Source of the DNA: Dermatobacter hominis
Lineage (GTDB): Bacteria > Actinomycetota > Acidimicrobiia > Acidimicrobiales > Microtrichaceae
DNA: 64,000 nt
Direction of reading: 5' to 3'
Assembly: GCF_020715685.1 (NCBI RefSeq)
Contig: NZ_CP085840.1
Coordinates: forward strand, 1,488,001 to 1,552,000
The notes beneath the pieces are model-generated. The model made no database searches, was not told where the DNA came from, and worked only from the letters and a program-made list of their open reading frames with translations. Numbering within the stretch: position 1 is the stretch's first letter; each line of letters begins with the position of its first letter. Positions 1 through 64,000 of the stretch are shown in pieces. The translations under genes and the position numbers were made by a program.

Positions 1-1127
1 TCGGCGTTGAAGCGCCGGGTCGGCGCCAGCTCGACGTCGACCCGCTCGGCGATCGCCGCGAACTCCTTCGCGGCCTCCGAGTCGGGCTCGGCGACCGTGA
101 TCGGCGTACCGGTGTCGCCGCCCTCGCGGAGGGCGGGGACCAGCGGGATCTGTCCGAGCAGCGGCACCTGGACCTTGTCGGCCAACGCCTGGCCGCCGCC
201 GCTGCCGAAGATCTCGTATCGCTTCCCGTCGTCGCCGGTGAACCACGACATGTTCTCGATCACGCCCTTGAGGTCGAGGCGGACCTTCTCGGCCATGAAG
301 GCGGCGCGCTGCGCCACCGTCTGCGCCGCCGGCTGCGGCGTGGTCACCACGTACAGCTCGGCGCGCGGCAGGTACTGCGACAGCGAGATCGACACGTCGC
401 CCGTGCCCGGCGGGAGGTCGACGACCAGGTAGTCGGGCTCGTCCCAGTACACGTCGGTGAGGAACTGCTCGAGCGCCTTGTGGAGCATGGGGCCCCGCCA
501 GATGACCGGCTGGTCCTCCTCGACGAAGAAGCCCATCGAGATCAGCCGGACGCCGTGGGCCTCGGGCGGGATGATCATCTGGTCGATCAGCACCGGGGGG
601 CGCTCGATGCCGAGCATCCGCGGGACAGAGAAGCCCCAGACGTCGGCGTCGACGATGGCGACCGACTTCCCCCGTGCCGCCAGCGAGATCGCGAGGTTGG
701 TGGTCACCGACGACTTGCCGACGCCACCCTTGCCCGACGCCACGAGGAGGACGCGCGTCTTCGACGACGGGTCGGCGAACGGGATGGCGCGCCCCTCCGA
801 GTGGCCGTGGGTCGGCTGCGAACCCGCGGTCGACGCCGGGTCGCCGTGCAGCTTCTGGCGGAGGACGGCCCGCTCCTCGTCGGTCATCGAGGTGAACTCG
901 AGGGCGACGCGGTCGACGCCGTCGAGCGCGGTGACGGCCTCGGTGGCGCGCCGCTCGATCTCGTTCTTGAGGGGGCAGCCGGGCGTGGTGAGGGCGATGG
1001 TCAGGGCCACCGTCCCGCCGTCGACCTGCACGCCGCGCACCATGTCCAGGTCGACGATCGAGCGGTGCAGCTCGGGGTCCTGGACGGGGCGCAGCGCATC
1101 GATGACGGCGTCAGAGGTGGGGGCCAT
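1..1127 (-). CDS. mrp: Mrp/NBP35 family ATP-binding protein (3' end outside window)
   Basis: P-loop scaffold ATPase of the Mrp/ApbC/NBP35 family, which carries or assembles iron-sulfur clusters in the cytoplasm. Translation from the ATG at 1127 gives an N-terminal MIP18/DUF59 domain (reads MAPTSDAVIDALRPVQDPEL), then a deviant Walker A KGGVGKSS at about 695-740, then DADVWGFS and DLPPGTGD motifs typical of the family. The frame stays open to base 1, so the C-terminus is missing from the window. It lies 84 bp downstream of the amidase and on the same strand. A purine-rich stretch, CAGGGAAG, before the ATG may serve as a ribosome binding site. The family call is strong; a role for this particular copy is inferred from the family only. 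Confidence 0.9.
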   Translation of the reverse strand, partial: MAPTSDAVIDALRPVQDPELHRSIVDLDMVRGVQVDGGTVALTIALTTPGCPLKNEIERRATEAVTALDGVDRVALEFTSMTDEERAVLRQKLHGDPASTAGSQPTHGHSEGRAIPFADPSSKTRVLLVASGKGGVGKSSVTTNLAISLAARGKSVAIVDADVWGFSVPRMLGIERPPVLIDQMIIPPEAHGVRLISMGFFVEEDQPVIWRGPMLHKALEQFLTDVYWDEPDYLVVDLPPGTGDVSISLSQYLPRAELYVVTTPQPAAQTVAQRAAFMAEKVRLDLKGVIENMSWFTGDDGKRYEIFGSGGGQALADKVQVPLLGQIPLVPALREGGDTGTPITVAEPDSEAAKEFAAIAERVDVELAPTRRFNA

Positions 1128-1211
1128 GCGCTGAGCTTCCCTGCACGACGCCGCCGACGGCAAGCCGCCCCGGCGTGCCATCCGGCGCCTCCTCGCCCCC
1201 GCCGGTGCGCC

Positions 1212-2729
1212 TCAGGTGCCGAGCGCGCGCTCGAGCGCCGTGCCGGCCGAGACCAGCAGGTCCTCCCGGTCGGGCGGGGCGACGAGCTGCAGGCCGACCG
1301 GCAGCCCGTCCACCGTCCCGCACGGGACCGACAGCGCCGGGAAGCCGACGAAGCTCCACGGGATCGCGTTGCGCGACAGGACCATCAGGAACCGGGCGAA
1401 GTCGTCGGCCGGGGGCGCGACGACCGGCGACGTCGGCATGGCCAGGACGTCGTGGTCCCGGAACTGGTCGAGCAGCCGCTCGGCCAGCTCGGCCCGCACG
1501 CGCTGGGCGTCGAGGTAGTCGATCCCGGTCACCTCGTCCGCGCTGTCGAGCTGGTCGGCCACCTCCTCCCAGTAGCGGGTCCGGTCGAGCCCGAGCGTCC
1601 GGTGGGCGGCCGCCGCCTCGACCCGGCTGACCACCAGGCCCGCCGCGTTGGCGAGCTCCAGGTCGTCGGCCGTCGGGCGCAAGGCGAGGCCCACGGCCAC
1701 GGCCGGGACCGAGCCGAGGGCGCCGATCGCGCCCTCGACCACGCCCTGCAGCGCCGGGTCGGCACCGTCGAAGCCCGCGCCGACCACCCCGATGCGCAGC
1801 CCGCCGTCGCCGCTCGCAGTGCCGAGTGGGCTCACCGCCGCCAACCTCCGACCGCCGCCGAGCAGCTCGTCCAGCACCAGCGCCGCGTCGGCGACCGACG
1901 CGGCGATCACGCCGGCGTGGTCCATCGTCCACGCCAGGCTGACGATGCCCTCGGTGGGCACCCGGCCGTACGTGGGCTTCAGCCCGACCGCGCCCGACAG
2001 GGCCGACGGGATCCGGATCGACGCCCGGGTGTCGGTGCCGATCGACGCCAGCCCCATGCCGGTCGCCACCGCGACCGCGGATCCCCCGCTCGAGCCCCCG
2101 GGGATGCGCGACGGGTCCCGGGGGTTGCGGCTCTGCGGCGACGTCACGCCGAGCGCGAACTCGTGCGTGGCGACCTTCGCGAACGGCACCGCGCCGCCGG
2201 ACCGCGCCCGAGCCACGGCGACCGCGTCGCGCTCGGGGTGGTCGAGGTACGCGTCGGAGCCGCAGCGCGTGGGCAGGCCGGCGACGTCGATCACGTCCTT
2301 CACGGTGATCGGCACGCCGTGCAGCGGACCGCGCCACACGCCCTCGGCTGCCTCGAGGTCGAGCGCCGCCGCCTCGGCGAGCGCGGCGTGGACGTCCATG
2401 GCGACGACGCCGACCAGCTCCTCGTTGCGGGCCGCCACCGCGTCGACGGAGCGCTGCAGCAGCTCGACCGAGCTGGTCATCCCGGCGCGCAGCGCCCGCA
2501 CCGCGTCGTGCAGCGGGCCGGCTGCGTCGGGCGACACGCCGGCCGCCGACGCCGGCCGCCTCGGCGCCGGGCGACCGCCGAGGTCCGCGGCGGGCGGCGG
2601 GTCGTAGTCGAACGGGACGCGCCGGCGCCGGCCCGGAGGGTGCGCGGCCAGCACCGAGCGCGCGTCGATGAACGAGGACCGGGCCACGCTGCCACGCGGC
2701 CGGGTCCCGGGCCCGTCGGTGGACGTCAC
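1212..2729 (-). CDS. Amidase signature family hydrolase
   Basis: Amidase signature (AS) enzyme of 505 residues that hydrolyses a carboxamide through a Ser-cisSer-Lys triad. Visible are the catalytic Lys in PITVKD (about residue 144), the cis-Ser segment GGSSGGS (about 211-217) and the nucleophile segment [11 protein letters not shown] (Ser about 237). The GTG start at 2729 overlaps the TGA of the biuret-hydrolase-like gene by 4 bases (GTGA), so the two are translationally coupled; a longer upstream frame exists but would run through that gene. The first ~75 residues are Arg/Pro-rich and not part of the AS fold. By context it could act after the biuret hydrolase, as AtzE/HpxY or allophanate-type amidases do, but the substrate cannot be read from sequence. 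Confidence 0.9.
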
Positions 2730-3421
2730 GATCCGATGGCCTCCAGCAGCGCCGAGGACGGGGCGATCGCCCCGAAGACGCCGCCCTGCATCGTGACCAT
2801 CTTCAGCGCCGACTCGTAGTTGCCCACGTCGGTCGCGCCGGTGCAGTCGGTCAGGAGCAGGCACTCGTAGCCGCGGTCGTTGGCCTCGCGCATCGTCGTG
2901 TGGACGCACACGTCGGTCGTGATGCCGGTCAGCACGATGTGGGTGATGCCGTGCGTGCGCAGGACCAGGTCGAGGTCGGTGGCGTAGAACGCGCCCTTGC
3001 CGGGCTTGTCGATGATCGGCTCTCCCTCGAGGGGGTACACCTCGGGGACGATGTCCCAGCCGGGCTCGCCGTGCACGAGGATGCGCCCGCAGCCGCCCTC
3101 GTCACCGATGCCGGCGCCGATCTGCTTGGACCGCCACAGCTTGTTGGGCGGGCAGTCCGACAGGTCGGGGCGATGGCCCTCGCGAGTGTGGACCACCAGC
3201 CAGCCGGCGTCGCGCACGGCGTCGAGGACCTTGGCGGTCGGGCCCAGCCCGGCCCGCGTGAGCGACAGGTCGTAGCCCATCCGGTCGACGTAGCCGCCGG
3301 GACCGCAGAAGTCGGTCTGCCAGTCGATGTTGATGATCGCCGTTCGTGCGGGATCGATGACGCCGTCGTAGGGCCAGGCGTACGGCTCGGCGTCGACGGT
3401 CGTCTTCTGGGCGCCGGTCAT
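2726..3421 (-). CDS. biuH: BiuH-like biuret amidohydrolase (isochorismatase fold)
   Basis: Cysteine hydrolase of the isochorismatase-like superfamily, 231 residues. As I remember it, the sequence resembles the Rhizobium biuret hydrolase BiuH closely over its whole length, with shared blocks such as [43 protein letters not shown] and DKPGKG. The triad is present: Asp33 in NIDWQTDF, Lys139 in DKPGKG, Cys172 in TTDVCVHTT. The Gln of KMVTMQGG, which contacts substrate in BiuH, is also kept. The likely reaction is biuret to allophanate plus ammonia. Its ATG overlaps the TGA of an upstream paralogue (ATGA), and its TGA overlaps the amidase start (GTGA). A related ureide or ureidoacrylate substrate remains possible. 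Confidence 0.8.
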
Positions 3422-4086
3422 GCGGACTCCTCGAGTGCTGGTTCGTGGTCGGGGGACGGCTCCGGCCTGCTCGGCGCGGAGGCGGCGGCGGGAGCCGCCG
3501 ATCGGTGCTGCTGGAGCGACTCGAGGAGCGGGGCCACCGGGCCGATGGCCCCGAAGATCCCGCCCGACATCGTCACCGAGTGCAGCTCGTGCTCGGACGT
3601 CCACGGGTCGAGCGGGGCCGACACGTCGATCGGGGTCAGGCACTCGTAGCCGCGGTCGTTCGCGCTGCGGACCGTGCAGGACACGGTCACCTCGGCGGCG
3701 AGCCCGACCACGACCAGCAGGTCCCGGCGCCGGGACCGGAGCTCCTGGTCGAGCGAGCTGCCGAAGAACCCGTCGTGGCCGGCGGCCGACACGAGCACGT
3801 CCTCGGGACCGGGGCGCAGCACCGGCGCCCAGGCCTCCATGCCCACCTCGGGCAGGAGCGGACGCGGCCGCGCCGCGGGCGAGGTGTGGCGGACGTGGCA
3901 GACGATGCCGCCCGACCGCCGGACCGCACCCGACAGCTCCTCGATCCGGTCGATCGCGGTCGGCACGTCGAGCGATGCCTCGGCGTGGGCCCGCTGCACG
4001 CCGGTGACGACGAGCGCGAGCCGGGTGGGGTCGAACGCGCCGTCCCAGGGCCAGGGGTAGGGCTCGGTGGACGGGATGGTGGTCAT
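3418..4086 (-). CDS. Isochorismatase-fold paralogue of BiuH lacking the catalytic triad
   Basis: A 222-residue relative of the next gene. It shares the start ([13 protein letters not shown] against [13 protein letters not shown]), the ANDRGYEC block and the [10 protein letters not shown] block. All catalytic positions differ: the Asp of IDWQ is Gly29 (VTGVQ), the Lys of DKPGKG is Ala101, the Cys of TDVC is Thr134 (AEVT), and the Gln of TMQGG is Ser. It is therefore very unlikely to hydrolyse anything by the family mechanism. The ATG overlap with biuH (ATGA at 3418-3421) implies co-translation, so a non-catalytic partner subunit or a ligand-binding regulator is plausible. The C-terminal ~35 residues are Ala/Pro/Glu-rich and look disordered. 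The frame is intact, so it is not an obvious pseudogene. Confidence 0.75.
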
Positions 4087-4123
4087 GTGGCTGCGTCCAT
4101 GGGCGCGGGCTCCTCGGTCCGGC

Positions 4124-4161
4124 GGTCCCCGGTCCCGCCGGTGTCGGCGGGACCGGGGACC
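4124..4161 (-). terminator. Perfect 17-bp hairpin between the binding-protein gene and the BiuH paralogue
   Basis: Arms 4124-4140 and 4145-4161 are exact reverse complements with the 4-base loop gtgt. The hairpin lies 7 bp past the stop of the binding-protein gene and 38 bp before the next ATG. There is no T-run, so it may act as a partial terminator or as an mRNA 3'-end protector that raises binding-protein levels relative to the enzymes. Confidence 0.75.
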
Positions 4162-4167
4162 CGGCGG

Positions 4168-5385
4168 TCACATCGACGGCATCTCGCCGACGACGCCCTC
4201 GACGAAGGCCGAGTTCATCTCCTCGACCTCGGCGTAGGTCGGCTGCTTGCCGGCCGGCACCATCTCCTCGCCGGTGTTCGACGTCAGCGGACCGGCGAAG
4301 GGGTTCAGCTCGCCCGAGGCCAGCTTCTGCTCCGCCTCGTCGACCAGCGCCTTCGTCTCGTCGGTCACCGACGGGCCGAACTCCGACTTCACGAACGGGT
4401 TGTTGCCGTCCTGGTAGCCGACCCGGTAGTTGGCGTTGTACTTCGAGCCGGTGAAGTCGCCGGCAAGCGCCACCTTGACGATGTCGGAGTAGAGGTCGTC
4501 CCAGTCCCACTCCGAACCGCCGAGCCAGCCCTTGGGCGCCAGCTCGGACGCATCGGCGTGGTAGCCGACCACGAACTTGCCGGCGGTCTCGGCCGCCTTG
4601 GTGATCGTCGCCGTGCAGTCCTGGTGCTGGGTCAGCACGTCGGCGCCCTGGCCGAGGAGGCTCTCGGCCGCCTGCGCCTGCGCCGCCGGGTCGCACCAGC
4701 TCGACGTGTTCACCACGTAGGTCTTCACGTCGGGGTTGACCGAGGCCGCACCGAGCTGGAAGGCGTTGATGTTCGCCACCGTCTGCGGGATCGGGAAGGC
4801 GTAGACGTAGCCGAGCTTGTCCGACGTCGTGGCCTTTCCGGCCAGGATGCCGGCCAGGTACACGGGCTCCCACACGGTGCCGAAGTAGGTGCCGAGGTTC
4901 TTCGGCATCTCACCCTCGACGAAGCCGCCCTGGTGGACGACCACGACGTCGGGGTTGTCGGCGGCCACGCTCTTGGCGGCGTCGAGGTGCCCGTAGCTCG
5001 TGGCGAAGATGATCTTGGCGCCCTTGTCGATCATCCCCTGCATGACCCGGGCCGCCTCGTCGGTCTCCGGCACGTTCTCGGCCGTGAGCACCTCGAGGTC
5101 GGGGTTCGCCTCCTTGACCGCCTGGGACGCCTCGTAGACGGCCTGGTTGTAGCCGAAGTCGTCCTTGGGGCCGACCATGATGAAGCCGACGGCTTCGCTG
5201 TCCTTGCCGGGCGCCGAGCTCGAGCCCGAGTCGGCGTCGGCCGAGCTGGTGCCGCCGTCGTTGCTGGAGCACGCCGCGGTGAGGAGCGCGATCGCTCCGA
5301 GCGCCGCGACGGCCAGCAGCGCCATCGAGCGCCTGGGGTTCCGCCTCCGTTGCGGTCGGGTCGACCGTGTCGTTCCTGTGGGCAT
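4168..5385 (-). CDS. BMP family ABC transporter substrate-binding lipoprotein
   Basis: Solute-binding lipoprotein of 405 residues in the BMP (PnrA/Med/BmpA) family, which mostly binds nucleosides and related small molecules. The N-terminus has an Arg-rich n-region, a hydrophobic core and the lipobox LTAAC with Cys39; a Ser/Gly/Asp linker follows, then the family start [16 protein letters not shown]. The ATG at 5385 is chosen over an upstream in-frame ATG because AAAGGA lies about 8 bases before it and the upstream sequence is a tandem repeat. It completes the importer whose permeases and ATPase are encoded just upstream. With a biuret-hydrolase-like enzyme downstream, a ureide or purine breakdown product is a reasonable ligand guess. 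Confidence 0.9.
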
Positions 5386-5395
5386 GGCTGTCCTT

Positions 5396-5506
5396 TCAAT
5401 GAGCGCCGGCGGGCCGGCGGGGGTCAATGAGCGCCGGCGGGCCGGCGGGGGTCAATGAGCGCCGGCGGGCCGGCGGGGATCGATGAGCGCCGGCGGGCCG
5501 GCGGGG
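5396..5506. repeat. Four tandem copies of a 28-bp GC-rich unit
   Basis: Units begin at 5396, 5424, 5452 and 5480, each reading tcaatgagcgccggcgggcc and so on. The first three differ at most in the last base; the fourth has one substitution and is 1 base shorter. Each unit contains GCCGGCGGGCCGGC, which can fold on itself. The array fills the gap between permease and binding-protein genes, just upstream of the latter's ribosome binding site. There are no spacers, so it is not a CRISPR. Confidence 0.95.
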
Positions 5507-5537
5507 TCGAGGTTCCGGGGTTCGGGATCGGGTGGGC

Positions 5538-6455
5538 TCAGGACACGGGCGACAGGTCGAAGACCTTCCGCAGGCCTTCGGGCGTGTCCTCGGCCTGGCG
5601 CTTGGCCAGGACCATCAGCGCCAGGATCGTCGTGGCGTACGGGATGGCGTGCAGGGCGAACTGGTTGACCGAGTAGCCCCGGGACTGCAGGGCCGGCGAG
5701 AGGGCGAGGGCGGTGCCGAAGAGGAACGAGCCGGCCCAGACGGGGACGGGCCGGCGGTTGGCGAAGATCACGACCGCGACGGCGATGAAGCCTCGCCCCT
5801 GGATCATGTTCTCGAACCAGGCGTTCGCGTAGGCCGTCGACAGCTGGGCGCCGCCGATCCCGGCGAGCACGCCGCCGAGCACCACGCCCGCGTACTGCAC
5901 GGGCAACACCCGGTGGCCGTAGGTGGCGAGCACCTCGGTGCGCTCGCCGACGCCGCGGAGCAGGAGGCCCCAGCGGCTGCGGAACAGCAGCCACCACGTG
6001 GCCGGCACGAGCAGGTACACGAGGTAGGTCAGCGGGTCCTGCTGGAAGAACACCTCGCCGACGAAGGGGATGGACCCGAGCAGCGGCAGGTCGACGATCT
6101 CGAACGGCGTGATCGTCTGGCTCACGTAGGCGACGCCGAACAGCGACGTGAGCCCGAGCGCGAGGAACAGGACGACGAGGCCGGTCGCGAGCTGGTTCGC
6201 TCCCCGGGACAGGACGAAGAAGGCGACGACCAGCGAGAGCAGGCCGCCCGCGACGGCGCCGCCGATCGCGCCGAGCCACGGGCTGCCCGACTGGGCGGCC
6301 ACCGCGTAGCCGGCGCAGGCACCGGCGAGCATGCAGCCCTCGGTGCCGAGGTTGACCACGCCGGCCCGCTCGGAGATCGTCTCGCCGAGCGCCGCGTAGG
6401 CGATCGAGGTGGAGCCGCGGACCCCGCCGCTGAAGATCTCGGTGAGCAGGTTCAC
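5538..6455 (-). CDS. ABC transporter permease, BMP/nucleoside type (second subunit)
   Basis: Integral membrane permease of 305 residues with about eight hydrophobic segments. It has the signature start LGETISERAGVVNLGTEGCM, which defines the NupQ/YufQ-like subunit of nucleoside-type importers. The GTG at 6455 overlaps the TGA of the first permease (GTGA), and GAGGGGAG precedes it at a good distance. It pairs with the first permease in the membrane and is powered by the double-domain ATPase encoded upstream. The last residues are VFDLSPVS. Confidence 0.92.
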   Translation of the reverse strand: MNLLTEIFSGGVRGSTSIAYAALGETISERAGVVNLGTEGCMLAGACAGYAVAAQSGSPWLGAIGGAVAGGLLSLVVAFFVLSRGANQLATGLVVLFLALGLTSLFGVAYVSQTITPFEIVDLPLLGSIPFVGEVFFQQDPLTYLVYLLVPATWWLLFRSRWGLLLRGVGERTEVLATYGHRVLPVQYAGVVLGGVLAGIGGAQLSTAYANAWFENMIQGRGFIAVAVVIFANRRPVPVWAGSFLFGTALALSPALQSRGYSVNQFALHAIPYATTILALMVLAKRQAEDTPEGLRKVFDLSPVS

Positions 6456-7690
6456 GACGGGCTCCCCTCGGTGACGGTGGTGTCGGTGCGGTCGGTCACG
6501 TCGACGACGTCGGGCGCGCCGTCGGGTACGGCGTCGGGCAGGTCGACGGCGGGCGGGGCGCCGTCGAGCGCCGCGCCGGGCTCGGCGCTCGGCTCCGGTG
6601 GCGCCGCGGTCGCGTCGGCCGGCGGCTTGAGGAAGAGGAAGCCCTTGCCCTTGCCGGTCCATCCGAAGACGGCGAGGAGCACGCAGGCCATCAGGACGTT
6701 CACCGACGCCGCCGGCAGGCCCGAGTCGATCTGCAGGCTGTCGCCGGCGACGGTGAGCGCAGCGAGCACGATCGACGAGATCACCACCCGCACGGGGTGG
6801 TGCCGGGCCAGCCAGCTGGCGAGGAAGGCGATGTAGCCGTACTGGAAGAGGAAGCCGCCCCGGAGCTTGAACTCGGCGCCGGCGATCTGCGTGAAGCCGC
6901 CGATGCCGGCGAGGGCGCCGCCGACGAGCATGGCGCCGAGCATGAGCGCGCCGACCCGGTAGCCCGCCCGGCGGGCCGCCTCGGGGTTGCCGCCGACCAC
7001 CCGGAGCCGGAAGCCCCACGTCGTGTAGCGCAGGACCGCCCACACCACGCCGACGGCGACCAGGGCGATGATGAAGCCCATGTGCAGCGTCGTCGTCCCG
7101 ATGAGCGGCAGCCGTGCGTTCACCGGCAGCTCGACGCTCTGGGGCTGGCCGGAGCCGTTCGGGTCCTTCCAGGCGTCGTAGATGAGGAAGCTCATCAGGT
7201 CGATCGCGAGGTAGTTGAGCAGCAGCGTGGTGACGGCCTCGTTGATGCGCAGCTGCTCCCGCAGCACGCCGGCGATGCCGGCCCAGAGCGCACCGGCGAT
7301 GGCGGCGCCGATCAGCATCGCCGGGAGCAGGATCGCCATCGGCGTGCCGCCGCCGAGCATGTTGACCACGCCGGCCGCGGCGATGCCCCCGAGGACGAGC
7401 TGGCCCTCGCCGCCCACGTTGGTGAGCCCCGCGCGGGCGGGCACGGCCACGGCGAGCGCCGCCAGGATGATCGGCGTCGCCTTGATGAGGACCTCGTAGA
7501 CGGACTTGGTCCGGGTCAGCGACTGGAACATCTCCGAGTAGGCCTCGATCGGGCTGACGCCCTTCGACCAGATCACGGCACCGAACACCACGAAGGCGCC
7601 GACGATGGCGACCAGCCACCGGAGGAAGGTGTCGGCCCGCTCCCGGCCTCGGGAGGTGCCGTCGGGCGGGGCGAGCTGTGCGGCGGTCAC
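6452..7690 (-). CDS. ABC transporter permease, BMP/nucleoside type (first subunit)
   Basis: Membrane permease of 412 residues with roughly nine to ten hydrophobic helices and the family block [18 protein letters not shown]. The helices end near residue 345 and are followed by a tail of about 60 residues rich in Pro, Ala and Asp, which is not usual for the family and is probably cytoplasmic and flexible. GTG at 7690 overlaps the TGA of the ATPase gene (GTGA). It corresponds to the NupP/YufP-like subunit that forms the pore with the second permease. Confidence 0.92.
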
Positions 7691-9264
7691 GACGCGCTCC
7701 CCTCGCCGACGCCGGCGCCGACGGGCACCGACTCGCTCTGGATCATGAGGGCTCCGATCTCGTAGCGGTCCGTCTCGGCGGGGTCGAGGACGCCGACGAC
7801 CTTCCCGGCGTTCAGGACCACGATCCGGTCCGACAGCTCGAGCAGCTCGTCCAGGTCCTCGGAGATGAGCAGCACCCCTGCGCCCGCAGCCCGGTGCTCG
7901 AGCAGCAGCTCCTGGGTGCGCCGCGTCTTGGCGATGTCGAGGCCCCGGCACGGGTACGCCGCGACGACGAGCGACCGGGGCGCCCCGAGCGCCCGGGCGA
8001 GCATCACCCGTTGGATGTTGCCGCCGGACAGGTCGGCCACGACGCGGCTCCCGGCTGCGAGCTCGAGCCCGGTGCCGGCGGCCAGCTCGTCGAGGCGGAT
8101 CTCGACCGCGTCCCAGTCGATGCCCACCCCGGAGCGGAAGGCGCCGAGGTCGTCGAGCGCCACGTGCTCGGCGACGGTCAGGCCCGGGACGACGGCGTCG
8201 GTGATCGGGTCCTCGGGGACACCGGTCGCGCCGTGGGCCATGGCGTCGGTGACGCTGTGGCGGGTGAGCGGCTCGCCCGACATCACGACCGTGCCCTGCT
8301 CGACGGACCGGAGGCCGAGCGCCACCTCGTAGAGCTCGCGCTGGCCGTTGCCGGCGATGCCGGCGACGCCGACGAGCTCGCCGGCCCTCACGTCGACGGT
8401 CACCCCGTCGAGCGCGATGCCGCCGTCGTCGCCCTTGGCCACGACGTCCTGGACGTCGAGCACCCGCGCCGCCCGGTCGTCGACGGCGACCCGCTCGCTC
8501 GCCAGCGGGGCGACCGCCACGCCGACCATGTGCTCGATGAGCTCGGCGTCGTCGAGGGTCCGGTGGTCGGCGCCCTGCAGCACCATCTTCCCGCCCCGGA
8601 GCACCGACACCCGGTCGGCGATCGAGCGGGCCTCGGCGAGCTTGTGGGTGATGATGACGATCGACAGGCCGTCGGCCCGCAGCGAGTCGACCGCGCCGAA
8701 CAGCGCCTCGACCTCCTGCGGCGCGAGCACGCTGGTCGGCTCGTCGAGGATGACCAGCCGGGCGCCGGCCAGCAGCACCTTGAGGATCTCGACCCGCTGG
8801 CGCTCGCCGATCGACAGGTGCCGGACGAGCGCCTTGGGGTCGACCTGCAGGCCGTAGCGCTCCGACGCCGCCGAGATCCGGGCCGCCAGCTCCTTGCGGG
8901 AGAACGTCGGCCCGTGGAGCGGCAGCGCCAGGGCGATGTTCTCGGTGACCGTGAACGCAGGGATCAGACGGAGGTCCTGGAAGACCATGCCGATGCCCGC
9001 CTCCCGGCCGACGGCCGGCGAGCTGATGTCGATCACGGTCCCGTCGACGGCGATCTCGCCCGCCGTCGGTTGGTAGGTGCCGTAGATCATCTTCATCAAC
9101 GTCGACTTGCCGGCGCCGTTCTCCCCGAGGAGGGCGTGCACCTCGCCGACGGCGATCTCGAGGTCGACGGCGTCGTTGGCGACGAGGTCGCCGAAGCGCT
9201 TGGTCAGCCCCCGCACCTCGAGACGGGGCACGCCGGCCTGTGGTGGTCCGAGCTCGGTCGTCAC
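7687..9264 (-). CDS. ABC transporter ATPase with two nucleotide-binding domains, BMP/nucleoside type
   Basis: Duplicated ATPase of 525 residues. Domain 1 has Walker [10 protein letters not shown] (about 47-55), signature [12 protein letters not shown] and Walker B LVILDEP. Domain 2 has the degenerate Walker [10 protein letters not shown], signature LSGGNIQR and an altered Walker B region AAYPCRGLD, as is normal in the NupO/YufO and sugar-importer families. It energises the two permeases encoded next. GTG at 9264 overlaps the TGA of the GntR gene (GTGA), which makes the regulator the first gene of the transcript and suggests autoregulation. Confidence 0.93.
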
Positions 9265-9962
9265 TGCTCCTCCGTTCCCGTCGCCATCCGGGTGATCGCC
9301 CGGGCGACCCGGTCCTCGACCACCGCGATCGAGGTGCCGATGTGCTGCGTGAAGAGCGCCTCGGCCCGGTCGGGCGCCCCTGCGAGGAGCGCCTGGATGA
9401 TCGCCAGGTGCTCGTCGATCGTCGTGTCGATGCGACCGGGGACGAGGAAGTCCTGCATGCGCACCAGGCGGATGCGGTCGTTGACCTGGCGGAGCAGGTC
9501 GACAACGACCGGGTTGCCGGCCGCCTCGGCCAGCCCGAGGTGGAAGTCCTCGTCGTGGGTGACGAAGCCGGGATCCGGCTCGTGGTCGGCCTCCTCGGCG
9601 AGCGCCTGCCAGTCGGCGAGGAGGTCCTCGAGCACCGCGCGGTCGTGGGTGGTGCCGTGGGTGGCGGGCAGCTGCAGGCACGAGCGCTCGAGCAGCGCCC
9701 GGGCCTCGTAGGTGTGGCGCACCATCGAGACGTCGGGGGCGACGGGGCGGAACCCGCCGTCGCTCCAGCGGGTGACGAGGCCCTCGGCCGAGAGCCGCAG
9801 CAGCGCCTCCCGGATCGGCGTGCGGGACACGCCGGCCAGCGCCGCCAACCGCTCCTCGCCCAGGCGCACGTTCAGCGGGAACTCGCCGGCGAGCAGCCGG
9901 CGCTTCAGCTCCGCATACGCGTGGTCGGCGCGCGTGGCCCCCGACAGGACGGCGTCGGTCAC
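9261..9962 (-). CDS. GntR family (FCD/FadR-type) transcriptional regulator
   Basis: DNA-binding regulator of 233 residues. The N-terminal winged helix includes the recognition region [20 protein letters not shown] (about 36-56). The C-terminal FCD domain keeps metal/ligand residues in [18 protein letters not shown] and FTQHIG. It likely represses the transporter and hydrolase genes that follow it and senses a pathway metabolite. The start is GTG at 9962. Three 8-bp repeats of TGTATGCA type lie 17-48 bp upstream (9979-10010) and are the natural operator candidate. Confidence 0.93.
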
Positions 9963-9978
9963 CGCGTCACCGCCCCGC

Positions 9979-10010
9979 CGTATGCAGGTCTGTATGCAGC
10001 GCTGTACACA
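9979..10010. promoter_or_regulatory. Candidate GntR operator: three 8-bp repeats at 12-bp spacing
   Basis: CGTATGCA (9979-9986), TGTATGCA (9991-9998) and TGTACACA (10003-10010) lie in phase at 12-bp intervals. The last two also form an imperfect palindrome of 20 bp centred on AGCGCT (16 of 20 positions match). The site is just upstream of the GntR gene, a typical place for autoregulation. Confidence 0.55.
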
Positions 10011-10153
10011 CGCCGGGGACAGTACGGATGACCCGTTTCGGTGGATGGTCCCGACGGTTTCCGTCGCGTGAACGAACGATCACACGGTCCCCGGCGGCCG
10101 ACCTCGGGCGCGCCGAGACCGCGATGGCGCGGCCCGGCGGGCCCCGGGGCGCG

Positions 10154-10600
10154 TCAGGCCGGGCCGCGACCCGAGAGCCAGGACACGTGCGCGCTGGCGA
10201 CCCGCCACCCGTCCGCGGTGCGGATCCAGGTCTGGGACTGGCGGCCGACGGCGGCGGATCCGTGCGGCAGGAACTCCGTGTCGACCACGGCGACGTCGTC
10301 GCCGAACGTGGTGACCACCGTCCCGCGGAGGTCCCGGGGCGGGGTGGCCACGGCCTGCTCGCGGCGGTAGGCCGAGATCGCACCGTGGCCGCGGTGCGAC
10401 TCGTCGATGCCGAACCGGTTGGTCAGATCGGAGTTCCAGAACAGCTCGACGAGGACGTCGACGTCGTTCGCGACGAGCGCCCGCTCGTAGCGCTCGAACG
10501 CTTCGGTGACCTCGGCGACCACCTCGGGGCGGTTCACCGCCGGCACGGCGGGCGTGCGGATCTCCGGTGCGGCGGCGGACGGCTCCTCGTGTTCCGACAT
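10154..10600 (-). CDS. DUF3225 protein, AtzH/HpxZ-like
   Basis: A 148-residue NTF2-fold protein. The core reads EVVAEVTEAFERYERALV, then LFWNS, then GRQSQTWIRTADGWR and VASAHVSW, which are the hallmarks of DUF3225. Known members are HpxZ, encoded with the HpxY amidase in oxalurate breakdown, and AtzH, a decarboxylating amidohydrolase in cyanuric acid/biuret breakdown. It sits 191 bp upstream of the GntR gene on the same strand as the transporter and hydrolases, so it probably belongs to the same catabolic module. The ATG at 10600 gives a short Pro/Ala leader before the fold. AGACT lies 6 bases before the start, so a leaderless transcript is possible but weakly supported. Confidence 0.8.
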   Translation of the reverse strand: MSEHEEPSAAAPEIRTPAVPAVNRPEVVAEVTEAFERYERALVANDVDVLVELFWNSDLTNRFGIDESHRGHGAISAYRREQAVATPPRDLRGTVVTTFGDDVAVVDTEFLPHGSAAVGRQSQTWIRTADGWRVASAHVSWLSGRGPA

Positions 10601-10684
10601 GCGCCGAGTCTCGCCGACGGGCGCACCCCCGACGGACACGACGGGCGCACCGGGCCCCGCCGGGCCGCAGGACGGGCCCGCCGG

Positions 10685-10690
10685 TACGCT
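10685..10690 (+). promoter_or_regulatory. -10 element TACGCT, leaderless promoter of SufR-like gene
   Basis: TACGCT ends 6 bases before the GTG at 10697 and no ribosome binding site is present, so transcription should start at or next to the start codon. Confidence 0.6.
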
Positions 10691-10696
10691 GGGGCC

Positions 10697-11401
10697 GTGG
10701 CAGCCATGAGCCCCACCGAGTTCGCGTCGGCCGTCACCGCCATCACCTCGGCCTTCGGCGACCCGACCCGTCGGGAGATCTACCTCTTCGCGCACTCCAA
10801 CGCCGAGGGCGTCACGGCCTCCGAGGTCGCCGAGCAGTTCGCCCTCCACGCCAACGTCGCCCGCCACCACCTCGACAAGCTGGCCGCCGGCGGGTACCTC
10901 GAGATCACGACCGTGCGGGGCGCGGGTGGGGCCGGGCGGCCCTCGAAGCGGTACCGCACCGCGAGCGACGAGGTCATGCTCGACGTGCCGGTCCGCCAGG
11001 ACGACGTCCTGATCGAGCTGCTCGGCCGCGCGCTCAACGAGCTCGGGCCGGAGCGGGCGTCGAAGCTCGCCGAGGAGGTCGGCGAGCAGTACGGACGGAC
11101 CATGGCCGCCGCCATGGGCGACCAGACGACGCGCTCGTTCCGCTCGGCGCTGCACGCGGTCGCCGATGCCCTCTCCGCCCACGGCTTCGCCGCCCACGCC
11201 GAGAAGGAGGGCGGCGCGCTGCGGATCGTGACTGAGCACTGCCCGTTCGGCGAGGCCGCCGTGGAGCACCCGGTCATCTGCGCGGTGGACCGCGGCATGG
11301 TGAAGGGCATGCTCGGCAGCCTCTACGGCGAGACGAGCGTCGAGGTGATGTCGTCGGTCCCGGGCGGCGACGACCACTGCGTCACCTCCTTCGACGACTG
11401 A
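10697..11401 (+). CDS. SufR-like winged-helix regulator with conserved cysteines
   Basis: Regulator of 234 residues. An N-terminal ArsR/DeoR-like winged helix (FGDPTRREIYLFA through ANVARHHLDKLAAGGYLE) is followed by the wing RGAGGAGRPSKRYR. The C-terminal part carries Cys in TEHCPFGEA, a second Cys after exactly 12 residues (VICAVD) and a third near the end (DDHC), the arrangement used by SufR proteins to hold an iron-sulfur cluster; one of the four cysteines of cyanobacterial SufR appears absent. The start is GTG at 10697, supported by a -10 element 6 bases upstream; ATG at 10706 is the alternative. It lies 19 bp upstream of a cysteine desulfurase gene, which fits control of Fe-S assembly or sulfur supply. 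Confidence 0.82.
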   Translation: MAAMSPTEFASAVTAITSAFGDPTRREIYLFAHSNAEGVTASEVAEQFALHANVARHHLDKLAAGGYLEITTVRGAGGAGRPSKRYRTASDEVMLDVPVRQDDVLIELLGRALNELGPERASKLAEEVGEQYGRTMAAAMGDQTTRSFRSALHAVADALSAHGFAAHAEKEGGALRIVTEHCPFGEAAVEHPVICAVDRGMVKGMLGSLYGETSVEVMSSVPGGDDHCVTSFDD

Positions 11402-11420
11402 GCCCACCGCGGACCGCCCC

Positions 11421-12557
11421 GTGTCGCGCGCCTACCTGGACCACGCCTCCACCTCGCCGCTCCGGCCGGCCGCGGCCGCGGCGATCCGGGCGGCGCTCGA
11501 CGGGCCGCCGCTCGGCGACCCCGGTCGCATCCACCACGAGGGCATGACCGCCCGCGTGGCCCTCGAGGAGGCCCGCGAGCGCGTCGCCGCCGCGTTCGGG
11601 GCGCGCGGCCGCGAGGTCGTGCTGACCTCGGGCGCCACCGAGTCGATCGCCGCTGCGTCCTTCGGCGCCCGGGCCCGGGCCGCCGACCGGGGCGACGGTC
11701 CCGGCCACGTCGTCCTGCCCGCGGTCGAGCACTCCGCCGTGCGCGAGTGGGCCGCCCGCGGACCGTCGTCGGTCGTCGGCGTCGACGCCACGGGCCGCGT
11801 CGACCCCGACGCGCTGCTCCGAGCCGTGCGACCCGACACCGCGCTCGTGCACGTCCAGTGGGGCAACCACGAGGTCGGGACCCTCCAGCCGGTGCGGCAG
11901 GTGGTCGAGGCCTGCCGGGAGCGCGGCGTGCTCGTGCACGTCGACGCCGCGCAGGCGGCCGGCCGCGTCCCCATCGACTTCGTCGACCTCGGCGCCGACC
12001 TCCTGTCGATCTCGGGCCACAAGTTCGGCGCGCCGGCCGGGACCGGGGCGCTGCTGGTCCGCCGCGGGGTGCGCGTGCCGCCGCTGCTGGTCGGCGGCGA
12101 CCAGGAGCGGGCGCGCCGTGCCGGCACCGAGGACGTGGTCGGCGCCGTGGCGCTGGCCGCGGCGGCCGCCGAGGCCGTCGGCGGGCTCGACGAGGAGTCC
12201 GCGCGCTGCCGGGCCCTCACCGACCGGATCCGGGCCTGGGCCGTCGGCGCCGAGGGCCTCGACGTGGTCGGGGCGCCCGCCGACGGCGCGCTCCCCCACC
12301 TGGTGTGCCTCACGTTCGCCGACCTCGAGCCGCAGCCCGTGCTGCTCGGCCTCGACCGGGCCGGCGTGGCGGTGCACTCCGGTTCGTCCTGCTCGTCGGA
12401 GTCGCTCGAGCCGTCACCCGTGCTCGAGGCCATGGGCGTCGACGCCCACCGCTCGCTGCGGGTGTCGGTCGGCTGGTCGAGCGCCGACGCCGACGTCGAC
12501 CTGCTCCTCGAGGCGCTCCCCCGCGTGCTGGCCGACCTCCGCTCGCTGCGGAGCTGA
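11421..12557 (+). CDS. Cysteine desulfurase (NifS/IscS family, class V aminotransferase)
   Basis: PLP enzyme of 378 residues that would take sulfur from cysteine as a persulfide for Fe-S clusters or thio-cofactors. It starts YLDHASTSPLRP, the family N-terminus. It has TSGATES, the PLP-contact segment WGNHEVGT and HVDAAQAAG, the PLP Lys in SGHKFGAPAG, and the catalytic-loop Cys in SGSSCSSESLEPS. The loop is of the short NifS/IscS type. Start is GTG at 11421, 19 bp after the SufR-like gene, so the pair is likely one transcript. No sufBCD or scaffold gene is adjacent. Confidence 0.93.
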   Translation: MSRAYLDHASTSPLRPAAAAAIRAALDGPPLGDPGRIHHEGMTARVALEEARERVAAAFGARGREVVLTSGATESIAAASFGARARAADRGDGPGHVVLPAVEHSAVREWAARGPSSVVGVDATGRVDPDALLRAVRPDTALVHVQWGNHEVGTLQPVRQVVEACRERGVLVHVDAAQAAGRVPIDFVDLGADLLSISGHKFGAPAGTGALLVRRGVRVPPLLVGGDQERARRAGTEDVVGAVALAAAAAEAVGGLDEESARCRALTDRIRAWAVGAEGLDVVGAPADGALPHLVCLTFADLEPQPVLLGLDRAGVAVHSGSSCSSESLEPSPVLEAMGVDAHRSLRVSVGWSSADADVDLLLEALPRVLADLRSLRS

Positions 12558-12636
12558 CCGCTCCCGCCCGCTGCGGGTGTCGGCAGGCCGGCTGCGACCG
12601 GATGGCACGTCGCCGGCGTCGGCCAGACTGGTCGCC

Positions 12637-13281
12637 ATGCCGGACCAGCCCAGCGCCGCCGCCGCCCGCACCGCGCCGGTCGTCATCTTCGACCTGGACG
12701 GGGTGTTCCGGCAGTGGAACGACGAGGAGCTCGACCAGGTCGAGGAGGCGTTCGGGCTGCCGCCCCGCACGATCATCACGGTCGCGTTCTCGCCGGAGCT
12801 CGGTCCGGCCGCCGTCACCGGCCGCCTCACCTTCCCGCAGTGGATGGCAGCGATCCGCGAGCGCGTGATCGGCGAGCACGGGCCCGACGTCGCCGGGGCG
12901 ATCGACGAGTGGGAGGCCAACGTCGGCCGCGTCGACACCGAGATGCTGCAGCTCCTCCGGGCGGTGCGCGGCACGACGACCGTCGCCCTGCTGTCCAACG
13001 GCACCACGCGGCTGCGCCGCGACCTGCACGTCCTGGACCTCCTCGACGAGTTCGACGAGGTCTTCAACACCGCCGAGCTCGGGATCGCCAAGCCCGACCC
13101 CGACGTGTTCCGACTGGTGTGCTCGTCGCTCGGGGTCGAGCCGTCCGACGCGCTGTTCGTCGACGACCTGCCCGAGAACGTCGAGGGCGCCCGCACGGCC
13201 GGGCTGCGAGCCCACGTCCACGTGGCGCGCACCTCGACCGCCCGCTTCCTCGCGGAGCACGGGGTGCTCGCCGAGCGGTGA
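12637..13281 (+). CDS. HAD-superfamily hydrolase
   Basis: Haloacid-dehalogenase-type phosphatase of 214 residues. Motif I is FDLDGVF (nucleophile Asp), motif II LLSNGTT, motif III Lys in GIAKPDP, and motif IV FVDDLPENVEGA. The arrangement matches subfamily IA, with a helical cap between motifs I and II. The ATG at 12637 follows CAGACT by 7 bases, so a leaderless start is possible. The substrate is not evident; it stands between the desulfurase and the protease without overlap with either. Confidence 0.88.
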   Translation: MPDQPSAAAARTAPVVIFDLDGVFRQWNDEELDQVEEAFGLPPRTIITVAFSPELGPAAVTGRLTFPQWMAAIRERVIGEHGPDVAGAIDEWEANVGRVDTEMLQLLRAVRGTTTVALLSNGTTRLRRDLHVLDLLDEFDEVFNTAELGIAKPDPDVFRLVCSSLGVEPSDALFVDDLPENVEGARTAGLRAHVHVARTSTARFLAEHGVLAER

Positions 13282-13339
13282 GCCGGCGGGCCCGGTGGGG
13301 CCCCGCCCGACGGCCGGCCACCGCCGCGGTCCGCTGAGC

Positions 13340-13345
13340 TACGTT
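13340..13345 (+). promoter_or_regulatory. -10 element TACGTT upstream of the S8/FG-GAP gene
   Basis: TACGTT lies 42 bases upstream of the ATG at 13388. The transcript would have a short leader that contains the strong ribosome binding site GGAGGGG. Confidence 0.45.
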
Positions 13346-13387
13346 CAGGCCGCGCGCCGGGGGGCTGGTGGCGCAGGAGGGGACGAC

Positions 13388-16300
13388 ATGGTGCACCGTC
13401 GTCGGTCGACGCCGTCTCGCCGGGTCCGGCGGACGTCCGCGGTCATCGCCATCACCGTCGCGGTCGCGGCGTCGTGCACCGCGGCGCCGCCGACGTCGGC
13501 CACCGGTCCGACGCCGGCGGTCCCCGACCGGCGACCGGCGGTCCTGCACGGCACGGATCCCGAGCCCCTCGACTGCGGCGCGTGGCGCTACGACGGCGTC
13601 GCCGCAGGTCCCCTGCCGGGCGAGTGGGATCCCGACGACCACCGGTTCGGCTCGTTCCGTGACGACGGCAGCGCCGCGTCACCGCACCGGCACTGCGGCC
13701 AGCTGGGCGCAGCGGTCGACCTGGCGTGGGGGGTCGACCGGGGCCGGCCCGACGTCGTCATCGCCGTGATCGACTCCGGCATCAGGTGGCGGGACGCCGG
13801 CGCGATGGCCGACCTGGCGGACCAGGCGTACCTCAACCGCGGCGAGCTGCCGGCGCCGCAGGGCGATCCCGGAGGGGCCCCGCAGGCGGTCGGCGCCGAC
13901 CCGTACGACCGCGACGGCGACGGTCGCTTCACCGTGGCCGACTTCGCCGCCGATCCCCGGGTGGAGGACCGGAACGCGAACCGGCTCCTCGATCCCGAGG
14001 ACCTGATCCTGACGCCGGGGTTCTCCGACGGCACCGACGACGACGGCAACGGCTACGTCGACGACATCTCGGGGTGGGACTTCCTCCACGACGACAACGA
14101 CCCCCTCGACGACGTCGACTACGGCCACGGCACCGGGGAGGCCCGCGACTCCACGGCCGCGCACGACGGCCATGGCGCCGCCGGCACCTGCCCGCGGTGC
14201 CTGCACCTCCCCGTCCGGGTGTCCGACTCGTTCATCGCCGACGGCAGCCGCTTCGCGGCATCGGTCCTGTTCGCCCTGGACTCCGGCGCCGACGTCGTGC
14301 AGGAGGCGCTCGGGGCGATCAACTCCCCGCCGCAGGCGCAGGCGGCCATCGACGCCGCCTGGCGGCGCGGCGTGCCAGTCGTGGCGTCCATGGCCGACGA
14401 GCAGTCCCAGCACGCCAACCTGCCGGCCGCGCTGTCCCACACGATCCCGGTCAACTCGGTCACCGAGGGATCGGGGTTCCTCGGTGACCTGGGCGCGACG
14501 CTGACCGGGCGGCGCGACGGGTTGGCGATCAACGGGTGCACCAACACCGGCGGCATCGCGTGGGTGACCGTCCCGAGCGACGGCTGCTCGTCCGAGGCCA
14601 CCGGCAACTCGGCGGGCATGGTGGGCCTCCTCGAGTCGACCGCGAGGAGCGCCGGCGTGCAGCGCCACCCCGCCCTGGTCGCTGCGGGCGTGACCGGCGC
14701 GGACGCGAACGTCCTGAGCGCAGCGGAGGTCGCGCAGGTGCTCCGCGCCACCGCCGACGACGTCGACCTCTCCACCCCCAACGTCCACGACCCGGCGAAC
14801 GAGGACGTCGACGACCTCGGCCAGCGCCGCTTCCCCACGTCGCGGGGCTGGGACGCCACGACGGGGTACGGCCGGATCAACGCGTACGAGGCCGTCCGCG
14901 CCGTGCAGCTCGGTGCCATCCCGCCCGAGGCCGACCTGACCGGACCGGCGCGCTTCGGGCTGCTGCCCACGTCGGGCACCGTCGCCGTCACCGGGCGGGT
15001 CGCCGCGGTCAGGTCGCCGTCGTTCTCCTACAGGGTGGAGTGGGCGACCGGACTGCAGCCCCCGCCGTGGCCGGGCCGGGACGAGTGGCACGTCGTCGGC
15101 TCGGGGACGGGGCTCACCGCCCCGCTCGACGGCGACCTGGGGGAGCTCGACCTCGCGGCGGTGGCCGCCGCGCTGCCCGACGGCGGTCGGGGCACCCCGA
15201 CGACGGCGGTCGGCACGCCGGATCCCGACCGGTTCACGGTCCGGCTGCGCGTCGTCGTGACCGATGCCGACGGACGGGTCGGGATCGACCACCGCCACGT
15301 CGTCGTGCACGACGACCCCGACCGCATCCCGACGCCCGAGGTCCCGGGGGCCGGTGCGGCGAGCCCGGCGTTCGCCGATCTGGACGGCGACGGCGCCCAC
15401 GAGCTGCTCGTGGCGACCGACGACGGGCTGGTCCACGCCCTCCGCTCGCCGGACGCCGCCGAGCGGGAGCTCCCGGGGTGGCCCGTCAGCACCGGCGCGG
15501 CGCCGTACTGGCACCCCGGGTCGCCCACCGCCGGCGCCGACGCGATCGCCGAGCCGGCGCGCGCGTCCGGCATCGGCGCCCCGGCGGTCGCCGACCTCGA
15601 CGGCGACCGCGCCCCGGAGGTGGTCGTCGCGGACCTCGAGGGCGGCGTGCACGTGTACGGGGCCGACGGCCGCACGAAGGCCACGATGCGCAGCGACCCC
15701 CGGTTCAGCAGGGGCGAACGCACCGACGAGCGCAACCGGATGAAGCCAGGGTTCGTCGGCGGCGCCGCGCTCGGCGACCTCGACGGCGACGGAGGGCTCG
15801 ACGTGGTCGCCGCGGCCATGGACCGCCACGTCTACGCGTGGCACGCCGACGGCACGCCGCTCGAGGGGTTCCCCGTGCTCGTCGTCGACCCGGCGCAGGT
15901 CGCGGCGATCGATGCCGACTCGCACGCGGTCTCGTTCCGGGACCCGGAGGCGACCGGCCAGGGCGGCGAGATCGTGGTGACGCCGGCCCTCGGGGACCTG
16001 GACGGCGACGGCCGGCCCGAGGTCGTGGTCGGCACGCAGGAGCAGTACGACGAGCGGCCGGCCGCCTTCCCCGGACTCGGCCTGCCCGGCCGGAGCGGCA
16101 ACACGCGGCTGTTCGCCATCTCCCCCGACGGCACCTCGGCCACCTCGGGAACCCCCTTCCTGCCCGGCTGGCCCGTCGCCCTGCCGATGTTCCTGACCAG
16201 CGTGCTCCCGACGATCGGCGACGGGGTCGCCGCCCAAGCGGCCATCGGGGACGTGGACGGCGACGGCGGACCCGAGGTCGTCGCCTCGTCGGTGAGCGGC

Positions 16301-16948
16301 CAGACGATGGTGCTCGACGCCGACGGGCGGACGCCCTACGGCCGCCCGTTCGGCGTGCAGGTCGCGCTCGGCTGGCTCGGCGCGGTCGGTCCCGGCACCA
16401 ACAGCGCGGACACCGCAGCGCTGACCAGCGCGTTCGGTGGCCCGGCGATCGGCCGGCTCGGCTCCCCCGTCGGGCTCGACGTCGCCGCGCCCACCACCGG
16501 GGCGGGGCGCGCCATCGACACGCTGCTGTCGAACGACCAGGCGGGCGATCCGCAGCTCACCGCGTGGTCGGGCGTGGACGGATCGGTGCGCAACGGCTTC
16601 CCCCGGGTCACGGCCGACGTCGCGTTCTTCGTCACGCCGGCGATCGCCGACGTCGACGGGGACGGCGGCAACGAGGTGGTCGCCGCCAACGGCGTCCAGA
16701 TGCTCGACGCCGTCGACGGCGACGGCGTCCCCGCCCGCGGGTGGCCGAAGGTGACCGGCGGATGGGCCGTCGGCACCCCGGGGTTCGGGGACTGGGACGG
16801 CGACGGCCGGGCCGAGGTGGCGATCACGCGCCGGGACGGCCACCTCTTGGTGTGGCAGCTGCCCACCGAGGCCGCGGCGATCGGCGACTGGACCCGCTTC
16901 GGCGCCAACGACCGCAACGACGGGTCGGTCGGCCCTCCCGGGCCCTGA
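13388..16948 (+). CDS. Lipoprotein with divergent subtilisin (S8) domain and seven FG-GAP repeats
   Basis: Predicted exported lipoprotein of 1186 residues. After a basic start and hydrophobic core comes VAASC. A subtilase-like domain shows Asp129 in IAVIDSGI, His247 in YGHGTGEA and Ser408 in GNSAGMVG; at the oxyanion position the usual Asn appears to be Asp337 (ASMADE). Acidic DRDGDGRF and DDDGNGYVDD loops look like Ca2+ sites. From about residue 660 there are seven copies of xxDxDGDGxxExV (for example ADLDGDGAHELL and GDVDGDGGPEVV), enough for a seven-bladed integrin-like propeller. A WP/WPV pattern recurs between blades. The role is probably surface proteolysis or adhesion; activity is uncertain because of the oxyanion change. 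The ribosome binding site GGAGGGG fixes the start. Confidence 0.88.
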   Translation: MVHRRRSTPSRRVRRTSAVIAITVAVAASCTAAPPTSATGPTPAVPDRRPAVLHGTDPEPLDCGAWRYDGVAAGPLPGEWDPDDHRFGSFRDDGSAASPHRHCGQLGAAVDLAWGVDRGRPDVVIAVIDSGIRWRDAGAMADLADQAYLNRGELPAPQGDPGGAPQAVGADPYDRDGDGRFTVADFAADPRVEDRNANRLLDPEDLILTPGFSDGTDDDGNGYVDDISGWDFLHDDNDPLDDVDYGHGTGEARDSTAAHDGHGAAGTCPRCLHLPVRVSDSFIADGSRFAASVLFALDSGADVVQEALGAINSPPQAQAAIDAAWRRGVPVVASMADEQSQHANLPAALSHTIPVNSVTEGSGFLGDLGATLTGRRDGLAINGCTNTGGIAWVTVPSDGCSSEATGNSAGMVGLLESTARSAGVQRHPALVAAGVTGADANVLSAAEVAQVLRATADDVDLSTPNVHDPANEDVDDLGQRRFPTSRGWDATTGYGRINAYEAVRAVQLGAIPPEADLTGPARFGLLPTSGTVAVTGRVAAVRSPSFSYRVEWATGLQPPPWPGRDEWHVVGSGTGLTAPLDGDLGELDLAAVAAALPDGGRGTPTTAVGTPDPDRFTVRLRVVVTDADGRVGIDHRHVVVHDDPDRIPTPEVPGAGAASPAFADLDGDGAHELLVATDDGLVHALRSPDAAERELPGWPVSTGAAPYWHPGSPTAGADAIAEPARASGIGAPAVADLDGDRAPEVVVADLEGGVHVYGADGRTKATMRSDPRFSRGERTDERNRMKPGFVGGAALGDLDGDGGLDVVAAAMDRHVYAWHADGTPLEGFPVLVVDPAQVAAIDADSHAVSFRDPEATGQGGEIVVTPALGDLDGDGRPEVVVGTQEQYDERPAAFPGLGLPGRSGNTRLFAISPDGTSATSGTPFLPGWPVALPMFLTSVLPTIGDGVAAQAAIGDVDGDGGPEVVASSVSGQTMVLDADGRTPYGRPFGVQVALGWLGAVGPGTNSADTAALTSAFGGPAIGRLGSPVGLDVAAPTTGAGRAIDTLLSNDQAGDPQLTAWSGVDGSVRNGFPRVTADVAFFVTPAIADVDGDGGNEVVAANGVQMLDAVDGDGVPARGWPKVTGGWAVGTPGFGDWDGDGRAEVAITRRDGHLLVWQLPTEAAAIGDWTRFGANDRNDGSVGPPGP

Positions 16949-17010
16949 CCCGTCGGGCACGGGGCCGACCGGCACGGGCCCGCCGGTGCCGGGGACCTCG
17001 CGCTGACGGT

Positions 17011-17016
17011 TACCGT
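17011..17016 (+). promoter_or_regulatory. -10 element TACCGT, leaderless start of a mini-ORF
   Basis: TACCGT ends 6 bases before the ATG at 17023, which opens a 12-codon ORF that overlaps the sixA start. Confidence 0.5.
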
Positions 17017-17022
17017 GGCCGG

Positions 17023-17061
17023 ATGCACGCGACCGCGATCGCACGGCACCGGCCCCGATGA
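17023..17061 (+). CDS. 12-codon leaderless mini-ORF coupled to the SixA gene
   Basis: The ORF encodes MHATAIARHRPR and its TGA overlaps the ATG of the phosphatase gene (ATGA at 17058-17061). The phosphatase ATG itself has no ribosome binding site, so ribosomes starting on the leaderless ATG at 17023 could re-start at 17058. The peptide has His and Arg residues but no recognisable function. The call rests on position and overlap only. Confidence 0.45.
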   Translation: MHATAIARHRPR

Positions 17062-17522
17062 CGCTCTACCTCGTCCGCCACGGGTCGGCCGGCGTCCGCG
17101 ACGACCGCGACCCGCACGACGCCGACCGCCCGCTCGACGAGACCGGCCACCTCCAGGCCGAGCGCCTGGCCGACTGGCTGCGACACGAGTCCCCGACCGC
17201 CGTGCTCAGCAGCCCGCTGCTCCGGTGCCGCCAGACGGTCGAGCCGCTGGCGAAGGTCATGGGCCTCGACGTGGTGGTCGAGGACGACCTCGCCGAGGGC
17301 ACCTCGATCGACGACGCGTGGGGGCTCGTCGAGCGCCTGGCCGGCAGCTCGGCGGTGCTGTGCAGCCATGGCGACGTGATCCCCGAGGTGATCAGCCGGG
17401 CGCAGCGCCGGGGCATGGTCGTCCCCGGCAAGAGCGGCTGCGCCAAGGGCTCGGTCTGGACGCTGCGCCACTGGGACGGCGACACCTTCGCGACCGGCAT
17501 CTACACGCCCGTCCGCGTCTAA
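17058..17522 (+). CDS. sixA: SixA-type histidine phosphatase
   Basis: Small phosphohistidine phosphatase of the histidine phosphatase superfamily, 154 residues. It has the RHG motif at the N-terminus (YLVRHGSAG, catalytic His), the Arg in SPLLRCRQT and the second His in LCSHGDVI. SixA proteins remove phosphate from His in phosphorelay or phosphotransferase proteins; the target here is unknown. Translation probably depends on the upstream mini-ORF through the ATGA overlap. Confidence 0.88.
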   Translation: MTLYLVRHGSAGVRDDRDPHDADRPLDETGHLQAERLADWLRHESPTAVLSSPLLRCRQTVEPLAKVMGLDVVVEDDLAEGTSIDDAWGLVERLAGSSAVLCSHGDVIPEVISRAQRRGMVVPGKSGCAKGSVWTLRHWDGDTFATGIYTPVRV

Positions 17523-17582
17523 TCCGACGGCGAGGCCGGAGGACCCGATCGAGACATCGGGCACATCTCCTTGCCCATGGGT

Positions 17583-17588
17583 TACGCT
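17583..17588 (+). promoter_or_regulatory. -10 element TACGCT of the lipoprotein gene at 17637
   Basis: TACGCT lies 48 bases before the ATG, giving a leader of about 40 bases with the ribosome binding site GGGAGG. Confidence 0.45.
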
Positions 17589-17636
17589 GCCGTGGTTCGG
17601 CCGGGGGGTCGACTGGGGTTGACCTGGGAGGGTCTC

Positions 17637-18497
17637 ATGAAGCGGATGACCGCTGTCGGCGCGCTGGTGGTCGCGCTCTCGCTCGTGGCTGCTGCCTGCA
17701 CCATCGGGGGTCCTGCCCCGACGGACTGGAAGGTCAAGCCCGGAACCATCAAGGTCGTCGACGGCGAGGACAACGACGTCGGCGACGAGCCGTACGTGAT
17801 CCAGGTCGGGTTCCGTTCGAAGCTCGGCGTGGCCGGCTCGTCGGCCGCCCAGATCTCGTCGCAGTGCTACGCCGGCGCCCTGCCGGCGCCCGACGCCGCT
17901 CCCGACGGGACGACGCTCGCCGTCCCGGCCGGCTCCGCCGACGTCACGTTCCCCGAGGCCCAGAACCTCGACATCGGCGACGTGCTGCTCGGCACGGCCC
18001 CGCTCGAGATCTTCGGCACGCTGACGTTCGCCATGGAGCGCGACGGCATCTTCAGCGGCTGCGCCATCTCCGACGCCCTGGGCTCGGCGCTGGTCCCGGT
18101 CCTGAACGATGCGCTGAACCTGTTGATCGCCGGCTCCGCGGTGCCGCCGACCCAGGAGCAGCTGATCGACCTGATCGTGGCCAACCTCGGCAACTTCCTC
18201 AACGCCGTCGGCGGCTTCCTCGCCGCCTTCATCGAGGGTCTCGGCAACCCCGACGACATCGTCGGCGTCGGCGTCCAGATCCTGCTGCCGACCGCCGGGG
18301 CGTTCACGGACCTGCTGAACACGGCGTTCGCCATCGGCGGGATCTTCCAGCCCGGCCTCGAGCAGGGCTTCATCCCGATCTCGGGCCTGCCGAGCTCGGT
18401 GAAGATCAAGGTGGGCTCGCTCGTGCCGTCGAACGCCACGTTCGACTTCCAGAGCGACGCCGCCCACTACGTGTACTCGAGCACGATCGGGCACTGA
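17637..18497 (+). CDS. Hypothetical lipoprotein
   Basis: A 286-residue exported protein of unknown function. The N-terminus MKRMTAVGAL with LVAAAC (Cys at about 20) is a clear lipobox signal. The mature part is low in charge, with two Cys (SSQCYAG, FSGCAIS) that could form a disulfide, and two long stretches rich in Leu, Ala and Gly in the second half that could be amphipathic or membrane-associated. GGGAGG before the ATG supports the start. The gene converges on the saccharopine-dehydrogenase-family gene, with a hairpin between them. Confidence 0.8.
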   Translation: MKRMTAVGALVVALSLVAAACTIGGPAPTDWKVKPGTIKVVDGEDNDVGDEPYVIQVGFRSKLGVAGSSAAQISSQCYAGALPAPDAAPDGTTLAVPAGSADVTFPEAQNLDIGDVLLGTAPLEIFGTLTFAMERDGIFSGCAISDALGSALVPVLNDALNLLIAGSAVPPTQEQLIDLIVANLGNFLNAVGGFLAAFIEGLGNPDDIVGVGVQILLPTAGAFTDLLNTAFAIGGIFQPGLEQGFIPISGLPSSVKIKVGSLVPSNATFDFQSDAAHYVYSSTIGH

Positions 18498-18563
18498 CCC
18501 GCCCGGCTGCGAACGGATCCGCCTTCGGAGGGAGGCTGGGGGGAAGGACGTCCGATCGACGTC

Positions 18564-18607
18564 GCACGCCTGTGGGCCGAGGGGGCGATCTCAGCCCCCA
18601 GGCGTGC
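18564..18607. terminator. Bidirectional hairpin between convergent genes
   Basis: Arms 18564-18577 and 18594-18607 (14 bp, one mismatch) with a 16-base loop. It lies 66 bp after the lipoprotein stop and overlaps the last codons of the minus-strand gene (stop at 18591), so it can serve both transcripts. Confidence 0.6.
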
Positions 18608-19820
18608 GCTCCTCCATCCCCCACGGGGATCCGTACTCGCCGCCCAGCAGGTCGAGGAACGGCACCGGCGGCAGCGCCTCGGGCCCGACGACGCCCGCGC
18701 CGCTCCAGCGGCCCGACTCGATGAGCTCGCAGGCCACGACCGGCCCGACGGCCGTCTGCCAGACGACCGCCTGCGCGCCGTCCCGCGCCATCGTCTCGGC
18801 GTTGTCGACGACGTGGTAGAGGTACACCTCCCGCGGGCCCGTGGCCGCACCCGTGGCGTCGCGTCCGACGCCGGTGACCCACGTCCCGGCGCACGTCCTC
18901 CCCTCGATGCGGTCACCGAGGGAGGCGGGGTCGGGCAGGCACGCCGCCACGACGTCGCGCGGTGAGACCTGCTGGCCCCGGACGGTGACGGGCTCGACGC
19001 CGTCGAGGCCGAGCTTGTGGAGCGTCTCGAGGACCTGGATGAACTCGTCGCCGAGGCCGTACTTGAACGTCACGCGGTCGCAGTCGATCCAGCGCGGGAC
19101 CAGGAGCACCTCCTCGTGCTCGACGTTCACGCACTCGACGTCGCCGATCCCGCCCGGGAACCGGAACACCTCCGGCTCGGAGAACGGCGGCGTGGTGTAC
19201 CAACCGCGGTCCCGCTCCCACACGACCGGTGGGTTCAGGCACTCCTCGATGACGGTCCAGATCGAGAACGTCGGCGCGAAGTCGTAGCCGCGCACGACCA
19301 TGTCGGCGCCGTCACGGATCCCGACCTCGTCGATCGAGCTGAACAGCTCGTCGGCGGCGTAGCGGGCGAAGACGTCCGCGATGCCGGGCTCGACGCCCAT
19401 GCCGCACACCGCGAGCAGGCCTCGCTCCGTCCACTCGTCGGCCTTCTCGAACTGGCGGTCGCCGAGCTTCACGCCGGTCAGCTCGTGGGGCCGGTCCGGG
19501 TGCGGCTCCGAGATGGACATGGCCATGTCCATGTAGTTCGAGCCGGCCGCGAACGCCCCGTCGAAGATCGGCATGACGAACCGAGGGTCGGCTGCGTTCA
19601 TCACCAGGTCGGCACCGGCGGCCGTGGCCGCCGCCGTGATCGACGCCGCATCGGACGCGTCCAGGGTCGTGGCGGTGAACCGGTCGTCGCGGGCGGCGGA
19701 CCGCTCGGCCTTGGCGGGGTCGATGTCGCCGACCACGATCGACTCCACGAACTCGCGACGTGCCGCGATCGCGCAGAACGCGTCGCCCACGCCGCCGGCG
19801 CCTACCAGCAGGATCCTCAT
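18591..19820 (-). CDS. Saccharopine dehydrogenase family oxidoreductase
   Basis: NAD(P)-dependent enzyme of 409 residues. The N-terminus is a Rossmann fold with MRILLVGAGGVGDAF and the acidic IVVGDIDPAK. The middle part has NAADPRFVMPIFDGAF and CGMGVEPGIADVF, as in lysine 6-dehydrogenase/saccharopine reductase and carboxynorspermidine synthase relatives. The exact substrate is not determinable. The ATG at 19820 has TAGCCT exactly 6 bases upstream and no ribosome binding site, consistent with a leaderless message. The last codons are part of a hairpin shared with the convergent gene. Confidence 0.85.
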   Translation of the reverse strand: MRILLVGAGGVGDAFCAIAARREFVESIVVGDIDPAKAERSAARDDRFTATTLDASDAASITAAATAAGADLVMNAADPRFVMPIFDGAFAAGSNYMDMAMSISEPHPDRPHELTGVKLGDRQFEKADEWTERGLLAVCGMGVEPGIADVFARYAADELFSSIDEVGIRDGADMVVRGYDFAPTFSIWTVIEECLNPPVVWERDRGWYTTPPFSEPEVFRFPGGIGDVECVNVEHEEVLLVPRWIDCDRVTFKYGLGDEFIQVLETLHKLGLDGVEPVTVRGQQVSPRDVVAACLPDPASLGDRIEGRTCAGTWVTGVGRDATGAATGPREVYLYHVVDNAETMARDGAQAVVWQTAVGPVVACELIESGRWSGAGVVGPEALPPVPFLDLLGGEYGSPWGMEERTPGG

Positions 19821-19826
19821 GGGCGG

Positions 19827-19832
19827 AGGCTA
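19827..19832 (-). promoter_or_regulatory. -10 element TAGCCT, leaderless promoter
   Basis: On the minus strand TAGCCT ends 6 bases before the ATG at 19820. Confidence 0.6.
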
Positions 19833-19948
19833 CTGACGGGCTCGACGGATCGGATGCGATGGCCAGCGGGGCGGTCGGCCCGGGCGGTCACCCTCGCCGC
19901 TCGCAGCCCGGCCATCGGATCCATCGAGACCGAGGACGGGTCGCGACC

Positions 19949-19954
19949 TACGCT
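19949..19954 (+). promoter_or_regulatory. -10 element TACGCT, leaderless promoter
   Basis: TACGCT ends 6 bases before the ATG at 19961; no ribosome binding site precedes that ATG. Confidence 0.6.
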
Positions 19955-19960
19955 CGACCC

Positions 19961-20386
19961 ATGGCCGGCGACCTGCGCAGCACGAGCGACCAACCGCACG
20001 AGTCGGATGTGGCGACCGTGCACGCGATCTACGCGGCCATGGCCGCCCGGGACCTCGAGCAGCTCCCGCTGCTCCTCGACGAGCACGTCGTCATCACCCA
20101 GGATCCCGCACTGCCGTGGGGCGGACGGTTCGAGGGCCACGACGGCTTCCTCGACTTCGCCGCCGCCCTGACCGGGACGATCACCTCACAGGTCGAGATC
20201 GACAGCATCTTCGCCGCCGACGGCGACGTCATCCAGGTGGGCCGCACGGTCGGCACGGTGAACGCCACGGGGTCGGCGTTCGCCATCGCGGAGGTCCACC
20301 GTTGGACCGTGGTCGGCGGCAAGGCGGTCCGGGCGCACTTCTCGATCGACACTCCGGCGATGCTCCTCGCGCTGACGCCGGACTGA
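19961..20386 (+). CDS. SnoaL/NTF2-like domain protein
   Basis: Small cytoplasmic protein of 141 residues with an NTF2-like cone fold. It shows the typical opening helix TVHAIYAAMAARDLEQLPLL, then LDEHVVITQDPALPWGGRFEGHDGFLDF and a C-terminal strand HRWTVVGGKAVRAHFSID. Members act as isomerases, epoxide hydrolases or polyketide cyclases, or are non-catalytic; nothing here chooses between these. It has a leaderless start. Confidence 0.8.
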   Translation: MAGDLRSTSDQPHESDVATVHAIYAAMAARDLEQLPLLLDEHVVITQDPALPWGGRFEGHDGFLDFAAALTGTITSQVEIDSIFAADGDVIQVGRTVGTVNATGSAFAIAEVHRWTVVGGKAVRAHFSIDTPAMLLALTPD

Positions 20387-20464
20387 GCTCGAGCCGCTGG
20401 ATCAGCCCGCGAGCTGCCGGCGCGCCCGGCGCCGAACCTGTTGTCGCCCCCTGCGGCCGCCCAC

Positions 20465-20470
20465 TAGCGT
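20465..20470 (+). promoter_or_regulatory. -10 element TAGCGT upstream of the Thr-rich lipoprotein gene
   Basis: TAGCGT lies 76 bases before the ATG at 20547, which has its own ribosome binding site GGAGGGG; the leader would be about 70 bases. Confidence 0.4.
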
Positions 20471-20546
20471 CAGCGACGGCGGCTCGGCGACCGACCGACA
20501 GCTGGCAGTGGGGGTCGGTGCTGCCTCGACGGTTCGGAGGGGAACC

Positions 20547-21671
20547 ATGGGACGAGTGCCCCGGCGTCGATCGACGCTGATGCTCTGCGCAGTGCTGACG
20601 TTCGTGGCGCTGGCGGCCGCATGCGCCCAGAGCCCGCCGCAGACGGCAAGGGCGACGGAGGTGTCGCCCCAGGCGGCGGTCGTCCAAGCGGCTGCCGTCT
20701 CGTCGTCGGTCCTCTACACGTGCTCCGGGTCGACGAACGACCAGGCCGCCTACACCGGCGCTCCGGGCAACGGCGTCCAGTCCTCGGCGCAGGTGCTCGC
20801 GCTGCTGGCGTCGACGATCCCGAACTTCCAGGCGAACCCGACGCTGGCGATCACCATCGTCTCCACGGTCCCGGCGTCCGCGCCGGCCGGGACGCCGTAC
20901 AGCACCCAGTTCGACTTCTCCGCGGTGCTGCCGGCCGCGCTGGTCTCGGGTGCGCAGGCGCTCGGGCTGGGTTCGGTCACGGCGAAGGACGCGACGTTCA
21001 GGATCGGCGTCACGGGTGGCACACCGACGACCCTGTCGAGCTTCGTCGCCTCCCAGTCGGTGCCGCTCGTCGCCGGCGCGACCATCTCCCACGCCGTCAC
21101 CGGTTCCGTGACCGGGGCCGGCGCCGTGGTCACGTACCAGCCGGGTGTCGTGACCTTGGGCCTGGCCCTCGACGTGAACGTGCTCCTGACCCACATCGGC
21201 ACGATCTCGGTCACGTGTTCGCCGGCCCCGCAGGTCCTCGCGAGCACGACGATCGGAGCCGGTGGCTCGACGACGACCACCACCACGGTGCCGACGACGA
21301 CCAGCACGACCGCCCCCACGACGTCGACCACCGCGAGCACCACGACCACGACGGCGCCGACCACCACCACGTCGACCACCCCGAGCACCACGACCACCAC
21401 CACGGTGCCGACGACGAGCACCACCGCCAGCACGACGACGACGGCGCCGACGACCACCACCACGTCGACCACCCCGAGCACCACGACCACCACGACGGCG
21501 CCGACGACGAGCACCACCGCCAGCACGACCACGACGACGAGCACCACCGTCCCGACGGTGACGACGACCACGGTGCGCGACCGCCCTCCCCACCACAAGC
21601 CCCACCACCGGCCGCGAGGACACGCATGGGGCTGGTGGCGGAACTTCCTGCGGCAGTGCCAGTTCCGGTGA
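20547..21671 (+). CDS. Lipoprotein with Thr-rich tail
   Basis: Predicted exported lipoprotein of 374 residues, function unknown. The signal ends LAAAC. Residues about 50-230 form a globular part with two Cys (YTCSGS, VTCSPA) and internal similarity to beta-rich secreted domains. About 95 residues of nearly pure Thr/Ser/Ala/Pro follow, encoded by ACC/ACG repeats (21270-21570), resembling a glycosylated stalk. It ends in a basic, aromatic stretch with DRPPHHKPHHRP and WGWWRNF, ending QCQFR, which could bind the wall or membrane. It has no LPXTG motif. GGAGGGG supports the start. Confidence 0.8.
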   Translation: MGRVPRRRSTLMLCAVLTFVALAAACAQSPPQTARATEVSPQAAVVQAAAVSSSVLYTCSGSTNDQAAYTGAPGNGVQSSAQVLALLASTIPNFQANPTLAITIVSTVPASAPAGTPYSTQFDFSAVLPAALVSGAQALGLGSVTAKDATFRIGVTGGTPTTLSSFVASQSVPLVAGATISHAVTGSVTGAGAVVTYQPGVVTLGLALDVNVLLTHIGTISVTCSPAPQVLASTTIGAGGSTTTTTTVPTTTSTTAPTTSTTASTTTTTAPTTTTSTTPSTTTTTTVPTTSTTASTTTTAPTTTTTSTTPSTTTTTTAPTTSTTASTTTTTSTTVPTVTTTTVRDRPPHHKPHHRPRGHAWGWWRNFLRQCQFR

Positions 21672-21754
21672 GGTCTCGCGTCCGGCGGCGGAGCGAGTCG
21701 ATCTCCCGGGACAGGCCGGCGGTCGCTCGCTGACCCCGGGCGGCGCGCCTCAGG

Positions 21755-23041
21755 TCAGCCGCCGCCGGCGTTGGGGATGGTCGGGGCACCGGGCACGGTC
21801 GACACCGACGCCGGAGGTCGCGTCGTGGGCGTCGACTCGTGGGCGCCGGAGGAGGGGTCGCCGGGCAGGGTCGTCGCCGACGCGCCCCCGGTCCGGGCCC
21901 GCTGGATCGCGACCCGCATGTCCTCAGGCGGGCCGATCAGGAACGCCGCCGTGGGACGGGCCATGCCGTCGAGGCGGTCGAGCAGGGCGCTGGCCTCGTC
22001 GAGCCGTCCCTCGGTGAGGTCGAGCGAGGCCTGCAGCAGCAGCCCGTTCGGGTCCTGGGGGTCGATCGCCAGGATGCGTTCGGCCAGCGAACGGGCCTCG
22101 ACGAGGTCGGCGTCGGCCGTGCCCCCGACGGTGAGCGCCTTCGAGAGGAGCGCGTCCACCGAGCTGGGGTCCGCCGCGATCACGCCGTCGAGGCAGCCGC
22201 CGAGCGCATCGAGGAAGGCCTGGTCGATGGCGCTGCTGCCGTCGCTCCCCTCGGCCGCCCGCTGCCAGCACGAGTACACCGCGGGGTCGATCAGGTTGAA
22301 GTAGATCGTCCGCTCGAGGCCCTCCTGCTGGAGCACCTGCACGGCCACGGTCGGCGGGTCGTTGCGGTAGAAGCGGTCGATCTCGGACGCCGCGGCGAGG
22401 AAGCTCTCGCGCGCGGTGGCGGCGTCGCCCTTGGCCGAGGCGGCCTCGCCCGCCCGCGACAGCAGGATGGCTCGGAAGACCCGGGCGTCGGGGTAGTCGG
22501 GGTCGAGGTCGACGACCCGTGCCAGGTTGGCGGCGCCCTTCTCCACCTGGTCGTCCCGGATGTACGCCCAGCCCTGGTACGTCAGCGCGTCCAGGTTCTC
22601 GGGCGACCCCTCGAGGATGTCGGCGTAGCAGTCGATGCCCTCGGCCGGCTTCTGGAACGACAGCGTCTGGCACGAGGCCAGCCGCTGCCGGACGGTGTCG
22701 TCGTTCCCGGTGATCGTGCCCGAGCCGCGCTGGCCCGAGGACCGCGCCACGAGCAGCCCGGCCACCACCGCCACCGCGAGGACCGCCACGACGACGAGGG
22801 CCGTGCGGCCGACGTTGCGCTCGGGGCGGCTGCGCTCGGCGAGCTCCCGGTGCTGCTCGATCGCCCGGATCACCTCGGCGGCGCGGGCGGTGTAGTCGTC
22901 CTTCAGCTCGGCGTAGTCGTGGTCGTCGAGGTCGCCGGCGTCGTGCTCCCGCTCCAGATCCTCGAGCGACGACAGCAGGTGGTCCCGCTCCTCCTCGAGC
23001 TCGGCCAGGCGGTCGGGGTCGAGGCGCGTGGCGGTGCTCAC
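21755..23041 (-). CDS. ccmI: CcmI-like TPR protein of cytochrome c maturation
   Basis: Membrane-anchored protein of 428 residues. The N-terminal ~60 residues are a charged coiled coil (RLAELEEERDHLLSSLEDLE), as at the start of CcmI. One transmembrane helix follows (TALVVVAVLAVAVVAGLLVA) and then TPR-like repeats, for example ALTYQGWAYIRDDQ and ARVFRAILLSRAG. CcmI chaperones apocytochrome c to the heme ligation complex. GTG at 23041 overlaps the ccmH stop (GTGA). It is the last gene of the operon. The C-terminal Thr/Pro tail is probably disordered. Confidence 0.8.
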   Translation of the reverse strand: MSTATRLDPDRLAELEEERDHLLSSLEDLEREHDAGDLDDHDYAELKDDYTARAAEVIRAIEQHRELAERSRPERNVGRTALVVVAVLAVAVVAGLLVARSSGQRGSGTITGNDDTVRQRLASCQTLSFQKPAEGIDCYADILEGSPENLDALTYQGWAYIRDDQVEKGAANLARVVDLDPDYPDARVFRAILLSRAGEAASAKGDAATARESFLAAASEIDRFYRNDPPTVAVQVLQQEGLERTIYFNLIDPAVYSCWQRAAEGSDGSSAIDQAFLDALGGCLDGVIAADPSSVDALLSKALTVGGTADADLVEARSLAERILAIDPQDPNGLLLQASLDLTEGRLDEASALLDRLDGMARPTAAFLIGPPEDMRVAIQRARTGGASATTLPGDPSSGAHESTPTTRPPASVSTVPGAPTIPNAGGG

Positions 23042-23598
23042 GGTCCCCCGGCCGGGGTGCCGGGGTCCGTCGCGCCGCCCTGGCCGGGGTGCCGGTCGGC
23101 GAGCGCGTCGGCCACGAGCGCCAGGTCGTCGTCGGTCGCGTGGTGCTCCTCGCGCTCGCGGCGCCACCGCCGGAACGTGCCGGCGAGCAGCAGCACCGCA
23201 GCGGCGACCACCACCACCGGGACGATCCACACCAGGCCGCCGATCCCCGTGGCCGGGGGCGTGAGCAGGACCTCCTGGCCGTAGCTGCTGGCGAAGAAGT
23301 TCAGGATCTCGTCGTCGGTGTCGCCCTGCTGCATGCGGTCCCGGATCTCCTGCCGGAACTGCACCGCCATCGGCGACTGCGACGCGGCGATCGACTCGCC
23401 CACGCACTGCAGGCACTTCAGCCGTCCGGCGATCGAGAAGAGGCGCTCGTCGGAGGCGCCGGTCTTGGGCGGTGAGCCGGCGCCGACCACGATCGCCACG
23501 ACGACGATGACGCCCATCAGCGCCCACCACCACCACTGCTGGCGCACCCGGCGGCCGAGGGGTCGTCCGGCGGTCGACGGCGCGGCGACGGCGCTCAC
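23038..23598 (-). CDS. ccmH: CcmH-like thiol oxidoreductase
   Basis: Cytochrome c maturation protein of 186 residues with the CcmH/CycL signature LKCLQCVGESIAASQS (redox pair Cys-x2-Cys), then MAVQFRQEIRDRM and FFASSYGQEVLLTPP. It has one membrane helix before the domain (about 27-42) and one after (GLVWIVPVVVVAAAVLLLAG). It keeps the heme-binding cysteines of apocytochromes reduced together with CcmG. The Trp-rich WWWWAL before the first helix is unusual. GTG at 23598 overlaps the ccmG stop (GTGA). Confidence 0.9.
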   Translation of the reverse strand: MSAVAAPSTAGRPLGRRVRQQWWWWALMGVIVVVAIVVGAGSPPKTGASDERLFSIAGRLKCLQCVGESIAASQSPMAVQFRQEIRDRMQQGDTDDEILNFFASSYGQEVLLTPPATGIGGLVWIVPVVVVAAAVLLLAGTFRRWRREREEHHATDDDLALVADALADRHPGQGGATDPGTPAGGP

Positions 23599-24164
23599 GA
23601 GCCGCTCCCCGCCGCGGCGCCCGAACCGGTCCCCTCGGCGATCCGCCGCTCGATCGCCGCGACCTCGCCCTCGTCGATGCCGCCGACCAGCTTCTGCACC
23701 ACCGTGCCGTCGGGGGCGATCAGGTAGGACTCGGGCAGCTTGATGAGGCCGTAGTCGATCGACGCGTCGTCCGTGTCGGACACCAGCACCGGCCAGTCCC
23801 CGCCCCTCTTCTCGAAGAAGTCGACGACGTTGTCCGCGGTGTCGCCCGAGGCCACGCTCACCACCTGCAGGCTGCCCTGGGTCTGCTCGGACAGCTGGAC
23901 GAGCAGCGGGTGCTCGGCGACGCACGGCGGGCACCAGGTGGCGAAGAAGTTGACGAGCACCCACTGCCCGCGGTGCTGGTCGAGGTCGAAGGCCTGGCCG
24001 TCGGCCGTCGAGCCGGCGAGCGCCGGAGCGAGCTTGCCGACGAGCGGGCTCGACGCCGACTCGGCCGGGTCCTCGCCCTTGGGGCTGAACGCGAAGAGGG
24101 CGATCAGGGCGGCGAGCGCCACACCGACGATGCCGGCGATGACCGCGGCGCGGTGCTGCCTCAC
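23595..24164 (-). CDS. ccmG: CcmG/DsbE/TlpA-type thioredoxin
   Basis: Membrane-anchored, outward-facing thioredoxin of 189 residues. An N-terminal helix (about 10-28) is followed by the thioredoxin fold with active site FFATWCPPCVAEHP and the cis-Pro loop LPESYLIAPDG. It reduces apocytochrome thiols for heme attachment. GTG at 24164 overlaps the ccmF stop (GTGA). Confidence 0.92.
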   Translation of the reverse strand: MRQHRAAVIAGIVGVALAALIALFAFSPKGEDPAESASSPLVGKLAPALAGSTADGQAFDLDQHRGQWVLVNFFATWCPPCVAEHPLLVQLSEQTQGSLQVVSVASGDTADNVVDFFEKRGGDWPVLVSDTDDASIDYGLIKLPESYLIAPDGTVVQKLVGGIDEGEVAAIERRIAEGTGSGAAAGSGS

Positions 24165-26296
24165 GCCCGCACCTCCTCGGGTTCGGGGTCGACGTCGGGA
24201 TCCCGGCCGCCCTCCGACCCGTCGCCACCCATGTCGTCGCCACCCGGGCCGTCGCCGCCCGGGCCGTCGTCGCTCGCCGCCGCAGCGGTGCTGCGGTCGG
24301 GCACCGCGGCCGCGTCACCGGTCTCGTCGTCGTTCGGCGGGCCGCCGGAGGCGCCGGCGGGGATCGGCGCCGACACCGGGTCCAGCGGGTTGCGGCGCCG
24401 ACGCCCGGGGAACAGGGCCAGCAGCGTCCCCAGCACCATCACGATGCCGCCCACCCACAGCCAGATGATGAGCGGCTGGACGATCACGCGGAGGCCGATG
24501 GCGCCGCCCTCGGCCGATGGGGCCTTGGTGAGCGCGAGGTACACGTCGTTCGTGGGCCCCACGCGGACCGACGGGGTGCCGATCGTCTGCCCGTCGACCC
24601 GGTACTTGTGGAGGCGGGGCTCGAACACCCGGTCCTCGTCGACGCGCACCCGGGCGATGAGCTCCACCCGGTTCGCCGTCTCGACGGTCTTCGAGCCGAG
24701 GTACTCGACGGTGTGGCCGGCGACCGTGGCGGTCCTGCCCTCCTCGAGCTGGAACTCCGCCTGGCGCACGTAGCTCATCGAGGCGGCGAACGCGACGCCG
24801 ACGAGGATGGCGCCGAGGTGCACGACCATCCCTCCGTTGGCCCGGCCCACCAGGCCCCGCCACCCCTGGCGGCGGGTCGCGAGGAACAGCTGGCGGATGG
24901 CCGAACCCGCGGCGAAGCCGCCGAGGCCGAACGCCACGAGCGCGGCCCAGCCGGTCGCCCCGACGGCGACGGCGAACACCACGGTGGCCACGCCGGCCCA
25001 CGCCGGCCACCAGAGGCGGTCCCGGAGCAGCTCGCCGGTCCCCTTCCGCCATGGCAGCACCGGCGCGATGCCCATCAGGAACAGCAGGAGGAACCCGATC
25101 GGCATCGTCATGCGGCTGAAGTAGGGCACGCCGACCGAGAGCCGGTCGTCGTTGATCGCCTCGACGATCAGCGGGAACACCGTGCCGAGCAGCACGACGA
25201 ACGCGAACGCGGCGAACACCACGTTGTTGGCGAGGAACGCGCCCTCGCGCGAGACCGCCGAATCGATCCGTCCCGGGGATCTCAGCCGGTCGCCGCGCCA
25301 GCCGATGAGCCCGACCGACACCGCCACGACGACCGCGAAGAACCCGAGCAGCAGGGGCCCGACGGTCCCGTTGGAGAACGCGTGCACCGACTCGACCACG
25401 CCGGAGCGGGTCAGGAACGTGCCGAGGATCGTCAGCGAGAAGGTGGCGCAGAGGAGCGACAGGTTCCACACGCGCAGCATCCCGCGCCGCTCCTGGACCA
25501 TCACCGAGTGGATGTAGGCCGTCGCCGTCAGCCACGGCAGCAACGACGCGTTCTCGACCGGGTCCCACTTCCAGTAGCCGCCCCAGCCGAGGACCTCGTA
25601 GCTCCACCACGCACCGAGCACGATCCCGGCGGTGAGGAACATCCAGGCGAAGAGAGTCCAGCGTCGGGTCTCGACGAGCCACCCCTCCCCGACGCGGCCG
25701 GTCACGAGCGCGGCGATCGCGAACGCGAACGGCACCGTGAAGCCGACGTAGCCCAGGTAGAGCATCGGCGGGTGGAACGCCATGAGGATGTGGTTCTGCA
25801 GCAGCGGGTTCGGCCCCGGCCCGTCGTAGCCCGGCGGCGGGGTGACGCCGTGGAACGGGTTCGTGGCGGTGAGCATCAGCCCGAAGAAGAACACCGCCAC
25901 GGCGAACATGACGATCAGCGCCCACGCGACGAGCGGATCGCTCAGCCGGCGCCGGAACTTGTTCGCGACGGCGAACGTGTAGCCGGCCAGCACCAGGCCC
26001 CAGAGGAGGATCGAGCCCTCCAGCGCCGACCACAGCGTCGCCACGTTGAACAGCGGCGGGGTGCGCGACGAGCCGTGGTCGAACACGTACTGCACCGTGT
26101 AGTCACGGGTGATCAGCGCCCGCTCCATGGCGAAGAACGCCAGCAGCGCGCCGCCGAGGACGACGCCCGCGTAGGAGCGACCCATCCGCAGGAGCGACGG
26201 GCGCTTCGTGCGGAGGCCGACGGCGAGGACGCAGATGCCGAGCAGGGCACCGCCGAACCCGACGATGACCCCGGCGAGTCCGAGGGCCCGGTTCAC
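24161..26296 (-). CDS. ccmF: CcmF, heme lyase subunit
   Basis: Large membrane protein of 711 residues with about 14 helices and the WWD heme-handling motif WGGYWKWDPVENASLLPW. Other family blocks are FHPPMLYLGYVG and GTFLTRSGVVESVHAF. It ligates heme delivered by CcmE to apocytochrome c, with CcmH/I. The C-terminal ~75 residues are a Gly/Asp/Pro-rich tail, longer than usual. GTG at 26296 overlaps the ccmE stop (GTGA). Confidence 0.95.
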   Translation of the reverse strand: MNRALGLAGVIVGFGGALLGICVLAVGLRTKRPSLLRMGRSYAGVVLGGALLAFFAMERALITRDYTVQYVFDHGSSRTPPLFNVATLWSALEGSILLWGLVLAGYTFAVANKFRRRLSDPLVAWALIVMFAVAVFFFGLMLTATNPFHGVTPPPGYDGPGPNPLLQNHILMAFHPPMLYLGYVGFTVPFAFAIAALVTGRVGEGWLVETRRWTLFAWMFLTAGIVLGAWWSYEVLGWGGYWKWDPVENASLLPWLTATAYIHSVMVQERRGMLRVWNLSLLCATFSLTILGTFLTRSGVVESVHAFSNGTVGPLLLGFFAVVVAVSVGLIGWRGDRLRSPGRIDSAVSREGAFLANNVVFAAFAFVVLLGTVFPLIVEAINDDRLSVGVPYFSRMTMPIGFLLLFLMGIAPVLPWRKGTGELLRDRLWWPAWAGVATVVFAVAVGATGWAALVAFGLGGFAAGSAIRQLFLATRRQGWRGLVGRANGGMVVHLGAILVGVAFAASMSYVRQAEFQLEEGRTATVAGHTVEYLGSKTVETANRVELIARVRVDEDRVFEPRLHKYRVDGQTIGTPSVRVGPTNDVYLALTKAPSAEGGAIGLRVIVQPLIIWLWVGGIVMVLGTLLALFPGRRRRNPLDPVSAPIPAGASGGPPNDDETGDAAAVPDRSTAAAASDDGPGGDGPGGDDMGGDGSEGGRDPDVDPEPEEVRA

Positions 26297-26940
26297 CCGG
26301 AGGCACCCCCCAGCGCAGGCCCCTCCTCGTCGGCGCCGGGCGCCGTCGTCGTGCTGGCACCGGTCTGCTCCGCGTCGCGCTCGGCCTCGCGGACCCGATC
26401 CTCGTTCTCCTCGTCGTACGAGGCGTCGTGGCGGATCAGGATCGTGTCGCTGCGGAACGTGTCGCCGTCGAGCTCGCCCTCGAGCACCACGGGGATCTTC
26501 GGACCGAACAGCTCGGGCGGATCGCCCACGTGCTGGACGGGGATCTCCTCGCCCTTGAACCGGAGCACGAACGCAACGCCGTCGTCGGTCCTGCGCACCG
26601 AGCCGTCGACGACGTTGCCCTGCACGCGGATCCGCTGGCCCTGCAGCGAGTCACGCTGCGCCGCCACCTCGTCGACGTTGTAGAAGAACGTCGACGCGTC
26701 CCGGAGCCCGTTGAACAGCACGAGGCCGAGGCCGATGACGATGACGGCCACCGCGCCCACCGCGACGTAGGTGCGGGTGCGGGACCCGCTGCGCCCGGTC
26801 GGCGCAGACCCGGGCCCGGTGCGGGGCGTGACGTCGAGCCGGTCGGCGTCGGGGGTGCTGGCGACCGGACCGTCCTCGAGGGGGAGGGCGTCGGCCGACT
26901 CGGGGTCGTCCTGGAGCGAGGGGTCGGGGCGGTCGGTCAC
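26293..26940 (-). CDS. ccmE: CcmE, heme chaperone
   Basis: Heme chaperone of 215 residues. The N-terminal ~60 residues are acidic and variable, then one membrane helix (VAVGAVAVIVIGLGLVLFNG) and an OB-fold domain with FFYNVDEV, LQGQRIRVQGNV and IPVVLEGEL. The covalent heme site is the His-type HDASY motif near the C-terminal end, not the Cys-type variant. The family's C-terminal tail is acidic and extended here. GTG at 26940 overlaps the ccmD stop (GTGA). Confidence 0.93.
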   Translation of the reverse strand: MTDRPDPSLQDDPESADALPLEDGPVASTPDADRLDVTPRTGPGSAPTGRSGSRTRTYVAVGAVAVIVIGLGLVLFNGLRDASTFFYNVDEVAAQRDSLQGQRIRVQGNVVDGSVRRTDDGVAFVLRFKGEEIPVQHVGDPPELFGPKIPVVLEGELDGDTFRSDTILIRHDASYDEENEDRVREAERDAEQTGASTTTAPGADEEGPALGGASG

Positions 26941-27071
26941 AGCCACCGCCGCTCGTCGGGTGGCACGACCTTCGAGAGCTTGCGGCCGCGGCGCACGACC
27001 CAGAGCGAGTAGAGACCGACGGCGGCGAACGTGGCGATCCACGCGATGGCGATGTAGGCGGCGTCGCTCAT
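26937..27071 (-). CDS. ccmD: CcmD, small membrane subunit
   Basis: A 44-residue protein with one membrane helix (YIAIAWIATFAAVGLYSLWV) followed by a basic RRGRKLSK stretch, the usual layout of CcmD. It helps release heme-loaded CcmE from the CcmABC complex. Its ATG at 27071 overlaps the ccmC stop (ATGA) and its stop overlaps ccmE (GTGA). The call rests mainly on position and topology, since CcmD proteins are poorly conserved. Confidence 0.85.
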   Translation of the reverse strand: MSDAAYIAIAWIATFAAVGLYSLWVVRRGRKLSKVVPPDERRWL

Positions 27072-27904
27072 GCCGCACCTCCCGGTCCGTCGAGCGATCC
27101 CAGCGGGGCGCCGGTCCCCGGTCCGGCCGCACGCTCGGCACGGCGCTCGGCGATGGCGGCGTCGACGCCCACGTCGGCGGCCCGCTCGGCCAGCCACGCT
27201 ACGCGGAAGCGGTGGATCAGCAGCCAGGCGAAGAGGACCAGGAAGACGACGAGCCCCAGGTAGGCGGTGAAGAGCTGCAGGCCCTTCATGTCGGGGTCGA
27301 CGGTGCCGAAGATCGTCTTCTCCTGGTGCAGGCCCCGCCACCAGTCGACGGCCTTGTGGGTGATCGGGATGTTGATCACCGCCATGATCCCGATGACGGC
27401 GCTGATCGTGCCCCGGGTGCGGGTGTCGTTCGGGATCTGCCGCACGGCGAGGTAGCCGACGTAGGTCAGCATCAGGACCGCGGTCGTGGTCAGGCGGGGC
27501 TCCCAGCGCCAGAAGACGCCCCACGTGATCTTCCCCCAGAGCATCCCGTTGAGGATCGTGAGGGCGAAGAAGAGCACGCCGAGCTCGGCCGACGACGCTG
27601 CGAGCAGGTCCCAGAACTCGGTCCGCTTCCACAGGTACATGACCGACGCGACCGCGGTGATCACGAACGCCAGGTACGCGGTCGAGACCGTCGGCACGTG
27701 CATGTAGAGGATGCGGATGGTCTCGCCCAGCTCGGCGTCGGGCTCGGTGAGCACGAGGCCGAACAGGACCAGGGCGGCGATGCCGACCAGGCTGATGGCG
27801 CCGAGCACCCGGGTGGCGCGCGAGCCCGTGCTGAGCGGGCCGGCGGCCGGTGCCGGGTCGCCCGGGGCCACGGCCGTGGCGGCGCTCTGGTTCTCCACTG
27901 TCAT
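27068..27904 (-). CDS. ccmC: CcmC, heme transfer protein
   Basis: Membrane protein of 278 residues with six helices and the WWD-type segment KITWGVFWRWEPRLTTTAVL. It has the expected outward His residues (YMHVPTVSTAYL and PITHKAVDWW). It transfers heme to CcmE. The start is ATG at 27904, overlapping the ccmB stop (ATGA). Relative to the family there is a short Ala/Pro-rich N-terminal extension and a charged C-terminal tail. Confidence 0.94.
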   Translation of the reverse strand: MTVENQSAATAVAPGDPAPAAGPLSTGSRATRVLGAISLVGIAALVLFGLVLTEPDAELGETIRILYMHVPTVSTAYLAFVITAVASVMYLWKRTEFWDLLAASSAELGVLFFALTILNGMLWGKITWGVFWRWEPRLTTTAVLMLTYVGYLAVRQIPNDTRTRGTISAVIGIMAVINIPITHKAVDWWRGLHQEKTIFGTVDPDMKGLQLFTAYLGLVVFLVLFAWLLIHRFRVAWLAERAADVGVDAAIAERRAERAAGPGTGAPLGSLDGPGGAA

Positions 27905-28566
27905 GCGTCCTCCAGGAGCGGGCGGAAGAGAAGCGCTCCAAGTGTCAGGTAGACCGCTGCAAAGATGCCCAACAGGGCGACCCAGGGCCAGCCGGGACCA
28001 GCTTCGCGCCCCAGGGCCACTTCGAATCCGCGGGTCGCGGAGATGAGCACAGGGGCCAGGAGCGGCAGCAGGAGCAGCGGGAGCAACGTCGATCCGCTGC
28101 GCAGACGGGCGGCCAGCGCCCCGTACACGGCCCCCGACCCGGCGATGCCGAGGGTGGCGACGAGCGCCACGCCGACGATCAGGACCGGGCCGCTGAAGGC
28201 GGTGTCGTAGAAGACCGCGACGGCGACAGCGAGGACGGCCTCGACGGCCAGCAGCTGCACGGTGAGGGCGGCGACCTTGCCCCCGTAGATCGCGGCCGGC
28301 GCCATGCCCGAGAGGCGCAGGGCGTCGAAGATCCCGTCCGACGCCTCGATCGAGAACGCCCGCTCGATCGTCAGGACCGACGAGAACAGGACCACGACCC
28401 AGAAGAGGCCCGATGTGACCCGATCGAGCACGCCCCGGTCGGGGTCGAGAGCGAACGCGAACAGCAGGACCACCAGCAGCGAGAACGGCAGGACCTGGCC
28501 GATCCCGACCTTGGACCGCCACTCCAGCCGCAGGTCCTTCCTCATGACGAGCAGCGCCTCACGCAC
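27901..28566 (-). CDS. ccmB: CcmB, ABC permease of cytochrome c maturation
   Basis: Membrane permease of 221 residues with six helices; the family start MRKDLRLEWRSKVGIGQVLPF and DGIFDALRLSGMAPAAIY are visible. With CcmA and CcmC it drives release of holo-CcmE. The GTG at 28566 is chosen; ATG at 28545 (MRKDLRLEW) is a good alternative. The first ~33 bp of the gene are repeated 73 bp upstream (28613-28645), so the ccmA/ccmB boundary has been duplicated. Confidence 0.92.
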   Translation of the reverse strand: MREALLVMRKDLRLEWRSKVGIGQVLPFSLLVVLLFAFALDPDRGVLDRVTSGLFWVVVLFSSVLTIERAFSIEASDGIFDALRLSGMAPAAIYGGKVAALTVQLLAVEAVLAVAVAVFYDTAFSGPVLIVGVALVATLGIAGSGAVYGALAARLRSGSTLLPLLLLPLLAPVLISATRGFEVALGREAGPGWPWVALLGIFAAVYLTLGALLFRPLLEDA

Positions 28567-28645
28567 CGGTCGGCCTCGCTCCGGTGGGTGACCGATGACC
28601 GGCGCCGCCGCGCCTCATGACGAGCAGCGCCTCACGCACCGGTCG
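28540..28645. repeat. 33-bp direct repeat at the ccmA/ccmB junction
   Basis: The sequence at 28540-28572 recurs exactly at 28613-28645 (period 73). The first copy holds the ccmB start, the second holds the ccmA stop at 28632-28634 plus a second, non-functional copy of the ccmB start. Confidence 0.95.
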
Positions 28646-29363
28646 ACCTCTCCACCTTCTGTGATGCCAGATGCGTCGATGTGGACGTCTCTGGCATCAC
28701 AGAACGGTCGGTCGGCGGGGCGGCCGGAGCGGCGACCGTGCCCCCGACCACCTCGACGGTCCGGTCGGCGACGTCGCCCGCCCGGTCGAGCTCGTGGGAG
28801 GCGAACAGCACGGTGGCGCCGACCGAGGCGGCCTCCCGCACCAGGCCGTCGACGATGTCCCGGCCGCTCGCGTCCAGGCCGGCGTGGGGCTCGTCCAGCA
28901 GCCAGAGCTCGGGGCGCCGGGCCACCATGGCCGCGAAGGACACGCGGCGCCGCTGCCCGGCCGACAGTGCGTGCACCGGGAGGTCGTACAGGCGCGCCGC
29001 CACCTCGAGGCGATCGAGCGCACGGCGGCCGTCGGCCACCTCGGCCCCTGCGGCCCGGGCCCAGAAGTCGACGTTCTCGGTGACGGTGAGGTCCTCGTAG
29101 AGGAACGTCGCGTGGCCGAGCAGGCCCACCCGGCGGCGGACGCCGGCACGGTGGCGGACCAGGTCCACCCCCAGCACCTCGGCGACCCCGGAGGACACGG
29201 CGGCCAGGCCGGCGCAGACGCGCAGGAGCGTCGTCTTCCCGGCGCCGTTGGGCCCCCGCAGCAGCACGACCTCGCCCCGCGCCACGTCCAGGTCGACCCC
29301 GGCCAGGGCGGGGAACCGGCCCAGCAGGGTGACGGCGTCGCGGAGGTGGACTGCGTGCTCCAA
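28632..29363 (-). CDS. ccmA: CcmA, ABC ATPase of cytochrome c maturation
   Basis: ATPase of 243 residues: Walker A RGPNGAGKTTLLR, signature HALSAGQRRRVSF, Walker B LWLLDEPHAGLD and H-loop FASHELDR. It powers release of heme-loaded CcmE. It is the first gene of the nine-gene operon. The last ~25 residues (DRSVMPETS through QKVERSTGA) are encoded by an inverted repeat (28657-28704) and by the duplicated ccmB start, and do not belong to the family, so the original C-terminus has been replaced or extended. The start ATG at 29363 has no strong ribosome binding site. Confidence 0.92.
   Translation of the reverse strand: MEHAVHLRDAVTLLGRFPALAGVDLDVARGEVVLLRGPNGAGKTTLLRVCAGLAAVSSGVAEVLGVDLVRHRAGVRRRVGLLGHATFLYEDLTVTENVDFWARAAGAEVADGRRALDRLEVAARLYDLPVHALSAGQRRRVSFAAMVARRPELWLLDEPHAGLDASGRDIVDGLVREAASVGATVLFASHELDRAGDVADRTVEVVGGTVAAPAAPPTDRSVMPETSTSTHLASQKVERSTGA
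28657..28704. repeat. 48-bp inverted repeat with perfect 15-bp arms inside the ccmA 3' end
   Basis: Arms 28657-28671 (TTCTGTGATGCCAGA) and 28690-28704 are exact reverse complements around an 18-base spacer. It lies next to the 33-bp duplication and resembles a small palindromic insertion element. Both strands would form a stable hairpin. Confidence 0.9.
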
Positions 29364-29524
29364 GGACTGTGCTCCGGGACGGGCTTCCGGGACGGACGTT
29401 CCGGACGAGGGGCTCCGGGCGACCGGTGCGGGACGGCGTCCCGCAGGCCGCGAACGACGTGGGAGCGCCGTTCTGGGGACCGGTCAACGGTACCGGTTGC
29501 GCGGGGGCGGGGGCCAAGCGCCGG

Positions 29525-29530
29525 TACCGT
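29525..29530 (+). promoter_or_regulatory. -10 element TACCGT upstream of the sortase gene
   Basis: TACCGT ends 8 bases before the GTG at 29539 (2 bases before another in-frame GTG at 29533); no ribosome binding site is seen, so the message is probably leaderless. Confidence 0.5.
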
Positions 29531-29538
29531 GGGTGACC

Positions 29539-30483
29539 GTGCTGTCGAAGGTCCTGGGGTTCGTCGGGCGGGCGTTCATCATCGTCGGTCTGTTCATCCT
29601 GGGCTTCGTCGCGTTCCAGCTCTGGGGCACCTCGATCGAGGAGGGCCGCAACCAGTCCGAGCTGACCGACCGGCTGGCCACCTCGGTCGAGGACACCGCC
29701 GACGTGTCGGAGTCCGACGACGCCGGCGAGCTGGCCGACGCCCTGGCGAAGGCGCTCGAGGACCAGGACCCCGCCACGGCCCCCGCCACCCCGGCCCCCG
29801 CCGAGGGCGAGCCGGTCGGCATCATCGAGATCCCGAAGATCGGCCTGGAGCGCGTCATCGTGCAGGGCGTCACCAAGGCGGACCTCAAGAAGGGCCCCGG
29901 CCACTACCCCGGCACGCCGCTGCCCGGTCAGGCCGGCAACGCCGGCATCGCCGGTCACCGCACCACGTACGGCGCGCCGTTCAACCGCATCGACGAGCTG
30001 GTGCCGGGCGACGAGATCACGATCACCACGCCCCAGGGCCGCTTCCTCTACAAGGTGATCAAGGCCCCAGACTCCGACGCCGCCCCGTACATCGTGAAGC
30101 CGTCCGACGTGTCGGTGCTCGAGGACAAGGGCGACAACCGGATCACGTTGACCGCGTGCCACCCCGAGTACTCCGCCCGGGAGCGCATCATCGTCAACGC
30201 CGTGCTGTCGGCGCCGCCGGCGCCCACGTCGCCGCCGTCCAAGGCGGTCGAGAAGGCGGTCGCGGCATCGGACAACGCGCTCGACGAGGGCATGGCCGGC
30301 GACGACTCGGCGCTGCTGCCCGCCGCGCTGCTCGCCCTCGCCGCGCTGGCGGTCGGCCTGCTCGCGTGGTTCGTCGGGAAGCGGTGGAAGCGGTGGCCGA
30401 TGTGGCTGCTCGGCACCCCGTTGGTCCTCGCCCTCGTCTGGTCGAGCTACGTGCACCTGGACCGGTACCTCCCCTCGCTGTGA
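29539..30483 (+). CDS. Class E sortase
   Basis: Cysteine transpeptidase of 314 residues that would join surface proteins to the cell wall. It has an N-terminal membrane helix (about 5-25), an acidic and Ala/Pro linker, then the sortase barrel beginning GIIEIPKIGLERVIVQG. The catalytic His140 is in GIAGHRTTYG, Cys207 in TLTACHPEYS and the Arg in SARERI, the pattern of actinobacterial class E enzymes. Two further helices near the C-terminus are followed by a basic region. It overlaps the next gene by one base (TGATG). No LAXTG/LPXTG substrate is obvious in this window. Confidence 0.9.
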   Translation: MLSKVLGFVGRAFIIVGLFILGFVAFQLWGTSIEEGRNQSELTDRLATSVEDTADVSESDDAGELADALAKALEDQDPATAPATPAPAEGEPVGIIEIPKIGLERVIVQGVTKADLKKGPGHYPGTPLPGQAGNAGIAGHRTTYGAPFNRIDELVPGDEITITTPQGRFLYKVIKAPDSDAAPYIVKPSDVSVLEDKGDNRITLTACHPEYSARERIIVNAVLSAPPAPTSPPSKAVEKAVAASDNALDEGMAGDDSALLPAALLALAALAVGLLAWFVGKRWKRWPMWLLGTPLVLALVWSSYVHLDRYLPSL

Positions 30484-31016
30484 TGGCACTGCGCCGGACG
30501 GCCGTCGCCGTGCTCGCCCTGCTCCTCGCCGGTGCCACCGCCTCGTGCTCGGACGACGCCACCGAGGCCGGGGCGACGACGACCACGACCGTCGCCACCA
30601 CGACGACGGTCGGCCTGCCCGCCGGCGCCGAGGCCGTGGGCCTGCGCGAGCTCGACGTCGGCCAGTGCTTCGAGCAGCCGCGGGACGACCCGGGCGCCGA
30701 GGACCGCGCCGTCTGGCTGGTCGGCTGCGCGGACCCGCACACGCACGAGGTCTACGCCGTCGTCACCTACGAAGGCGACACCGTCAAGGGCGGCGGCTAC
30801 CCGGGCACCACCGTCGTCCAGGACTGGGCGGAGCAGACCTGCTACGCCCAGTTCGAGGGCTTCGTCGGGCGCGCCTGGACCACGTCGTCGTTCGACATCG
30901 AGACCTGGTGGCCGTCCGAGGAGTCGTGGGGCCGCAGCGACCGCAAGGTCATCTGCACCGTGTACCCGTCGAGCGGCGGCCGCACGACGGGCAGCGCACG
31001 CGGCAGCGACGCCTGA
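30483..31016 (+). CDS. Septum-formation domain lipoprotein
   Basis: Exported lipoprotein of 177 residues. The signal ends GATASC (Cys22), then a short Thr-rich linker, then a domain with LRELDVGQCFEQP, VGCADPHTHEVYAVV and CYAQFEGFVGR. The four conserved Cys and the HxHEVY block match the actinobacterial Septum_form family. Its role in septation is assumed from the family name and is poorly tested. It is coupled to the sortase (TGATG). It ends 7 bp from the convergent ppc gene with no room for a separate terminator. Confidence 0.8.
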   Translation: MALRRTAVAVLALLLAGATASCSDDATEAGATTTTTVATTTTVGLPAGAEAVGLRELDVGQCFEQPRDDPGAEDRAVWLVGCADPHTHEVYAVVTYEGDTVKGGGYPGTTVVQDWAEQTCYAQFEGFVGRAWTTSSFDIETWWPSEESWGRSDRKVICTVYPSSGGRTTGSARGSDA

Positions 31017-31023
31017 TCCGACC

Positions 31024-33822
31024 TCAGCCCGAGTTGCGCAGGGCGGTGGCGATCCCGTTGATCGTCAGGTGGATGCCCCGCTGCACCAGCGGGTCGTCGT
31101 CGCCGGCCCGGCGACGCCGCAGGAGCTGCACCTGGAGGTGGTGCAGCGGTTCCAGGTACGGGAACCGGTGGCGGACGCTGCGCTCCAGGCGGGGGTTGTC
31201 GGCGAGCAGGCCGTCGCGCCCGGTGATCGACAGGACCGCCCGCACGGCGCGGTCGTGCTCCGCGGCGACCCGGTCGAACAGCGCTGCGGCCCGGTCGGCC
31301 TCGGGGTCGAGCGACATGTACTCCGCAGCGATGCCCAGGTCGGACTTGGCGAGCACCATGGCCATGTTCGACACGACGGTGCGGAAGGCGCCCCACGACT
31401 CGTGGAGGCGGCGGAGCCGGTCGAGGCGCGCCGGGTCGTCGCCGATCCACTCGGCCAGCGCGCTGCCCGCGCCGTACCAGCCGGGCAGGTTCAGCCGGCA
31501 CTGGCTCCAGCTGAACACCCACGGGATGGCCCGGAGGTCCTCGATCCGGTCCGACGCCTTCCGGGACGCAGGTCGGCTCCCGATGTTGAGGTCCGCGATC
31601 TCGACGAGCGGCGTGACCGCCCGGAACCAGCCGACGAAGCCCTCCGTGCCGAACACCAGGTCGCGGTACGCCGCCCGGGCCAGGGCCGACAGCTCGTCCA
31701 GGTCGGCGTACGCGGACGGGGCGTCGTCGGCCAGCCCCTCGAGGTCGAGGGCGCTCGCCTCGAGCGTCGCGGCCACGAGCGACTCCAGGTGCTCGCCGGC
31801 CATCTGCGGGTCCGAGTAGCGGGCCGCGATGATCTCGCCCTGCTCGGTGATCCGGATCGCGCCGTCGACGCTGCCCGGCGGCTGCGCCAGCACGGCGTCG
31901 TAGCTCGGGCCGCCTCCTCGACCCACGGTCCCGCCCCGGCCGTGGAACAGCCGGAGCCGCACCCCGGCGGCCCGGGCGACCCGGACGAGGTCGACCCCGG
32001 CCCGGTAGAGGCTCCAGTTCGAGGCGAGGTACCCGCCGTCCTTGTTCGAGTCCGAGTACCCGAGCATGACCTCCTGGGTGCCGCCGCGGCCCTGGACCCA
32101 CGCGCGGTAGCGGTCGTCGCCGAGCACCGCCGTCATCGTCGCCCCCGAGCGGGCCAGGTCGTCGATCGTCTCGAACAGCGGCACGATGTCGAGGTCGAGG
32201 CGGTCGGGCCCGGCCAGGCCGACCTCCCGCAGGAGGACCGCCACCTCGAGCACGTCGCTCACGGACCCGCAGCCCGAGATGACGTAGTGCGGCAGCACCT
32301 CGGGACCGACGCTGCGGACGGCGTCGGCCGCGGCCCGGAGGATCGCCAGCTCGCCGGCGGCGAGCTCCGACAGCGGTCGGTGCGGTCCGACCAGCGGCCG
32401 TGCGGTCCGGAGCTCGCCCCGCAGCAGGTCGATCCGGTCCACCTCGTCGAGCGCGGCGTAGTCGTCGCACGCACCGCCGACGAGGAGCAGCTCGGCGACG
32501 ACCTGCTCGTGGACGCTGGCGTTCTGGCGGAGGTCGAGGGCGCAGAGGTGGAAGCCGAAGGCGGCCACCCCGCCACGGACGCGGCGCAGCCGGGCGTCGG
32601 CCAGGGCACCGGCGCCGTGGCCCCGCAGCGACGCGTCCACGACGTCGAGGTCGGAGAGCAGCTCGGCGGGTCGGACGTAGGGCGGCAGGTCGGCGTGCGG
32701 TGCGGTCCACGGCACCCGGCCGAGCAGCGAGGTGGCCGTCGCGGCGAGTCGGGCGTACATCCCGCGCAGCGCCCGCCGGTACGGCTCGTCCTGGCGGAAC
32801 GGCGAGTCGTCCATCGAGGCGTCCGCCAGGTCGAGCAGCATCGGGCTCGGCGTCACGAGCCGGGTCGACATCGACAGCTCCAGGCCCAGGCGCTCGAGCT
32901 GCCGGAGGTGGTGCTCGAGCACCGTCGACACCTGGCGCTCGACCGCGTACGAGAACAGATCCGCCGTGACGAACGGGTTGCCGTCGCGGTCGCCGCCGAT
33001 CCACGACCCCATCCGGACGGCGTCGACCTCGATGCCCGCCATCGCCTCGGGCCAGCGCGCCACGAGGCGATCCTCGAGCCGGCGGTGCACGCCGGGCACC
33101 TCGTGGAACAGCGACAGGTCGTAGTAGCGGAGCGACTCGTTGATCTCGTCCCGGACGCGCAGCTTCGTGAGCCGCAGGAGCGCGGTCTGCCACAGGAGCA
33201 GGACCTGGCGGTGCAGCTCCGCCTCCCACTCCTCCCGGTCGACGACGCCGACGTCGAGGTCGAGGAGCGGCCGGACGCGCAGCGAGGCGTCCACGTCGCG
33301 CTGGACCTCGAGCACGGTCTTGCGCCGCACCTCGGTCGGGTGCGCCGTCAGGACCGGCGACACCTGCAGCCGCTCGACCAGCGACCGGATCGACGACGGG
33401 TCGAGCCCGCTGGCCGCCAGGTGCTCGACCGCGCCCGCCAGGCTCGCGGGCGGCGGCGTCGGCGAGCGCGCCGCCTCGCGGCGCCGACGGCTCGCGTCGA
33501 CGTCCTCCGCGATGTTGGCGAGCAGCGAGAACTGGCTGAAGGCCCGGATCACGATGAGCGCGGTGGCCACGTCGCACCCGCCGAGCAGCGCCACGAGGTC
33601 GGGACGGGTGCCGGGCTCCCGCGCCACCTGCACCGACAGCCGGCGCACCCCCTCGACGAGGTCGAGCGTCGCCTCGCCGTGCTGCTCGGCGATGACCCGG
33701 CCGAGCACGGTGCCGAGCAGGCGGATGTCGTCGCGCAGCTCCCGCTCGCCCTCGTCGCGATCCGGAGGTGCGGCGGCGGAGGAGCCCGCGGCTCCGAGGT
33801 CGACCACGCCCCCATGCAACAC
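31024..33822 (-). CDS. ppc: Phosphoenolpyruvate carboxylase
   Basis: Enzyme of 932 residues that makes oxaloacetate from PEP and bicarbonate, an anaplerotic step. Catalytic His161 lies in VLTAHPTEVRRK, followed by GSWIGGDRDGNPFV, GYSDSNKDGGYLAS, the glycine-rich FHGRGGTVGRGGGP and the C-terminal QNTG equivalent RNSG. Length is normal for bacteria. The start is uncertain: GTG at 33822 opens the frame, but a later GTG (VVDLGAAG) is possible, and no clear ribosome binding site is seen. Confidence 0.96.
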   Translation of the reverse strand: MLHGGVVDLGAAGSSAAAPPDRDEGERELRDDIRLLGTVLGRVIAEQHGEATLDLVEGVRRLSVQVAREPGTRPDLVALLGGCDVATALIVIRAFSQFSLLANIAEDVDASRRRREAARSPTPPPASLAGAVEHLAASGLDPSSIRSLVERLQVSPVLTAHPTEVRRKTVLEVQRDVDASLRVRPLLDLDVGVVDREEWEAELHRQVLLLWQTALLRLTKLRVRDEINESLRYYDLSLFHEVPGVHRRLEDRLVARWPEAMAGIEVDAVRMGSWIGGDRDGNPFVTADLFSYAVERQVSTVLEHHLRQLERLGLELSMSTRLVTPSPMLLDLADASMDDSPFRQDEPYRRALRGMYARLAATATSLLGRVPWTAPHADLPPYVRPAELLSDLDVVDASLRGHGAGALADARLRRVRGGVAAFGFHLCALDLRQNASVHEQVVAELLLVGGACDDYAALDEVDRIDLLRGELRTARPLVGPHRPLSELAAGELAILRAAADAVRSVGPEVLPHYVISGCGSVSDVLEVAVLLREVGLAGPDRLDLDIVPLFETIDDLARSGATMTAVLGDDRYRAWVQGRGGTQEVMLGYSDSNKDGGYLASNWSLYRAGVDLVRVARAAGVRLRLFHGRGGTVGRGGGPSYDAVLAQPPGSVDGAIRITEQGEIIAARYSDPQMAGEHLESLVAATLEASALDLEGLADDAPSAYADLDELSALARAAYRDLVFGTEGFVGWFRAVTPLVEIADLNIGSRPASRKASDRIEDLRAIPWVFSWSQCRLNLPGWYGAGSALAEWIGDDPARLDRLRRLHESWGAFRTVVSNMAMVLAKSDLGIAAEYMSLDPEADRAAALFDRVAAEHDRAVRAVLSITGRDGLLADNPRLERSVRHRFPYLEPLHHLQVQLLRRRRAGDDDPLVQRGIHLTINGIATALRNSG

Positions 33823-33911
33823 GCCGGCGGCGCCGCGTGCGTTTCGTCCCGGTGAACTCCCCCGGGCGGCTCGGCCGGCGATCGGCGCGCCGCCCGCTCA
33901 GCCGCCCCGGC

Positions 33912-34685
33912 TCACCTGCCGCGGAAGGCGGGCGACCGGCGCTCGCCGAACGCCCGGCGGCCCTCGACGAGGTCGTCGGACGCCCAGGCCGCCTCGAACG
34001 CGGCGAGGTACCGGCCGTCGGCGTCGACCTCTCCCCCGGGCCGCTCGAGCAGGTCGAGCCCGAGCTTCGAGCCCGACAAGGCGAGCGGCGCCAGGTGCGA
34101 GATGCGCTCGGCCAGCTCGTCGGCCGCAGCGAGCACGGACGCGCCCGGGCCGCCGTCACCCGGCTCGACCAGCTGGTGCACCAACCCGACCCGGTGGGCC
34201 TCGGCCGCCGTGACCGGTTCCGCCGTGAGCAGCATCCAGCGAGCCGTCGAGTGCCCGGCCAGCAGCGCCAGGCGCTGCACGGTCCAGTGGTCGACCATCA
34301 GGCCGAGCTTGGCGACGGGCACCGCGAAGCGTGCGTCGGGTGTGGCCAGGCGCAGGTCGCAGCTCAGCGCGATCTGGGTGCCCAGCCCCATGCAGGCGCC
34401 GGCGATGGCGGCGACGGTCGGGAACGGCAGCGCGGCGAGGTCGTCCAGGGCGGCGCGGAGGGCGCGCGTGAACGCGAGGTCCTCGAGCTCCTTGAGGTCC
34501 GCGCCGGCGCAGAACTGGTCGTCGTCGCCGGTGACGACGAGGGCGCGCAGTTCGGCCGCCGCAGCGCGGCGGACGCCGTCGTGCAGCTCGTCGAGCGCCT
34601 GGTGGTTCAGCGCGTTGCGGCGCTCGGGACGGGAGATGCGCAGGCGCGCCACCGCGCCGTCCTGCGAGTACGAGACGATCGTCAT
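33912..34685 (-). CDS. Enoyl-CoA hydratase/isomerase family protein
   Basis: Crotonase-fold enzyme of 257 residues. The start ARLRISRPERRNALN and the CoA/oxyanion segments FCAGADLKEL and IAGACMGLGTQIALSCDLRLA are clear. At the usual second catalytic Glu the sequence reads PVAKLGLMVDHW, so the classic hydratase acid is changed and the reaction may be an isomerase or thioesterase type. The ATG at 34685 lies 31 bp after the DUF2269-like gene, and the two may be co-transcribed. The substrate is unknown. Confidence 0.88.
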   Translation of the reverse strand: MTIVSYSQDGAVARLRISRPERRNALNHQALDELHDGVRRAAAAELRALVVTGDDDQFCAGADLKELEDLAFTRALRAALDDLAALPFPTVAAIAGACMGLGTQIALSCDLRLATPDARFAVPVAKLGLMVDHWTVQRLALLAGHSTARWMLLTAEPVTAAEAHRVGLVHQLVEPGDGGPGASVLAAADELAERISHLAPLALSGSKLGLDLLERPGGEVDADGRYLAAFEAAWASDDLVEGRRAFGERRSPAFRGR

Positions 34686-34716
34686 CGGGTCGTGGTGATC
34701 GGTCGGCCGTGGTGGA

Positions 34717-35118
34717 TCAGGACGGCCAGCCCGGCTTCCAGATCATCAGGTACAGCGCGATCACCAGGCAGATGTGCAGGCCGCCGGTGAGGCCGGGGAC
34801 GATCGAGCGGTTGTCGTTCTCGTACGCCCGGGCCACCAGGAACTGCAACACGATGGCGACGATCACCACGAGGAAGGCGATCGACACCCACGTCTGGCTG
34901 AACTTGAACACCTCGTCGCTCGTCAGGATCAGGCCGATCCCTGCGAGGAGCAGGATGATCAGCGACGGGAGCTGGATGACCTTGTTGGCCTTGCCCAGGG
35001 TGGCGTTGTCGGCGCCGCCCCGGACGAGCATCGGCTGGACGAAGTTGCCGCCGAACGCGACGACCGCCGCCAGTACGTGGATGAGGAGGAGGATCCGGAA
35101 GCCCGTGGTGTCGACCAT
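34717..35118 (-). CDS. DUF2269-like four-helix membrane protein
   Basis: Membrane protein of 133 residues with four hydrophobic helices. It has the early His in LLIHVLAAVVAFGGNFVQP and a second His in GGLHICLV, typical of small heme- or metal-like four-helix proteins such as DUF2269. Function unknown. The ATG at 35118 is preceded on its strand by TAGCTT at 8 bases, so the transcript is probably leaderless. It lies 30 bp downstream of the DUF5317-like gene. Confidence 0.75.
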   Translation of the reverse strand: MVDTTGFRILLLIHVLAAVVAFGGNFVQPMLVRGGADNATLGKANKVIQLPSLIILLLAGIGLILTSDEVFKFSQTWVSIAFLVVIVAIVLQFLVARAYENDNRSIVPGLTGGLHICLVIALYLMIWKPGWPS

Positions 35119-35126
35119 GGGCCTCG

Positions 35127-35132
35127 AAGCTA
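35127..35132 (-). promoter_or_regulatory. -10 element TAGCTT, leaderless promoter
   Basis: On the minus strand TAGCTT ends 8 bases before the ATG at 35118. Confidence 0.5.
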
Positions 35133-35148
35133 GTTCGCCTCGCGACGC

Positions 35149-35832
35149 TCAACGGCGACGCCGGCCACCGCTGCCGCTGCCCATGCGCGACGGGTGGAGG
35201 CCGGGGCCCCGCCTCGGTGCCGGTCCCCTCCCGAGCGCGTCGAGCGCCGAGCGGTAGTCGCCCGAGCCACCCCGGCCCTGGCGGTTCGTGCCGCTCGGCC
35301 GACCGACCTCGTAGCGCCGGAGGATGCTGGCCACGACCAGCGCGAGCCCGATCAGGACGAGCACGTCGCCGATCGAGATGACCTGGCCCCACGGCAGCGG
35401 GATCACGTCGCCGAGGAAGCCGAACAGCGCACCGCTCGCCGCCTCGCGGCCGCCGGTGAGCACCAGCTCGTCGACCTGCGCCTCGCTGACGATGCCGGCC
35501 GACGCCAGCGCGGACGTGCTGACCGGCATGCCCCAGTTGATGACCGTGACGAAGAGGTTGAGACCGAGGCCCACGACCACGAGGACCATCCCGCCGATGC
35601 GGACGTTGACCACGGCGAAGGCCAGCAGCGCACCCGTCGCGAGGATCGACAGGAACGTCATGATCGCCCCGGACCACGGCAGCACGTCGAGCAGGACGTT
35701 CAGCACGACGCCGGCGACCAGCGCCTCCCACAGCGGGGGGACCCACGCGAGGAGGTTCGAGATGCGGCCGCCCCAGTACAGCCCGAGGCCCACGCCGATG
35801 CCGATCGCCAGCAGGGTGGGGAGCAGTGCCAC
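35149..35832 (-). CDS. DUF5317-like membrane protein
   Basis: Membrane protein of 227 residues with five to six helices in the first ~165 residues, then a basic Gly/Arg-rich tail. Blocks such as NLFVTVINWGMPVS and GDVIPLPWGQVISIGDVLVLIG match actinobacterial DUF5317 proteins, whose function is unknown. The GTG at 35832 has TAGTTT 6 bases upstream and no ribosome binding site. It diverges from an enoyl-CoA hydratase gene only 23 bp away. Confidence 0.75.
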   Translation of the reverse strand: MALLPTLLAIGIGVGLGLYWGGRISNLLAWVPPLWEALVAGVVLNVLLDVLPWSGAIMTFLSILATGALLAFAVVNVRIGGMVLVVVGLGLNLFVTVINWGMPVSTSALASAGIVSEAQVDELVLTGGREAASGALFGFLGDVIPLPWGQVISIGDVLVLIGLALVVASILRRYEVGRPSGTNRQGRGGSGDYRSALDALGRGPAPRRGPGLHPSRMGSGSGGRRRR

Positions 35833-35838
35833 CGTCGG

Positions 35839-35848
35839 AAACTAGCGT
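35839..35848. promoter_or_regulatory. Overlapping divergent -10 elements of two leaderless genes
   Basis: The 10 bp aaactagcgt contain TAGCGT on the plus strand (35843-35848, 7 bases before ATG 35856) and TAGTTT on the minus strand (35839-35844, 6 bases before GTG 35832). They share the TA at 35843-35844, so the two promoters cannot be occupied together. Confidence 0.65.
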
Positions 35849-35855
35849 GAGCACG

Positions 35856-36698
35856 ATGTCGGGATCACCAGCCCAACCGGCGAGCGACCCCTCCGGCGCG
35901 GCCCTCTCCCCCTCCCACGAGGCGGGTGAGCTGCTCTACGAGGTGGTCGACGGGATCGCCACGCTGACCATCAACCGGCCCGAGCGCCGCAACGCGCTCA
36001 GCTGGGACGTCATCGAGGGACTCCGCAGCCACGTCGCCGCCGCCCGCACCGACCCCGACGTGCGGGTGCTCGTCCTCACCGGCTCCGGCGACCGCGCGTT
36101 CTGCGCCGGGGCGGACCTCACCGGCATGCGCGCCGACGCCGGCTACGCCGACGTGCACGACGCCCGCGGCGAGCTGGCGCGCCTCTTCGACGACCTGTGG
36201 TCGCTCGGCAAGCCGACGATCGCACGCGTGCGCGGCTACTGCCTGGCCGGTGGGTTCGGCCTCGCGCTGAGCTGCGACCTGGTGGTCGCCGCCGACGACG
36301 CGACCTTCGGCACGCCCGAGATCGACGTCGGGCTGTGGCCGTACATGATCACCGTGCCGCTGTGCCGGTCGATGCCGCCCAAGAAGGCGCTCGAGCTGAT
36401 GATGACCGGACGGCGCATCGACGCCGCCGAGGCCGACCGCCTGGGCCTGCTCAGCCGGCTGGTGCCGGTGGAGGGCCTCGACGCCGCGGTCCACGAGCTC
36501 GCGGCCACGCTCGCCGCCAAGTCGCCGTCGGTGATGAAGCTGGGCCGCGACAGCTTCTACGCGGTGTGGGACCAGTCGGCGGCCGACGCGCTGCGCCTGC
36601 TCCACCCGATGCTGACCGTGACGACCGAGCTCGAGGACGCGGCCGAGGGCATCGCCGCGTTCGTGGAGAAGCGCCCGCCGGTCTGGCGCGGTCGCTGA
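35856..36698 (+). CDS. Enoyl-CoA hydratase/isomerase family protein
   Basis: Crotonase-fold protein of 280 residues. A Ser/Pro-rich N-terminus of ~30 residues precedes YEVVDGIATLTINRPERRNALSW split motifs, then FCAGADLTGM and YCLAGGFGLALSCDLVVA (oxyanion hole). TFGTPEIDVGLWPYMI replaces the usual catalytic-Glu helix with Glu and Asp available. The ATG at 35856 is supported by the -10 element 7 bases upstream. Specific substrate unknown; it may take part in fatty acid or branched-chain acyl-CoA breakdown. Confidence 0.88.
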   Translation: MSGSPAQPASDPSGAALSPSHEAGELLYEVVDGIATLTINRPERRNALSWDVIEGLRSHVAAARTDPDVRVLVLTGSGDRAFCAGADLTGMRADAGYADVHDARGELARLFDDLWSLGKPTIARVRGYCLAGGFGLALSCDLVVAADDATFGTPEIDVGLWPYMITVPLCRSMPPKKALELMMTGRRIDAAEADRLGLLSRLVPVEGLDAAVHELAATLAAKSPSVMKLGRDSFYAVWDQSAADALRLLHPMLTVTTELEDAAEGIAAFVEKRPPVWRGR

Positions 36699-36737
36699 CG
36701 CCCTCCCCTCTCTCCCACCCCTCCCTCTCCTCGTGCG

Positions 36738-36763
36738 CCGTCAAGGGGGACCGGTCCCCGGTG
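36738..36763. promoter_or_regulatory. 26-bp palindrome upstream of the WXG100-EssC operon
   Basis: GTCA (36738-36741), then GGGGACCGGTCCCC (36744-36757), then TGAC (36760-36763), symmetric about one centre. A pyrimidine-rich tract (36702-36732) precedes it. It is either an operator for the operon starting at 36841 or a terminator of the enoyl-CoA hydratase gene. Confidence 0.5.
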
Positions 36764-36840
36764 ACACGCCGACCGGCCCTGCGGTTCCCTCCTGAGGTCC
36801 CCGGATCGCCCGGCGGACGACGCACGGGAGGTGCACCCAG

Positions 36841-37107
36841 ATGGCGAAGCTCGGACTGGACCCGGAGGCGATGTCGGCGCTGCAGAAGCAGTTGCAGGCC
36901 GACGCCGGGGCGATCACGTCGCTGACCAAGAAGCTCGACGGGCTGCTCAAGGCCGCGTGGTGGGAAGGCGCGGACGCCACCAAGTTCCGCGGCGAGTGGG
37001 ACGGCGGCCACAAGGCGCAGCTCGCACGCGTCGCCGCGGCGCTCGAGGCCGCCGCCCAGGCCGTCGCCACCAACGTGGCGCAGCAGCGCCAGGCATCCGG
37101 CTCCTAG
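36841..37107 (+). CDS. WXG100 family protein (ESAT-6-like)
   Basis: Small helical-hairpin protein of 88 residues with WEG at the turn (AAWWEGADATKFRGEW), the WXG motif of type VII secretion substrates. It is slightly shorter than the usual ~100 residues. It would dimerise and be exported by, or activate, the EssC-type ATPase encoded 3 bp downstream. The ribosome binding site GGGAGGTG and ATG at 36841 are clear. Only one WXG100 gene is present here. Confidence 0.9.
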   Translation: MAKLGLDPEAMSALQKQLQADAGAITSLTKKLDGLLKAAWWEGADATKFRGEWDGGHKAQLARVAAALEAAAQAVATNVAQQRQASGS

Positions 37108-37110
37108 CCC

Positions 37111-40100
37111 GTGGAGCTGCGGTACCGGGTCGTCCCCGACGACCCCGACGGCGCGGCCCACGACGTGCGGGTCGAGCTCGCCGACGACACCCCCGTCGGC
37201 GAGCTCGCACGCGCCCTCGCCGTCCACTGCGGGATCGCCCCGCCCTCGGGCGCCCCCACGCTGCGGACCGGGACCGGCCCGCGCGCCGACCCCGGCGCGC
37301 CCGCAGCCGAGGGCGCACCCCGGTCCGGGTCGACGGTCCGGCTGGCCGACGACGGTCCGGGCCCCCGTCGGCCGCCGTGGTGGTCCCCGGTGACGCTGAC
37401 CCGTGTCGCGCCGGAGCGCGACGGCGATCCCGAGTCGGTCCGCCTGCCGTACGGCACCACGACGCTCGGCGCCGCGAGGGTGCGGATCGGCGACGACGTG
37501 CGCGTCCAGCGGTCGGGGTCGCTCGACCGCGTCGAGGTGGACGGCGCCCCGGTGCCCGGCGGAGCCCGGGCCGGGCACGGTTCGCTCCTGCGCGTCGGCG
37601 ACGCGGTCTTCGAGGTGCGCGTCGACGGCCCGCTGCGCCCACCGGCCGGCCGGGGCCCGTGGCGACGGCACGGGCGTGTGCCCGCCGTGGTCGAGGCCCA
37701 CGAGCCGACGACGGTCACGCTGCCCACGCCACCCGGCGACGACCGCACCCCGGGGTTCCCGTTCCTCTCCGCTGCGGTCCCGCTCCTCATGGGCGCGGCG
37801 ATGTGGCTCGCGACGGGCAGCCTCGCCGTGGCGGGGTTCGTGCTGTTCAGCGTCGCCTTCGTCGTGGCGTCGGGCATCGAGGTGCGCCGCGAGCACCGGC
37901 GCGACCGCCGGTTCCGCGAACAGCGCTTCCGCGACGAGCTGCGACGGGCCGAGGCGGCCGCGCTCGAACTGCGCCGGGCCGAGGTGGCGCGCGCCGAGCG
38001 GGCGCTGCCGTCGGGCGACGACGCGGCGTCGTGGGCCACCGGCGAGCGGGATCGCGTGTGGGAGCGCTGGCCGGGACGCCCGTCGCCCGGGCGGGTGCGC
38101 ATCGGCACCGAGGACGCGCCGGCGGCCGATCCGGTCGCGGTGCCGAGCGGCGGTCGACCCGACCTGCGCGACGAGCTCGAGGCCGCAGCGGCGCGTCTGG
38201 CGACGGTGCGGCGGCCGGCCTGGGTCGACCTCGACGAGGGCGGCCTCGCGGTGGTCGGGGCCGATGGCGACCCGGCCGCGCTCGCCCGGTCCGTCGTGCT
38301 GCAGCTCGCGTGCACGCTCGGTCCCGACCACCTCTCGCTCGTGCTCGACGCCGGTCCGGAGCGGGCCCCGGAGTGGCGGTGGCTGTGGTGGCTGCCCCAC
38401 CGCGTCGTCGTGAGTGGAGCGGACGTGGCGGGCGACGGGGCCGGCGACGGCGGACGGCTCGTGGTCCGGGTCGTCGATCGCGCCGGCGGGGCGTCGACCG
38501 CAGATGCCAGCGCGGGCACGGGCACGGTGGGGACGGTGTGGGTGGCCGACTCGGCCGCCGCGCTCCCCGACGGCATCGGCACGGTCGTCGAGGTGGGCCG
38601 CGACGGTCGGGCCCGGGTCCGCCGTGCCGACGGCCCGCCGACCGACCTCCTGGCCGAGGGCCTCTCGGTCGAGGCGTGCGAGCCGGCGGCGCGGGCGCTG
38701 ACCTGCCTCCGGCCGCCCGGCGAGGAGGACTCGGTCCCCGACGCCGCCTCGCTGCAGGACGCCCTGGCGGACGCGTCGCTGATCGAGCGACCTGCCGCCG
38801 TGGCGGTCGGCTGGGCGCGCAGCCGGTCGTCCGGGTGCGGGCTCCGGGCGCCGGTCGGCGTGGCCCGCGGCGGGATCCTGCACCTCGACCTCGTGGCGGA
38901 CGGCCCGCACGGCCTGGTGGCGGGCACGACCGGGTCGGGCAAGAGCGAGCTGCTCCGGACGCTCGTGGCCTCGATGGCGCTGCACCACCCGCCCGACCGG
39001 TTGACGTTCCTGCTCGTCGACTACAAGGGCGGCGCGGCCTTCCGACCGCTCGCCGAGCTCCCCCACGTGGTCGGCGTCGTCACCGACCTGGGCCCCGCCG
39101 AGGCGGCCCGGGCCCTCACGTCGCTGCGGGCTGAGGTGCGGCGTCGCGAACGGCTCGTCGCCACGGCGGGGGCGACCGACATGACCGAGGTGGCGCCGGC
39201 CCACGCCGCGCCGGCGCTCGTGGTCGTCGTCGACGAGTTCGCCACCCTCGCGACGGAGCTGCCGACGCTGCTCGACGGCCTGCTCGACGTGGCGCAACGG
39301 GGTCGGAGCCTGGGCGTGCACCTCCTGCTCGCCACCCAGCGACCGACGGGCGTGGTCACCGACGCCATCAGGGCGAACCTCTCGCTGCGACTGTCGCTCC
39401 GGGTCGCCGACCGCGAGGACAGCCACGACGTGCTCGACGTCGACGACGCCGCCCACCTGCCGGCCGACCGGCCCGGGCGGGCCGTGCTGCGACTGGGCCC
39501 CGGGCGGCTCACCACCGTCCAGGTCGCCACGACCGCTGCGGCGGTCGACCGGCCCGAGCGCGTGCGCTGCCGCGACCTCGCTCCGGACGACGGGTCGCAG
39601 TCCGTGGACGGTTCTGCGACCGCGGCGCCGGTCGATGCCGCCCGGACGGTGCTCGACGCGGTCGTCGACGTCTGCCGCCGGGCGGCCCGGCTCGACGGGT
39701 CGCCCGCGCCGAGGCGGCCGTGGGTCGCCCCGCTGCCCGACCGGGTCGACCCGGGCGGCCTGCCCGGCGCGGGACGCCCGGGCGGTCTCGTGGTCGGGCT
39801 CGTCGACCGGCCCGTGGAGCAGCGGCTCGCGCCGCTCGAGCTGGACCTCGACGGACGGGGCGGTCTGCTCGTCCTCGGCGCGCCCAGGTCGGGGCGGTCA
39901 TGCGCGCTGCGCACGATCGCGGCCGCGGCGATCGCCGACGGGCGTTGCGCCACGGTCGTGCAGGCGCTCGACGGCGGGCGCGACCTCGGTCCGGCCGAGG
40001 GGCTGGTCGGCCCAGGGGGCGCGGTCGCCGACGTGGTCGCCGTCGGCGACGCCGAGCGCGTGCTCCGCCTCCTCCGTGGGCTGCTGGCGAGGTGCCGCGC

Positions 40101-41139
40101 CGAGGACCCTGCGTCGCAGGCGCGGCTGCTGCTGCTGGTCGACGGCGCCGGCGCGCTCGTCGACCGCCACGAGCGCGTGAACCGCGGCGAGGCCGCCGAC
40201 CTGATCGCCGCGATCGCGACCGAGGGCCCGGCGGCCGGCGTGCACGTCGTCGTGTCGGCCGGTCGTCCCGCCGAGGTCCCGCCGACGCTGCTCGCGGCGC
40301 TCGACCGTCGGCTCGTCCTGCGCTGCCCGTCGCCCGAGGACGCGGTCGTGCTCGGGGCGGACGTGGCCACGGGGCTCGCCGCGGTCCTCGCCGACCCGGC
40401 GCTCCCCCCGGGGCGGGGCGTCCTCGACGGCGAGCTGGTCCAGCTCGCGCTCCCACCGTCGCCGTCCCGGAAGGAACGCGGGCAGCCCGGGTCCGTCGGT
40501 CGGCTGCCGGCGCAGGTCGACTCGACCGCGCTCCCGCCGTCGGCCGGGTGGCGCCTGACGGTCGGCGTTCGCGCCGACGACCTCGGGCCGGCGCACCTCG
40601 ACCTCGACCGCGGCGGCGCGCTGGTGGTCGGCCCGCCCCGGTCCGGGCGGACCACCGCGCTGCGACTCCTGGCGTCGTGCGCCCACGACGCCACCGGCGC
40701 CACCGTCGTGGCGATCGACGGCCGGCGACCCGACGGTGCGGTCGACGTGCTGCGCGCCCTTGTCGACGGCGCGGCGGCCGGTGCCGTCGGCGGCCCGGCC
40801 GGGGCCGTCGTGGTCGTCGTCGACGACCTCCCCGAGCTGCTCGAGGGCCCCGGCGGCCAGGCCGCCGACGAGCTGCTGCAGCGCCTGCTCCTGCTGCCGT
40901 CGTCGTCCGGCGTCCGGGTGCTGGCCTCGGCCGAGGCCGACGCCGCCGGCCGCTGCTGGTCCGACGCCCTCCGGCGGCTGCGCTCCGGTCGCACCGGCGT
41001 CCTGCTCCGACCCGACCCCGACCTCCACCCGGCGCTGCTGCACACGGCGCTCCCCCGCCACGACGAGCTGCCGGCGGCCCCGGGCCGCGGCTGGCTCGTC
41101 ACACCCGACGACGTGGTCGCGGTGCAGCTGGCGCGCTGA
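37111..41139 (+). CDS. FtsK/SpoIIIE-type ATPase of type VII secretion (EssC/EccC-like)
   Basis: Membrane ATPase of 1342 residues. The N-terminal ~200 residues are ubiquitin/FHA-like beta-rich sequence (VRLPYGTTTLG through LLRVGDAVFEVRV). Two membrane helices follow near residues 215-255. The first ATPase domain has Walker A GTTGSGKSEL (~604) and VVVVDEFATLATELP; the second has a degenerate GAPRSGRSC (~922) and the third GPPRSGRTT (~1173). This is the usual one-active-plus-two-degenerate plan of EssC/EccC. It exports WXG100 proteins. Start GTG at 37111 is 3 bp after the WXG100 stop. Its last 41 bp overlap the convergent FHA gene. Confidence 0.92.
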   Translation: MELRYRVVPDDPDGAAHDVRVELADDTPVGELARALAVHCGIAPPSGAPTLRTGTGPRADPGAPAAEGAPRSGSTVRLADDGPGPRRPPWWSPVTLTRVAPERDGDPESVRLPYGTTTLGAARVRIGDDVRVQRSGSLDRVEVDGAPVPGGARAGHGSLLRVGDAVFEVRVDGPLRPPAGRGPWRRHGRVPAVVEAHEPTTVTLPTPPGDDRTPGFPFLSAAVPLLMGAAMWLATGSLAVAGFVLFSVAFVVASGIEVRREHRRDRRFREQRFRDELRRAEAAALELRRAEVARAERALPSGDDAASWATGERDRVWERWPGRPSPGRVRIGTEDAPAADPVAVPSGGRPDLRDELEAAAARLATVRRPAWVDLDEGGLAVVGADGDPAALARSVVLQLACTLGPDHLSLVLDAGPERAPEWRWLWWLPHRVVVSGADVAGDGAGDGGRLVVRVVDRAGGASTADASAGTGTVGTVWVADSAAALPDGIGTVVEVGRDGRARVRRADGPPTDLLAEGLSVEACEPAARALTCLRPPGEEDSVPDAASLQDALADASLIERPAAVAVGWARSRSSGCGLRAPVGVARGGILHLDLVADGPHGLVAGTTGSGKSELLRTLVASMALHHPPDRLTFLLVDYKGGAAFRPLAELPHVVGVVTDLGPAEAARALTSLRAEVRRRERLVATAGATDMTEVAPAHAAPALVVVVDEFATLATELPTLLDGLLDVAQRGRSLGVHLLLATQRPTGVVTDAIRANLSLRLSLRVADREDSHDVLDVDDAAHLPADRPGRAVLRLGPGRLTTVQVATTAAAVDRPERVRCRDLAPDDGSQSVDGSATAAPVDAARTVLDAVVDVCRRAARLDGSPAPRRPWVAPLPDRVDPGGLPGAGRPGGLVVGLVDRPVEQRLAPLELDLDGRGGLLVLGAPRSGRSCALRTIAAAAIADGRCATVVQALDGGRDLGPAEGLVGPGGAVADVVAVGDAERVLRLLRGLLARCRAEDPASQARLLLLVDGAGALVDRHERVNRGEAADLIAAIATEGPAAGVHVVVSAGRPAEVPPTLLAALDRRLVLRCPSPEDAVVLGADVATGLAAVLADPALPPGRGVLDGELVQLALPPSPSRKERGQPGSVGRLPAQVDSTALPPSAGWRLTVGVRADDLGPAHLDLDRGGALVVGPPRSGRTTALRLLASCAHDATGATVVAIDGRRPDGAVDVLRALVDGAAAGAVGGPAGAVVVVVDDLPELLEGPGGQAADELLQRLLLLPSSSGVRVLASAEADAAGRCWSDALRRLRSGRTGVLLRPDPDLHPALLHTALPRHDELPAAPGRGWLVTPDDVVAVQLAR

Positions 41140-41845
41140 TCTCGCCCACCGGCCCGAGCTCGCCCACCGGGCGCCGGTCCAGCAGGCCGCTGCGGACGGC
41201 GTGCTCGACGAGCAGCCGGCGCCGGTCCACCGCGCTCAGGCCGAGGTCGCCCCGCAGCCCCCTCACCCCGGCGCGCTCGAGCTTCTCGCACAGGTGGTCG
41301 AGCTTCCGGTTGAACTTGGCCATCGTCCAGCCGAGCCGCGACGCGCACGCCCGGTTCGACGGGATCGGCGCCCACTGGTCGGCCGGCCGTTCGAGCCGGT
41401 GCTCGCAGAGGATCGCCAGCAGCTCCCACTGGTCGGAGTTGAGCTCGGGGTGGCCCCACTCGAGCGTGACCAGCGGCCCGTCGGTGCCGGCACCCAGGTC
41501 GGCGAGCCGCTCCGCCCGCTCCCTGATGACGGCCACCTCGTAGTCGGCCGGACCGGCCGTGAACGCCACGACGGACTCGACCTGCAGGATCGGCGCCGAC
41601 GCGCCCGGACCCACGGTCGACGAGCTGAGGTCCGACGACGCCAGCAGCGTCAGCGTCACGGAGCGGCCGAGGTTGTCGACCCACCACGACCGGCCGTCGT
41701 GGCGGAACCGGCCCACCACCCGGTGCAGGTACGGGTTGGCGTCCACGACCAGGTCGGCGGCTCGCCCGAAGGTGAGCGTCGTCGAGGGATCGACCACGCG
41801 TCCGTCTCCGCAGTGCTCCACCAGCAGCCGGTCCCCGGTCGCCAT
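41099..41845 (-). CDS. FHA-like domain protein with C-terminal winged helix
   Basis: Cytoplasmic protein of 248 residues. The first ~100 residues look like an FHA domain (LTFGRAADLVVDANPYLHRVVGRF, then WWVDNLGRSV). The second half contains LEWGHPELNSDQWELLAIL and SNRACASRLGWTMAKFNRK, a winged-helix or related DNA-binding segment. It may read a phospho-Thr signal and control the neighbouring type VII genes; this is inference from position. The ATG at 41845 has GGGGAGGG before it; upstream in-frame codons lack support. The 3' end overlaps the EssC gene by 41 bp on the opposite strand. Confidence 0.75.
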   Translation of the reverse strand: MATGDRLLVEHCGDGRVVDPSTTLTFGRAADLVVDANPYLHRVVGRFRHDGRSWWVDNLGRSVTLTLLASSDLSSSTVGPGASAPILQVESVVAFTAGPADYEVAVIRERAERLADLGAGTDGPLVTLEWGHPELNSDQWELLAILCEHRLERPADQWAPIPSNRACASRLGWTMAKFNRKLDHLCEKLERAGVRGLRGDLGLSAVDRRRLLVEHAVRSGLLDRRPVGELGPVGEISAPAAPRPRRRV

Positions 41846-41972
41846 CGGATCGCCCTCCCCCGGCCACACCCGGCCGTCATCGCTGACGGTCGACACTTTA
41901 GATGCGCTCTCGTGCTGTTTCACATCCTCTCGTCGAAGCCCCGTCGGCGGCTCCATACGGCAATCTGGGCGG

Positions 41973-42260
41973 GTGAGCGCCCAGCCGGCCCCCAGGGACC
42001 AGCCCGTCGACCCCGTGCTCGCGCGGCGAGCGGCCGTGCTGCGATGGTCCGACCTGGGCCAACGGGTCGCCTACCTGTGCTTCGGCCTCGCGGTGGTCGT
42101 GTTCGTCGTGGCCTTCATCGCGCAGTTCCCCGCCTGGACCGTCGTCGTGATCGTCGGGCTGATGGCGGTGGGCTCGGTCCTCTTCGTCCCCGCCGTGATC
42201 TTCGGCTACGCGGCGAAGGCGGCGGAGAAGGAGGAGCGCGGCGAGAGTTCGGGCCACTGA
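41973..42260 (+). CDS. Small membrane protein, unknown
   Basis: A 95-residue protein with two membrane helices (VAYLCFGLAVVVFVVAFIA and VVVIVGLMAVGSVLFVPAVI) and a charged C-terminus (AAKAAEKEERGESSGH). It is not recognised as a named family. GTG at 41973 is preceded by CAATCT at 6 bases, a weak match to the leaderless -10 pattern. It diverges from the FHA gene and converges on the sucrase/ferredoxin-like gene. Confidence 0.65.
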   Translation: MSAQPAPRDQPVDPVLARRAAVLRWSDLGQRVAYLCFGLAVVVFVVAFIAQFPAWTVVVIVGLMAVGSVLFVPAVIFGYAAKAAEKEERGESSGH

Positions 42261-42310
42261 GCCGACGACCGGCCCGCGCGACGGGACCGACGGGCGACGG
42301 GACCGACGGG

Positions 42311-43360
42311 CTACGGGACCGGCGACGCCGCCACCGGCTCGACCTCGACGGTGCGATCGACCCGCCACACCGTGTCGACCCCGTACTCCGGGCCGTCGAC
42401 GATCCCGCACGTCGGCGACGGGATGTGGCGGTCGGGGACGACGACCGAGTCGAACGCCCGCAGGGAGCCGTCGGGCAGCAGCGCCGTCGCCCGGACGGTG
42501 GTGGCCATGGTCGTGCGGTCGAAGGCGACCACCTCGACCCCCCGCGCAGCGTCGGCCCAGTCCCACCCGAGCTCGACCAGTCCGGCCCGGTCGGCCGCCT
42601 GCGCCGGACCGCCGGCGAACAGCGCGGTGCCCCGGCAGTGCGCAGCGAGGAGCGAGGGCGGCTCGGCGCGCCGCACCAGCAGGTCGGTGCGCGCCGCGTC
42701 GAGGTGCCCCCAGGCGTAGCCGTCGGGGAACGTGATCGCGGTCGGTGCGAACCGGTGGCCGCCGGTGTGCGAGATGCGCTGGTGGCGGACCTGGGCGCCG
42801 GACTCGGCGAGCACGTGGACCAGGTCCTCGTACATGGAGGTGCCCAGGCTGCCGCAGCACTGGTCGCGGCGACCGTGGGTGCACACCAGCACCTCGGCCG
42901 CCGGGACGTCGGTCGCGCCGTCGATCGCGCCGTCGGTGGCGCCGGGGTCGAACGGCTCGGCGCCGTCGACGGGGTCGAGGCCCAGGACGGCACGGCCGAC
43001 GGCGACCACGTCGGCCTCGTCCACGACCCAGTCCCGCCGCTCGTAGGGGCCGCGCAGCACCCGGCCGTCCACCTCGACCCGGCGGGCCCGATGCTCGGTG
43101 ACCCGTCGGCGACCGGCCGATGCGTCGGCGGCCAGCGGCACCCGCGCCAGCGGTCGCCAGCGCATGCCGTCGCCGGCCTCCACGGCACCGGTCGGTCCGC
43201 CCGCGACCGAGGCGAGCGGCTCCTGGCCCGTCACCTCCCGCTCCCACGGGAGCAGCACGTCGACCACGAGGAAGCCGTCGTACGAGCCGGCCGATCCGAT
43301 CGGGTCCGCTCCCTGCGACTCGTGGAACGGCGCGCACCGGATCCGGGGGAGGTCGAGCAC
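42311..43360 (-). CDS. Sucrase/ferredoxin-like (thioredoxin-fold [2Fe-2S]) protein
   Basis: Protein of 349 residues. The C-terminal half carries VCTHGRRDQCCGSLG and HTGGHRFAPTAITFPDG, with Cys and His arranged as in Suc_Fer-like proteins, which bind a [2Fe-2S] cluster on a thioredoxin-like fold. The N-terminal part is an uncharacterised region with DVLLPWEREVTG. It is probably a redox carrier or a small-molecule reductase; the partner is unknown. GTG at 43360 has TAGCCT 6 bases upstream and no ribosome binding site. Confidence 0.82.
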   Translation of the reverse strand: MLDLPRIRCAPFHESQGADPIGSAGSYDGFLVVDVLLPWEREVTGQEPLASVAGGPTGAVEAGDGMRWRPLARVPLAADASAGRRRVTEHRARRVEVDGRVLRGPYERRDWVVDEADVVAVGRAVLGLDPVDGAEPFDPGATDGAIDGATDVPAAEVLVCTHGRRDQCCGSLGTSMYEDLVHVLAESGAQVRHQRISHTGGHRFAPTAITFPDGYAWGHLDAARTDLLVRRAEPPSLLAAHCRGTALFAGGPAQAADRAGLVELGWDWADAARGVEVVAFDRTTMATTVRATALLPDGSLRAFDSVVVPDRHIPSPTCGIVDGPEYGVDTVWRVDRTVEVEPVAASPVP

Positions 43361-43366
43361 GGGCGC

Positions 43367-43372
43367 AGGCTA
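43367..43372 (-). promoter_or_regulatory. -10 element TAGCCT, leaderless promoter
   Basis: On the minus strand TAGCCT ends 6 bases before the GTG at 43360. Confidence 0.55.
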
Positions 43373-43442
43373 CCCCGGGGCTCTGAGCACCCCGCCGGGC
43401 CCCGGGGCCGGTCGTCGTCACCTCGCTGTTGTTACCGTCGGG

Positions 43443-43448
43443 TAACCT
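43443..43448 (+). promoter_or_regulatory. -10 element TAACCT, leaderless start of a mini-ORF
   Basis: TAACCT ends 7 bases before the ATG at 43456, which opens a 21-codon ORF overlapping the TetR start; ggttacc-like symmetry (TTACCGTCGGGTAA, 43432-43445) surrounds it and could be a TetR operator. Confidence 0.5.
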
Positions 43449-43455
43449 GCCCGCC

Positions 43456-43521
43456 ATGGCACGGGTCCAGCTGACGTCCCCTCCGAGCCCGCTCCACGCG
43501 AGCGCACGGGTGCAGCCGTGA
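43456..43521 (+). CDS. 21-codon leaderless mini-ORF coupled to the TetR gene
   Basis: The ORF starts MARVQLTSPPSPLH and ends ARVQP; its TGA overlaps the GTG of the TetR gene (GTGA at 43518-43521). The TetR GTG has no ribosome binding site, so re-initiation after the mini-ORF is a plausible way to translate it. No function is recognisable in the peptide. This is the same layout as the mini-ORF before sixA. Confidence 0.45.
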   Translation: MARVQLTSPPSPLHASARVQP

Positions 43522-44096
43522 GGATGCCCGCCGCCCAGCGGCGCACGCAGCTGCTCGAGACCGCGGTCCACGTGTTCGCCGAGCACGGCTACCACGCCGC
43601 GTCCATGAACGACGTCGCCGAGGCCGCCGGGGTCACGAAGCCGGTCCTCTACCAGCACTTCAGCTCCAAGCGGGAGCTGTTCGTCGAGCTGCTCACGTCG
43701 ATCGGCAACGAGCTGCGCGACACGATCGCGAAGGCCACCGCCGACGCCGCCGGCCCGCGCCAGCAGGTCGAGCAGGGCATGCGGGCCTACTTCCGGTTCG
43801 TCGACCAGCAGACCGACAGCTTCCGCGTGCTCTTCGGCGCCGGCGCCCGCCGCGATCCCGAGTTCGCGTCGTTCGCCCGCGCGGTCGAGGAGTCGATCGC
43901 CGACTCGATCGCCGAGCTCATCGTCGTCGAGGGCCAGCCGGCGGCCCACCGGGACCTGCTCGCGCACGGCATCGTCGGCATGACCGAGACGGCCTCGCGA
44001 CACTGGCTGGCCCACGACCGGGTGCCCGACGTCGACACGCTGGCCTCCCAGCTGTCGCGGCTGGCATGGTCGGGGATGCGCGGGCTCGACGGCTGA
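43518..44096 (+). CDS. TetR family transcriptional regulator
   Basis: Regulator of 192 residues. The N-terminal domain is a textbook TetR helix-turn-helix (RRTQLLETAVHVFAEHGYH, then MNDVAEAAGVTKPVLYQHF and SSKRELF). The C-terminal ligand/dimer domain contains YFRFVDQQTDSFRVLF. Start is GTG at 43518; ATG at 43524 is the alternative. The palindromic sequence near 43432-43445 in its own promoter is a candidate autoregulatory site. The target and ligand are unknown. Confidence 0.92.
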   Translation: MRMPAAQRRTQLLETAVHVFAEHGYHAASMNDVAEAAGVTKPVLYQHFSSKRELFVELLTSIGNELRDTIAKATADAAGPRQQVEQGMRAYFRFVDQQTDSFRVLFGAGARRDPEFASFARAVEESIADSIAELIVVEGQPAAHRDLLAHGIVGMTETASRHWLAHDRVPDVDTLASQLSRLAWSGMRGLDG

Positions 44097-44205
44097 GGCC
44101 GCGGACCGGGCGACGCCGACCGCCCGAACGCCGCTCCGGCACATCGGACGGCGCGAGCGGACGGCGCGACCGACAGCACGACCCCCGACGACAAGGCAGG
44201 ACTGC

Positions 44206-44706
44206 GTGGCGACGATCCCGAGCGAGGAGTGGTACGAGGTCGTGGTGGAGATCCCGCAGGGGTCCCGCAACAAGTACGAGATCGACCACGACAGCCATGA
44301 GGTGTGGCTCGACCGGCACCTCTTCGCTGCGACCGTCTACCCCGCCGAGTACGGCTTCTTCCCCGCGACGCTCGCCGAGGACGGCGACCCGCTCGACGCG
44401 CTGGTGCTGCTCGAGGACCCGACGTTCCCCGGCTGCCACGTCCGCGCCCGTCCGGTCGCGCAGCTCGAGATGACCGACGAGGCCGGTCGCGACCTCAAGG
44501 TGCTCTGCGTGCCCGCCGGCGATCCCCGGTGGCAGAAGGTCCAGGACGTGGGCGACGTCGACCCGTTCCTGCTCAACGAGATCCACCACTTCTTCACCGT
44601 CTACAAGGATCTCGAGCCCGGGAAGGGATCCGAGATCGGCGACTGGACGGGTCGGGCGGACGCCGAGGCGTCGATCGCCGCCGCCCGCGCCGCGTTCCCC
44701 GGCTGA
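44206..44706 (+). CDS. ppa: Inorganic pyrophosphatase, family I
   Basis: Soluble pyrophosphatase of 166 residues that pulls biosynthetic reactions forward by splitting PPi. Active-site elements are EIPQGSRNKYEID, YPAEYGFFP, the Mg2+ site EDGDPLDALVL and the later KVLCVPAGDPRW with KDLEPGK. Length and motifs fit bacterial type I enzymes. The GTG at 44206 follows AGGCAGG by about 7 bases. Confidence 0.96.
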   Translation: MATIPSEEWYEVVVEIPQGSRNKYEIDHDSHEVWLDRHLFAATVYPAEYGFFPATLAEDGDPLDALVLLEDPTFPGCHVRARPVAQLEMTDEAGRDLKVLCVPAGDPRWQKVQDVGDVDPFLLNEIHHFFTVYKDLEPGKGSEIGDWTGRADAEASIAAARAAFPG

Positions 44707-44771
44707 GCGCGGCGTGACCGGTGGCATGAAGATTTCTTAACGTCGGGCTTCCCCTCCGGCAGCGCCCGTCT

Positions 44772-44777
44772 TAGGGT
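44772..44777 (+). promoter_or_regulatory. -10 element TAGGGT upstream of the KimA-like gene
   Basis: TAGGGT lies 69 bases before the ATG at 44847. An A/T-rich patch, GAAGATTTCTTAACG, lies about 30-45 bases further upstream and could strengthen the promoter. Confidence 0.4.
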
Positions 44778-44846
44778 CACCGGCCGTCACGTCAACGAGC
44801 GCCCCTGGGCCGGGGCGCCGAACACGCACCGGAGCGAGCACCGCAG

Positions 44847-46868
44847 ATGGCATCCACCCTCAAACGGGTCCTGATCGGCCGGCCCCTCGCCAGCGACGAG
44901 GCGGACCACCAGCGGATCTCGAAGACGATCGGCCTGGCGGTCTTCTCGTCCGACGCCATCTCCTCCACGGCGTACGCCACGGGCGAGATCCTGATCGTGC
45001 TCGTCGGTGCGGCCGGCATGGTCCAGGCCAACGGCGAGCCGACCACGAACCTCCTGAAGCCGATCGCGGTGCTGGTCGTCATCCTGCTGGCGCTGGTGGC
45101 CAACTCGTACCGCGAGACGATCCACGCCTACCCCGACGGCGGCGGCGCCTACGTGGTGGCCCGCGAGAACCTCGGCGAGACCCCGTCGCTCGTCGCCGGC
45201 GCGTCGCTGCTCGTCGACTACGTCCTGACCGTCGCCGTGTCGATCGCCGCCGGCGTGCTCGCGCTCTACTCCTTCATCCCGTCGCTCGAGCGGTTCAGGG
45301 TCGAGCTCTGCCTGCTGTTCCTGATCATCCTCACGGTCGGCAACCTCCGCGGCGTCAAGGAGTCGGGGAAGGTCTTCTCGGTCCCGACCTACCTGTACAT
45401 CGGGATGCTGCTGCTCTTCATCGGCTGGGCGGGGGTGCAGCACTTCCGGGGCAACCTGCACGTCTTCGACCCGACGACGGCCGAGGCGGCCACATCGATC
45501 AAGCTGATCCAGGAGGAGCACGGGCCGTTCATCGGCGGCGTGTCGCTCTACATCTTCGCGAGGGCCTTCGCGTCGGGCGCCGTCGCGCTGTCGGGCGTCG
45601 AGGCCATCTCGAACGGCATCCCGGCCTTCCGCAAGCCGACCTCCAAGAACGCCGCGGCGACGCTCGGGTGGATGGCGGTGATCCTCGGCTCCACGTTCTT
45701 CATGATCAGCATCATCGCCTCGTGGATGCAGGTCGTCCCCGACGAGTCCCGCTCCGCGCTGGCGATCATGGGCGAGCGGGTGTTCGGCGACACCAACCCG
45801 CTCTTCTACGTGCTGCAGATCGCGACGATGGCGATCCTGATCCTGGCGGCCAACACCGCCTTCGCCGACTTCCCGCGGCTCGCGGCGATCATCGGCAAGG
45901 ACGGCTACCTGCCGCGGCAGTTCGCCAACCGCGGCGACCGGCTGGTGTTCTCGAACGGGATCCTGATCCTCGCCGGCGCGGCCGCCGTCCTGCTGATCGT
46001 CTTCAACGGCAACGTCACCCTGCTGATCCCGCTCTACGCCGTGGGCGTGTTCACGAGCTTCACGATCTCGCAGACCGGCATGGTGCGCCACCACTTCAAG
46101 GAGCGCCAGAAGGGCTGGAAGCTCTCGATGGTCAACTCGACCCTCGGGGCGATCGCCACGTTCATCGTGGCCGCGGTCGTGATCATCTCGAAGTTCACGA
46201 TCGGCGCCTGGATCATCGTGGTCCTCATCCCGTGCATCGTCGTGGCGTTCCGGGGCGTCCGCAGCCACTACAACCACGTCGCCCGCAGCCTCCGCGTGCC
46301 CGCCGACTTCCGGGCGCCCGAGACCGTGCCGCGCCACGGCGTGGTCGTGCTCGTCGGTGGCGTGAACCAGTCGTCGCTCGCCGCCATCCGCTATGCGCGA
46401 TCGGTCGGGTCCGAGGACGTGGTCGCGGTCACGGTCGCGATCGACGAGGAGGAGGCCGCCCGGGTCCGCGACGCCTGGGGCCGCTTCGGCCTGGCGATCC
46501 CGCTCGAGATCATCGAATCGCCGTTCCGCGACCTCACCCACACCGTCGTGGACTACCTGGACGAGCTCGACGCCCGATGGGACCACGACTACCTCACCGT
46601 GGTGATCCCCGAGTTCGTGCTGCCCCACTGGTGGCAGGGCGTCTTCCACAACCAGTCGGCGCTGGCGCTCAAGCTGGCCCTGAAGTTCCGCAAGGACACG
46701 GTCGTGGTCAACGTGCCGTTCCTGCTGCCCGAGGGCGAGGACGAGGTGCTGGCCGACATGGCGTCGATGGGCCTCGAGATGGGCGAGGAGTCGGGCCTGG
46801 CCGGTACGGGTCCGGACCAGCAGCCGACGATCGAGCGCATCGAGCCGGAGCGGAACCAGCCCGGGTAG
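44847..46868 (+). CDS. kimA: KimA-like potassium importer (APC superfamily)
   Basis: Membrane transporter of 673 residues with 12 helices and a cytoplasmic C-terminal USP-like domain. As I remember it, it resembles Bacillus KimA (YdaO) along its full length: LKRVLIGRPL at the start, SSDAISSTAYAT, YPDGGGAYVVARENLGE, LSGVEAISNGIPAF, AANTAFADFPRL and ISQTGMVRHHF. KimA takes up K+ with protons and is shut by c-di-AMP. The USP-like part (RHGVVVLVGGVNQSS onward) would be the regulatory domain. The C-terminal ~40 residues are a Glu/Pro-rich tail. Its TAG stop is part of the next gene's -10 element. Confidence 0.88.
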   Translation: MASTLKRVLIGRPLASDEADHQRISKTIGLAVFSSDAISSTAYATGEILIVLVGAAGMVQANGEPTTNLLKPIAVLVVILLALVANSYRETIHAYPDGGGAYVVARENLGETPSLVAGASLLVDYVLTVAVSIAAGVLALYSFIPSLERFRVELCLLFLIILTVGNLRGVKESGKVFSVPTYLYIGMLLLFIGWAGVQHFRGNLHVFDPTTAEAATSIKLIQEEHGPFIGGVSLYIFARAFASGAVALSGVEAISNGIPAFRKPTSKNAAATLGWMAVILGSTFFMISIIASWMQVVPDESRSALAIMGERVFGDTNPLFYVLQIATMAILILAANTAFADFPRLAAIIGKDGYLPRQFANRGDRLVFSNGILILAGAAAVLLIVFNGNVTLLIPLYAVGVFTSFTISQTGMVRHHFKERQKGWKLSMVNSTLGAIATFIVAAVVIISKFTIGAWIIVVLIPCIVVAFRGVRSHYNHVARSLRVPADFRAPETVPRHGVVVLVGGVNQSSLAAIRYARSVGSEDVVAVTVAIDEEEAARVRDAWGRFGLAIPLEIIESPFRDLTHTVVDYLDELDARWDHDYLTVVIPEFVLPHWWQGVFHNQSALALKLALKFRKDTVVVNVPFLLPEGEDEVLADMASMGLEMGEESGLAGTGPDQQPTIERIEPERNQPG

Positions 46869-46871
46869 CGT
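46866..46871 (+). promoter_or_regulatory. -10 element TAGCGT that includes the kimA stop codon
   Basis: TAGCGT ends 8 bases before the ATG at 46880; its first three bases are the TAG stop of the upstream gene. Confidence 0.55.
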
Positions 46872-46879
46872 CCTGGCCG

Positions 46880-47386
46880 ATGCTGGCGCAGGTGCCCATC
46901 CCCGCCCAGGTGCCGATCCCCGCCCAGGTGCCGATCCCCGCCCAGGTGCCGATCCCCGCCCAGGTGCCGATCCCCGCCCAGGTGCCGATCCCCGCCCAGG
47001 TGACGGTCGAGTTCGACCAGAGCACGAGCATCTTCGGCGGACCGGTCGAGACCGCGATCGCGGTGGCGCTGGCAGTCGTGATCGCCGTGTCGCTCTGGCG
47101 CGTGTTCACCAAGATGGGCCAGCAGGGCTGGACCGGGATCGTGCCGGTCCTCAACTTCGTCTCGATCGGGGTGCTGTCGGGACGGGCCTGGTGGTTCGGG
47201 GTGGTCACGATCGTCCCGTGCATCGGGCTCGTGTTCGTGATCCTGCTGCTCCACGACCTGGCCAAGCTGTTCGGCCACGGCGTCCCGTTCACGATCGGCC
47301 TGCTCGTGCTGCCGTTCGTCTTCCTGCCGGTGCTCGCCTTCGTGCCGTCCCAGCGCTACGTCGGACGTCGGGTCCGGGTCTTCTAG
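46880..47386 (+). CDS. Small membrane protein with N-terminal VPIPAQ repeats
   Basis: A 168-residue protein. Residues ~4-41 are six in-frame VPIPAQ units encoded by an 18-bp tandem repeat. The rest has three membrane helices (GPVETAIAVALAVVIAVSLW, VVTIVPCIGLVFVILLL, LLVLPFVFLPVLAFV) with WRVFTKMGQQGWTGIVPVLNF between them, as in DUF5684-type signal-peptidase-like membrane proteins. Function unknown. The start is fixed by the -10 element 8 bases upstream; a start after the repeats (GTG at 47000, VTVEF) would give a protein without them. The stop shares CTAG with the convergent YihY gene. Confidence 0.75.
   Translation: MLAQVPIPAQVPIPAQVPIPAQVPIPAQVPIPAQVPIPAQVTVEFDQSTSIFGGPVETAIAVALAVVIAVSLWRVFTKMGQQGWTGIVPVLNFVSIGVLSGRAWWFGVVTIVPCIGLVFVILLLHDLAKLFGHGVPFTIGLLVLPFVFLPVLAFVPSQRYVGRRVRVF
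46889..46996. repeat. 18-bp tandem repeat, six copies, in frame
   Basis: Six units of caggtgccgatccccgcc (first unit with one substitution) at 46889-46996. Length is a multiple of three, so copy-number change alters the protein without shifting frame. There are no spacers. Confidence 0.97.
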
Positions 47387-48522
47387 GTCCGGTCGCGGGC
47401 AGCCGCGGCGTCGGGCGGTCCGGCGTCAGCTGCGGGCTCCGGCTCGTCCGTCGGCGGAGGGGCCGGCTCCCGCGGCACGTCGATCGAGATGTCGGTCCCC
47501 CGCACCCGGACCTCGCGCTCCGACACGCTCGCGAACGCCTCGCGGTCGGCGTCGGTGAGGTGCCGGCCCGTCAGGCTGCGCGGCCAACGGCGCTCGTACA
47601 GCACGGAGCTGAGCTCGTTCGCGTAGAGGTACAGCGTGCCCAGCAGGTACGCCCACGACAGCAGGCCGAACACGACGACGAACACGCCGTAGGTGTCGGA
47701 GCTCTGCACGACGAAGCGGTCGACGTACCACTCCGCCAGCGACAGCAGGACGTACCACGAGAGGCCGACGAACAGGGCGCCGGGCAGCTGCCACCAGATC
47801 GGCACCTTCCGCGAGCACAGCAGCCAGTGCAGCCCGAGGTAGCAGAGGCCGCCCGCGAGCACGGGGAGCAGCACCTCGACGACCGCGCCCAGGAACGTCG
47901 GCAGGTCGAACCACGCCCGCGATCCGGACAGCACCAAGCAGCCGCCGAGCAGCAGGGCGGCCGGCACCGACCGGCCCCGCCGCACGAACCAGTTGGGGCG
48001 GTCGTACACCGGCACACCCCAGACGGTGTTGAGCAGCTCCTGCAACGTCTCGAGCAGGCCGAGCCCTGCCCACAGCGAGACCAGCACCGAGCCGATCACC
48101 ACCACGAGGCTGCCGCCGACGTCGGCCTTCAGCACCTCGTTGCCGATGATCGGGACGTCGCCGAGCGTCGAGCCGATCAGCTCGTCCCGCAGCTCCTCGT
48201 TGTCCTGCACGAGCAGCCCGACGACGTTGACGAAGGCGAGCAGCAGCGGGAAGGCGGCGAAGAAGCCGCGGTAGGTCAGGATCATGGCCAGCTGGCCGCC
48301 GCGGTCCTCGCCGTACTTCTTGGTGACCGCGAGCCCGACCGCGACCGGAGGGGTGCGCCGCTGGACGGCGTCGAGGCGGTCGGTGACCCGGTCGATCAGG
48401 TTGGGCCGGGGTGCCTCGTCGGCGGCGCCCGCACCGTCGTCGTCGCTCCCGATCGGCCGCTCCCGGTCCGAGGCGTCGCCGTCGGTCGGCACCGCCTGCT
48501 CCCGGTCCTCCTGCGTCGCCAC
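47383..48522 (-). CDS. YihY/BrkB family membrane protein
   Basis: Membrane protein of 379 residues with six helices in the centre. Family blocks are GGQLAMILTYRGFFAAFPLLLAF split over the first helix, LQELLNTVWGVP and LLSWAYLLGTLYLYANELSSVL. The function of the family is unsettled. The N- and C-terminal ~50 residues are acidic and disordered. GTG at 48522 has TACGTT 6 bases upstream and no ribosome binding site. The stop codons of this gene and the convergent one share the four bases CTAG (47383-47386). Confidence 0.88.
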   Translation of the reverse strand: MATQEDREQAVPTDGDASDRERPIGSDDDGAGAADEAPRPNLIDRVTDRLDAVQRRTPPVAVGLAVTKKYGEDRGGQLAMILTYRGFFAAFPLLLAFVNVVGLLVQDNEELRDELIGSTLGDVPIIGNEVLKADVGGSLVVVIGSVLVSLWAGLGLLETLQELLNTVWGVPVYDRPNWFVRRGRSVPAALLLGGCLVLSGSRAWFDLPTFLGAVVEVLLPVLAGGLCYLGLHWLLCSRKVPIWWQLPGALFVGLSWYVLLSLAEWYVDRFVVQSSDTYGVFVVVFGLLSWAYLLGTLYLYANELSSVLYERRWPRSLTGRHLTDADREAFASVSEREVRVRGTDISIDVPREPAPPPTDEPEPAADAGPPDAAAARDRT

Positions 48523-48528
48523 CGCTGG

Positions 48529-48534
48529 AACGTA
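48529..48534 (-). promoter_or_regulatory. -10 element TACGTT, leaderless promoter
   Basis: On the minus strand TACGTT ends 6 bases before the GTG at 48522. Confidence 0.6.
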
Positions 48535-48607
48535 CCCGCCGCACGGGCCTCACCCGAGGGTCACCTCGAGTTCACCTGCGCGCCGGGTGCGGCCGAGGAG
48601 CGTCCTG

Positions 48608-48613
48608 TACCCT
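48608..48613 (+). promoter_or_regulatory. -10 element TACCCT of the ftsX operon
   Basis: TACCCT at 48608-48613 is the best plus-strand -10 between the YihY start and ftsX; the ftsX start is 131 bases downstream. Confidence 0.35.
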
Positions 48614-48744
48614 CGCGGCCCGTACCGATCAGCGGATCGGTGGGGTTGGAGATTCCGCTACGGATCCGGGCCGGATCGGCCGATGACTGCGGGGACCAGG
48701 CTCGGCAGGGCCTGCAGGTCCAGGTTCTGGGAGACCTTTCGCGC
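48614..48744 (+). other. Long structured 5' leader of ftsX
   Basis: About 130 bases without a supported gene. Contains CCGATCAGCGGATCGG and GGATCCGGGCCGGATCGG, which can fold into stems, and ends with the ribosome binding site GGGAG about 12 bases before the GTG. No known riboswitch was recognised. Confidence 0.35.
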
Positions 48745-49860
48745 GTGCCTGACAACGACGAACAGCTGACGGTCGACGTCGTCGACGAGGGCTTCCGCCC
48801 CGACGGCCCCGAGGCGTCCGACGCGAGCGCCGGCGACGCGCAGGCCGCCGGCGTCGCGGTGGACCTCGCCGATCTCGCCGTCATGCTCGACACCGACGAC
48901 GACCGCGCCATCACCTCGTTCCTCACCGGCGAGGCGGCGATGGTGTCGCTGCGCGAGCGGCCGTGGACGCGCTTCGCCTCGATGGCGGCCTACGCGTTCC
49001 GCGACGCCCTCCGGGGGATCCGGCGCCGGCCCGCGCTCGCCGCCTCGGCCGCGCTCACCGTGTCGCTGTGCGCCCTGCTCGCAGGTGGGGCGGCGATCGC
49101 CCGCGCCGGCGTCGACGCGACGATGGCCCGCTGGGCCGACGGCGTCGAGTTCGTGGTCTACCTCCAGCCGGGCGCCACCTCGTCCGACATCGACCGCGTC
49201 GGCGACGAGCTGCGCGAGGCGGACGGCGTCCGCGACGTGACCGCCGTGTCGCAGGCGGAGGCGTTCGAGGAGTACCAGCGGCTCTACGCGGACGAGGCGA
49301 CGATGGTCGAGGCGGTCACGCCCGACCTGCTGCCGCCGTCGTTCCGCGTCGCGCCCGACGACGCCGATCCCGGCCTCATCCAGCGCATCACCCGCCCGCT
49401 GGCGTCGGACCCCGACATCTACCAGGTGGTCACCGCCGACGACGCCGTGCAGGACGTCCGCGACCTCTCCGGTGCGGTGTCGGGCTTCGGCACCTGGCTC
49501 GCGGTCGTGCTCGGCGTGGTCGGGATCGTCCTGTCGGCCACGATGATCCGCTCGTCGATCGCCTCCCGCCAGAAGGAGATCGACATGATGCGGTCCTTCG
49601 GCGCGGGCCGCAGCTACATCGCCGCCCCGGTCGCGATCGAGGGCGTGCTCATCGGCGTCATCGGTGCGGGGGTCGCCGCGATCGGACTCGCGATCGCCAT
49701 GAGCCGGGCGACGACCTCCGACAGCTCCGTCGTCACGTCGCTCCTGCCGCCCTCGTCCGAGGCGCGGTCCGTCGTGATCGCCGTCTTCTTCGTGACGGTC
49801 CTCGTGTGCACCGCCGTGTCGGTCCTGACCACGGCCAACGCGCTGCGGAAGGCCCGATGA
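48745..49860 (+). CDS. ftsX: FtsX-like cell division protein
   Basis: Membrane protein of 371 residues. Four helices follow the FtsX plan: one after AYAFRDALRGIRRRPALA, an outer domain with VEFVVYLQPGATSSDIDRVG and VTAVSQAEAFEEYQRL, then three C-terminal helices. FtsX with FtsE activates wall hydrolases at the septum. About 75 acidic residues precede the normal FtsX start; their codons have the GC3 bias of real genes, so they are probably translated. No ftsE gene is adjacent: the upstream gene is YihY on the other strand. ATGA overlap with the M23 gene couples transporter and hydrolase. Confidence 0.9.
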   Translation: MPDNDEQLTVDVVDEGFRPDGPEASDASAGDAQAAGVAVDLADLAVMLDTDDDRAITSFLTGEAAMVSLRERPWTRFASMAAYAFRDALRGIRRRPALAASAALTVSLCALLAGGAAIARAGVDATMARWADGVEFVVYLQPGATSSDIDRVGDELREADGVRDVTAVSQAEAFEEYQRLYADEATMVEAVTPDLLPPSFRVAPDDADPGLIQRITRPLASDPDIYQVVTADDAVQDVRDLSGAVSGFGTWLAVVLGVVGIVLSATMIRSSIASRQKEIDMMRSFGAGRSYIAAPVAIEGVLIGVIGAGVAAIGLAIAMSRATTSDSSVVTSLLPPSSEARSVVIAVFFVTVLVCTAVSVLTTANALRKAR

Positions 49861-51191
49861 AGCGCCTCGGGGTCGTCGCCGCACTGGTGGTGTGCCTCGC
49901 CGCCGGCGTCGCCTTCGGCCCGGTGTCGTCCGCGCAGGAGCCCTCGACCACGTCGACCACGAGCTCCGTCCCCGCCGGCTCCTCGACCACCACGACCGTC
50001 GACCCGACGTCGACGACGACGACCGCACCCGAGGGCTCCACCTCGGTGCCCACCGAGACCACGTCGACGTTGCCCCCGGGCGTCGTCCCGCCGATCGACC
50101 CGTCGGTCCCGCTGCCCCCTGACGGCGGCATCCCGCACGAGGACGAGGAGTTCGAGGACCCGACGACGGGCATCACGCCGAAGGGCCCGTGGGACGGCGT
50201 CGGCATCACCAACCCGGTGCTCGCCGGGCTCAAGGCGCAGGTCGACCTGACGCAGAACCGCCTCGTGGCCGCGCAGGCCGCCGTCGCCCAGGCCGAGGCC
50301 ACCCTCGCCGCCGCGCAGACCGACCGGGCCTCGATCGAGGGGGCGCACAAGGAGGCCGCCGAGCGCTACGCCGCGGTCCGCGACCGCTTCACCCGGCGGG
50401 TCGCCGCCTCGTACGTCGCCGCCGGCCAGCCGGAGCTCCGGCTCCGCCCGGGCCGGGACCTCTCCGCCGAGGCCGACCGCGTCGTCCTCCCCGGCGTCGT
50501 GACCGACTCCGACCGCGTGCTGGCCGACGACTACCTCGAGCAGCGGGAGCAGGTCGGCGAGCGGCTCCGCACGACGATCGAGCAGGAGACGGCGTCGACC
50601 CAGGCCCTCGACACGGCCCGCCAGGCGCTCGTCGCCGCCGAGGCCGCGGCCACCGAGGCCGAGCGCCAGATGGCCGCCACGCCCGCCGTCATCCCCGGGT
50701 TCGTCTTCCCGGTCGCCGGTCCGACGAGCTTCATCTCGAGCTTCGGCTTCTGCCGCGACGGCTGCAGCCGCTCGCACCAGGGCAACGACCTCTTCGCCCG
50801 GGCCGGCACGCCGGTCGTCGCCGTCGAGGACGGCTGGGTGGAGAAGGTCGGCACCAACCGCCTCGGCGGCCTGACGGTCTGGACCCGGGGTCGGAGCGGC
50901 TACCGCTACTACTACGCCCACCTGCGCGACTGGGCACCGCTCGTCCCGGGCCAGGAGATCACCGCGGGCACGGTCGTGGGCACGGTCGGCAACACCGGCA
51001 ACGCCGCCACGACGCCGTCGCACCTCCACTTCGAGATCCACCCGGGCAACGCCGCGGCGATCGACCCGTACCCGATCCTGCTTCGGGCCCCGCGGGTGAC
51101 GCTGACGCCCGAGCAGGTCGCGGCGGCGGCCGGCTGGTCGCTGCAGCAGGCGACGCTGAACCAGGTGGCCCCGCCCCCGCCCGGCGGCTGA
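49857..51191 (+). CDS. Secreted M23 peptidase with coiled coil (EnvC/RipC-like role)
   Basis: Exported protein of 444 residues. A signal peptide (MKRLGVVAALVVCLAAGVAF, cut near SSAQ) is followed by a Thr/Ser/Pro-rich linker of ~60 residues, then a coiled coil (~120-280, LKAQVDLTQNRLVAAQ and AEATLAAAQTDR). The C-terminal M23 LytM domain shows SFGFCRDGCSRSHQGNDLFA (first Zn His and Asp) and SHLHFEIHPG (HxH). The extra Cys pair in the first metal loop is unusual. Coupling to ftsX (ATGA) suggests it is the hydrolase or hydrolase activator driven by FtsEX. Confidence 0.9.
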   Translation: MKRLGVVAALVVCLAAGVAFGPVSSAQEPSTTSTTSSVPAGSSTTTTVDPTSTTTTAPEGSTSVPTETTSTLPPGVVPPIDPSVPLPPDGGIPHEDEEFEDPTTGITPKGPWDGVGITNPVLAGLKAQVDLTQNRLVAAQAAVAQAEATLAAAQTDRASIEGAHKEAAERYAAVRDRFTRRVAASYVAAGQPELRLRPGRDLSAEADRVVLPGVVTDSDRVLADDYLEQREQVGERLRTTIEQETASTQALDTARQALVAAEAAATEAERQMAATPAVIPGFVFPVAGPTSFISSFGFCRDGCSRSHQGNDLFARAGTPVVAVEDGWVEKVGTNRLGGLTVWTRGRSGYRYYYAHLRDWAPLVPGQEITAGTVVGTVGNTGNAATTPSHLHFEIHPGNAAAIDPYPILLRAPRVTLTPEQVAAAAGWSLQQATLNQVAPPPPGG

Positions 51192-51201
51192 CGCACCGCC
51201 C

Positions 51202-51250
51202 ACCCTGCCGGCGTGCCCCGCCGGACCTACCCTGCCGGCGTGCCCCGCCG
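51202..51250. repeat. 22-bp direct repeat covering the serine hydrolase promoter and start
   Basis: The 22 bases at 51202-51223 recur exactly at 51229-51250 (period 27, nine codons). Both copies contain a GTG; the first has CACCCT and the second TACCCT in front of it. Confidence 0.95.
51228..51233 (+). promoter_or_regulatory. -10 element TACCCT, leaderless promoter
   Basis: TACCCT ends 6 bases before the GTG at 51240. The upstream repeat copy has CACCCT 6 bases before an in-frame GTG at 51213. Confidence 0.55.
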
Positions 51251-52433
51251 ACTCCCGCTCGTCGCCCTGCTCGCCGCCCCGCTCGTGGCCGGCGCGCTGG
51301 TCGTCGCCGCGTGCTCGGGAGGCGACGGCGCCGCCGGCGCCGACCGCACGACCTCGTCCGCGGGCGGTCCGACGAGCCCGACGCCGGACCAGGACCTGAG
51401 GTTCCCCGGTCGGGCCTGGGCCACGGCCACCGCGGCGGACGCCGGCATGGACCAGGCCGCGCTGGACCGACTCGGCGCGCAGGCGGCGGCCGCGGGCTCC
51501 GAGTGCGTGGTCGTCACGAAGGACGGCGAGGTGGTGTACGACGCGGACTGGCCCGGTCCGACGACCGCGCCGCGCGAGGCCTTCTCGGTCACGAAGTCCC
51601 TCACCAGCATCCTGGTCGGCATCGCGCAGCGCGACGGCGACCTCTCGGTCACCGACGAGGTGTCCGAGTACGTCCCGCAGTGGAAGGGCACCCCGTCGGA
51701 GCACGTCACGATCGAGGACGTGCTGTCGAACACGTCGGGTCGGGAGTGGAGCCTGGCGATCGACTACGGCTCGATGGTCCTCCGGGCGCCGGACAAGACC
51801 GCGTTCGCCATCGGGCTGGGCCAGGCCGCGGACCCCGGCACCGTCTGGGCGTACAACAACAGCGCGATCCAGGTGCTCGGCGCGGTGCTGCTCGCGGCCA
51901 CGGGCGTCCCCGCCTCGGAGTACGCGCAGCAGCAGGTGTTCGGGCCGCTGGGCATGGCGGACTCGACCCTGCGGGCCGACGGTTCGGGTGGCTCGCTGAC
52001 GTTCATGGGGCTGCAGACGACGTGCCTCGACCTTGCGCGCATGGGCCTGCTGATGCTCGCCGACGGCACCTGGGGTTCCGGCGAGGACGCCACCGAGGTG
52101 CTCCCGCACTCGTACGTCGAGGACTCGACCAGCCGGTCCTCCTCGGCGCTCAACGCGGCCTACGGCTGGCTGTGGTGGCTCAACCGCCCGGGGCTCGTTG
52201 CGTCGCCGACGGCCGCAGTGACCGCCGGCGACACCGGTGGCACGCACGAGGGCCAGCTCGTGCCCGGCGCACCCGACGACGCGTTCTGGGCGCTCGGCTT
52301 CCAGGGCCAGTACGTGGCGGTCGTCCCCGAGGACGGCATCGTGGCCGTCCGGCTCGGGGCCGAGCCCCCCGACGACCCGCCGTTCGGCGTCGCCGAGTTC
52401 ACCGACGGCGTGCTCGACGCCGTCGTCCGCTGA
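51240..52433 (+). CDS. Serine hydrolase, beta-lactamase (class C-like) family lipoprotein
   Basis: Exported lipoprotein of 397 residues. The signal ends LVVAAC. The beta-lactamase/DD-peptidase-like domain has SVTKSLTS (nucleophile Ser and Lys), YNNSAIQ (YxN) and a C-terminal GGTHEG region. Such proteins act as DD-peptidases, esterases or lactamases; which one is not clear. GTG at 51240 is chosen because of the -10 element 6 bases upstream; an in-frame GTG at 51213, created by the 27-bp duplication, would add nine residues (VPRRTYPAG). Confidence 0.88.
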   Translation: MPRRLPLVALLAAPLVAGALVVAACSGGDGAAGADRTTSSAGGPTSPTPDQDLRFPGRAWATATAADAGMDQAALDRLGAQAAAAGSECVVVTKDGEVVYDADWPGPTTAPREAFSVTKSLTSILVGIAQRDGDLSVTDEVSEYVPQWKGTPSEHVTIEDVLSNTSGREWSLAIDYGSMVLRAPDKTAFAIGLGQAADPGTVWAYNNSAIQVLGAVLLAATGVPASEYAQQQVFGPLGMADSTLRADGSGGSLTFMGLQTTCLDLARMGLLMLADGTWGSGEDATEVLPHSYVEDSTSRSSSALNAAYGWLWWLNRPGLVASPTAAVTAGDTGGTHEGQLVPGAPDDAFWALGFQGQYVAVVPEDGIVAVRLGAEPPDDPPFGVAEFTDGVLDAVVR

Positions 52434-52439
52434 AGGCGC

Positions 52440-52958
52440 TCAGCGCCGGATCTCGATCAGCAGCACCCACGCCTGGGCGGTGCCGCTGAGCACGGCGGCG
52501 AGCACGGCGGGGGCGAGCCACGCCAGCCCGCCGATCGTGCCGGTGCCGATGCCGATCCCCGCCAGGAGCAGCGACACCACGAGGACCGTGAGCGGGCCGC
52601 CCGTGCCGATCAGCCACTGTCGCACCGTCTGGCCGCCCTGCGTCGGCCGGTAGCCGAGCCGGTCCAGCAGCACCCAGCCCAGCGCGACGGCCAGCACCAC
52701 GAGCTCGACTGCGAGGACCGTGTCGGACTGCCCGGGGATCAGCAGCACGATCGCGAGGACCAAGGGGCTCAGCATCGTGATCAGCGCCCCCGCGGCCCGG
52801 GGCGGCAGGTCGTCGAACTTCAGGATCTGGTCCACGTTGATCGACATGGCCACGATCAGCAGACCTGCCAGCGCGGCGGCGGCGCCGCCGATCATGAGGG
52901 CGAAGTCGTGCCAGGCCTCGATCGCGTAGGTACCGGTCATCGGCGCATTCTCGCTCAT
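52440..52958 (-). CDS. Four-helix membrane protein, unknown
   Basis: Membrane protein of 172 residues with about five helices. After MSENAPMTGTYAIEAWHDFAL comes MIGGAAAALAGLLIVAMSINV, a layout seen in uncharacterised actinobacterial membrane proteins. No catalytic motif is visible. ATG at 52958 is chosen; ATG at 52940 (MTGTYAIE) is equally possible. It lies 23 bp downstream of the DUF1345-like gene on the same strand. Confidence 0.7.
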   Translation of the reverse strand: MSENAPMTGTYAIEAWHDFALMIGGAAAALAGLLIVAMSINVDQILKFDDLPPRAAGALITMLSPLVLAIVLLIPGQSDTVLAVELVVLAVALGWVLLDRLGYRPTQGGQTVRQWLIGTGGPLTVLVVSLLLAGIGIGTGTIGGLAWLAPAVLAAVLSGTAQAWVLLIEIRR

Positions 52959-52981
52959 CCCGCTGCCCGGGCCGGGAACCG

Positions 52982-53719
52982 TCAGCGGATCAGCAGCGAG
53001 GCGAGCAGGGCGACGATGACGGAGTTGTAGAGGAACGTCAGGATCGTGTGGAGGTTCACCACACGTCGCATCGACGGCTGCGTGATGTTCACGTCGGTGG
53101 CGCCGAACGTGGTGCTCACCGCGATCGAGAAGTAGAGGTAGTCCCCGTACGCACCGGTGCGGTCGCCCGGGAAGTCGAGGCTCGGCACCGCCAGGTCCTT
53201 CTGCGCGTAGTGCAGCGTGTACGAGACGATCGACAGGGCCCAGCAGCACAGCAGGATGCTGAGCGTGAGCGGGACGAGGACCCACGGGTTGATCTGCACG
53301 GCGCGCAGGTGGGGCACGACGAGCACGACGAAGAACGACACGACGGTCGCCTCGATCGCGAAGGTCGGGCCGTCGCCGTACGGGCTGACCCGCCGCCAGA
53401 ACGCGTTCTCCAGGTCGTCCCGGGCCTTCATCCGGGCCTTGAACTCGCGTGCGTCGACGCGGGCGAACGCACGGTGCGTGCGGAGCACGTAGACGACGCA
53501 GAAGACGTTCCAGCCGATCAGCACGAGCAGGAACTGACGACCCCGGCCCTGCAGCGCCTCGAGGTCGGTCGGCAGCAGGAACCCGAGGACGAGGGGCACG
53601 ACGACCGCCGCACCGGTCGCCCACATCGCCCGCCAGCCGTCCGAGCACGATCGCATCCCGCGGCGGTCCGGGAGCGGCTCGTCGTCGGCCGCCGGCGCGG
53701 AGGCGTCAGCGTCGCTCAC
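52982..53719 (-). CDS. DUF1345-like membrane protein
   Basis: Membrane protein of 245 residues with five to six helices. DYLYFSIAVSTTFGATDVNI resembles the pore-like segment of DUF1345 proteins and, distantly, of ion channels, and the final helix FLYNSVIVALLASLLIR is typical. Charged loop RMKARDDLENAFWRRVSPYG. Function unknown. The GTG at 53719 has no clear ribosome binding site; a longer upstream frame exists but is Arg-rich and unconvincing. Confidence 0.75.
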   Translation of the reverse strand: MSDADASAPAADDEPLPDRRGMRSCSDGWRAMWATGAAVVVPLVLGFLLPTDLEALQGRGRQFLLVLIGWNVFCVVYVLRTHRAFARVDAREFKARMKARDDLENAFWRRVSPYGDGPTFAIEATVVSFFVVLVVPHLRAVQINPWVLVPLTLSILLCCWALSIVSYTLHYAQKDLAVPSLDFPGDRTGAYGDYLYFSIAVSTTFGATDVNITQPSMRRVVNLHTILTFLYNSVIVALLASLLIR

Positions 53720-53790
53720 GGATCGACAGCATGGACCACGGACGGTGGTGCCCGGCGGATCCGAGGGCCGGCTCGCCCTACGGTGGCGTC

Positions 53791-53835
53791 GTGGCGGCAC
53801 CATCACCGCAGCAGCAGGTCGACGAGGTGCGCTGA
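53791..53835 (+). CDS. 14-codon leaderless mini-ORF, uncertain
   Basis: TACGGT at 53779-53784 ends 6 bases before a GTG that opens VAAPSPQQQVDEVR and a TGA. The spacing matches the leaderless genes of this window, but nothing is coupled to it; it lies between the DUF1345-like and SDR genes. It may be a remnant of a lost gene or chance. Confidence 0.25.
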   Translation: MAAPSPQQQVDEVR

Positions 53836-53849
53836 CCTGCCGCTCGCGC

Positions 53850-54776
53850 TCAGGCGGCGGGCAGGTCGAAGTGCACGCCGGTGAGCTCCTCGGACAGCTC
53901 CCAGAGGCGGCGGGCATCGTCGGGGTCCTCGGCCCGGCCCACCGGGCGGACGACCTTCGGGTGGCCCCGGTTCTGGCCCAGCCCGTCGGGCCCGATGAAC
54001 GTGCCGCCCTGCGCCGCCGGGTCGGTCGCGGCGTACAGCTCGCTGCGGGCCCCGGCCTCGGCCGATTGGGCCATCACGCGGTTGCCGACCGCCATCAGGC
54101 TCTTCATGATCCCGGTCGGGCCCGAGGTCTGGAGCTTGGTGGCCGCGTAGCCGGGGTGGGCGACGAGGCTCCTGATCGACGACCCCGCCGCACGCAGGCG
54201 TCGGTCGAGCTCGAGCCCGAAGAGCACGTTGGCGAACTTCGACTGCGAGTACCACCCGGTCGGGCTGTAGCCGCGCTCCCCCGTGAGGTCGTCGTAGTGG
54301 ATGCGTCCCGGCCGGTGCATGGTCGAGCTGACGGTGACGACGCGGGCATCGGCGCCGGCGTTCGAGGCGGCGACCAGGCGGTCGAGCAGGAGCCCGGTCA
54401 GCGCGAAGTGGCCGAGGTGGTTGGTCGCGAACTGCAGCTCGTGGCCCTGGGGCGACAGCGACCGGGGCGGCATCATCACGCCGGCGTTGTTGACGAGCAC
54501 GTCGAGCGGCCCCTCCAGCCCATCGGCGACGCGCCGCACGTCATCGAGGTCTGCGAGGTCCAGCAGGAGCAGCTCCAGGTCGGCGTCGCGCACGGTGCCG
54601 CGGACCTGGTCGATCGCCGCACGGCCCTTGCCCTCGTCGCGGGCGGTCATCAGGACCCGGGCGCCGTGGGCGGCGAGGGCACGCGCGGTCTCGAGGCCGA
54701 GGCCGCTGTTGGCGCCGGTCACGAGGACCGTCCGGCCGGTCTGGTCGGGGATGTCCGATTCGGTCCAGCGGCTCAC
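53850..54776 (-). CDS. Short-chain dehydrogenase/reductase
   Basis: NAD(P)-dependent oxidoreductase of 308 residues of the SDR family. The cofactor motif is VLVTGANSGLGLETA, followed by LDVLVNNAGVM, catalytic Ser in VVTVSSTMH and YxxxK in WYSQSKFAN. The sequence resembles retinol-dehydrogenase-like or protochlorophyllide-reductase-like SDRs of actinobacteria. GTG at 54776 follows GGGGAGGATG closely, a good ribosome binding site. The substrate is unknown. Confidence 0.93.
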   Translation of the reverse strand: MSRWTESDIPDQTGRTVLVTGANSGLGLETARALAAHGARVLMTARDEGKGRAAIDQVRGTVRDADLELLLLDLADLDDVRRVADGLEGPLDVLVNNAGVMMPPRSLSPQGHELQFATNHLGHFALTGLLLDRLVAASNAGADARVVTVSSTMHRPGRIHYDDLTGERGYSPTGWYSQSKFANVLFGLELDRRLRAAGSSIRSLVAHPGYAATKLQTSGPTGIMKSLMAVGNRVMAQSAEAGARSELYAATDPAAQGGTFIGPDGLGQNRGHPKVVRPVGRAEDPDDARRLWELSEELTGVHFDLPAA

Positions 54777-54885
54777 GGTGCATCCTCCCCGTCCGACCCG
54801 GCGCCTCGCCGGCACCAGAGGATCGCACACGCAGCCACGGCGGTCGCAGGACGCCCGACGCCGGACCGCAGGTCTGACGGACACG

Positions 54886-54899
54886 TATCGTGGTACGAT
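54886..54899 (+). promoter_or_regulatory. -10 element inside an inverted repeat upstream of the ClC gene
   Basis: TATCGT (54886-54891) ends 8 bases before the ATG at 54900. It forms an inverted repeat with ACGATA (54895-54900) around 3 bases, so a repressor bound here, possibly the co-encoded MarR protein, would cover the transcription start. Confidence 0.5.
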
Positions 54900-56138
54900 A
54901 TGTCTGTGAGAGGCGCCGTCGTCCGCATCCGCCAGGGCCTCGGCCCGCCGGTCATCGCCGTGGGCGTCGCCGGCGGCCTGCTCGGCGCGGCCTACGTGGG
55001 GGCGCTGCACCTCCTGCAGCGCGTGCTCGGACCCGAGCACCACTCCGGCGCCGTGCAGCTGGCCATCCTCACCGCCGTGGGCGGCGCCGTCGCCCTCATC
55101 ACCCACCTCGGCGGCGAGACCGGCAACGTCGAGCTGCTGGTCGACAACATCCACGTGCTGGGCGGGGCGGAGGACGTCACCGCGCTCCGATCGCTGATCC
55201 CCGCATCGCTGCTGTGCGTGTCGGCCGGCGCCGGGATGGGCCCCGAGGCCCCGCTCGTCCAGTCCACCGGCACCATCGGGACGGTCGTGGGCACGGGTCT
55301 CGGCCGCACGAGGGCGGACGTCCGCATCCTCACGATCACCGGGATGGCCGCCGGCTTCACCGTGCTGTTCGGCGCGCCGCTCGGCTCGGCCATCTTCGCC
55401 CTCGAGATCCTCCACCGCCGTGGCCTCCAGTACTACGAGGCGCTCCTACCGGCCGTGGTCGGGTCGCTGTGCGGGTACGCGGTCTACCTGGGCCTCAGCG
55501 GGCTCGGCGTCGAACCCGTGTGGCGGTTCCCGACCGTCGGGACCCTGCACGTGGGCGACCTGGCGGTCGCCGTCGTGATCGGCGCCCTGGGGGCAGCGGG
55601 CGCTGCGCTGTTCGCGGCGACGACGAGGGCGCTGCGCTGGACGGTCGCCCGGGTCCCCGTCGCGGGCCGGTACGTGCTCGGCGGTGTCGTGCTCGGCCTC
55701 CTCGGGTGGTGGTCGCCCTACGCGCTCACCTTCGGCGAAGGACAGCTCGGCGAGCTGCTCGACGCGCGGCTCGCAGGCGGGGCGCTGGCCGTCGCGGTCG
55801 TCGCGAAGCTGCTCGGCACGACCGTCACGCTGGCGGCGGGGTGGAAGGGCGGCTTCATCATCCCGCTGTTCTTCATGGGCGCGGCCGCCGGGCAGCTCGC
55901 GCACCAGGCGGTACCGGCGGTCAACCCCTCCGTGCTGATGGCGTGCGCGATGGTCGCCCTGTGCGTCGGCGTCACGAAGACGCCGATCGGCACGACCCTC
56001 GTCGTGACCGAGATGGCCGGGCTCCCCCTCCTCCCCGTGCTGCTGGTCGCCGCCGTCGCCGCGATGCTGACCAGCCCGGGCGTCACGCTGATCGAGACCC
56101 AGCGCGAGCGTGACGCCGTGCCAGCATCGGTGGGGTGA
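54900..56138 (+). CDS. ClC family chloride channel/transporter
   Basis: Membrane protein of 412 residues with about 10 to 11 helices. The anion-pathway segment reads GAGMGPEAPLVQ, equivalent to the GKEGP motif with the gating Glu kept; AGFTVLFGAPLGSAIFALE and GWKGGFIIPLFFMGAAAGQ are the other family signatures. It lacks the C-terminal CBS domains. ATG at 54900 is leaderless. Its TGA overlaps the MarR start (GTGA). Confidence 0.92.
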   Translation: MSVRGAVVRIRQGLGPPVIAVGVAGGLLGAAYVGALHLLQRVLGPEHHSGAVQLAILTAVGGAVALITHLGGETGNVELLVDNIHVLGGAEDVTALRSLIPASLLCVSAGAGMGPEAPLVQSTGTIGTVVGTGLGRTRADVRILTITGMAAGFTVLFGAPLGSAIFALEILHRRGLQYYEALLPAVVGSLCGYAVYLGLSGLGVEPVWRFPTVGTLHVGDLAVAVVIGALGAAGAALFAATTRALRWTVARVPVAGRYVLGGVVLGLLGWWSPYALTFGEGQLGELLDARLAGGALAVAVVAKLLGTTVTLAAGWKGGFIIPLFFMGAAAGQLAHQAVPAVNPSVLMACAMVALCVGVTKTPIGTTLVVTEMAGLPLLPVLLVAAVAAMLTSPGVTLIETQRERDAVPASVG

Positions 56139-56545
56139 CCGACCGGCCGCTCTCCGAACGCGACTACCGGGCGCTGGCCAGGTTCCGCCACGCGCTGCGG
56201 GTGTTCCTCCGCTTCTCCGAGGACGCGGCCCGATCGGCGGGGATCACGCCGGCGCAGCACCAGCTCCTCCTCGCGATCAAGGGGTGGGGGGGCGACGGCG
56301 ACCCGACGATCGCCGACCTGGCCGAGGTGCTGCAGCTCCGCCACCACTCGACGGTCGAGCTGGTCCAGCGCGCCGCGGCCGCCGGCCTGGTCGCCACCGC
56401 GCCGGACCCGGCGGACCACCGGCGCCAGCTCGCCACGATCACCGATCGCGGCGAGGAGCTGCTGGCCGCCCTGTCGCTCCAGCACCGCGACGAGCTGCGC
56501 AGCTTCCGGAGCCAGATGAACGACGTGCTCGGCCAGCTCGACTGA
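56135..56545 (+). CDS. MarR family transcriptional regulator
   Basis: Winged-helix regulator of 136 residues. The recognition part is TIADLAEVLQLRHHSTVELVQRA, followed by the wing DPADHRRQLATITDRGEELL. GTG at 56135 overlaps the ClC stop (GTGA), so the two are co-expressed. It may bind the inverted repeat at the ClC promoter or control the convergent MFS exporter; neither is shown by the sequence. Confidence 0.9.
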   Translation: MTDRPLSERDYRALARFRHALRVFLRFSEDAARSAGITPAQHQLLLAIKGWGGDGDPTIADLAEVLQLRHHSTVELVQRAAAAGLVATAPDPADHRRQLATITDRGEELLAALSLQHRDELRSFRSQMNDVLGQLD

Positions 56546-56569
56546 GCGACGTCGGGTGGCGCGCCCGGG

Positions 56570-58168
56570 CTAGCCGAGGTCGAGACCGCCGAGGTCGGCC
56601 GAAGGCCTGACGTCGGGCAGGCGGACCATGCGGAACGAGTTGACGGTCCCGAGCAGCGCGGCGAGCACCGGCACGAGCAGCGCGACCTGCAGCGAGATGT
56701 CGCGGGCGTCGTCGTTGATCGTCAGGACCTCCTCCTCCACCGCGGGCGGCTGGTCGGTGATGAGCGCGTCGAGCTGCGTGCGGCTCATCACCTCGGCGTC
56801 GTGCTCGAGCGCCTCGGCGATGAGCTGCTGCTCGCGGGCAGGGATGGCGTCGTTGCCCACGACCATGTCGGTGAACGCGAAGGACAGCGTTGCGAGCATG
56901 ATCCCTCCGGCGAAGGCCAGGCCGAACGAGAGGCCGAAGTTGCCGGCTGCCGAGTTCACCCCGGCCGCCTCGCTCACCCGGTCCTCCTCGACCGGGGCGA
57001 GCGTGTAGGCGTTCAGCTGCGACACCAGCAGGCCCAGCCCGGTGCCCGCCACCACGAGCGGGAGCACGAGCCACCACCCGCTGTCGATCCTCGGCACGAG
57101 CGGGATGATCGCCCCGAGCCCGACGACGGTGGTCACGAAGCCGATGCGGATGATGCTCGCCGGGCGTCGATCGCCGGCCCGACGCCCGGCGAGGAGCGCG
57201 GCGCCGAACATGCTCAGCGACAGCGGCGCCAGCGACAGCCCGGCCTTCATGGCGTCGTACTCGAGCGTCATCTGCAGGAAGAGCGGCAGGGCGATCATGG
57301 CGCCGCCCAACGTGATCTGCTGCAGCATCTGACCGGTGACGCCGGCGGTGAAGTTCGGGTGGCGGAACAGGTCGGGGTCGATCAGCGCCGGACGGTCGCT
57401 GCGCCGGGCCCGCACCAGCCACATCGCGAGGCCGGCGAGCGAGGCCGCGCCGACCGCGAGCGTGATGCCGACCGCCTCGGCCCCCTCCTGCCACAGGAGG
57501 ATGCCGAGCACGACCCCGCCCATCCCGAGCACCGACAGGACCGCACCGGGCACGTCGATGCTGCGGTCGCCGGTGAAGGGGACGTCGTGGATCAGGCCGA
57601 TCTGGCTGAGCACCACGGCGATGATCACGACCTCAAGCGCGAAGCCGACCCGCCACGACAGGTACGTGGTGACGAAGCCCCCGAGGAGCGGCCCGACCGC
57701 CGCGGCGATGGCGGCGGACGCGCCGACGAGCGCATAGGCCTGCCGCTGGGCCGGGCCGGTGAAGTTGCCGTGGATCAGGGACTGCATGGCCGGCAGCAGC
57801 AGCGATGCACCGAGGCCGCCGACGATCGCCCAGAACACGATGATCGCCGTGAGGCCCTGCGCCAGCACCATGGCCATCGCGCCGGTCGCGTACGCGCACA
57901 GCCCGATCACGTAGGCCCGCCTGCGGCCGATCAGGTCGCCGACCTTGCTGTTGATGAGGATGAACGCCGCGGAGACAAGGGCTTCGAGTGCGATCGCGGC
58001 CTGCACCCCGCTCGCCGTCGTGTCGAGGTCGCGGATCACCGCGGCGATCGACACGTTCATCAGCGAGGTGTCGACGACCAGCACGAACATGGCCATCGCG
58101 AGCAGGACGGCGAGGCGCCGCTGTCCCTGGCCCGCCTCCGACGGCTGCTCCGGTGCTGTCGCGCTCAC
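56570..58168 (-). CDS. MFS transporter, DHA2 (14-helix drug exporter) family
   Basis: Multidrug-type exporter of 532 residues with 14 helices. The family start VLVVDTSLMNVSIAAVIRDL and the loop motif KVGDLIGRRRAYVIG are clear. Motif C is GPLLGGFV. Typical of proton-driven export of lipophilic compounds. GTG at 58168 follows GAGGGGGACC, an adequate ribosome binding site. It is convergent to the MarR gene; the stop codons are 25 bp apart. Confidence 0.93.
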   Translation of the reverse strand: MSATAPEQPSEAGQGQRRLAVLLAMAMFVLVVDTSLMNVSIAAVIRDLDTTASGVQAAIALEALVSAAFILINSKVGDLIGRRRAYVIGLCAYATGAMAMVLAQGLTAIIVFWAIVGGLGASLLLPAMQSLIHGNFTGPAQRQAYALVGASAAIAAAVGPLLGGFVTTYLSWRVGFALEVVIIAVVLSQIGLIHDVPFTGDRSIDVPGAVLSVLGMGGVVLGILLWQEGAEAVGITLAVGAASLAGLAMWLVRARRSDRPALIDPDLFRHPNFTAGVTGQMLQQITLGGAMIALPLFLQMTLEYDAMKAGLSLAPLSLSMFGAALLAGRRAGDRRPASIIRIGFVTTVVGLGAIIPLVPRIDSGWWLVLPLVVAGTGLGLLVSQLNAYTLAPVEEDRVSEAAGVNSAAGNFGLSFGLAFAGGIMLATLSFAFTDMVVGNDAIPAREQQLIAEALEHDAEVMSRTQLDALITDQPPAVEEEVLTINDDARDISLQVALLVPVLAALLGTVNSFRMVRLPDVRPSADLGGLDLG

Positions 58169-58281
58169 GGGTGGTCCCCCTCATTCCGGGAAGGGCACAT
58201 GTCGAGCGCCCGGGCGGGCGAACCGGTCGATCCCGGCGTGTGACCGGGTGACCGCGCTCCGAAGCGGGTGAGATTACCTGG

Positions 58282-58309
58282 TGACCGACGGTCAGCACGG
58301 CCGTACGCT
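58282..58309 (+). promoter_or_regulatory. Leaderless promoter with 13-bp palindrome, pilin-like operon
   Basis: TACGCT (58304-58309) ends 6 bases before the ATG at 58316. TGACCG-a-CGGTCA (58282-58294) lies just upstream, in the -35 region, and is a candidate operator. Confidence 0.55.
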
Positions 58310-58315
58310 CGGTCC

Positions 58316-59653
58316 ATGCTGGGGAGCAGAAGGCCGCGGGGCGCGGCCGGGATCACGCTGATCGAGGTCCTGATCGGGATCGTGATCGTCGGCCTGATCG
58401 CGGTCGCCATCTCCGCCATCAGCCTGACCGCGGTCATCACGATCAAGGACGACTCCCAGGAGCGCCAGCAGGAGGCCACGACCGCCCAGTGGTCCTCGCT
58501 CACCTTCGCTCGTGACGTCCAAGGGGCGTCGTCGTTGGTGTCCGCGTGCGGATCGGGCGGGACCCACCTGCTCACGCTCCAGGCGTCGGACAGCGCGGAG
58601 AAGGTCGAGTACCGCAGCGTGCCGACCGGAGCCGGCACGTTCGGGCTGACCCGCACGGTGTGCGGGTCGTCGGGCCGGACGGTCGTGGGCGACCTCCACA
58701 TCGCGCCCACCGTCACCTGCGCCCAGGCGGACGGCACCGCCGTCGCCTGCGCCCCGGGCACGGCCCCGCGGCGCATCACCCTCGCCATCTCCCGGACCTC
58801 GGCGTTCGCGTTCGAGCTCGACGGCGCACGGCGCCTCACCGACGGCAACAGCACCGCTCCCCCGCTCGAGGTGCCGACGTTCGTCTCGCTCGGCGGCGAC
58901 ACGCCGTTCGAGGCCGGCGGCACTAGCCAGCTGCAGGTCGTCGGCAACGCCCTGATCAACCGCCCGACCTCGGGCGCGGCGGCGGTCCGCCTGTCGGGCG
59001 GTCCCGCCAGCCCCGGCAACCCCGCGTCGTACCGACTGCGGGTCTCGGGCGACTTCGAGCTGCAGACCGGCGCCACGTGCGACGGGTGCCCGACCCGTTC
59101 GGACAAGCAGCCCGGCACCTACCAGACCCGGCTGCTCGACCCGCTGCGGTTCCTGCCGGTCCCCGACCAGTCGACGATGTCCACCAGGACCAACTGCCCG
59201 GTGCAGAGCGGCGTGCGCATCTGCGAGCCGGGCATCTACCCGACCGAGTTCCCGCCCGCGGTCGGCGGCGGCGGCGTCAAGGACTTCAAGCTCCTCCCCG
59301 GCATCTACGTGCTGCAAGCCGGGATGAAGGTGACCAACGGGTCGGTCGTCGGCTCCGACGTGCTCATCTACAACGAGACGGGCAACGTCAAGGTCACGGG
59401 GGCCGACATCGATCTGCGACCTCCCAGCACCGGCACCTACAGCGGGATCCTGTTCTTCCAGGCCCGGAGCAACTCCCAGGTGTTCGAGATCGTCGGCAAC
59501 GCGCAGCTCGCCTCGCTGACCGGGACGATCTACGCGCCGAGCTCGACGAACGTCGTGCTCGGCGGAGGCGGCGGCGAGCTGCGCGTCGGGCGCGTGATCG
59601 GCCAGAACCTCGAGACCTCGGGCGGAGGGACGGTGATCGTCGATGGCAGCTGA
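58316..59653 (+). CDS. Prepilin-type N-terminal methylation protein (pseudopilin)
   Basis: Exported pilin-like protein of 445 residues. The prepilin signal reads RGAAGITLIEVLIGIVIVG, with cleavage after Gly and Glu at position 5 of the mature chain. A long, beta-rich extracellular part follows, with Cys pairs (ACGSGG, RTVCGS, TCDGCPT, ICEPGIY). The last ~130 residues resemble a beta-helix or polymer-type domain (NGSVVGSDVLIYNETGNVKV). It has a leaderless ATG start. The next gene overlaps by 11 bp. Confidence 0.85.
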   Translation: MLGSRRPRGAAGITLIEVLIGIVIVGLIAVAISAISLTAVITIKDDSQERQQEATTAQWSSLTFARDVQGASSLVSACGSGGTHLLTLQASDSAEKVEYRSVPTGAGTFGLTRTVCGSSGRTVVGDLHIAPTVTCAQADGTAVACAPGTAPRRITLAISRTSAFAFELDGARRLTDGNSTAPPLEVPTFVSLGGDTPFEAGGTSQLQVVGNALINRPTSGAAAVRLSGGPASPGNPASYRLRVSGDFELQTGATCDGCPTRSDKQPGTYQTRLLDPLRFLPVPDQSTMSTRTNCPVQSGVRICEPGIYPTEFPPAVGGGGVKDFKLLPGIYVLQAGMKVTNGSVVGSDVLIYNETGNVKVTGADIDLRPPSTGTYSGILFFQARSNSQVFEIVGNAQLASLTGTIYAPSSTNVVLGGGGGELRVGRVIGQNLETSGGGTVIVDGS

Positions 59654-60107
59654 CGTCCCACGCCGGCGCTCCCAGCGCGGCGAATCGCTGATCGAGTCGC
59701 TCATCGCCATCGTCGTCCTGTCGCTCGTGGTCGGCGCCGCGTACGCCGGACTGCGGACGGCGCTGCGGGTCAGCTCCCAGCACAAGGAGACCGCCGTCGC
59801 CGAGACGATGCTCCGCACGGCGGCCGAGCGCCTGCAGGACCCGGCCTCCGCCTACGTGCCACGAGCCGGGTGCGGCGGCGTGCCCACCTACGGCGGGCTC
59901 CCGACGCGCCCGGGATACAAGCCGATCGAGGTGACGGTGCGGTTCTGGAACAAGCCGTCGACCGTGACCGTGCCCTCGCTCGACGTGGACTTCGCGGAGG
60001 CAGGGTCGTGCCCGGCGACCGACCCCGGTCTCCAGGCGATCGTGCTCAGCGTCGAGACGCCGTCCGGCCACGTCGAGCGGCTCGAGATCGTGAAGCGGGC
60101 GTCGTGA
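59643..60107 (+). CDS. Prepilin-type N-terminal methylation protein (short)
   Basis: Pilin-like protein of 154 residues. After MAADVPRRRSQRGESLIES comes the hydrophobic stretch LIAIVVLSLVVGAAYAGL, with the Gly-Glu-Ser site of a type IV prepilin. A small globular part has two Cys (AGCGGV, GSCPAT). It overlaps the previous pseudopilin gene by 11 bp and the next gene by 1 bp (TGATG), so the three are one unit. Confidence 0.82.
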   Translation: MAADVPRRRSQRGESLIESLIAIVVLSLVVGAAYAGLRTALRVSSQHKETAVAETMLRTAAERLQDPASAYVPRAGCGGVPTYGGLPTRPGYKPIEVTVRFWNKPSTVTVPSLDVDFAEAGSCPATDPGLQAIVLSVETPSGHVERLEIVKRAS

Positions 60108-61069
60108 TGCTTCGTCGCCGCCGCCCGGGCCAGTCGGGAGCATCCCTCGTCCTCGTGCTGGCCGTCGTCACCTTCCTCGGCATCCTCGTGCCGGCCATCC
60201 TCGGCCTGGTCGCGCTCGGCCCCCGCATCACGAAGCCGGTCGTCGACGACCGGCGCGAGCTCTACGCCGCGAGCAGCGCGATCGACGCCGCGGTCGAGCT
60301 CGGTCGCACCAACCCCGACGTCGCGGTGCCCGGCGGGCCGTGCCCGACCCAGGTGCTCGACATCGACGGGCTCGAGGTCACCGTCGCCTGCCAGCAGCAC
60401 GCCTTCCCCGACGACGGCTGCCTGTACCTCGACCGCTTCGTGACCTACACCGCCGAGGTGCGCAAGCCTGGCGAGGCGCCCGTCATCGCCCGCACGGGTG
60501 CCGAGGTGGCCTACCGCTTCCACCTCGACTCTGACCCCACGGTCGAGGTCCGCCAGTGGGATCCGAACGCGACGGGACCGGTGTCCACCACGACGCTGCC
60601 GAGGTGCAGCACCGCGTCGACAACGACCACGTCGACCACCACGACCACCACCGCGCCGACCACGACGACGACGGCATCGACCACCACGATCCCGCCCACG
60701 ACCACCGTGGCACCGAGCTCCGCGGTGTACGCGAAGTGGCTGGCGGCGACGACGGAGACCCCCGGCGGCGACTGGCGCGCCGTCGCGCCCATGTCGGTCA
60801 CCCGTGACGGCGGCATCCCGGTCGACGGCGCCGTCGTGAAGGTCGCGGTCGAGTACCAAGTCACCGGCTCCTCCACGTGGGTGCGGGACGCCGACATCAC
60901 CGGCGACGCGACGGTGACCGGATCGGTGACCTTCCACTCCCGCGCGTACAAGCGCACGGGCGCCAACCGCGTCACGGCGGTGCGCTTCACCACCGTCTCT
61001 GTCACCGCACCCGGCCTCGTCTGGCAATCGGCGACGAACCCCGTGGCGGTCGTGATCGCTGCTCCCTGA
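60107..61069 (+). CDS. PilX-like exported protein with Thr-rich linker
   Basis: Protein of 320 residues. The N-terminus RRRRPGQSGASLVLVLAVVTFLGIL looks like the membrane segment of PilX-type minor-pilin proteins (no processed Glu). Then a Cys-containing domain, a Thr-rich linker of about 35 residues (60610-60720), and a C-terminal beta-sandwich-like domain (VYAKWLAATTETP onward, AVEYQVTGSSTWV). The linker resembles those in other exported proteins of this window. Confidence 0.75.
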   Translation: MLRRRRPGQSGASLVLVLAVVTFLGILVPAILGLVALGPRITKPVVDDRRELYAASSAIDAAVELGRTNPDVAVPGGPCPTQVLDIDGLEVTVACQQHAFPDDGCLYLDRFVTYTAEVRKPGEAPVIARTGAEVAYRFHLDSDPTVEVRQWDPNATGPVSTTTLPRCSTASTTTTSTTTTTTAPTTTTTASTTTIPPTTTVAPSSAVYAKWLAATTETPGGDWRAVAPMSVTRDGGIPVDGAVVKVAVEYQVTGSSTWVRDADITGDATVTGSVTFHSRAYKRTGANRVTAVRFTTVSVTAPGLVWQSATNPVAVVIAAP

Positions 61070-61113
61070 CCGGACCGGCGGACGCCGTCCGTCGCGGGCA
61101 CGGCGACCGGTCC

Positions 61114-61119
61114 TAGCGT
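61114..61119 (+). promoter_or_regulatory. -10 element TAGCGT, leaderless promoter
   Basis: TAGCGT ends 6 bases before the ATG at 61126; no ribosome binding site precedes it. Confidence 0.6.
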
Positions 61120-61125
61120 CCTGAC

Positions 61126-62037
61126 ATGCGCTACGGGATCAACGGTTCGGGTCGGATGCTCACCGAGGGGGTGCCGGGCGTGCTGGCCGGGCTCACCGAG
61201 GCGGAGGCCGCCGGGTTCTCCAGCTACTGGGTCGCACAGGTCGGGCTGATCGACGCCCTGACGCTGATCGGCGCCCACGGCGAGACCGGCTCGCCGATGG
61301 AGATCGGCACCGCCGTCATCTCCACGTGGGAGCGCCACCCCCACATGCTGGCGGCGCAGGCCCTCACCACCCAGGCGCTGGTCGGCGACCGGCTGATCGT
61401 CGGGATCGGCGTCAACCACCAGCCCCACGTCGAGCAGAGCCTGCGGCTGCCGTGGGAGAAGCCGGTCCGGCACATGGCCGACTACCTCGCCATCCTGCAG
61501 GACCTGCTGGCCACCGGGCGCGCCTCGTTCCAGGGCGAGGCCTGGTCGTTCGACGGCGAGGGCGCCCGCCCGTCGGAGGGGGTCCCGAAGGTGATGATCG
61601 CCGCGCTGGGCGACCAGATGCTGCGGCTCGCCGGGCGGCGCACCGACGGCACGATCCTCTGGTGCGTCGGGCCGAAGACGATCGCGGCCCACATCGCGCC
61701 GGCGATCAACGACGCGGCGGCGGCCGCCGACCGCCCGGAACCGGCGATCGTGTGCTCGATCCCCGTGTGGGTCACCGACGACCCGGAGCCCGCCCGCGGG
61801 TTCCTCGGCGCCATCCTCGCCGACTACGCGCAGCTTCCGAGCTACCGGGCGATGATGGACATCGAGGGGGTCGAGGGCCTCGGCGAGCTCTCGATCGTCG
61901 GCGACGAGGCCTTCGTGCGCGACCAGCTCGGGGAGATCGAGCGGTCGGGCGCGACCGACTTCACGCCGGTGCCCATGGGCGGCGACCCCGACGAGGTGGC
62001 CCGCACGATGGCGGTCCTGACCGAGGCGATGGGCTGA
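61126..62037 (+). CDS. LLM class (probably F420-dependent) oxidoreductase
   Basis: TIM-barrel oxidoreductase of 303 residues of the luciferase-like monooxygenase family. Features are AEAAGFSSYWVAQVG, IGTAVISTWERHPHMLAAQALT, VGIGVNHQPHVE and TILWCVGPKTI. The pattern with ERHP is typical of actinobacterial F420-dependent members, but FMN is not ruled out. It has a leaderless start. Substrate unknown. Confidence 0.88.
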   Translation: MRYGINGSGRMLTEGVPGVLAGLTEAEAAGFSSYWVAQVGLIDALTLIGAHGETGSPMEIGTAVISTWERHPHMLAAQALTTQALVGDRLIVGIGVNHQPHVEQSLRLPWEKPVRHMADYLAILQDLLATGRASFQGEAWSFDGEGARPSEGVPKVMIAALGDQMLRLAGRRTDGTILWCVGPKTIAAHIAPAINDAAAAADRPEPAIVCSIPVWVTDDPEPARGFLGAILADYAQLPSYRAMMDIEGVEGLGELSIVGDEAFVRDQLGEIERSGATDFTPVPMGGDPDEVARTMAVLTEAMG

Positions 62038-62158
62038 CCGCCGTCGGGGGACGGGCGGTTCGCCCGGCTCCGGCGCGACGAGCGTGACGGCTGCGGCGGG
62101 TCGGCGTCGCGTGCTGACATGGAGCCCGATGGACGCTGCTGGCCAGGGAGGGACCGCG

Positions 62159-63253
62159 ATGGACCATCGACAGGAGCGTCCGGACGGCGGGTTCACGGGG
62201 ACCGCGCCGGCCGCCGTGGCCCAGCGGACCGTCGGCATCGCCACGCTCGACGACCTGCGGGAGCACCTGCAGTGGGCGATCGAGCTGGAGCACGCGACGA
62301 TCCCGTCGTACCTCTGCGCGCTCTACTCGCTGGACGCCGCCCGCAACCTCGACGCCGTCGAGATCATCCACAGCATCTTCCTCGAGGAGATGCTGCACCT
62401 CGCGCTCGTGGCGAACCTGCTCAATGCCGTCGGCGGGCGACCGGAGCTCGACACGCCGAGGCTGATGCCGGGCGGCGAGCGGACGCTTCCCCACCGGGAC
62501 CCGCCGCTCGTCCTGTCGCTCCTGCCCTTCGGTCCGGAGGCGCTCGAGCTCTTCCTCCAGATCGAGCAGCCCGGCGCACCCGACGCTCCACCCCAGGCCG
62601 ACTCGTACTCGACGATCGGCCAGTTCTACGAGGCGATCCGCTGCGGACTGGTCGACCTGGTCGGCGAGCTCGGGCCGACGGCGGTGTTCTGCGGGGATCC
62701 GGAGCGGCAGATCGCCGACGACGAGTTCCGGGCCGGCCCGGGGAGGATCTTCGAGGTGACCGGGCTCGAGTCGGCGATCGAGGCGCTCGACCTCATCGTC
62801 CACCAGGGCGAGGGCACCGGCCACGTCGAGGTGTGGGACGGCGACCACGACATGTTCCACCCCGAGCGCAAGGCGGTCGGCCACTACTACCGGCTGCTGC
62901 AGCTGACCCTCGGGCGGCGGTTCCGGCCCGGCGACACACCGGCGAGCGGGCCCAGCGGCGACCCGATCACGATCGACTGGACCGCGGTCAGCCCGATGCG
63001 GCGCGATCCCCGCACGGCCGACTTCCCCGACGGGCCGATCCGCGCCGCGATGGACCTGTTCAACGCGACCTACGCGACGGTGCTGAACCGGCTGGAGCGG
63101 GCCTTCGACGGACGGCGCGAGGTCTTCAGCTCGGCCGTGTCCGCGATGTTCCACGTCCGGACCAACGCCGTGACGCTGATGTCCATGACGATCGACGGCA
63201 CCGACGAGACCGCCGGGCCGAGCTTCGAGTACATCGAGCCCGACCGCCGCTGA
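62159..63253 (+). CDS. Ferritin-like domain protein (VioB/RebD-type)
   Basis: Protein of 364 residues. The first part is a ferritin-like helical bundle with metal ligands in QWAIELEHATIPSYLCALY and FLEEMLHLALVANLLNAVGG, i.e. ExxH-type Glu/His pairs. It resembles the iminophenyl-pyruvate dimer synthase/VioB ferritin-like family. The C-terminal half carries GHYYRLLQLTLGRRF. No partner biosynthetic genes are nearby, so the role is unknown. ATG at 62159 follows GGGAGGGA, which decides the start against an upstream in-frame ATG at 62129. Confidence 0.85.
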   Translation: MDHRQERPDGGFTGTAPAAVAQRTVGIATLDDLREHLQWAIELEHATIPSYLCALYSLDAARNLDAVEIIHSIFLEEMLHLALVANLLNAVGGRPELDTPRLMPGGERTLPHRDPPLVLSLLPFGPEALELFLQIEQPGAPDAPPQADSYSTIGQFYEAIRCGLVDLVGELGPTAVFCGDPERQIADDEFRAGPGRIFEVTGLESAIEALDLIVHQGEGTGHVEVWDGDHDMFHPERKAVGHYYRLLQLTLGRRFRPGDTPASGPSGDPITIDWTAVSPMRRDPRTADFPDGPIRAAMDLFNATYATVLNRLERAFDGRREVFSSAVSAMFHVRTNAVTLMSMTIDGTDETAGPSFEYIEPDRR

Positions 63254-63256
63254 CCG

Positions 63257-63306
63257 GCTCTGTCACGTGTGGCGGCCCCGTTCGGGGCCGCCACACGTGA
63301 CAGAGC
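63257..63306. terminator. Perfect 23-bp hairpin after the ferritin-like gene
   Basis: Arms 63257-63279 and 63284-63306 are exact reverse complements (first arm starts GCTCTGTCACGTGTGG) with loop gttc. It starts 3 bp after the stop codon and also ends 13 bp before the 3' end of the minus-strand acyl-CoA dehydrogenase fragment, so it could terminate both. Confidence 0.85.
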
Positions 63307-63319
63307 GACGTACGGACGG

Positions 63320-63398
63320 CTACTCGATGCGGAGGCCCGAGATCGCCTGGCTGATGACCAGCTGCTGGATCTGCTCGGTGCCCTCGAAGATGTCGACG
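63320..63398 (-). pseudogene. 3' fragment of an acyl-CoA dehydrogenase gene
   Basis: The last ~25 codons read DIFEGTEQIQQLVISQAISG and end LRIE followed by TAG, the invariant C-terminal segment of acyl-CoA dehydrogenases. Going further into the gene (toward higher coordinates) the same frame loses all similarity and meets a stop codon about 70 bases later. The catalytic and flavin-binding parts are absent. This is a remnant left by an insertion or deletion near 63398. Confidence 0.8.
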
Positions 63399-63432
63399 CG
63401 TGAAGCGGCGTTTCCAGATCCACCGCCGCACT

Positions 63433-63747
63433 TCATCGGGCGGCGGGAGTGGCTTGTCGCTCCTGATCACCGCTCCCCTGCTCGGGGCGCCGACGTTGCC
63501 GCCGCAGAGAGCGGACTGCCGGAACGACGAAGACGAGACCGGCGAACACTGCGTTGAACAGCACGCCGAGCAGCGACTTGTTCAGGTACCAGCTGCGGGC
63601 GACGAGGACTCCGGTGACCAGACACGACACCACGAGGAGGCGTTCGCAATTGACGGGACGCCACAGCCACGGGCTCGCGGCAAACGCGATCCATCCGCGG
63701 GGCCCCGGAACAAGCCCGGTGCGGTCAAGTCGCTCGCGTGTCGGCAT
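63433..63747 (-). CDS. Small membrane protein, unknown
   Basis: A 104-residue protein with two likely membrane helices (VNCERLLVVSCLVTGVLVA and LLGVLFNAVFAGLVFVVP) and a basic C-terminus (RSLRRQRRRPE). It is not recognised. GGGAAGTG lies about 6 bases before the ATG at 63747. Base composition is lower in G+C than the rest of the window, which hints at foreign origin. It overlaps the upstream small ORF by 23 bp. Confidence 0.55.
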   Translation of the reverse strand: MPTRERLDRTGLVPGPRGWIAFAASPWLWRPVNCERLLVVSCLVTGVLVARSWYLNKSLLGVLFNAVFAGLVFVVPAVRSLRRQRRRPEQGSGDQERQATPAAR

Positions 63748-63967
63748 GGCTCACTTCCCGAACGCGATCGTGGCAGTACGTCGCCGAGGAGGCAACGCCG
63801 GCACCAGCACTTGCAGCCGGCTGAGCGGCGGCCACCGAGACCTCGCGGACGCTGGTGAGAACCCGGCACAGACTGGCAACGTCCGCAAAGCGGACGATGC
63901 GAGGACGTCCACGGACGATGCCGGGGTGCTGCGAGCAGCACCGAGCACCCAGCATGTACTGGCCCAT
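63725..63967 (-). CDS. Small ORF, unknown
   Basis: An 80-residue ORF starting MGQYMLGARCCSQHPG and containing FADVASLCRVLTSVREVSV, with no recognised family. It lies in the lower-GC segment at the window end and overlaps the membrane-protein gene by 23 bp. GAGGTGG is about 11 bases upstream of the ATG at 63967. Alternative starts exist (63948). It could be part of a larger mobile region continuing outside the window, or not be a gene. Confidence 0.35.
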   Translation of the reverse strand: MGQYMLGARCCSQHPGIVRGRPRIVRFADVASLCRVLTSVREVSVAAAQPAASAGAGVASSATYCHDRVREVSHADTRAT

Positions 63968-64000
63968 GTCGGGCGGCCACCTCGGTCGACTGGACGTCAG

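What the first reader, a model, noticed from the sequence alone, without database searches (positions are those of the whole stretch)
43443..43521. Second example: leaderless 21-codon ORF overlapping a TetR start (GTGA)
The same arrangement recurs before an unrelated gene: -10 element, 7-base gap, ATG, short ORF, 4-base overlap with a start that lacks a ribosome binding site. Two independent cases suggest a general strategy for translating genes behind leaderless mini-ORFs.
Basis: partly seen in the sequence, partly recalled or inferred. Interest (0 to 1): 0.6.

Follow-up and report, generated by a model that had tools for sequence, protein, structure and literature searches.

The report
Leaderless mini-ORF coupled to TetR gene
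A 21-codon mini-gene that probably starts at the very first base of the messenger RNA appears to deliver ribosomes to the overlapping start of a fatty-acid-related TetR regulator gene; the same trick recurs across this actinobacterial genome, but it was already described in mycobacteria.

Summary
In 2.06 Mb of this genome (1,764 called genes), mini-ORFs ending in a 4-base NTGA overlap start 6-9 bases behind a TANNNT 19 times, against 3.9 expected. The excess is confined to the coupling frame, and it recurs in one of two other genomes of the order. The 19 downstream genes are unrelated (RelA/SpoT, DapB, ribosomal protein L19 and others), and the mini-ORFs show no codon bias. In the same-genus genome the TetR gene keeps the arrangement although the mini-ORF differs in length and sequence. 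Most likely a leaderless mini-ORF loads ribosomes that reinitiate at the overlapping start. This is the "coupled" small-ORF architecture reported for mycobacteria in 2015, so it is a new member, in class Acidimicrobiia, of a known kind. It occurs five times in the genome: before this TetR, three acyl-CoA dehydrogenases and a thiolase. Nothing here was measured experimentally.

The parts
43431..43446 (.). Palindrome GTTACC-GTCG-GGTAAC, probable operator of the TetR regulator; its right arm holds most of the -10 element
   Evidence: Five perfect copies of GTTACCNNNNGGTAAC in the genome and none of the reversed control pattern; at least one copy in 29 of 33 family genomes, control 0; present before about half of the orthologues of this TetR in the family
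43443..43448 (+). TAACCT, probable -10 element
   Evidence: TANNNT peaks sharply 6-8 bases before called starts in this genome: 122, 80 and 76 genes against about 2 per bin elsewhere
43456..43521 (+). Leaderless 21-codon mini-ORF MARVQLTSPPSPLHASARVQP*, probable transcription start at its ATG
   Evidence: class enrichment; same-genus L002 has TAACCT-8-ATG, 12 codons and the same GTGA overlap
43518..43521 (+). GTGA: mini-ORF stop TGA overlapping the TetR start GTG
   Evidence: GTG aligned with the ATG start of about 20 orthologues
43518..44096 (+). FasR-like TetR regulator, 192 aa (TetR_N + TetR_C_46)
   Evidence: clear orthologues in most genomes of the family (about 57-85% identity)
17011..17061 (+). 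Second window case: TACCGT, 6-base gap, ATG, 12-codon ORF, ATGA overlap with a histidine-phosphatase gene (17058-17522)
   Evidence: the gene's N-terminus MTLYLVRHG fits the family start
9959..10024 (-). Third window case: TACTGT, 9-base gap, GTG, 16-codon ORF, GTGA overlap with a GntR/FCD regulator gene (9261-9962, minus)

Best explanation
RNA polymerase uses TAACCT as its -10 and starts at or next to the A of ATG 43456, giving an mRNA without a 5' leader. A ribosome initiates on the 5'-terminal AUG, translates 21 codons and terminates at UGA, which shares bases with the GUG of the TetR gene; the terminating ribosome (or its 30S subunit) steps back one base and reinitiates there. The mini-ORF thus replaces a Shine-Dalgarno site and its peptide probably has no function of its own. 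Transcription is probably controlled by the TetR protein itself, binding the palindrome that covers the -10 and derepressed by an acyl-CoA-type ligand. Shown by sequence: the anatomy, the genome-wide enrichment, the frame preference, conservation in the one congener, and the shared palindrome. Inferred: transcription start, translation, reinitiation, and autoregulation.
For: Leaderless starts are common in this genome (TANNNT 6-8 bases before 278 of 1,764 called starts against a background of about 2 per bin). Mini-ORFs ending in NTGA over a gene start peak at the same spacing: 19 vs 3.9, p 4e-8. Mini-ORFs ending elsewhere upstream do not peak ('far' class 5 vs about 6.5 at d 6-8), and the excess is in frame +1 only (25 vs 10.1; frame +2 10 vs 7.8). 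Replicated in G034, 6 vs 0.36. The downstream genes are real and diverse, several with N-termini exactly at the coupled start that I recognise as typical of their families: DapB VIKVGVFGA, CoaD-like VTTVLYPGSFDP, histidine phosphatase MTLYLVRHG, epimerase MKALITG. Mini-ORFs carry no codon bias (own frame -0.32 log-odds per codon, like the other frames), as expected if only the coupling counts. Same-genus L002 keeps promoter spacing, frame and GTGA overlap with a 12- instead of 21-codon mini-ORF. In several other family members the TetR start itself sits at leaderless distance behind the same promoter element (L006, L024, L026) or behind another TANNNT with an N-terminal extension (L004, L005, L009). 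Precedents: 23 of 220 leaderless small ORFs in M. tuberculosis are RTGA-coupled (PMC4633059); a uORF with an AUGA overlap is required for PPE2 expression (PMC11260477); leaderless bicistronic cassettes work in C. glutamicum (PMC10367133).
Against: No transcription start or ribosome data exist here. About a fifth of such cases are expected by chance. Only one congener was available, and its contig is a draft. No enrichment was found in G038 (2 vs 1.5). In other family members the TetR gene has a leader with a Shine-Dalgarno-like site (L019, L022, L023), so a mini-ORF is not needed for this gene in general. In C. glutamicum constructs a Shine-Dalgarno motif in the fore-cistron was also needed for strength (PMC10367133), and it is absent here.
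Confidence: 0.75

Rival explanations
1. Chance: the ATG lies at the transcription start and in the coupling frame by accident; the mRNA has a 62-base 5' leader and the TetR GUG is reached by ordinary Shine-Dalgarno-independent initiation.
For: Expected background is 3.9 of 19 cases. Related loci carry leaders of similar length without a mini-ORF (L010, L019).
Against: Promoter-spacing, frame and NTGA specificity of the class; the congener keeps the arrangement with a different mini-ORF.
Confidence: 0.17
2. Regulatory leader peptide or attenuator: the mini-ORF's codons or peptide sense something (for example an amino acid) and modulate TetR translation.
For: Leaderless cysteine-rich uORFs that may act as attenuators were proposed in mycobacteria (PMC4633059).
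Against: No run of any one amino acid beyond scattered serines and prolines; peptide not conserved in the congener, where the mini-ORF is 12 codons long with an unrelated sequence; no codon bias in the class.
Confidence: 0.04
3. The conserved feature is only the palindromic operator; TAACC is kept because TetR binds it, not because it is a -10, and transcription starts elsewhere.
For: The palindrome is conserved before the gene in relatives with variable distance to the start, and it occurs before four other genes.
Against: At two of those genes (the acyl-CoA dehydrogenases at 1996036 and 4109568) the start codon lies 6 and 7 bases behind the TANNNT in the palindrome's right arm, the spacing of leaderless genes in this genome; so operator and -10 are probably the same bases.
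Confidence: 0.04

Closest known systems
RTGA-'coupled' leaderless small ORFs of mycobacteria (Shell et al. 2015, PMC4633059)
   Same: Leaderless RTG start, short ORF (5-50 aa), TGA overlapping the RTG of the next gene, overrepresented genome-wide, coupling conserved while the peptide is not
   Different: Different class (Acidimicrobiia); here inferred from promoter spacing, without TSS mapping or ribosome profiling
uPPE2-PPE2 AUGA coupling in M. tuberculosis (PMC11260477)
   Same: Short upstream ORF sharing a 4-base stop/start overlap with a gene that lacks a Shine-Dalgarno site; termination-reinitiation supported by reporter experiments there
   Different: That uORF is leadered, has its own Shine-Dalgarno site and is controlled by a B12 riboswitch
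Leaderless bicistronic design in Corynebacterium glutamicum (PMC10367133)
   Same: A leaderless short fore-cistron drives expression of the gene behind it; mutating its start codon lowers expression
   Different: Synthetic, and relies on a Shine-Dalgarno motif inside the fore-cistron
FasR, acyl-CoA-responsive TetR regulator of mycobacteria (PMC7382501)
   Same: Best-scoring NCBIfam model and the nearest solved structures by sequence; inverted-repeat operators; lipid genes
   Different: Scores well below the FasR equivalog cut-off (148.9 of 330 bits); the palindrome here marks beta-oxidation genes, whereas FasR activates fas-acpS

Membership tests
Coupled leaderless small ORFs (Shell et al. 2015) | Small ORF of 5-50 codons starting with RTG | tested here: met
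   ATG, 21 codons
Coupled leaderless small ORFs (Shell et al. 2015) | TGA stop overlapping the RTG start of the downstream gene (RTGA) | tested here: met
   GTGA 43518-43521; start supported by orthologue alignment
Coupled leaderless small ORFs (Shell et al. 2015) | Transcript begins at the RTG (mapped TSS) | not testable with these tools
   Only indirect: TANNNT with a 7-base gap, inside the genome's leaderless peak of 6-8
Coupled leaderless small ORFs (Shell et al. 2015) | Coupled architecture more frequent than expected in the genome | tested here: met
   19 vs 3.9 expected, p 4e-8; replicated in G034, not in G038
Coupled leaderless small ORFs (Shell et al. 2015) | Linkage conserved while the peptide is not (seen in some mycobacterial cases) | tested here: met
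   One congener only: L002, 12 codons, unrelated peptide, same spacing class and GTGA overlap
Coupled leaderless small ORFs (Shell et al. 2015) | Ribosome occupancy of the small ORF | not testable with these tools
   No ribosome-profiling data for this organism
FasR (NCBIfam NF053731) | Equivalog score of at least 330 bits | tested here: not met
   148.9 bits, E 1.5e-43: a relative, not a member
TetR family | TetR_N DNA-binding domain above Pfam's cut-off | tested here: met
   PF00440, 71.2 bits against a cut-off of 24

The most novel reading that the evidence does not exclude
Leaderless fore-cistrons are a deep and general translation-start device of Actinomycetota, not a mycobacterial peculiarity. 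They drive dozens of genes, some probably essential, in Acidimicrobiia, and let a gene keep Shine-Dalgarno-free expression when indels move its promoter away from its start codon, as the direct-leaderless and mini-ORF forms of this TetR gene in one family suggest.
Probability: 0.4. Interest if true: 0.5.

Novelty: new member of a known kind. Interest (0 to 1): 0.38.

Why it matters
It extends a translation-start architecture shown in mycobacteria to a distant, little-studied class of Actinomycetota, and gives a list of 19 testable genes. Gene finders are likely to miss such mini-ORFs and may misplace promoters or starts around them. It also gives this FasR-like TetR a candidate operator and a candidate set of beta-oxidation target genes.

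Tried and rejected
Coding potential of the mini-ORF peptides: no codon bias, so a functional conserved peptide is unlikely for the class. TTG/CTG mini-ORF starts were not tested. An earlier TetR start: rejected, because no ATG/GTG/TTG lies in frame between the stop at 43443-43445 and GTG 43518. ATG 43524 as the start: its GAGG abuts the ATG, and the orthologues start two codons earlier. Sigma-70-type promoter and terminator scan: nothing found. Motif controls: TNNNAT gives a flatter spacing count (18 at d 6-9 against 13, 9 and 8 at control spacings) than TANNNT (19 against 3, 3 and 6); TTNNNT, a weaker -10, also rises (14 against 6, 4 and 3). Two literature searches, for leaderless genes in Acidimicrobiia and for the palindrome, gave nothing usable.

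Full report
What is there. The downstream gene is a 192-residue TetR regulator (TetR_N, TetR_C_46), a relative of mycobacterial FasR (best NCBIfam model, E 1.5e-43 but below the equivalog cut-off; nearest solved structures 6o6p/6o6n). GTG 43518 is the likely true start: orthologues in the family mostly carry ATG at that codon (MRLPA...). No Shine-Dalgarno-like stretch precedes it. The window lies in a 4.66-Mb single-contig genome of 73% GC. Its family includes a bin titled Microthrixaceae, and further matches are titled Acidimicrobiales or Acidimicrobiia; I therefore place it in Acidimicrobiia without naming the species.

Is it more than chance. I took 2.06 Mb (the window plus five 400-kb blocks) and called 1,764 genes with a codon-usage scorer. 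TANNNT lies 6, 7 or 8 bases before 122, 80 and 76 called starts, against about 2 per bin at other distances, so leaderless genes are common and TANNNT is a usable mark. I then listed ATG/GTG mini-ORFs of 2-60 codons upstream of genes. Those whose TGA overlaps a candidate gene start as NTGA peak at the same spacing: 19 at 6-9 bases against 3.9 expected (p 4e-8). Mini-ORFs ending far from the start do not peak. Among RTG codons at the leaderless spacing upstream of genes, the frame that allows the overlap has 25 against 10.1 expected, and the other shifted frame 10 against 7.8. In 400 kb each of two other genomes of the order, G034 gives 6 against 0.36 and G038 2 against 1.5. The controls are other spacings, other frames and other hexamers in the same sequence, so base composition does not explain the excess.

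What the class looks like. The 19 downstream genes have unrelated functions: GntR and other regulators, RelA/SpoT, DapB, ribosomal protein L19, a CoaD-like nucleotidyltransferase, UbiA, a chorismate-binding enzyme, an epimerase and others. Several begin with residues that I recognise as typical of their families exactly at the coupled start. Six of 19 have a Shine-Dalgarno-like stretch before the coupled start, compared with 99 of 201 ordinary 4-base-overlap gene pairs and 9 of 296 direct leaderless starts. The mini-ORFs show no codon bias. This fits a device that delivers ribosomes, not a set of functional peptides.

The TetR locus in relatives. The same-genus genome (L002) has TAACCT, 8 bases, ATG, 12 codons and the same GTGA overlap, with an otherwise barely alignable leader. 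In other family members the TetR start itself sits 7-9 bases behind the palindrome's TANNNT (L006, L024, L026) or behind a second one (L003), or is reached by a leaderless in-frame N-terminal extension (L004, L005, L008, L009), or has a leader with a Shine-Dalgarno-like site (L019, L022, L023). My inference is that the mini-ORF form arose when the promoter-to-start distance grew in this genus.

TAAC is the right arm of GTTACC-GTCG-GGTAAC (43431-43446). The genome has five perfect copies and none of the reversed control, and 29 of 33 family genomes have at least one. The copies lie before this TetR, three acyl-CoA dehydrogenase genes (1996036; 4109568, minus; and the one behind 1558212, minus) and an acetyl-CoA acetyltransferase-like thiolase (behind 3396122, minus); these enzyme names are my reading of the translated sequences, not a profile search. 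At two of the dehydrogenases the start codon is 6 and 7 bases behind the TANNNT inside the palindrome. I infer an autoregulatory TetR that represses beta-oxidation genes, with an acyl-CoA-type ligand by analogy with FasR (PMC7382501). No binding was tested.

Comparison with what is known. Shell et al. 2015 (PMC4633059) described leaderless small ORFs in mycobacteria whose TGA overlaps the downstream RTG, called them 'coupled', found 23 of 220 against 32 of 1,000 random sites (p < 0.0003), and showed a case in which the linkage but not the peptide is conserved. A 2025 review (PMC12548453) repeats the idea that a short ORF can deliver a ribosome to the next gene. Termination-reinitiation at a uORF AUGA overlap is supported experimentally for PPE2 (PMC11260477), and a synthetic leaderless fore-cistron works in C. 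glutamicum (PMC10367133). The finding is thus a new member of a known kind. I found no earlier report for Acidimicrobiia, but the library holds only open papers.

Limits. The gene caller is home-made, the -10 is a three-base pattern, 44% of the genome was sampled, and transcription start and translation are inferred.

Noticed in passing
window 43431-43446; genome C1 1558212, 1996012, 3396122, 4109578 (L252-L255): GTTACC-N4-GGTAAC occurs five times in the genome, before the TetR gene, three acyl-CoA dehydrogenases and a thiolase: a candidate fatty-acid-oxidation regulon. Three further one-mismatch sites (2665797, 2667896, 2883025) were not examined.
   Followed up: partly
L021 (G017), about 40-130 bases upstream of the TetR start: The operator is followed by several direct repeats of a short unit, roughly CAGCCCGGTAACAA, each carrying the right half-site GGTAAC: an apparent tandem amplification of an operator half.
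   Followed up: no
window 46880-47000 (ORF 46880-47386, +): The N-terminus of a small, apparently membrane protein consists of about seven tandem copies of a hexapeptide (QVPIPA).
   Followed up: no
L024, L038, L043, L047, L056, L057, L060, L070, L086: In many Acidimicrobiia the sequence just before the TetR homologue looks like the end of a small gene resembling window 41973-42260, in some cases with its stop codon at or overlapping the TetR start (L047, L057, L086). In the window that small gene is separated from TetR by an opposite-strand sucrase/ferredoxin-like gene (42311-43360).
   Followed up: no
genome C1 236332-237167, 1007656-1008473, 1068202-1068779, 4296779-4297722 and others (one search list): Further leaderless mini-ORFs coupled by NTGA before a MmyB-like regulator, dapB, a coaD-like gene and an epimerase gene; candidates for the same reporter test.
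   Followed up: partly
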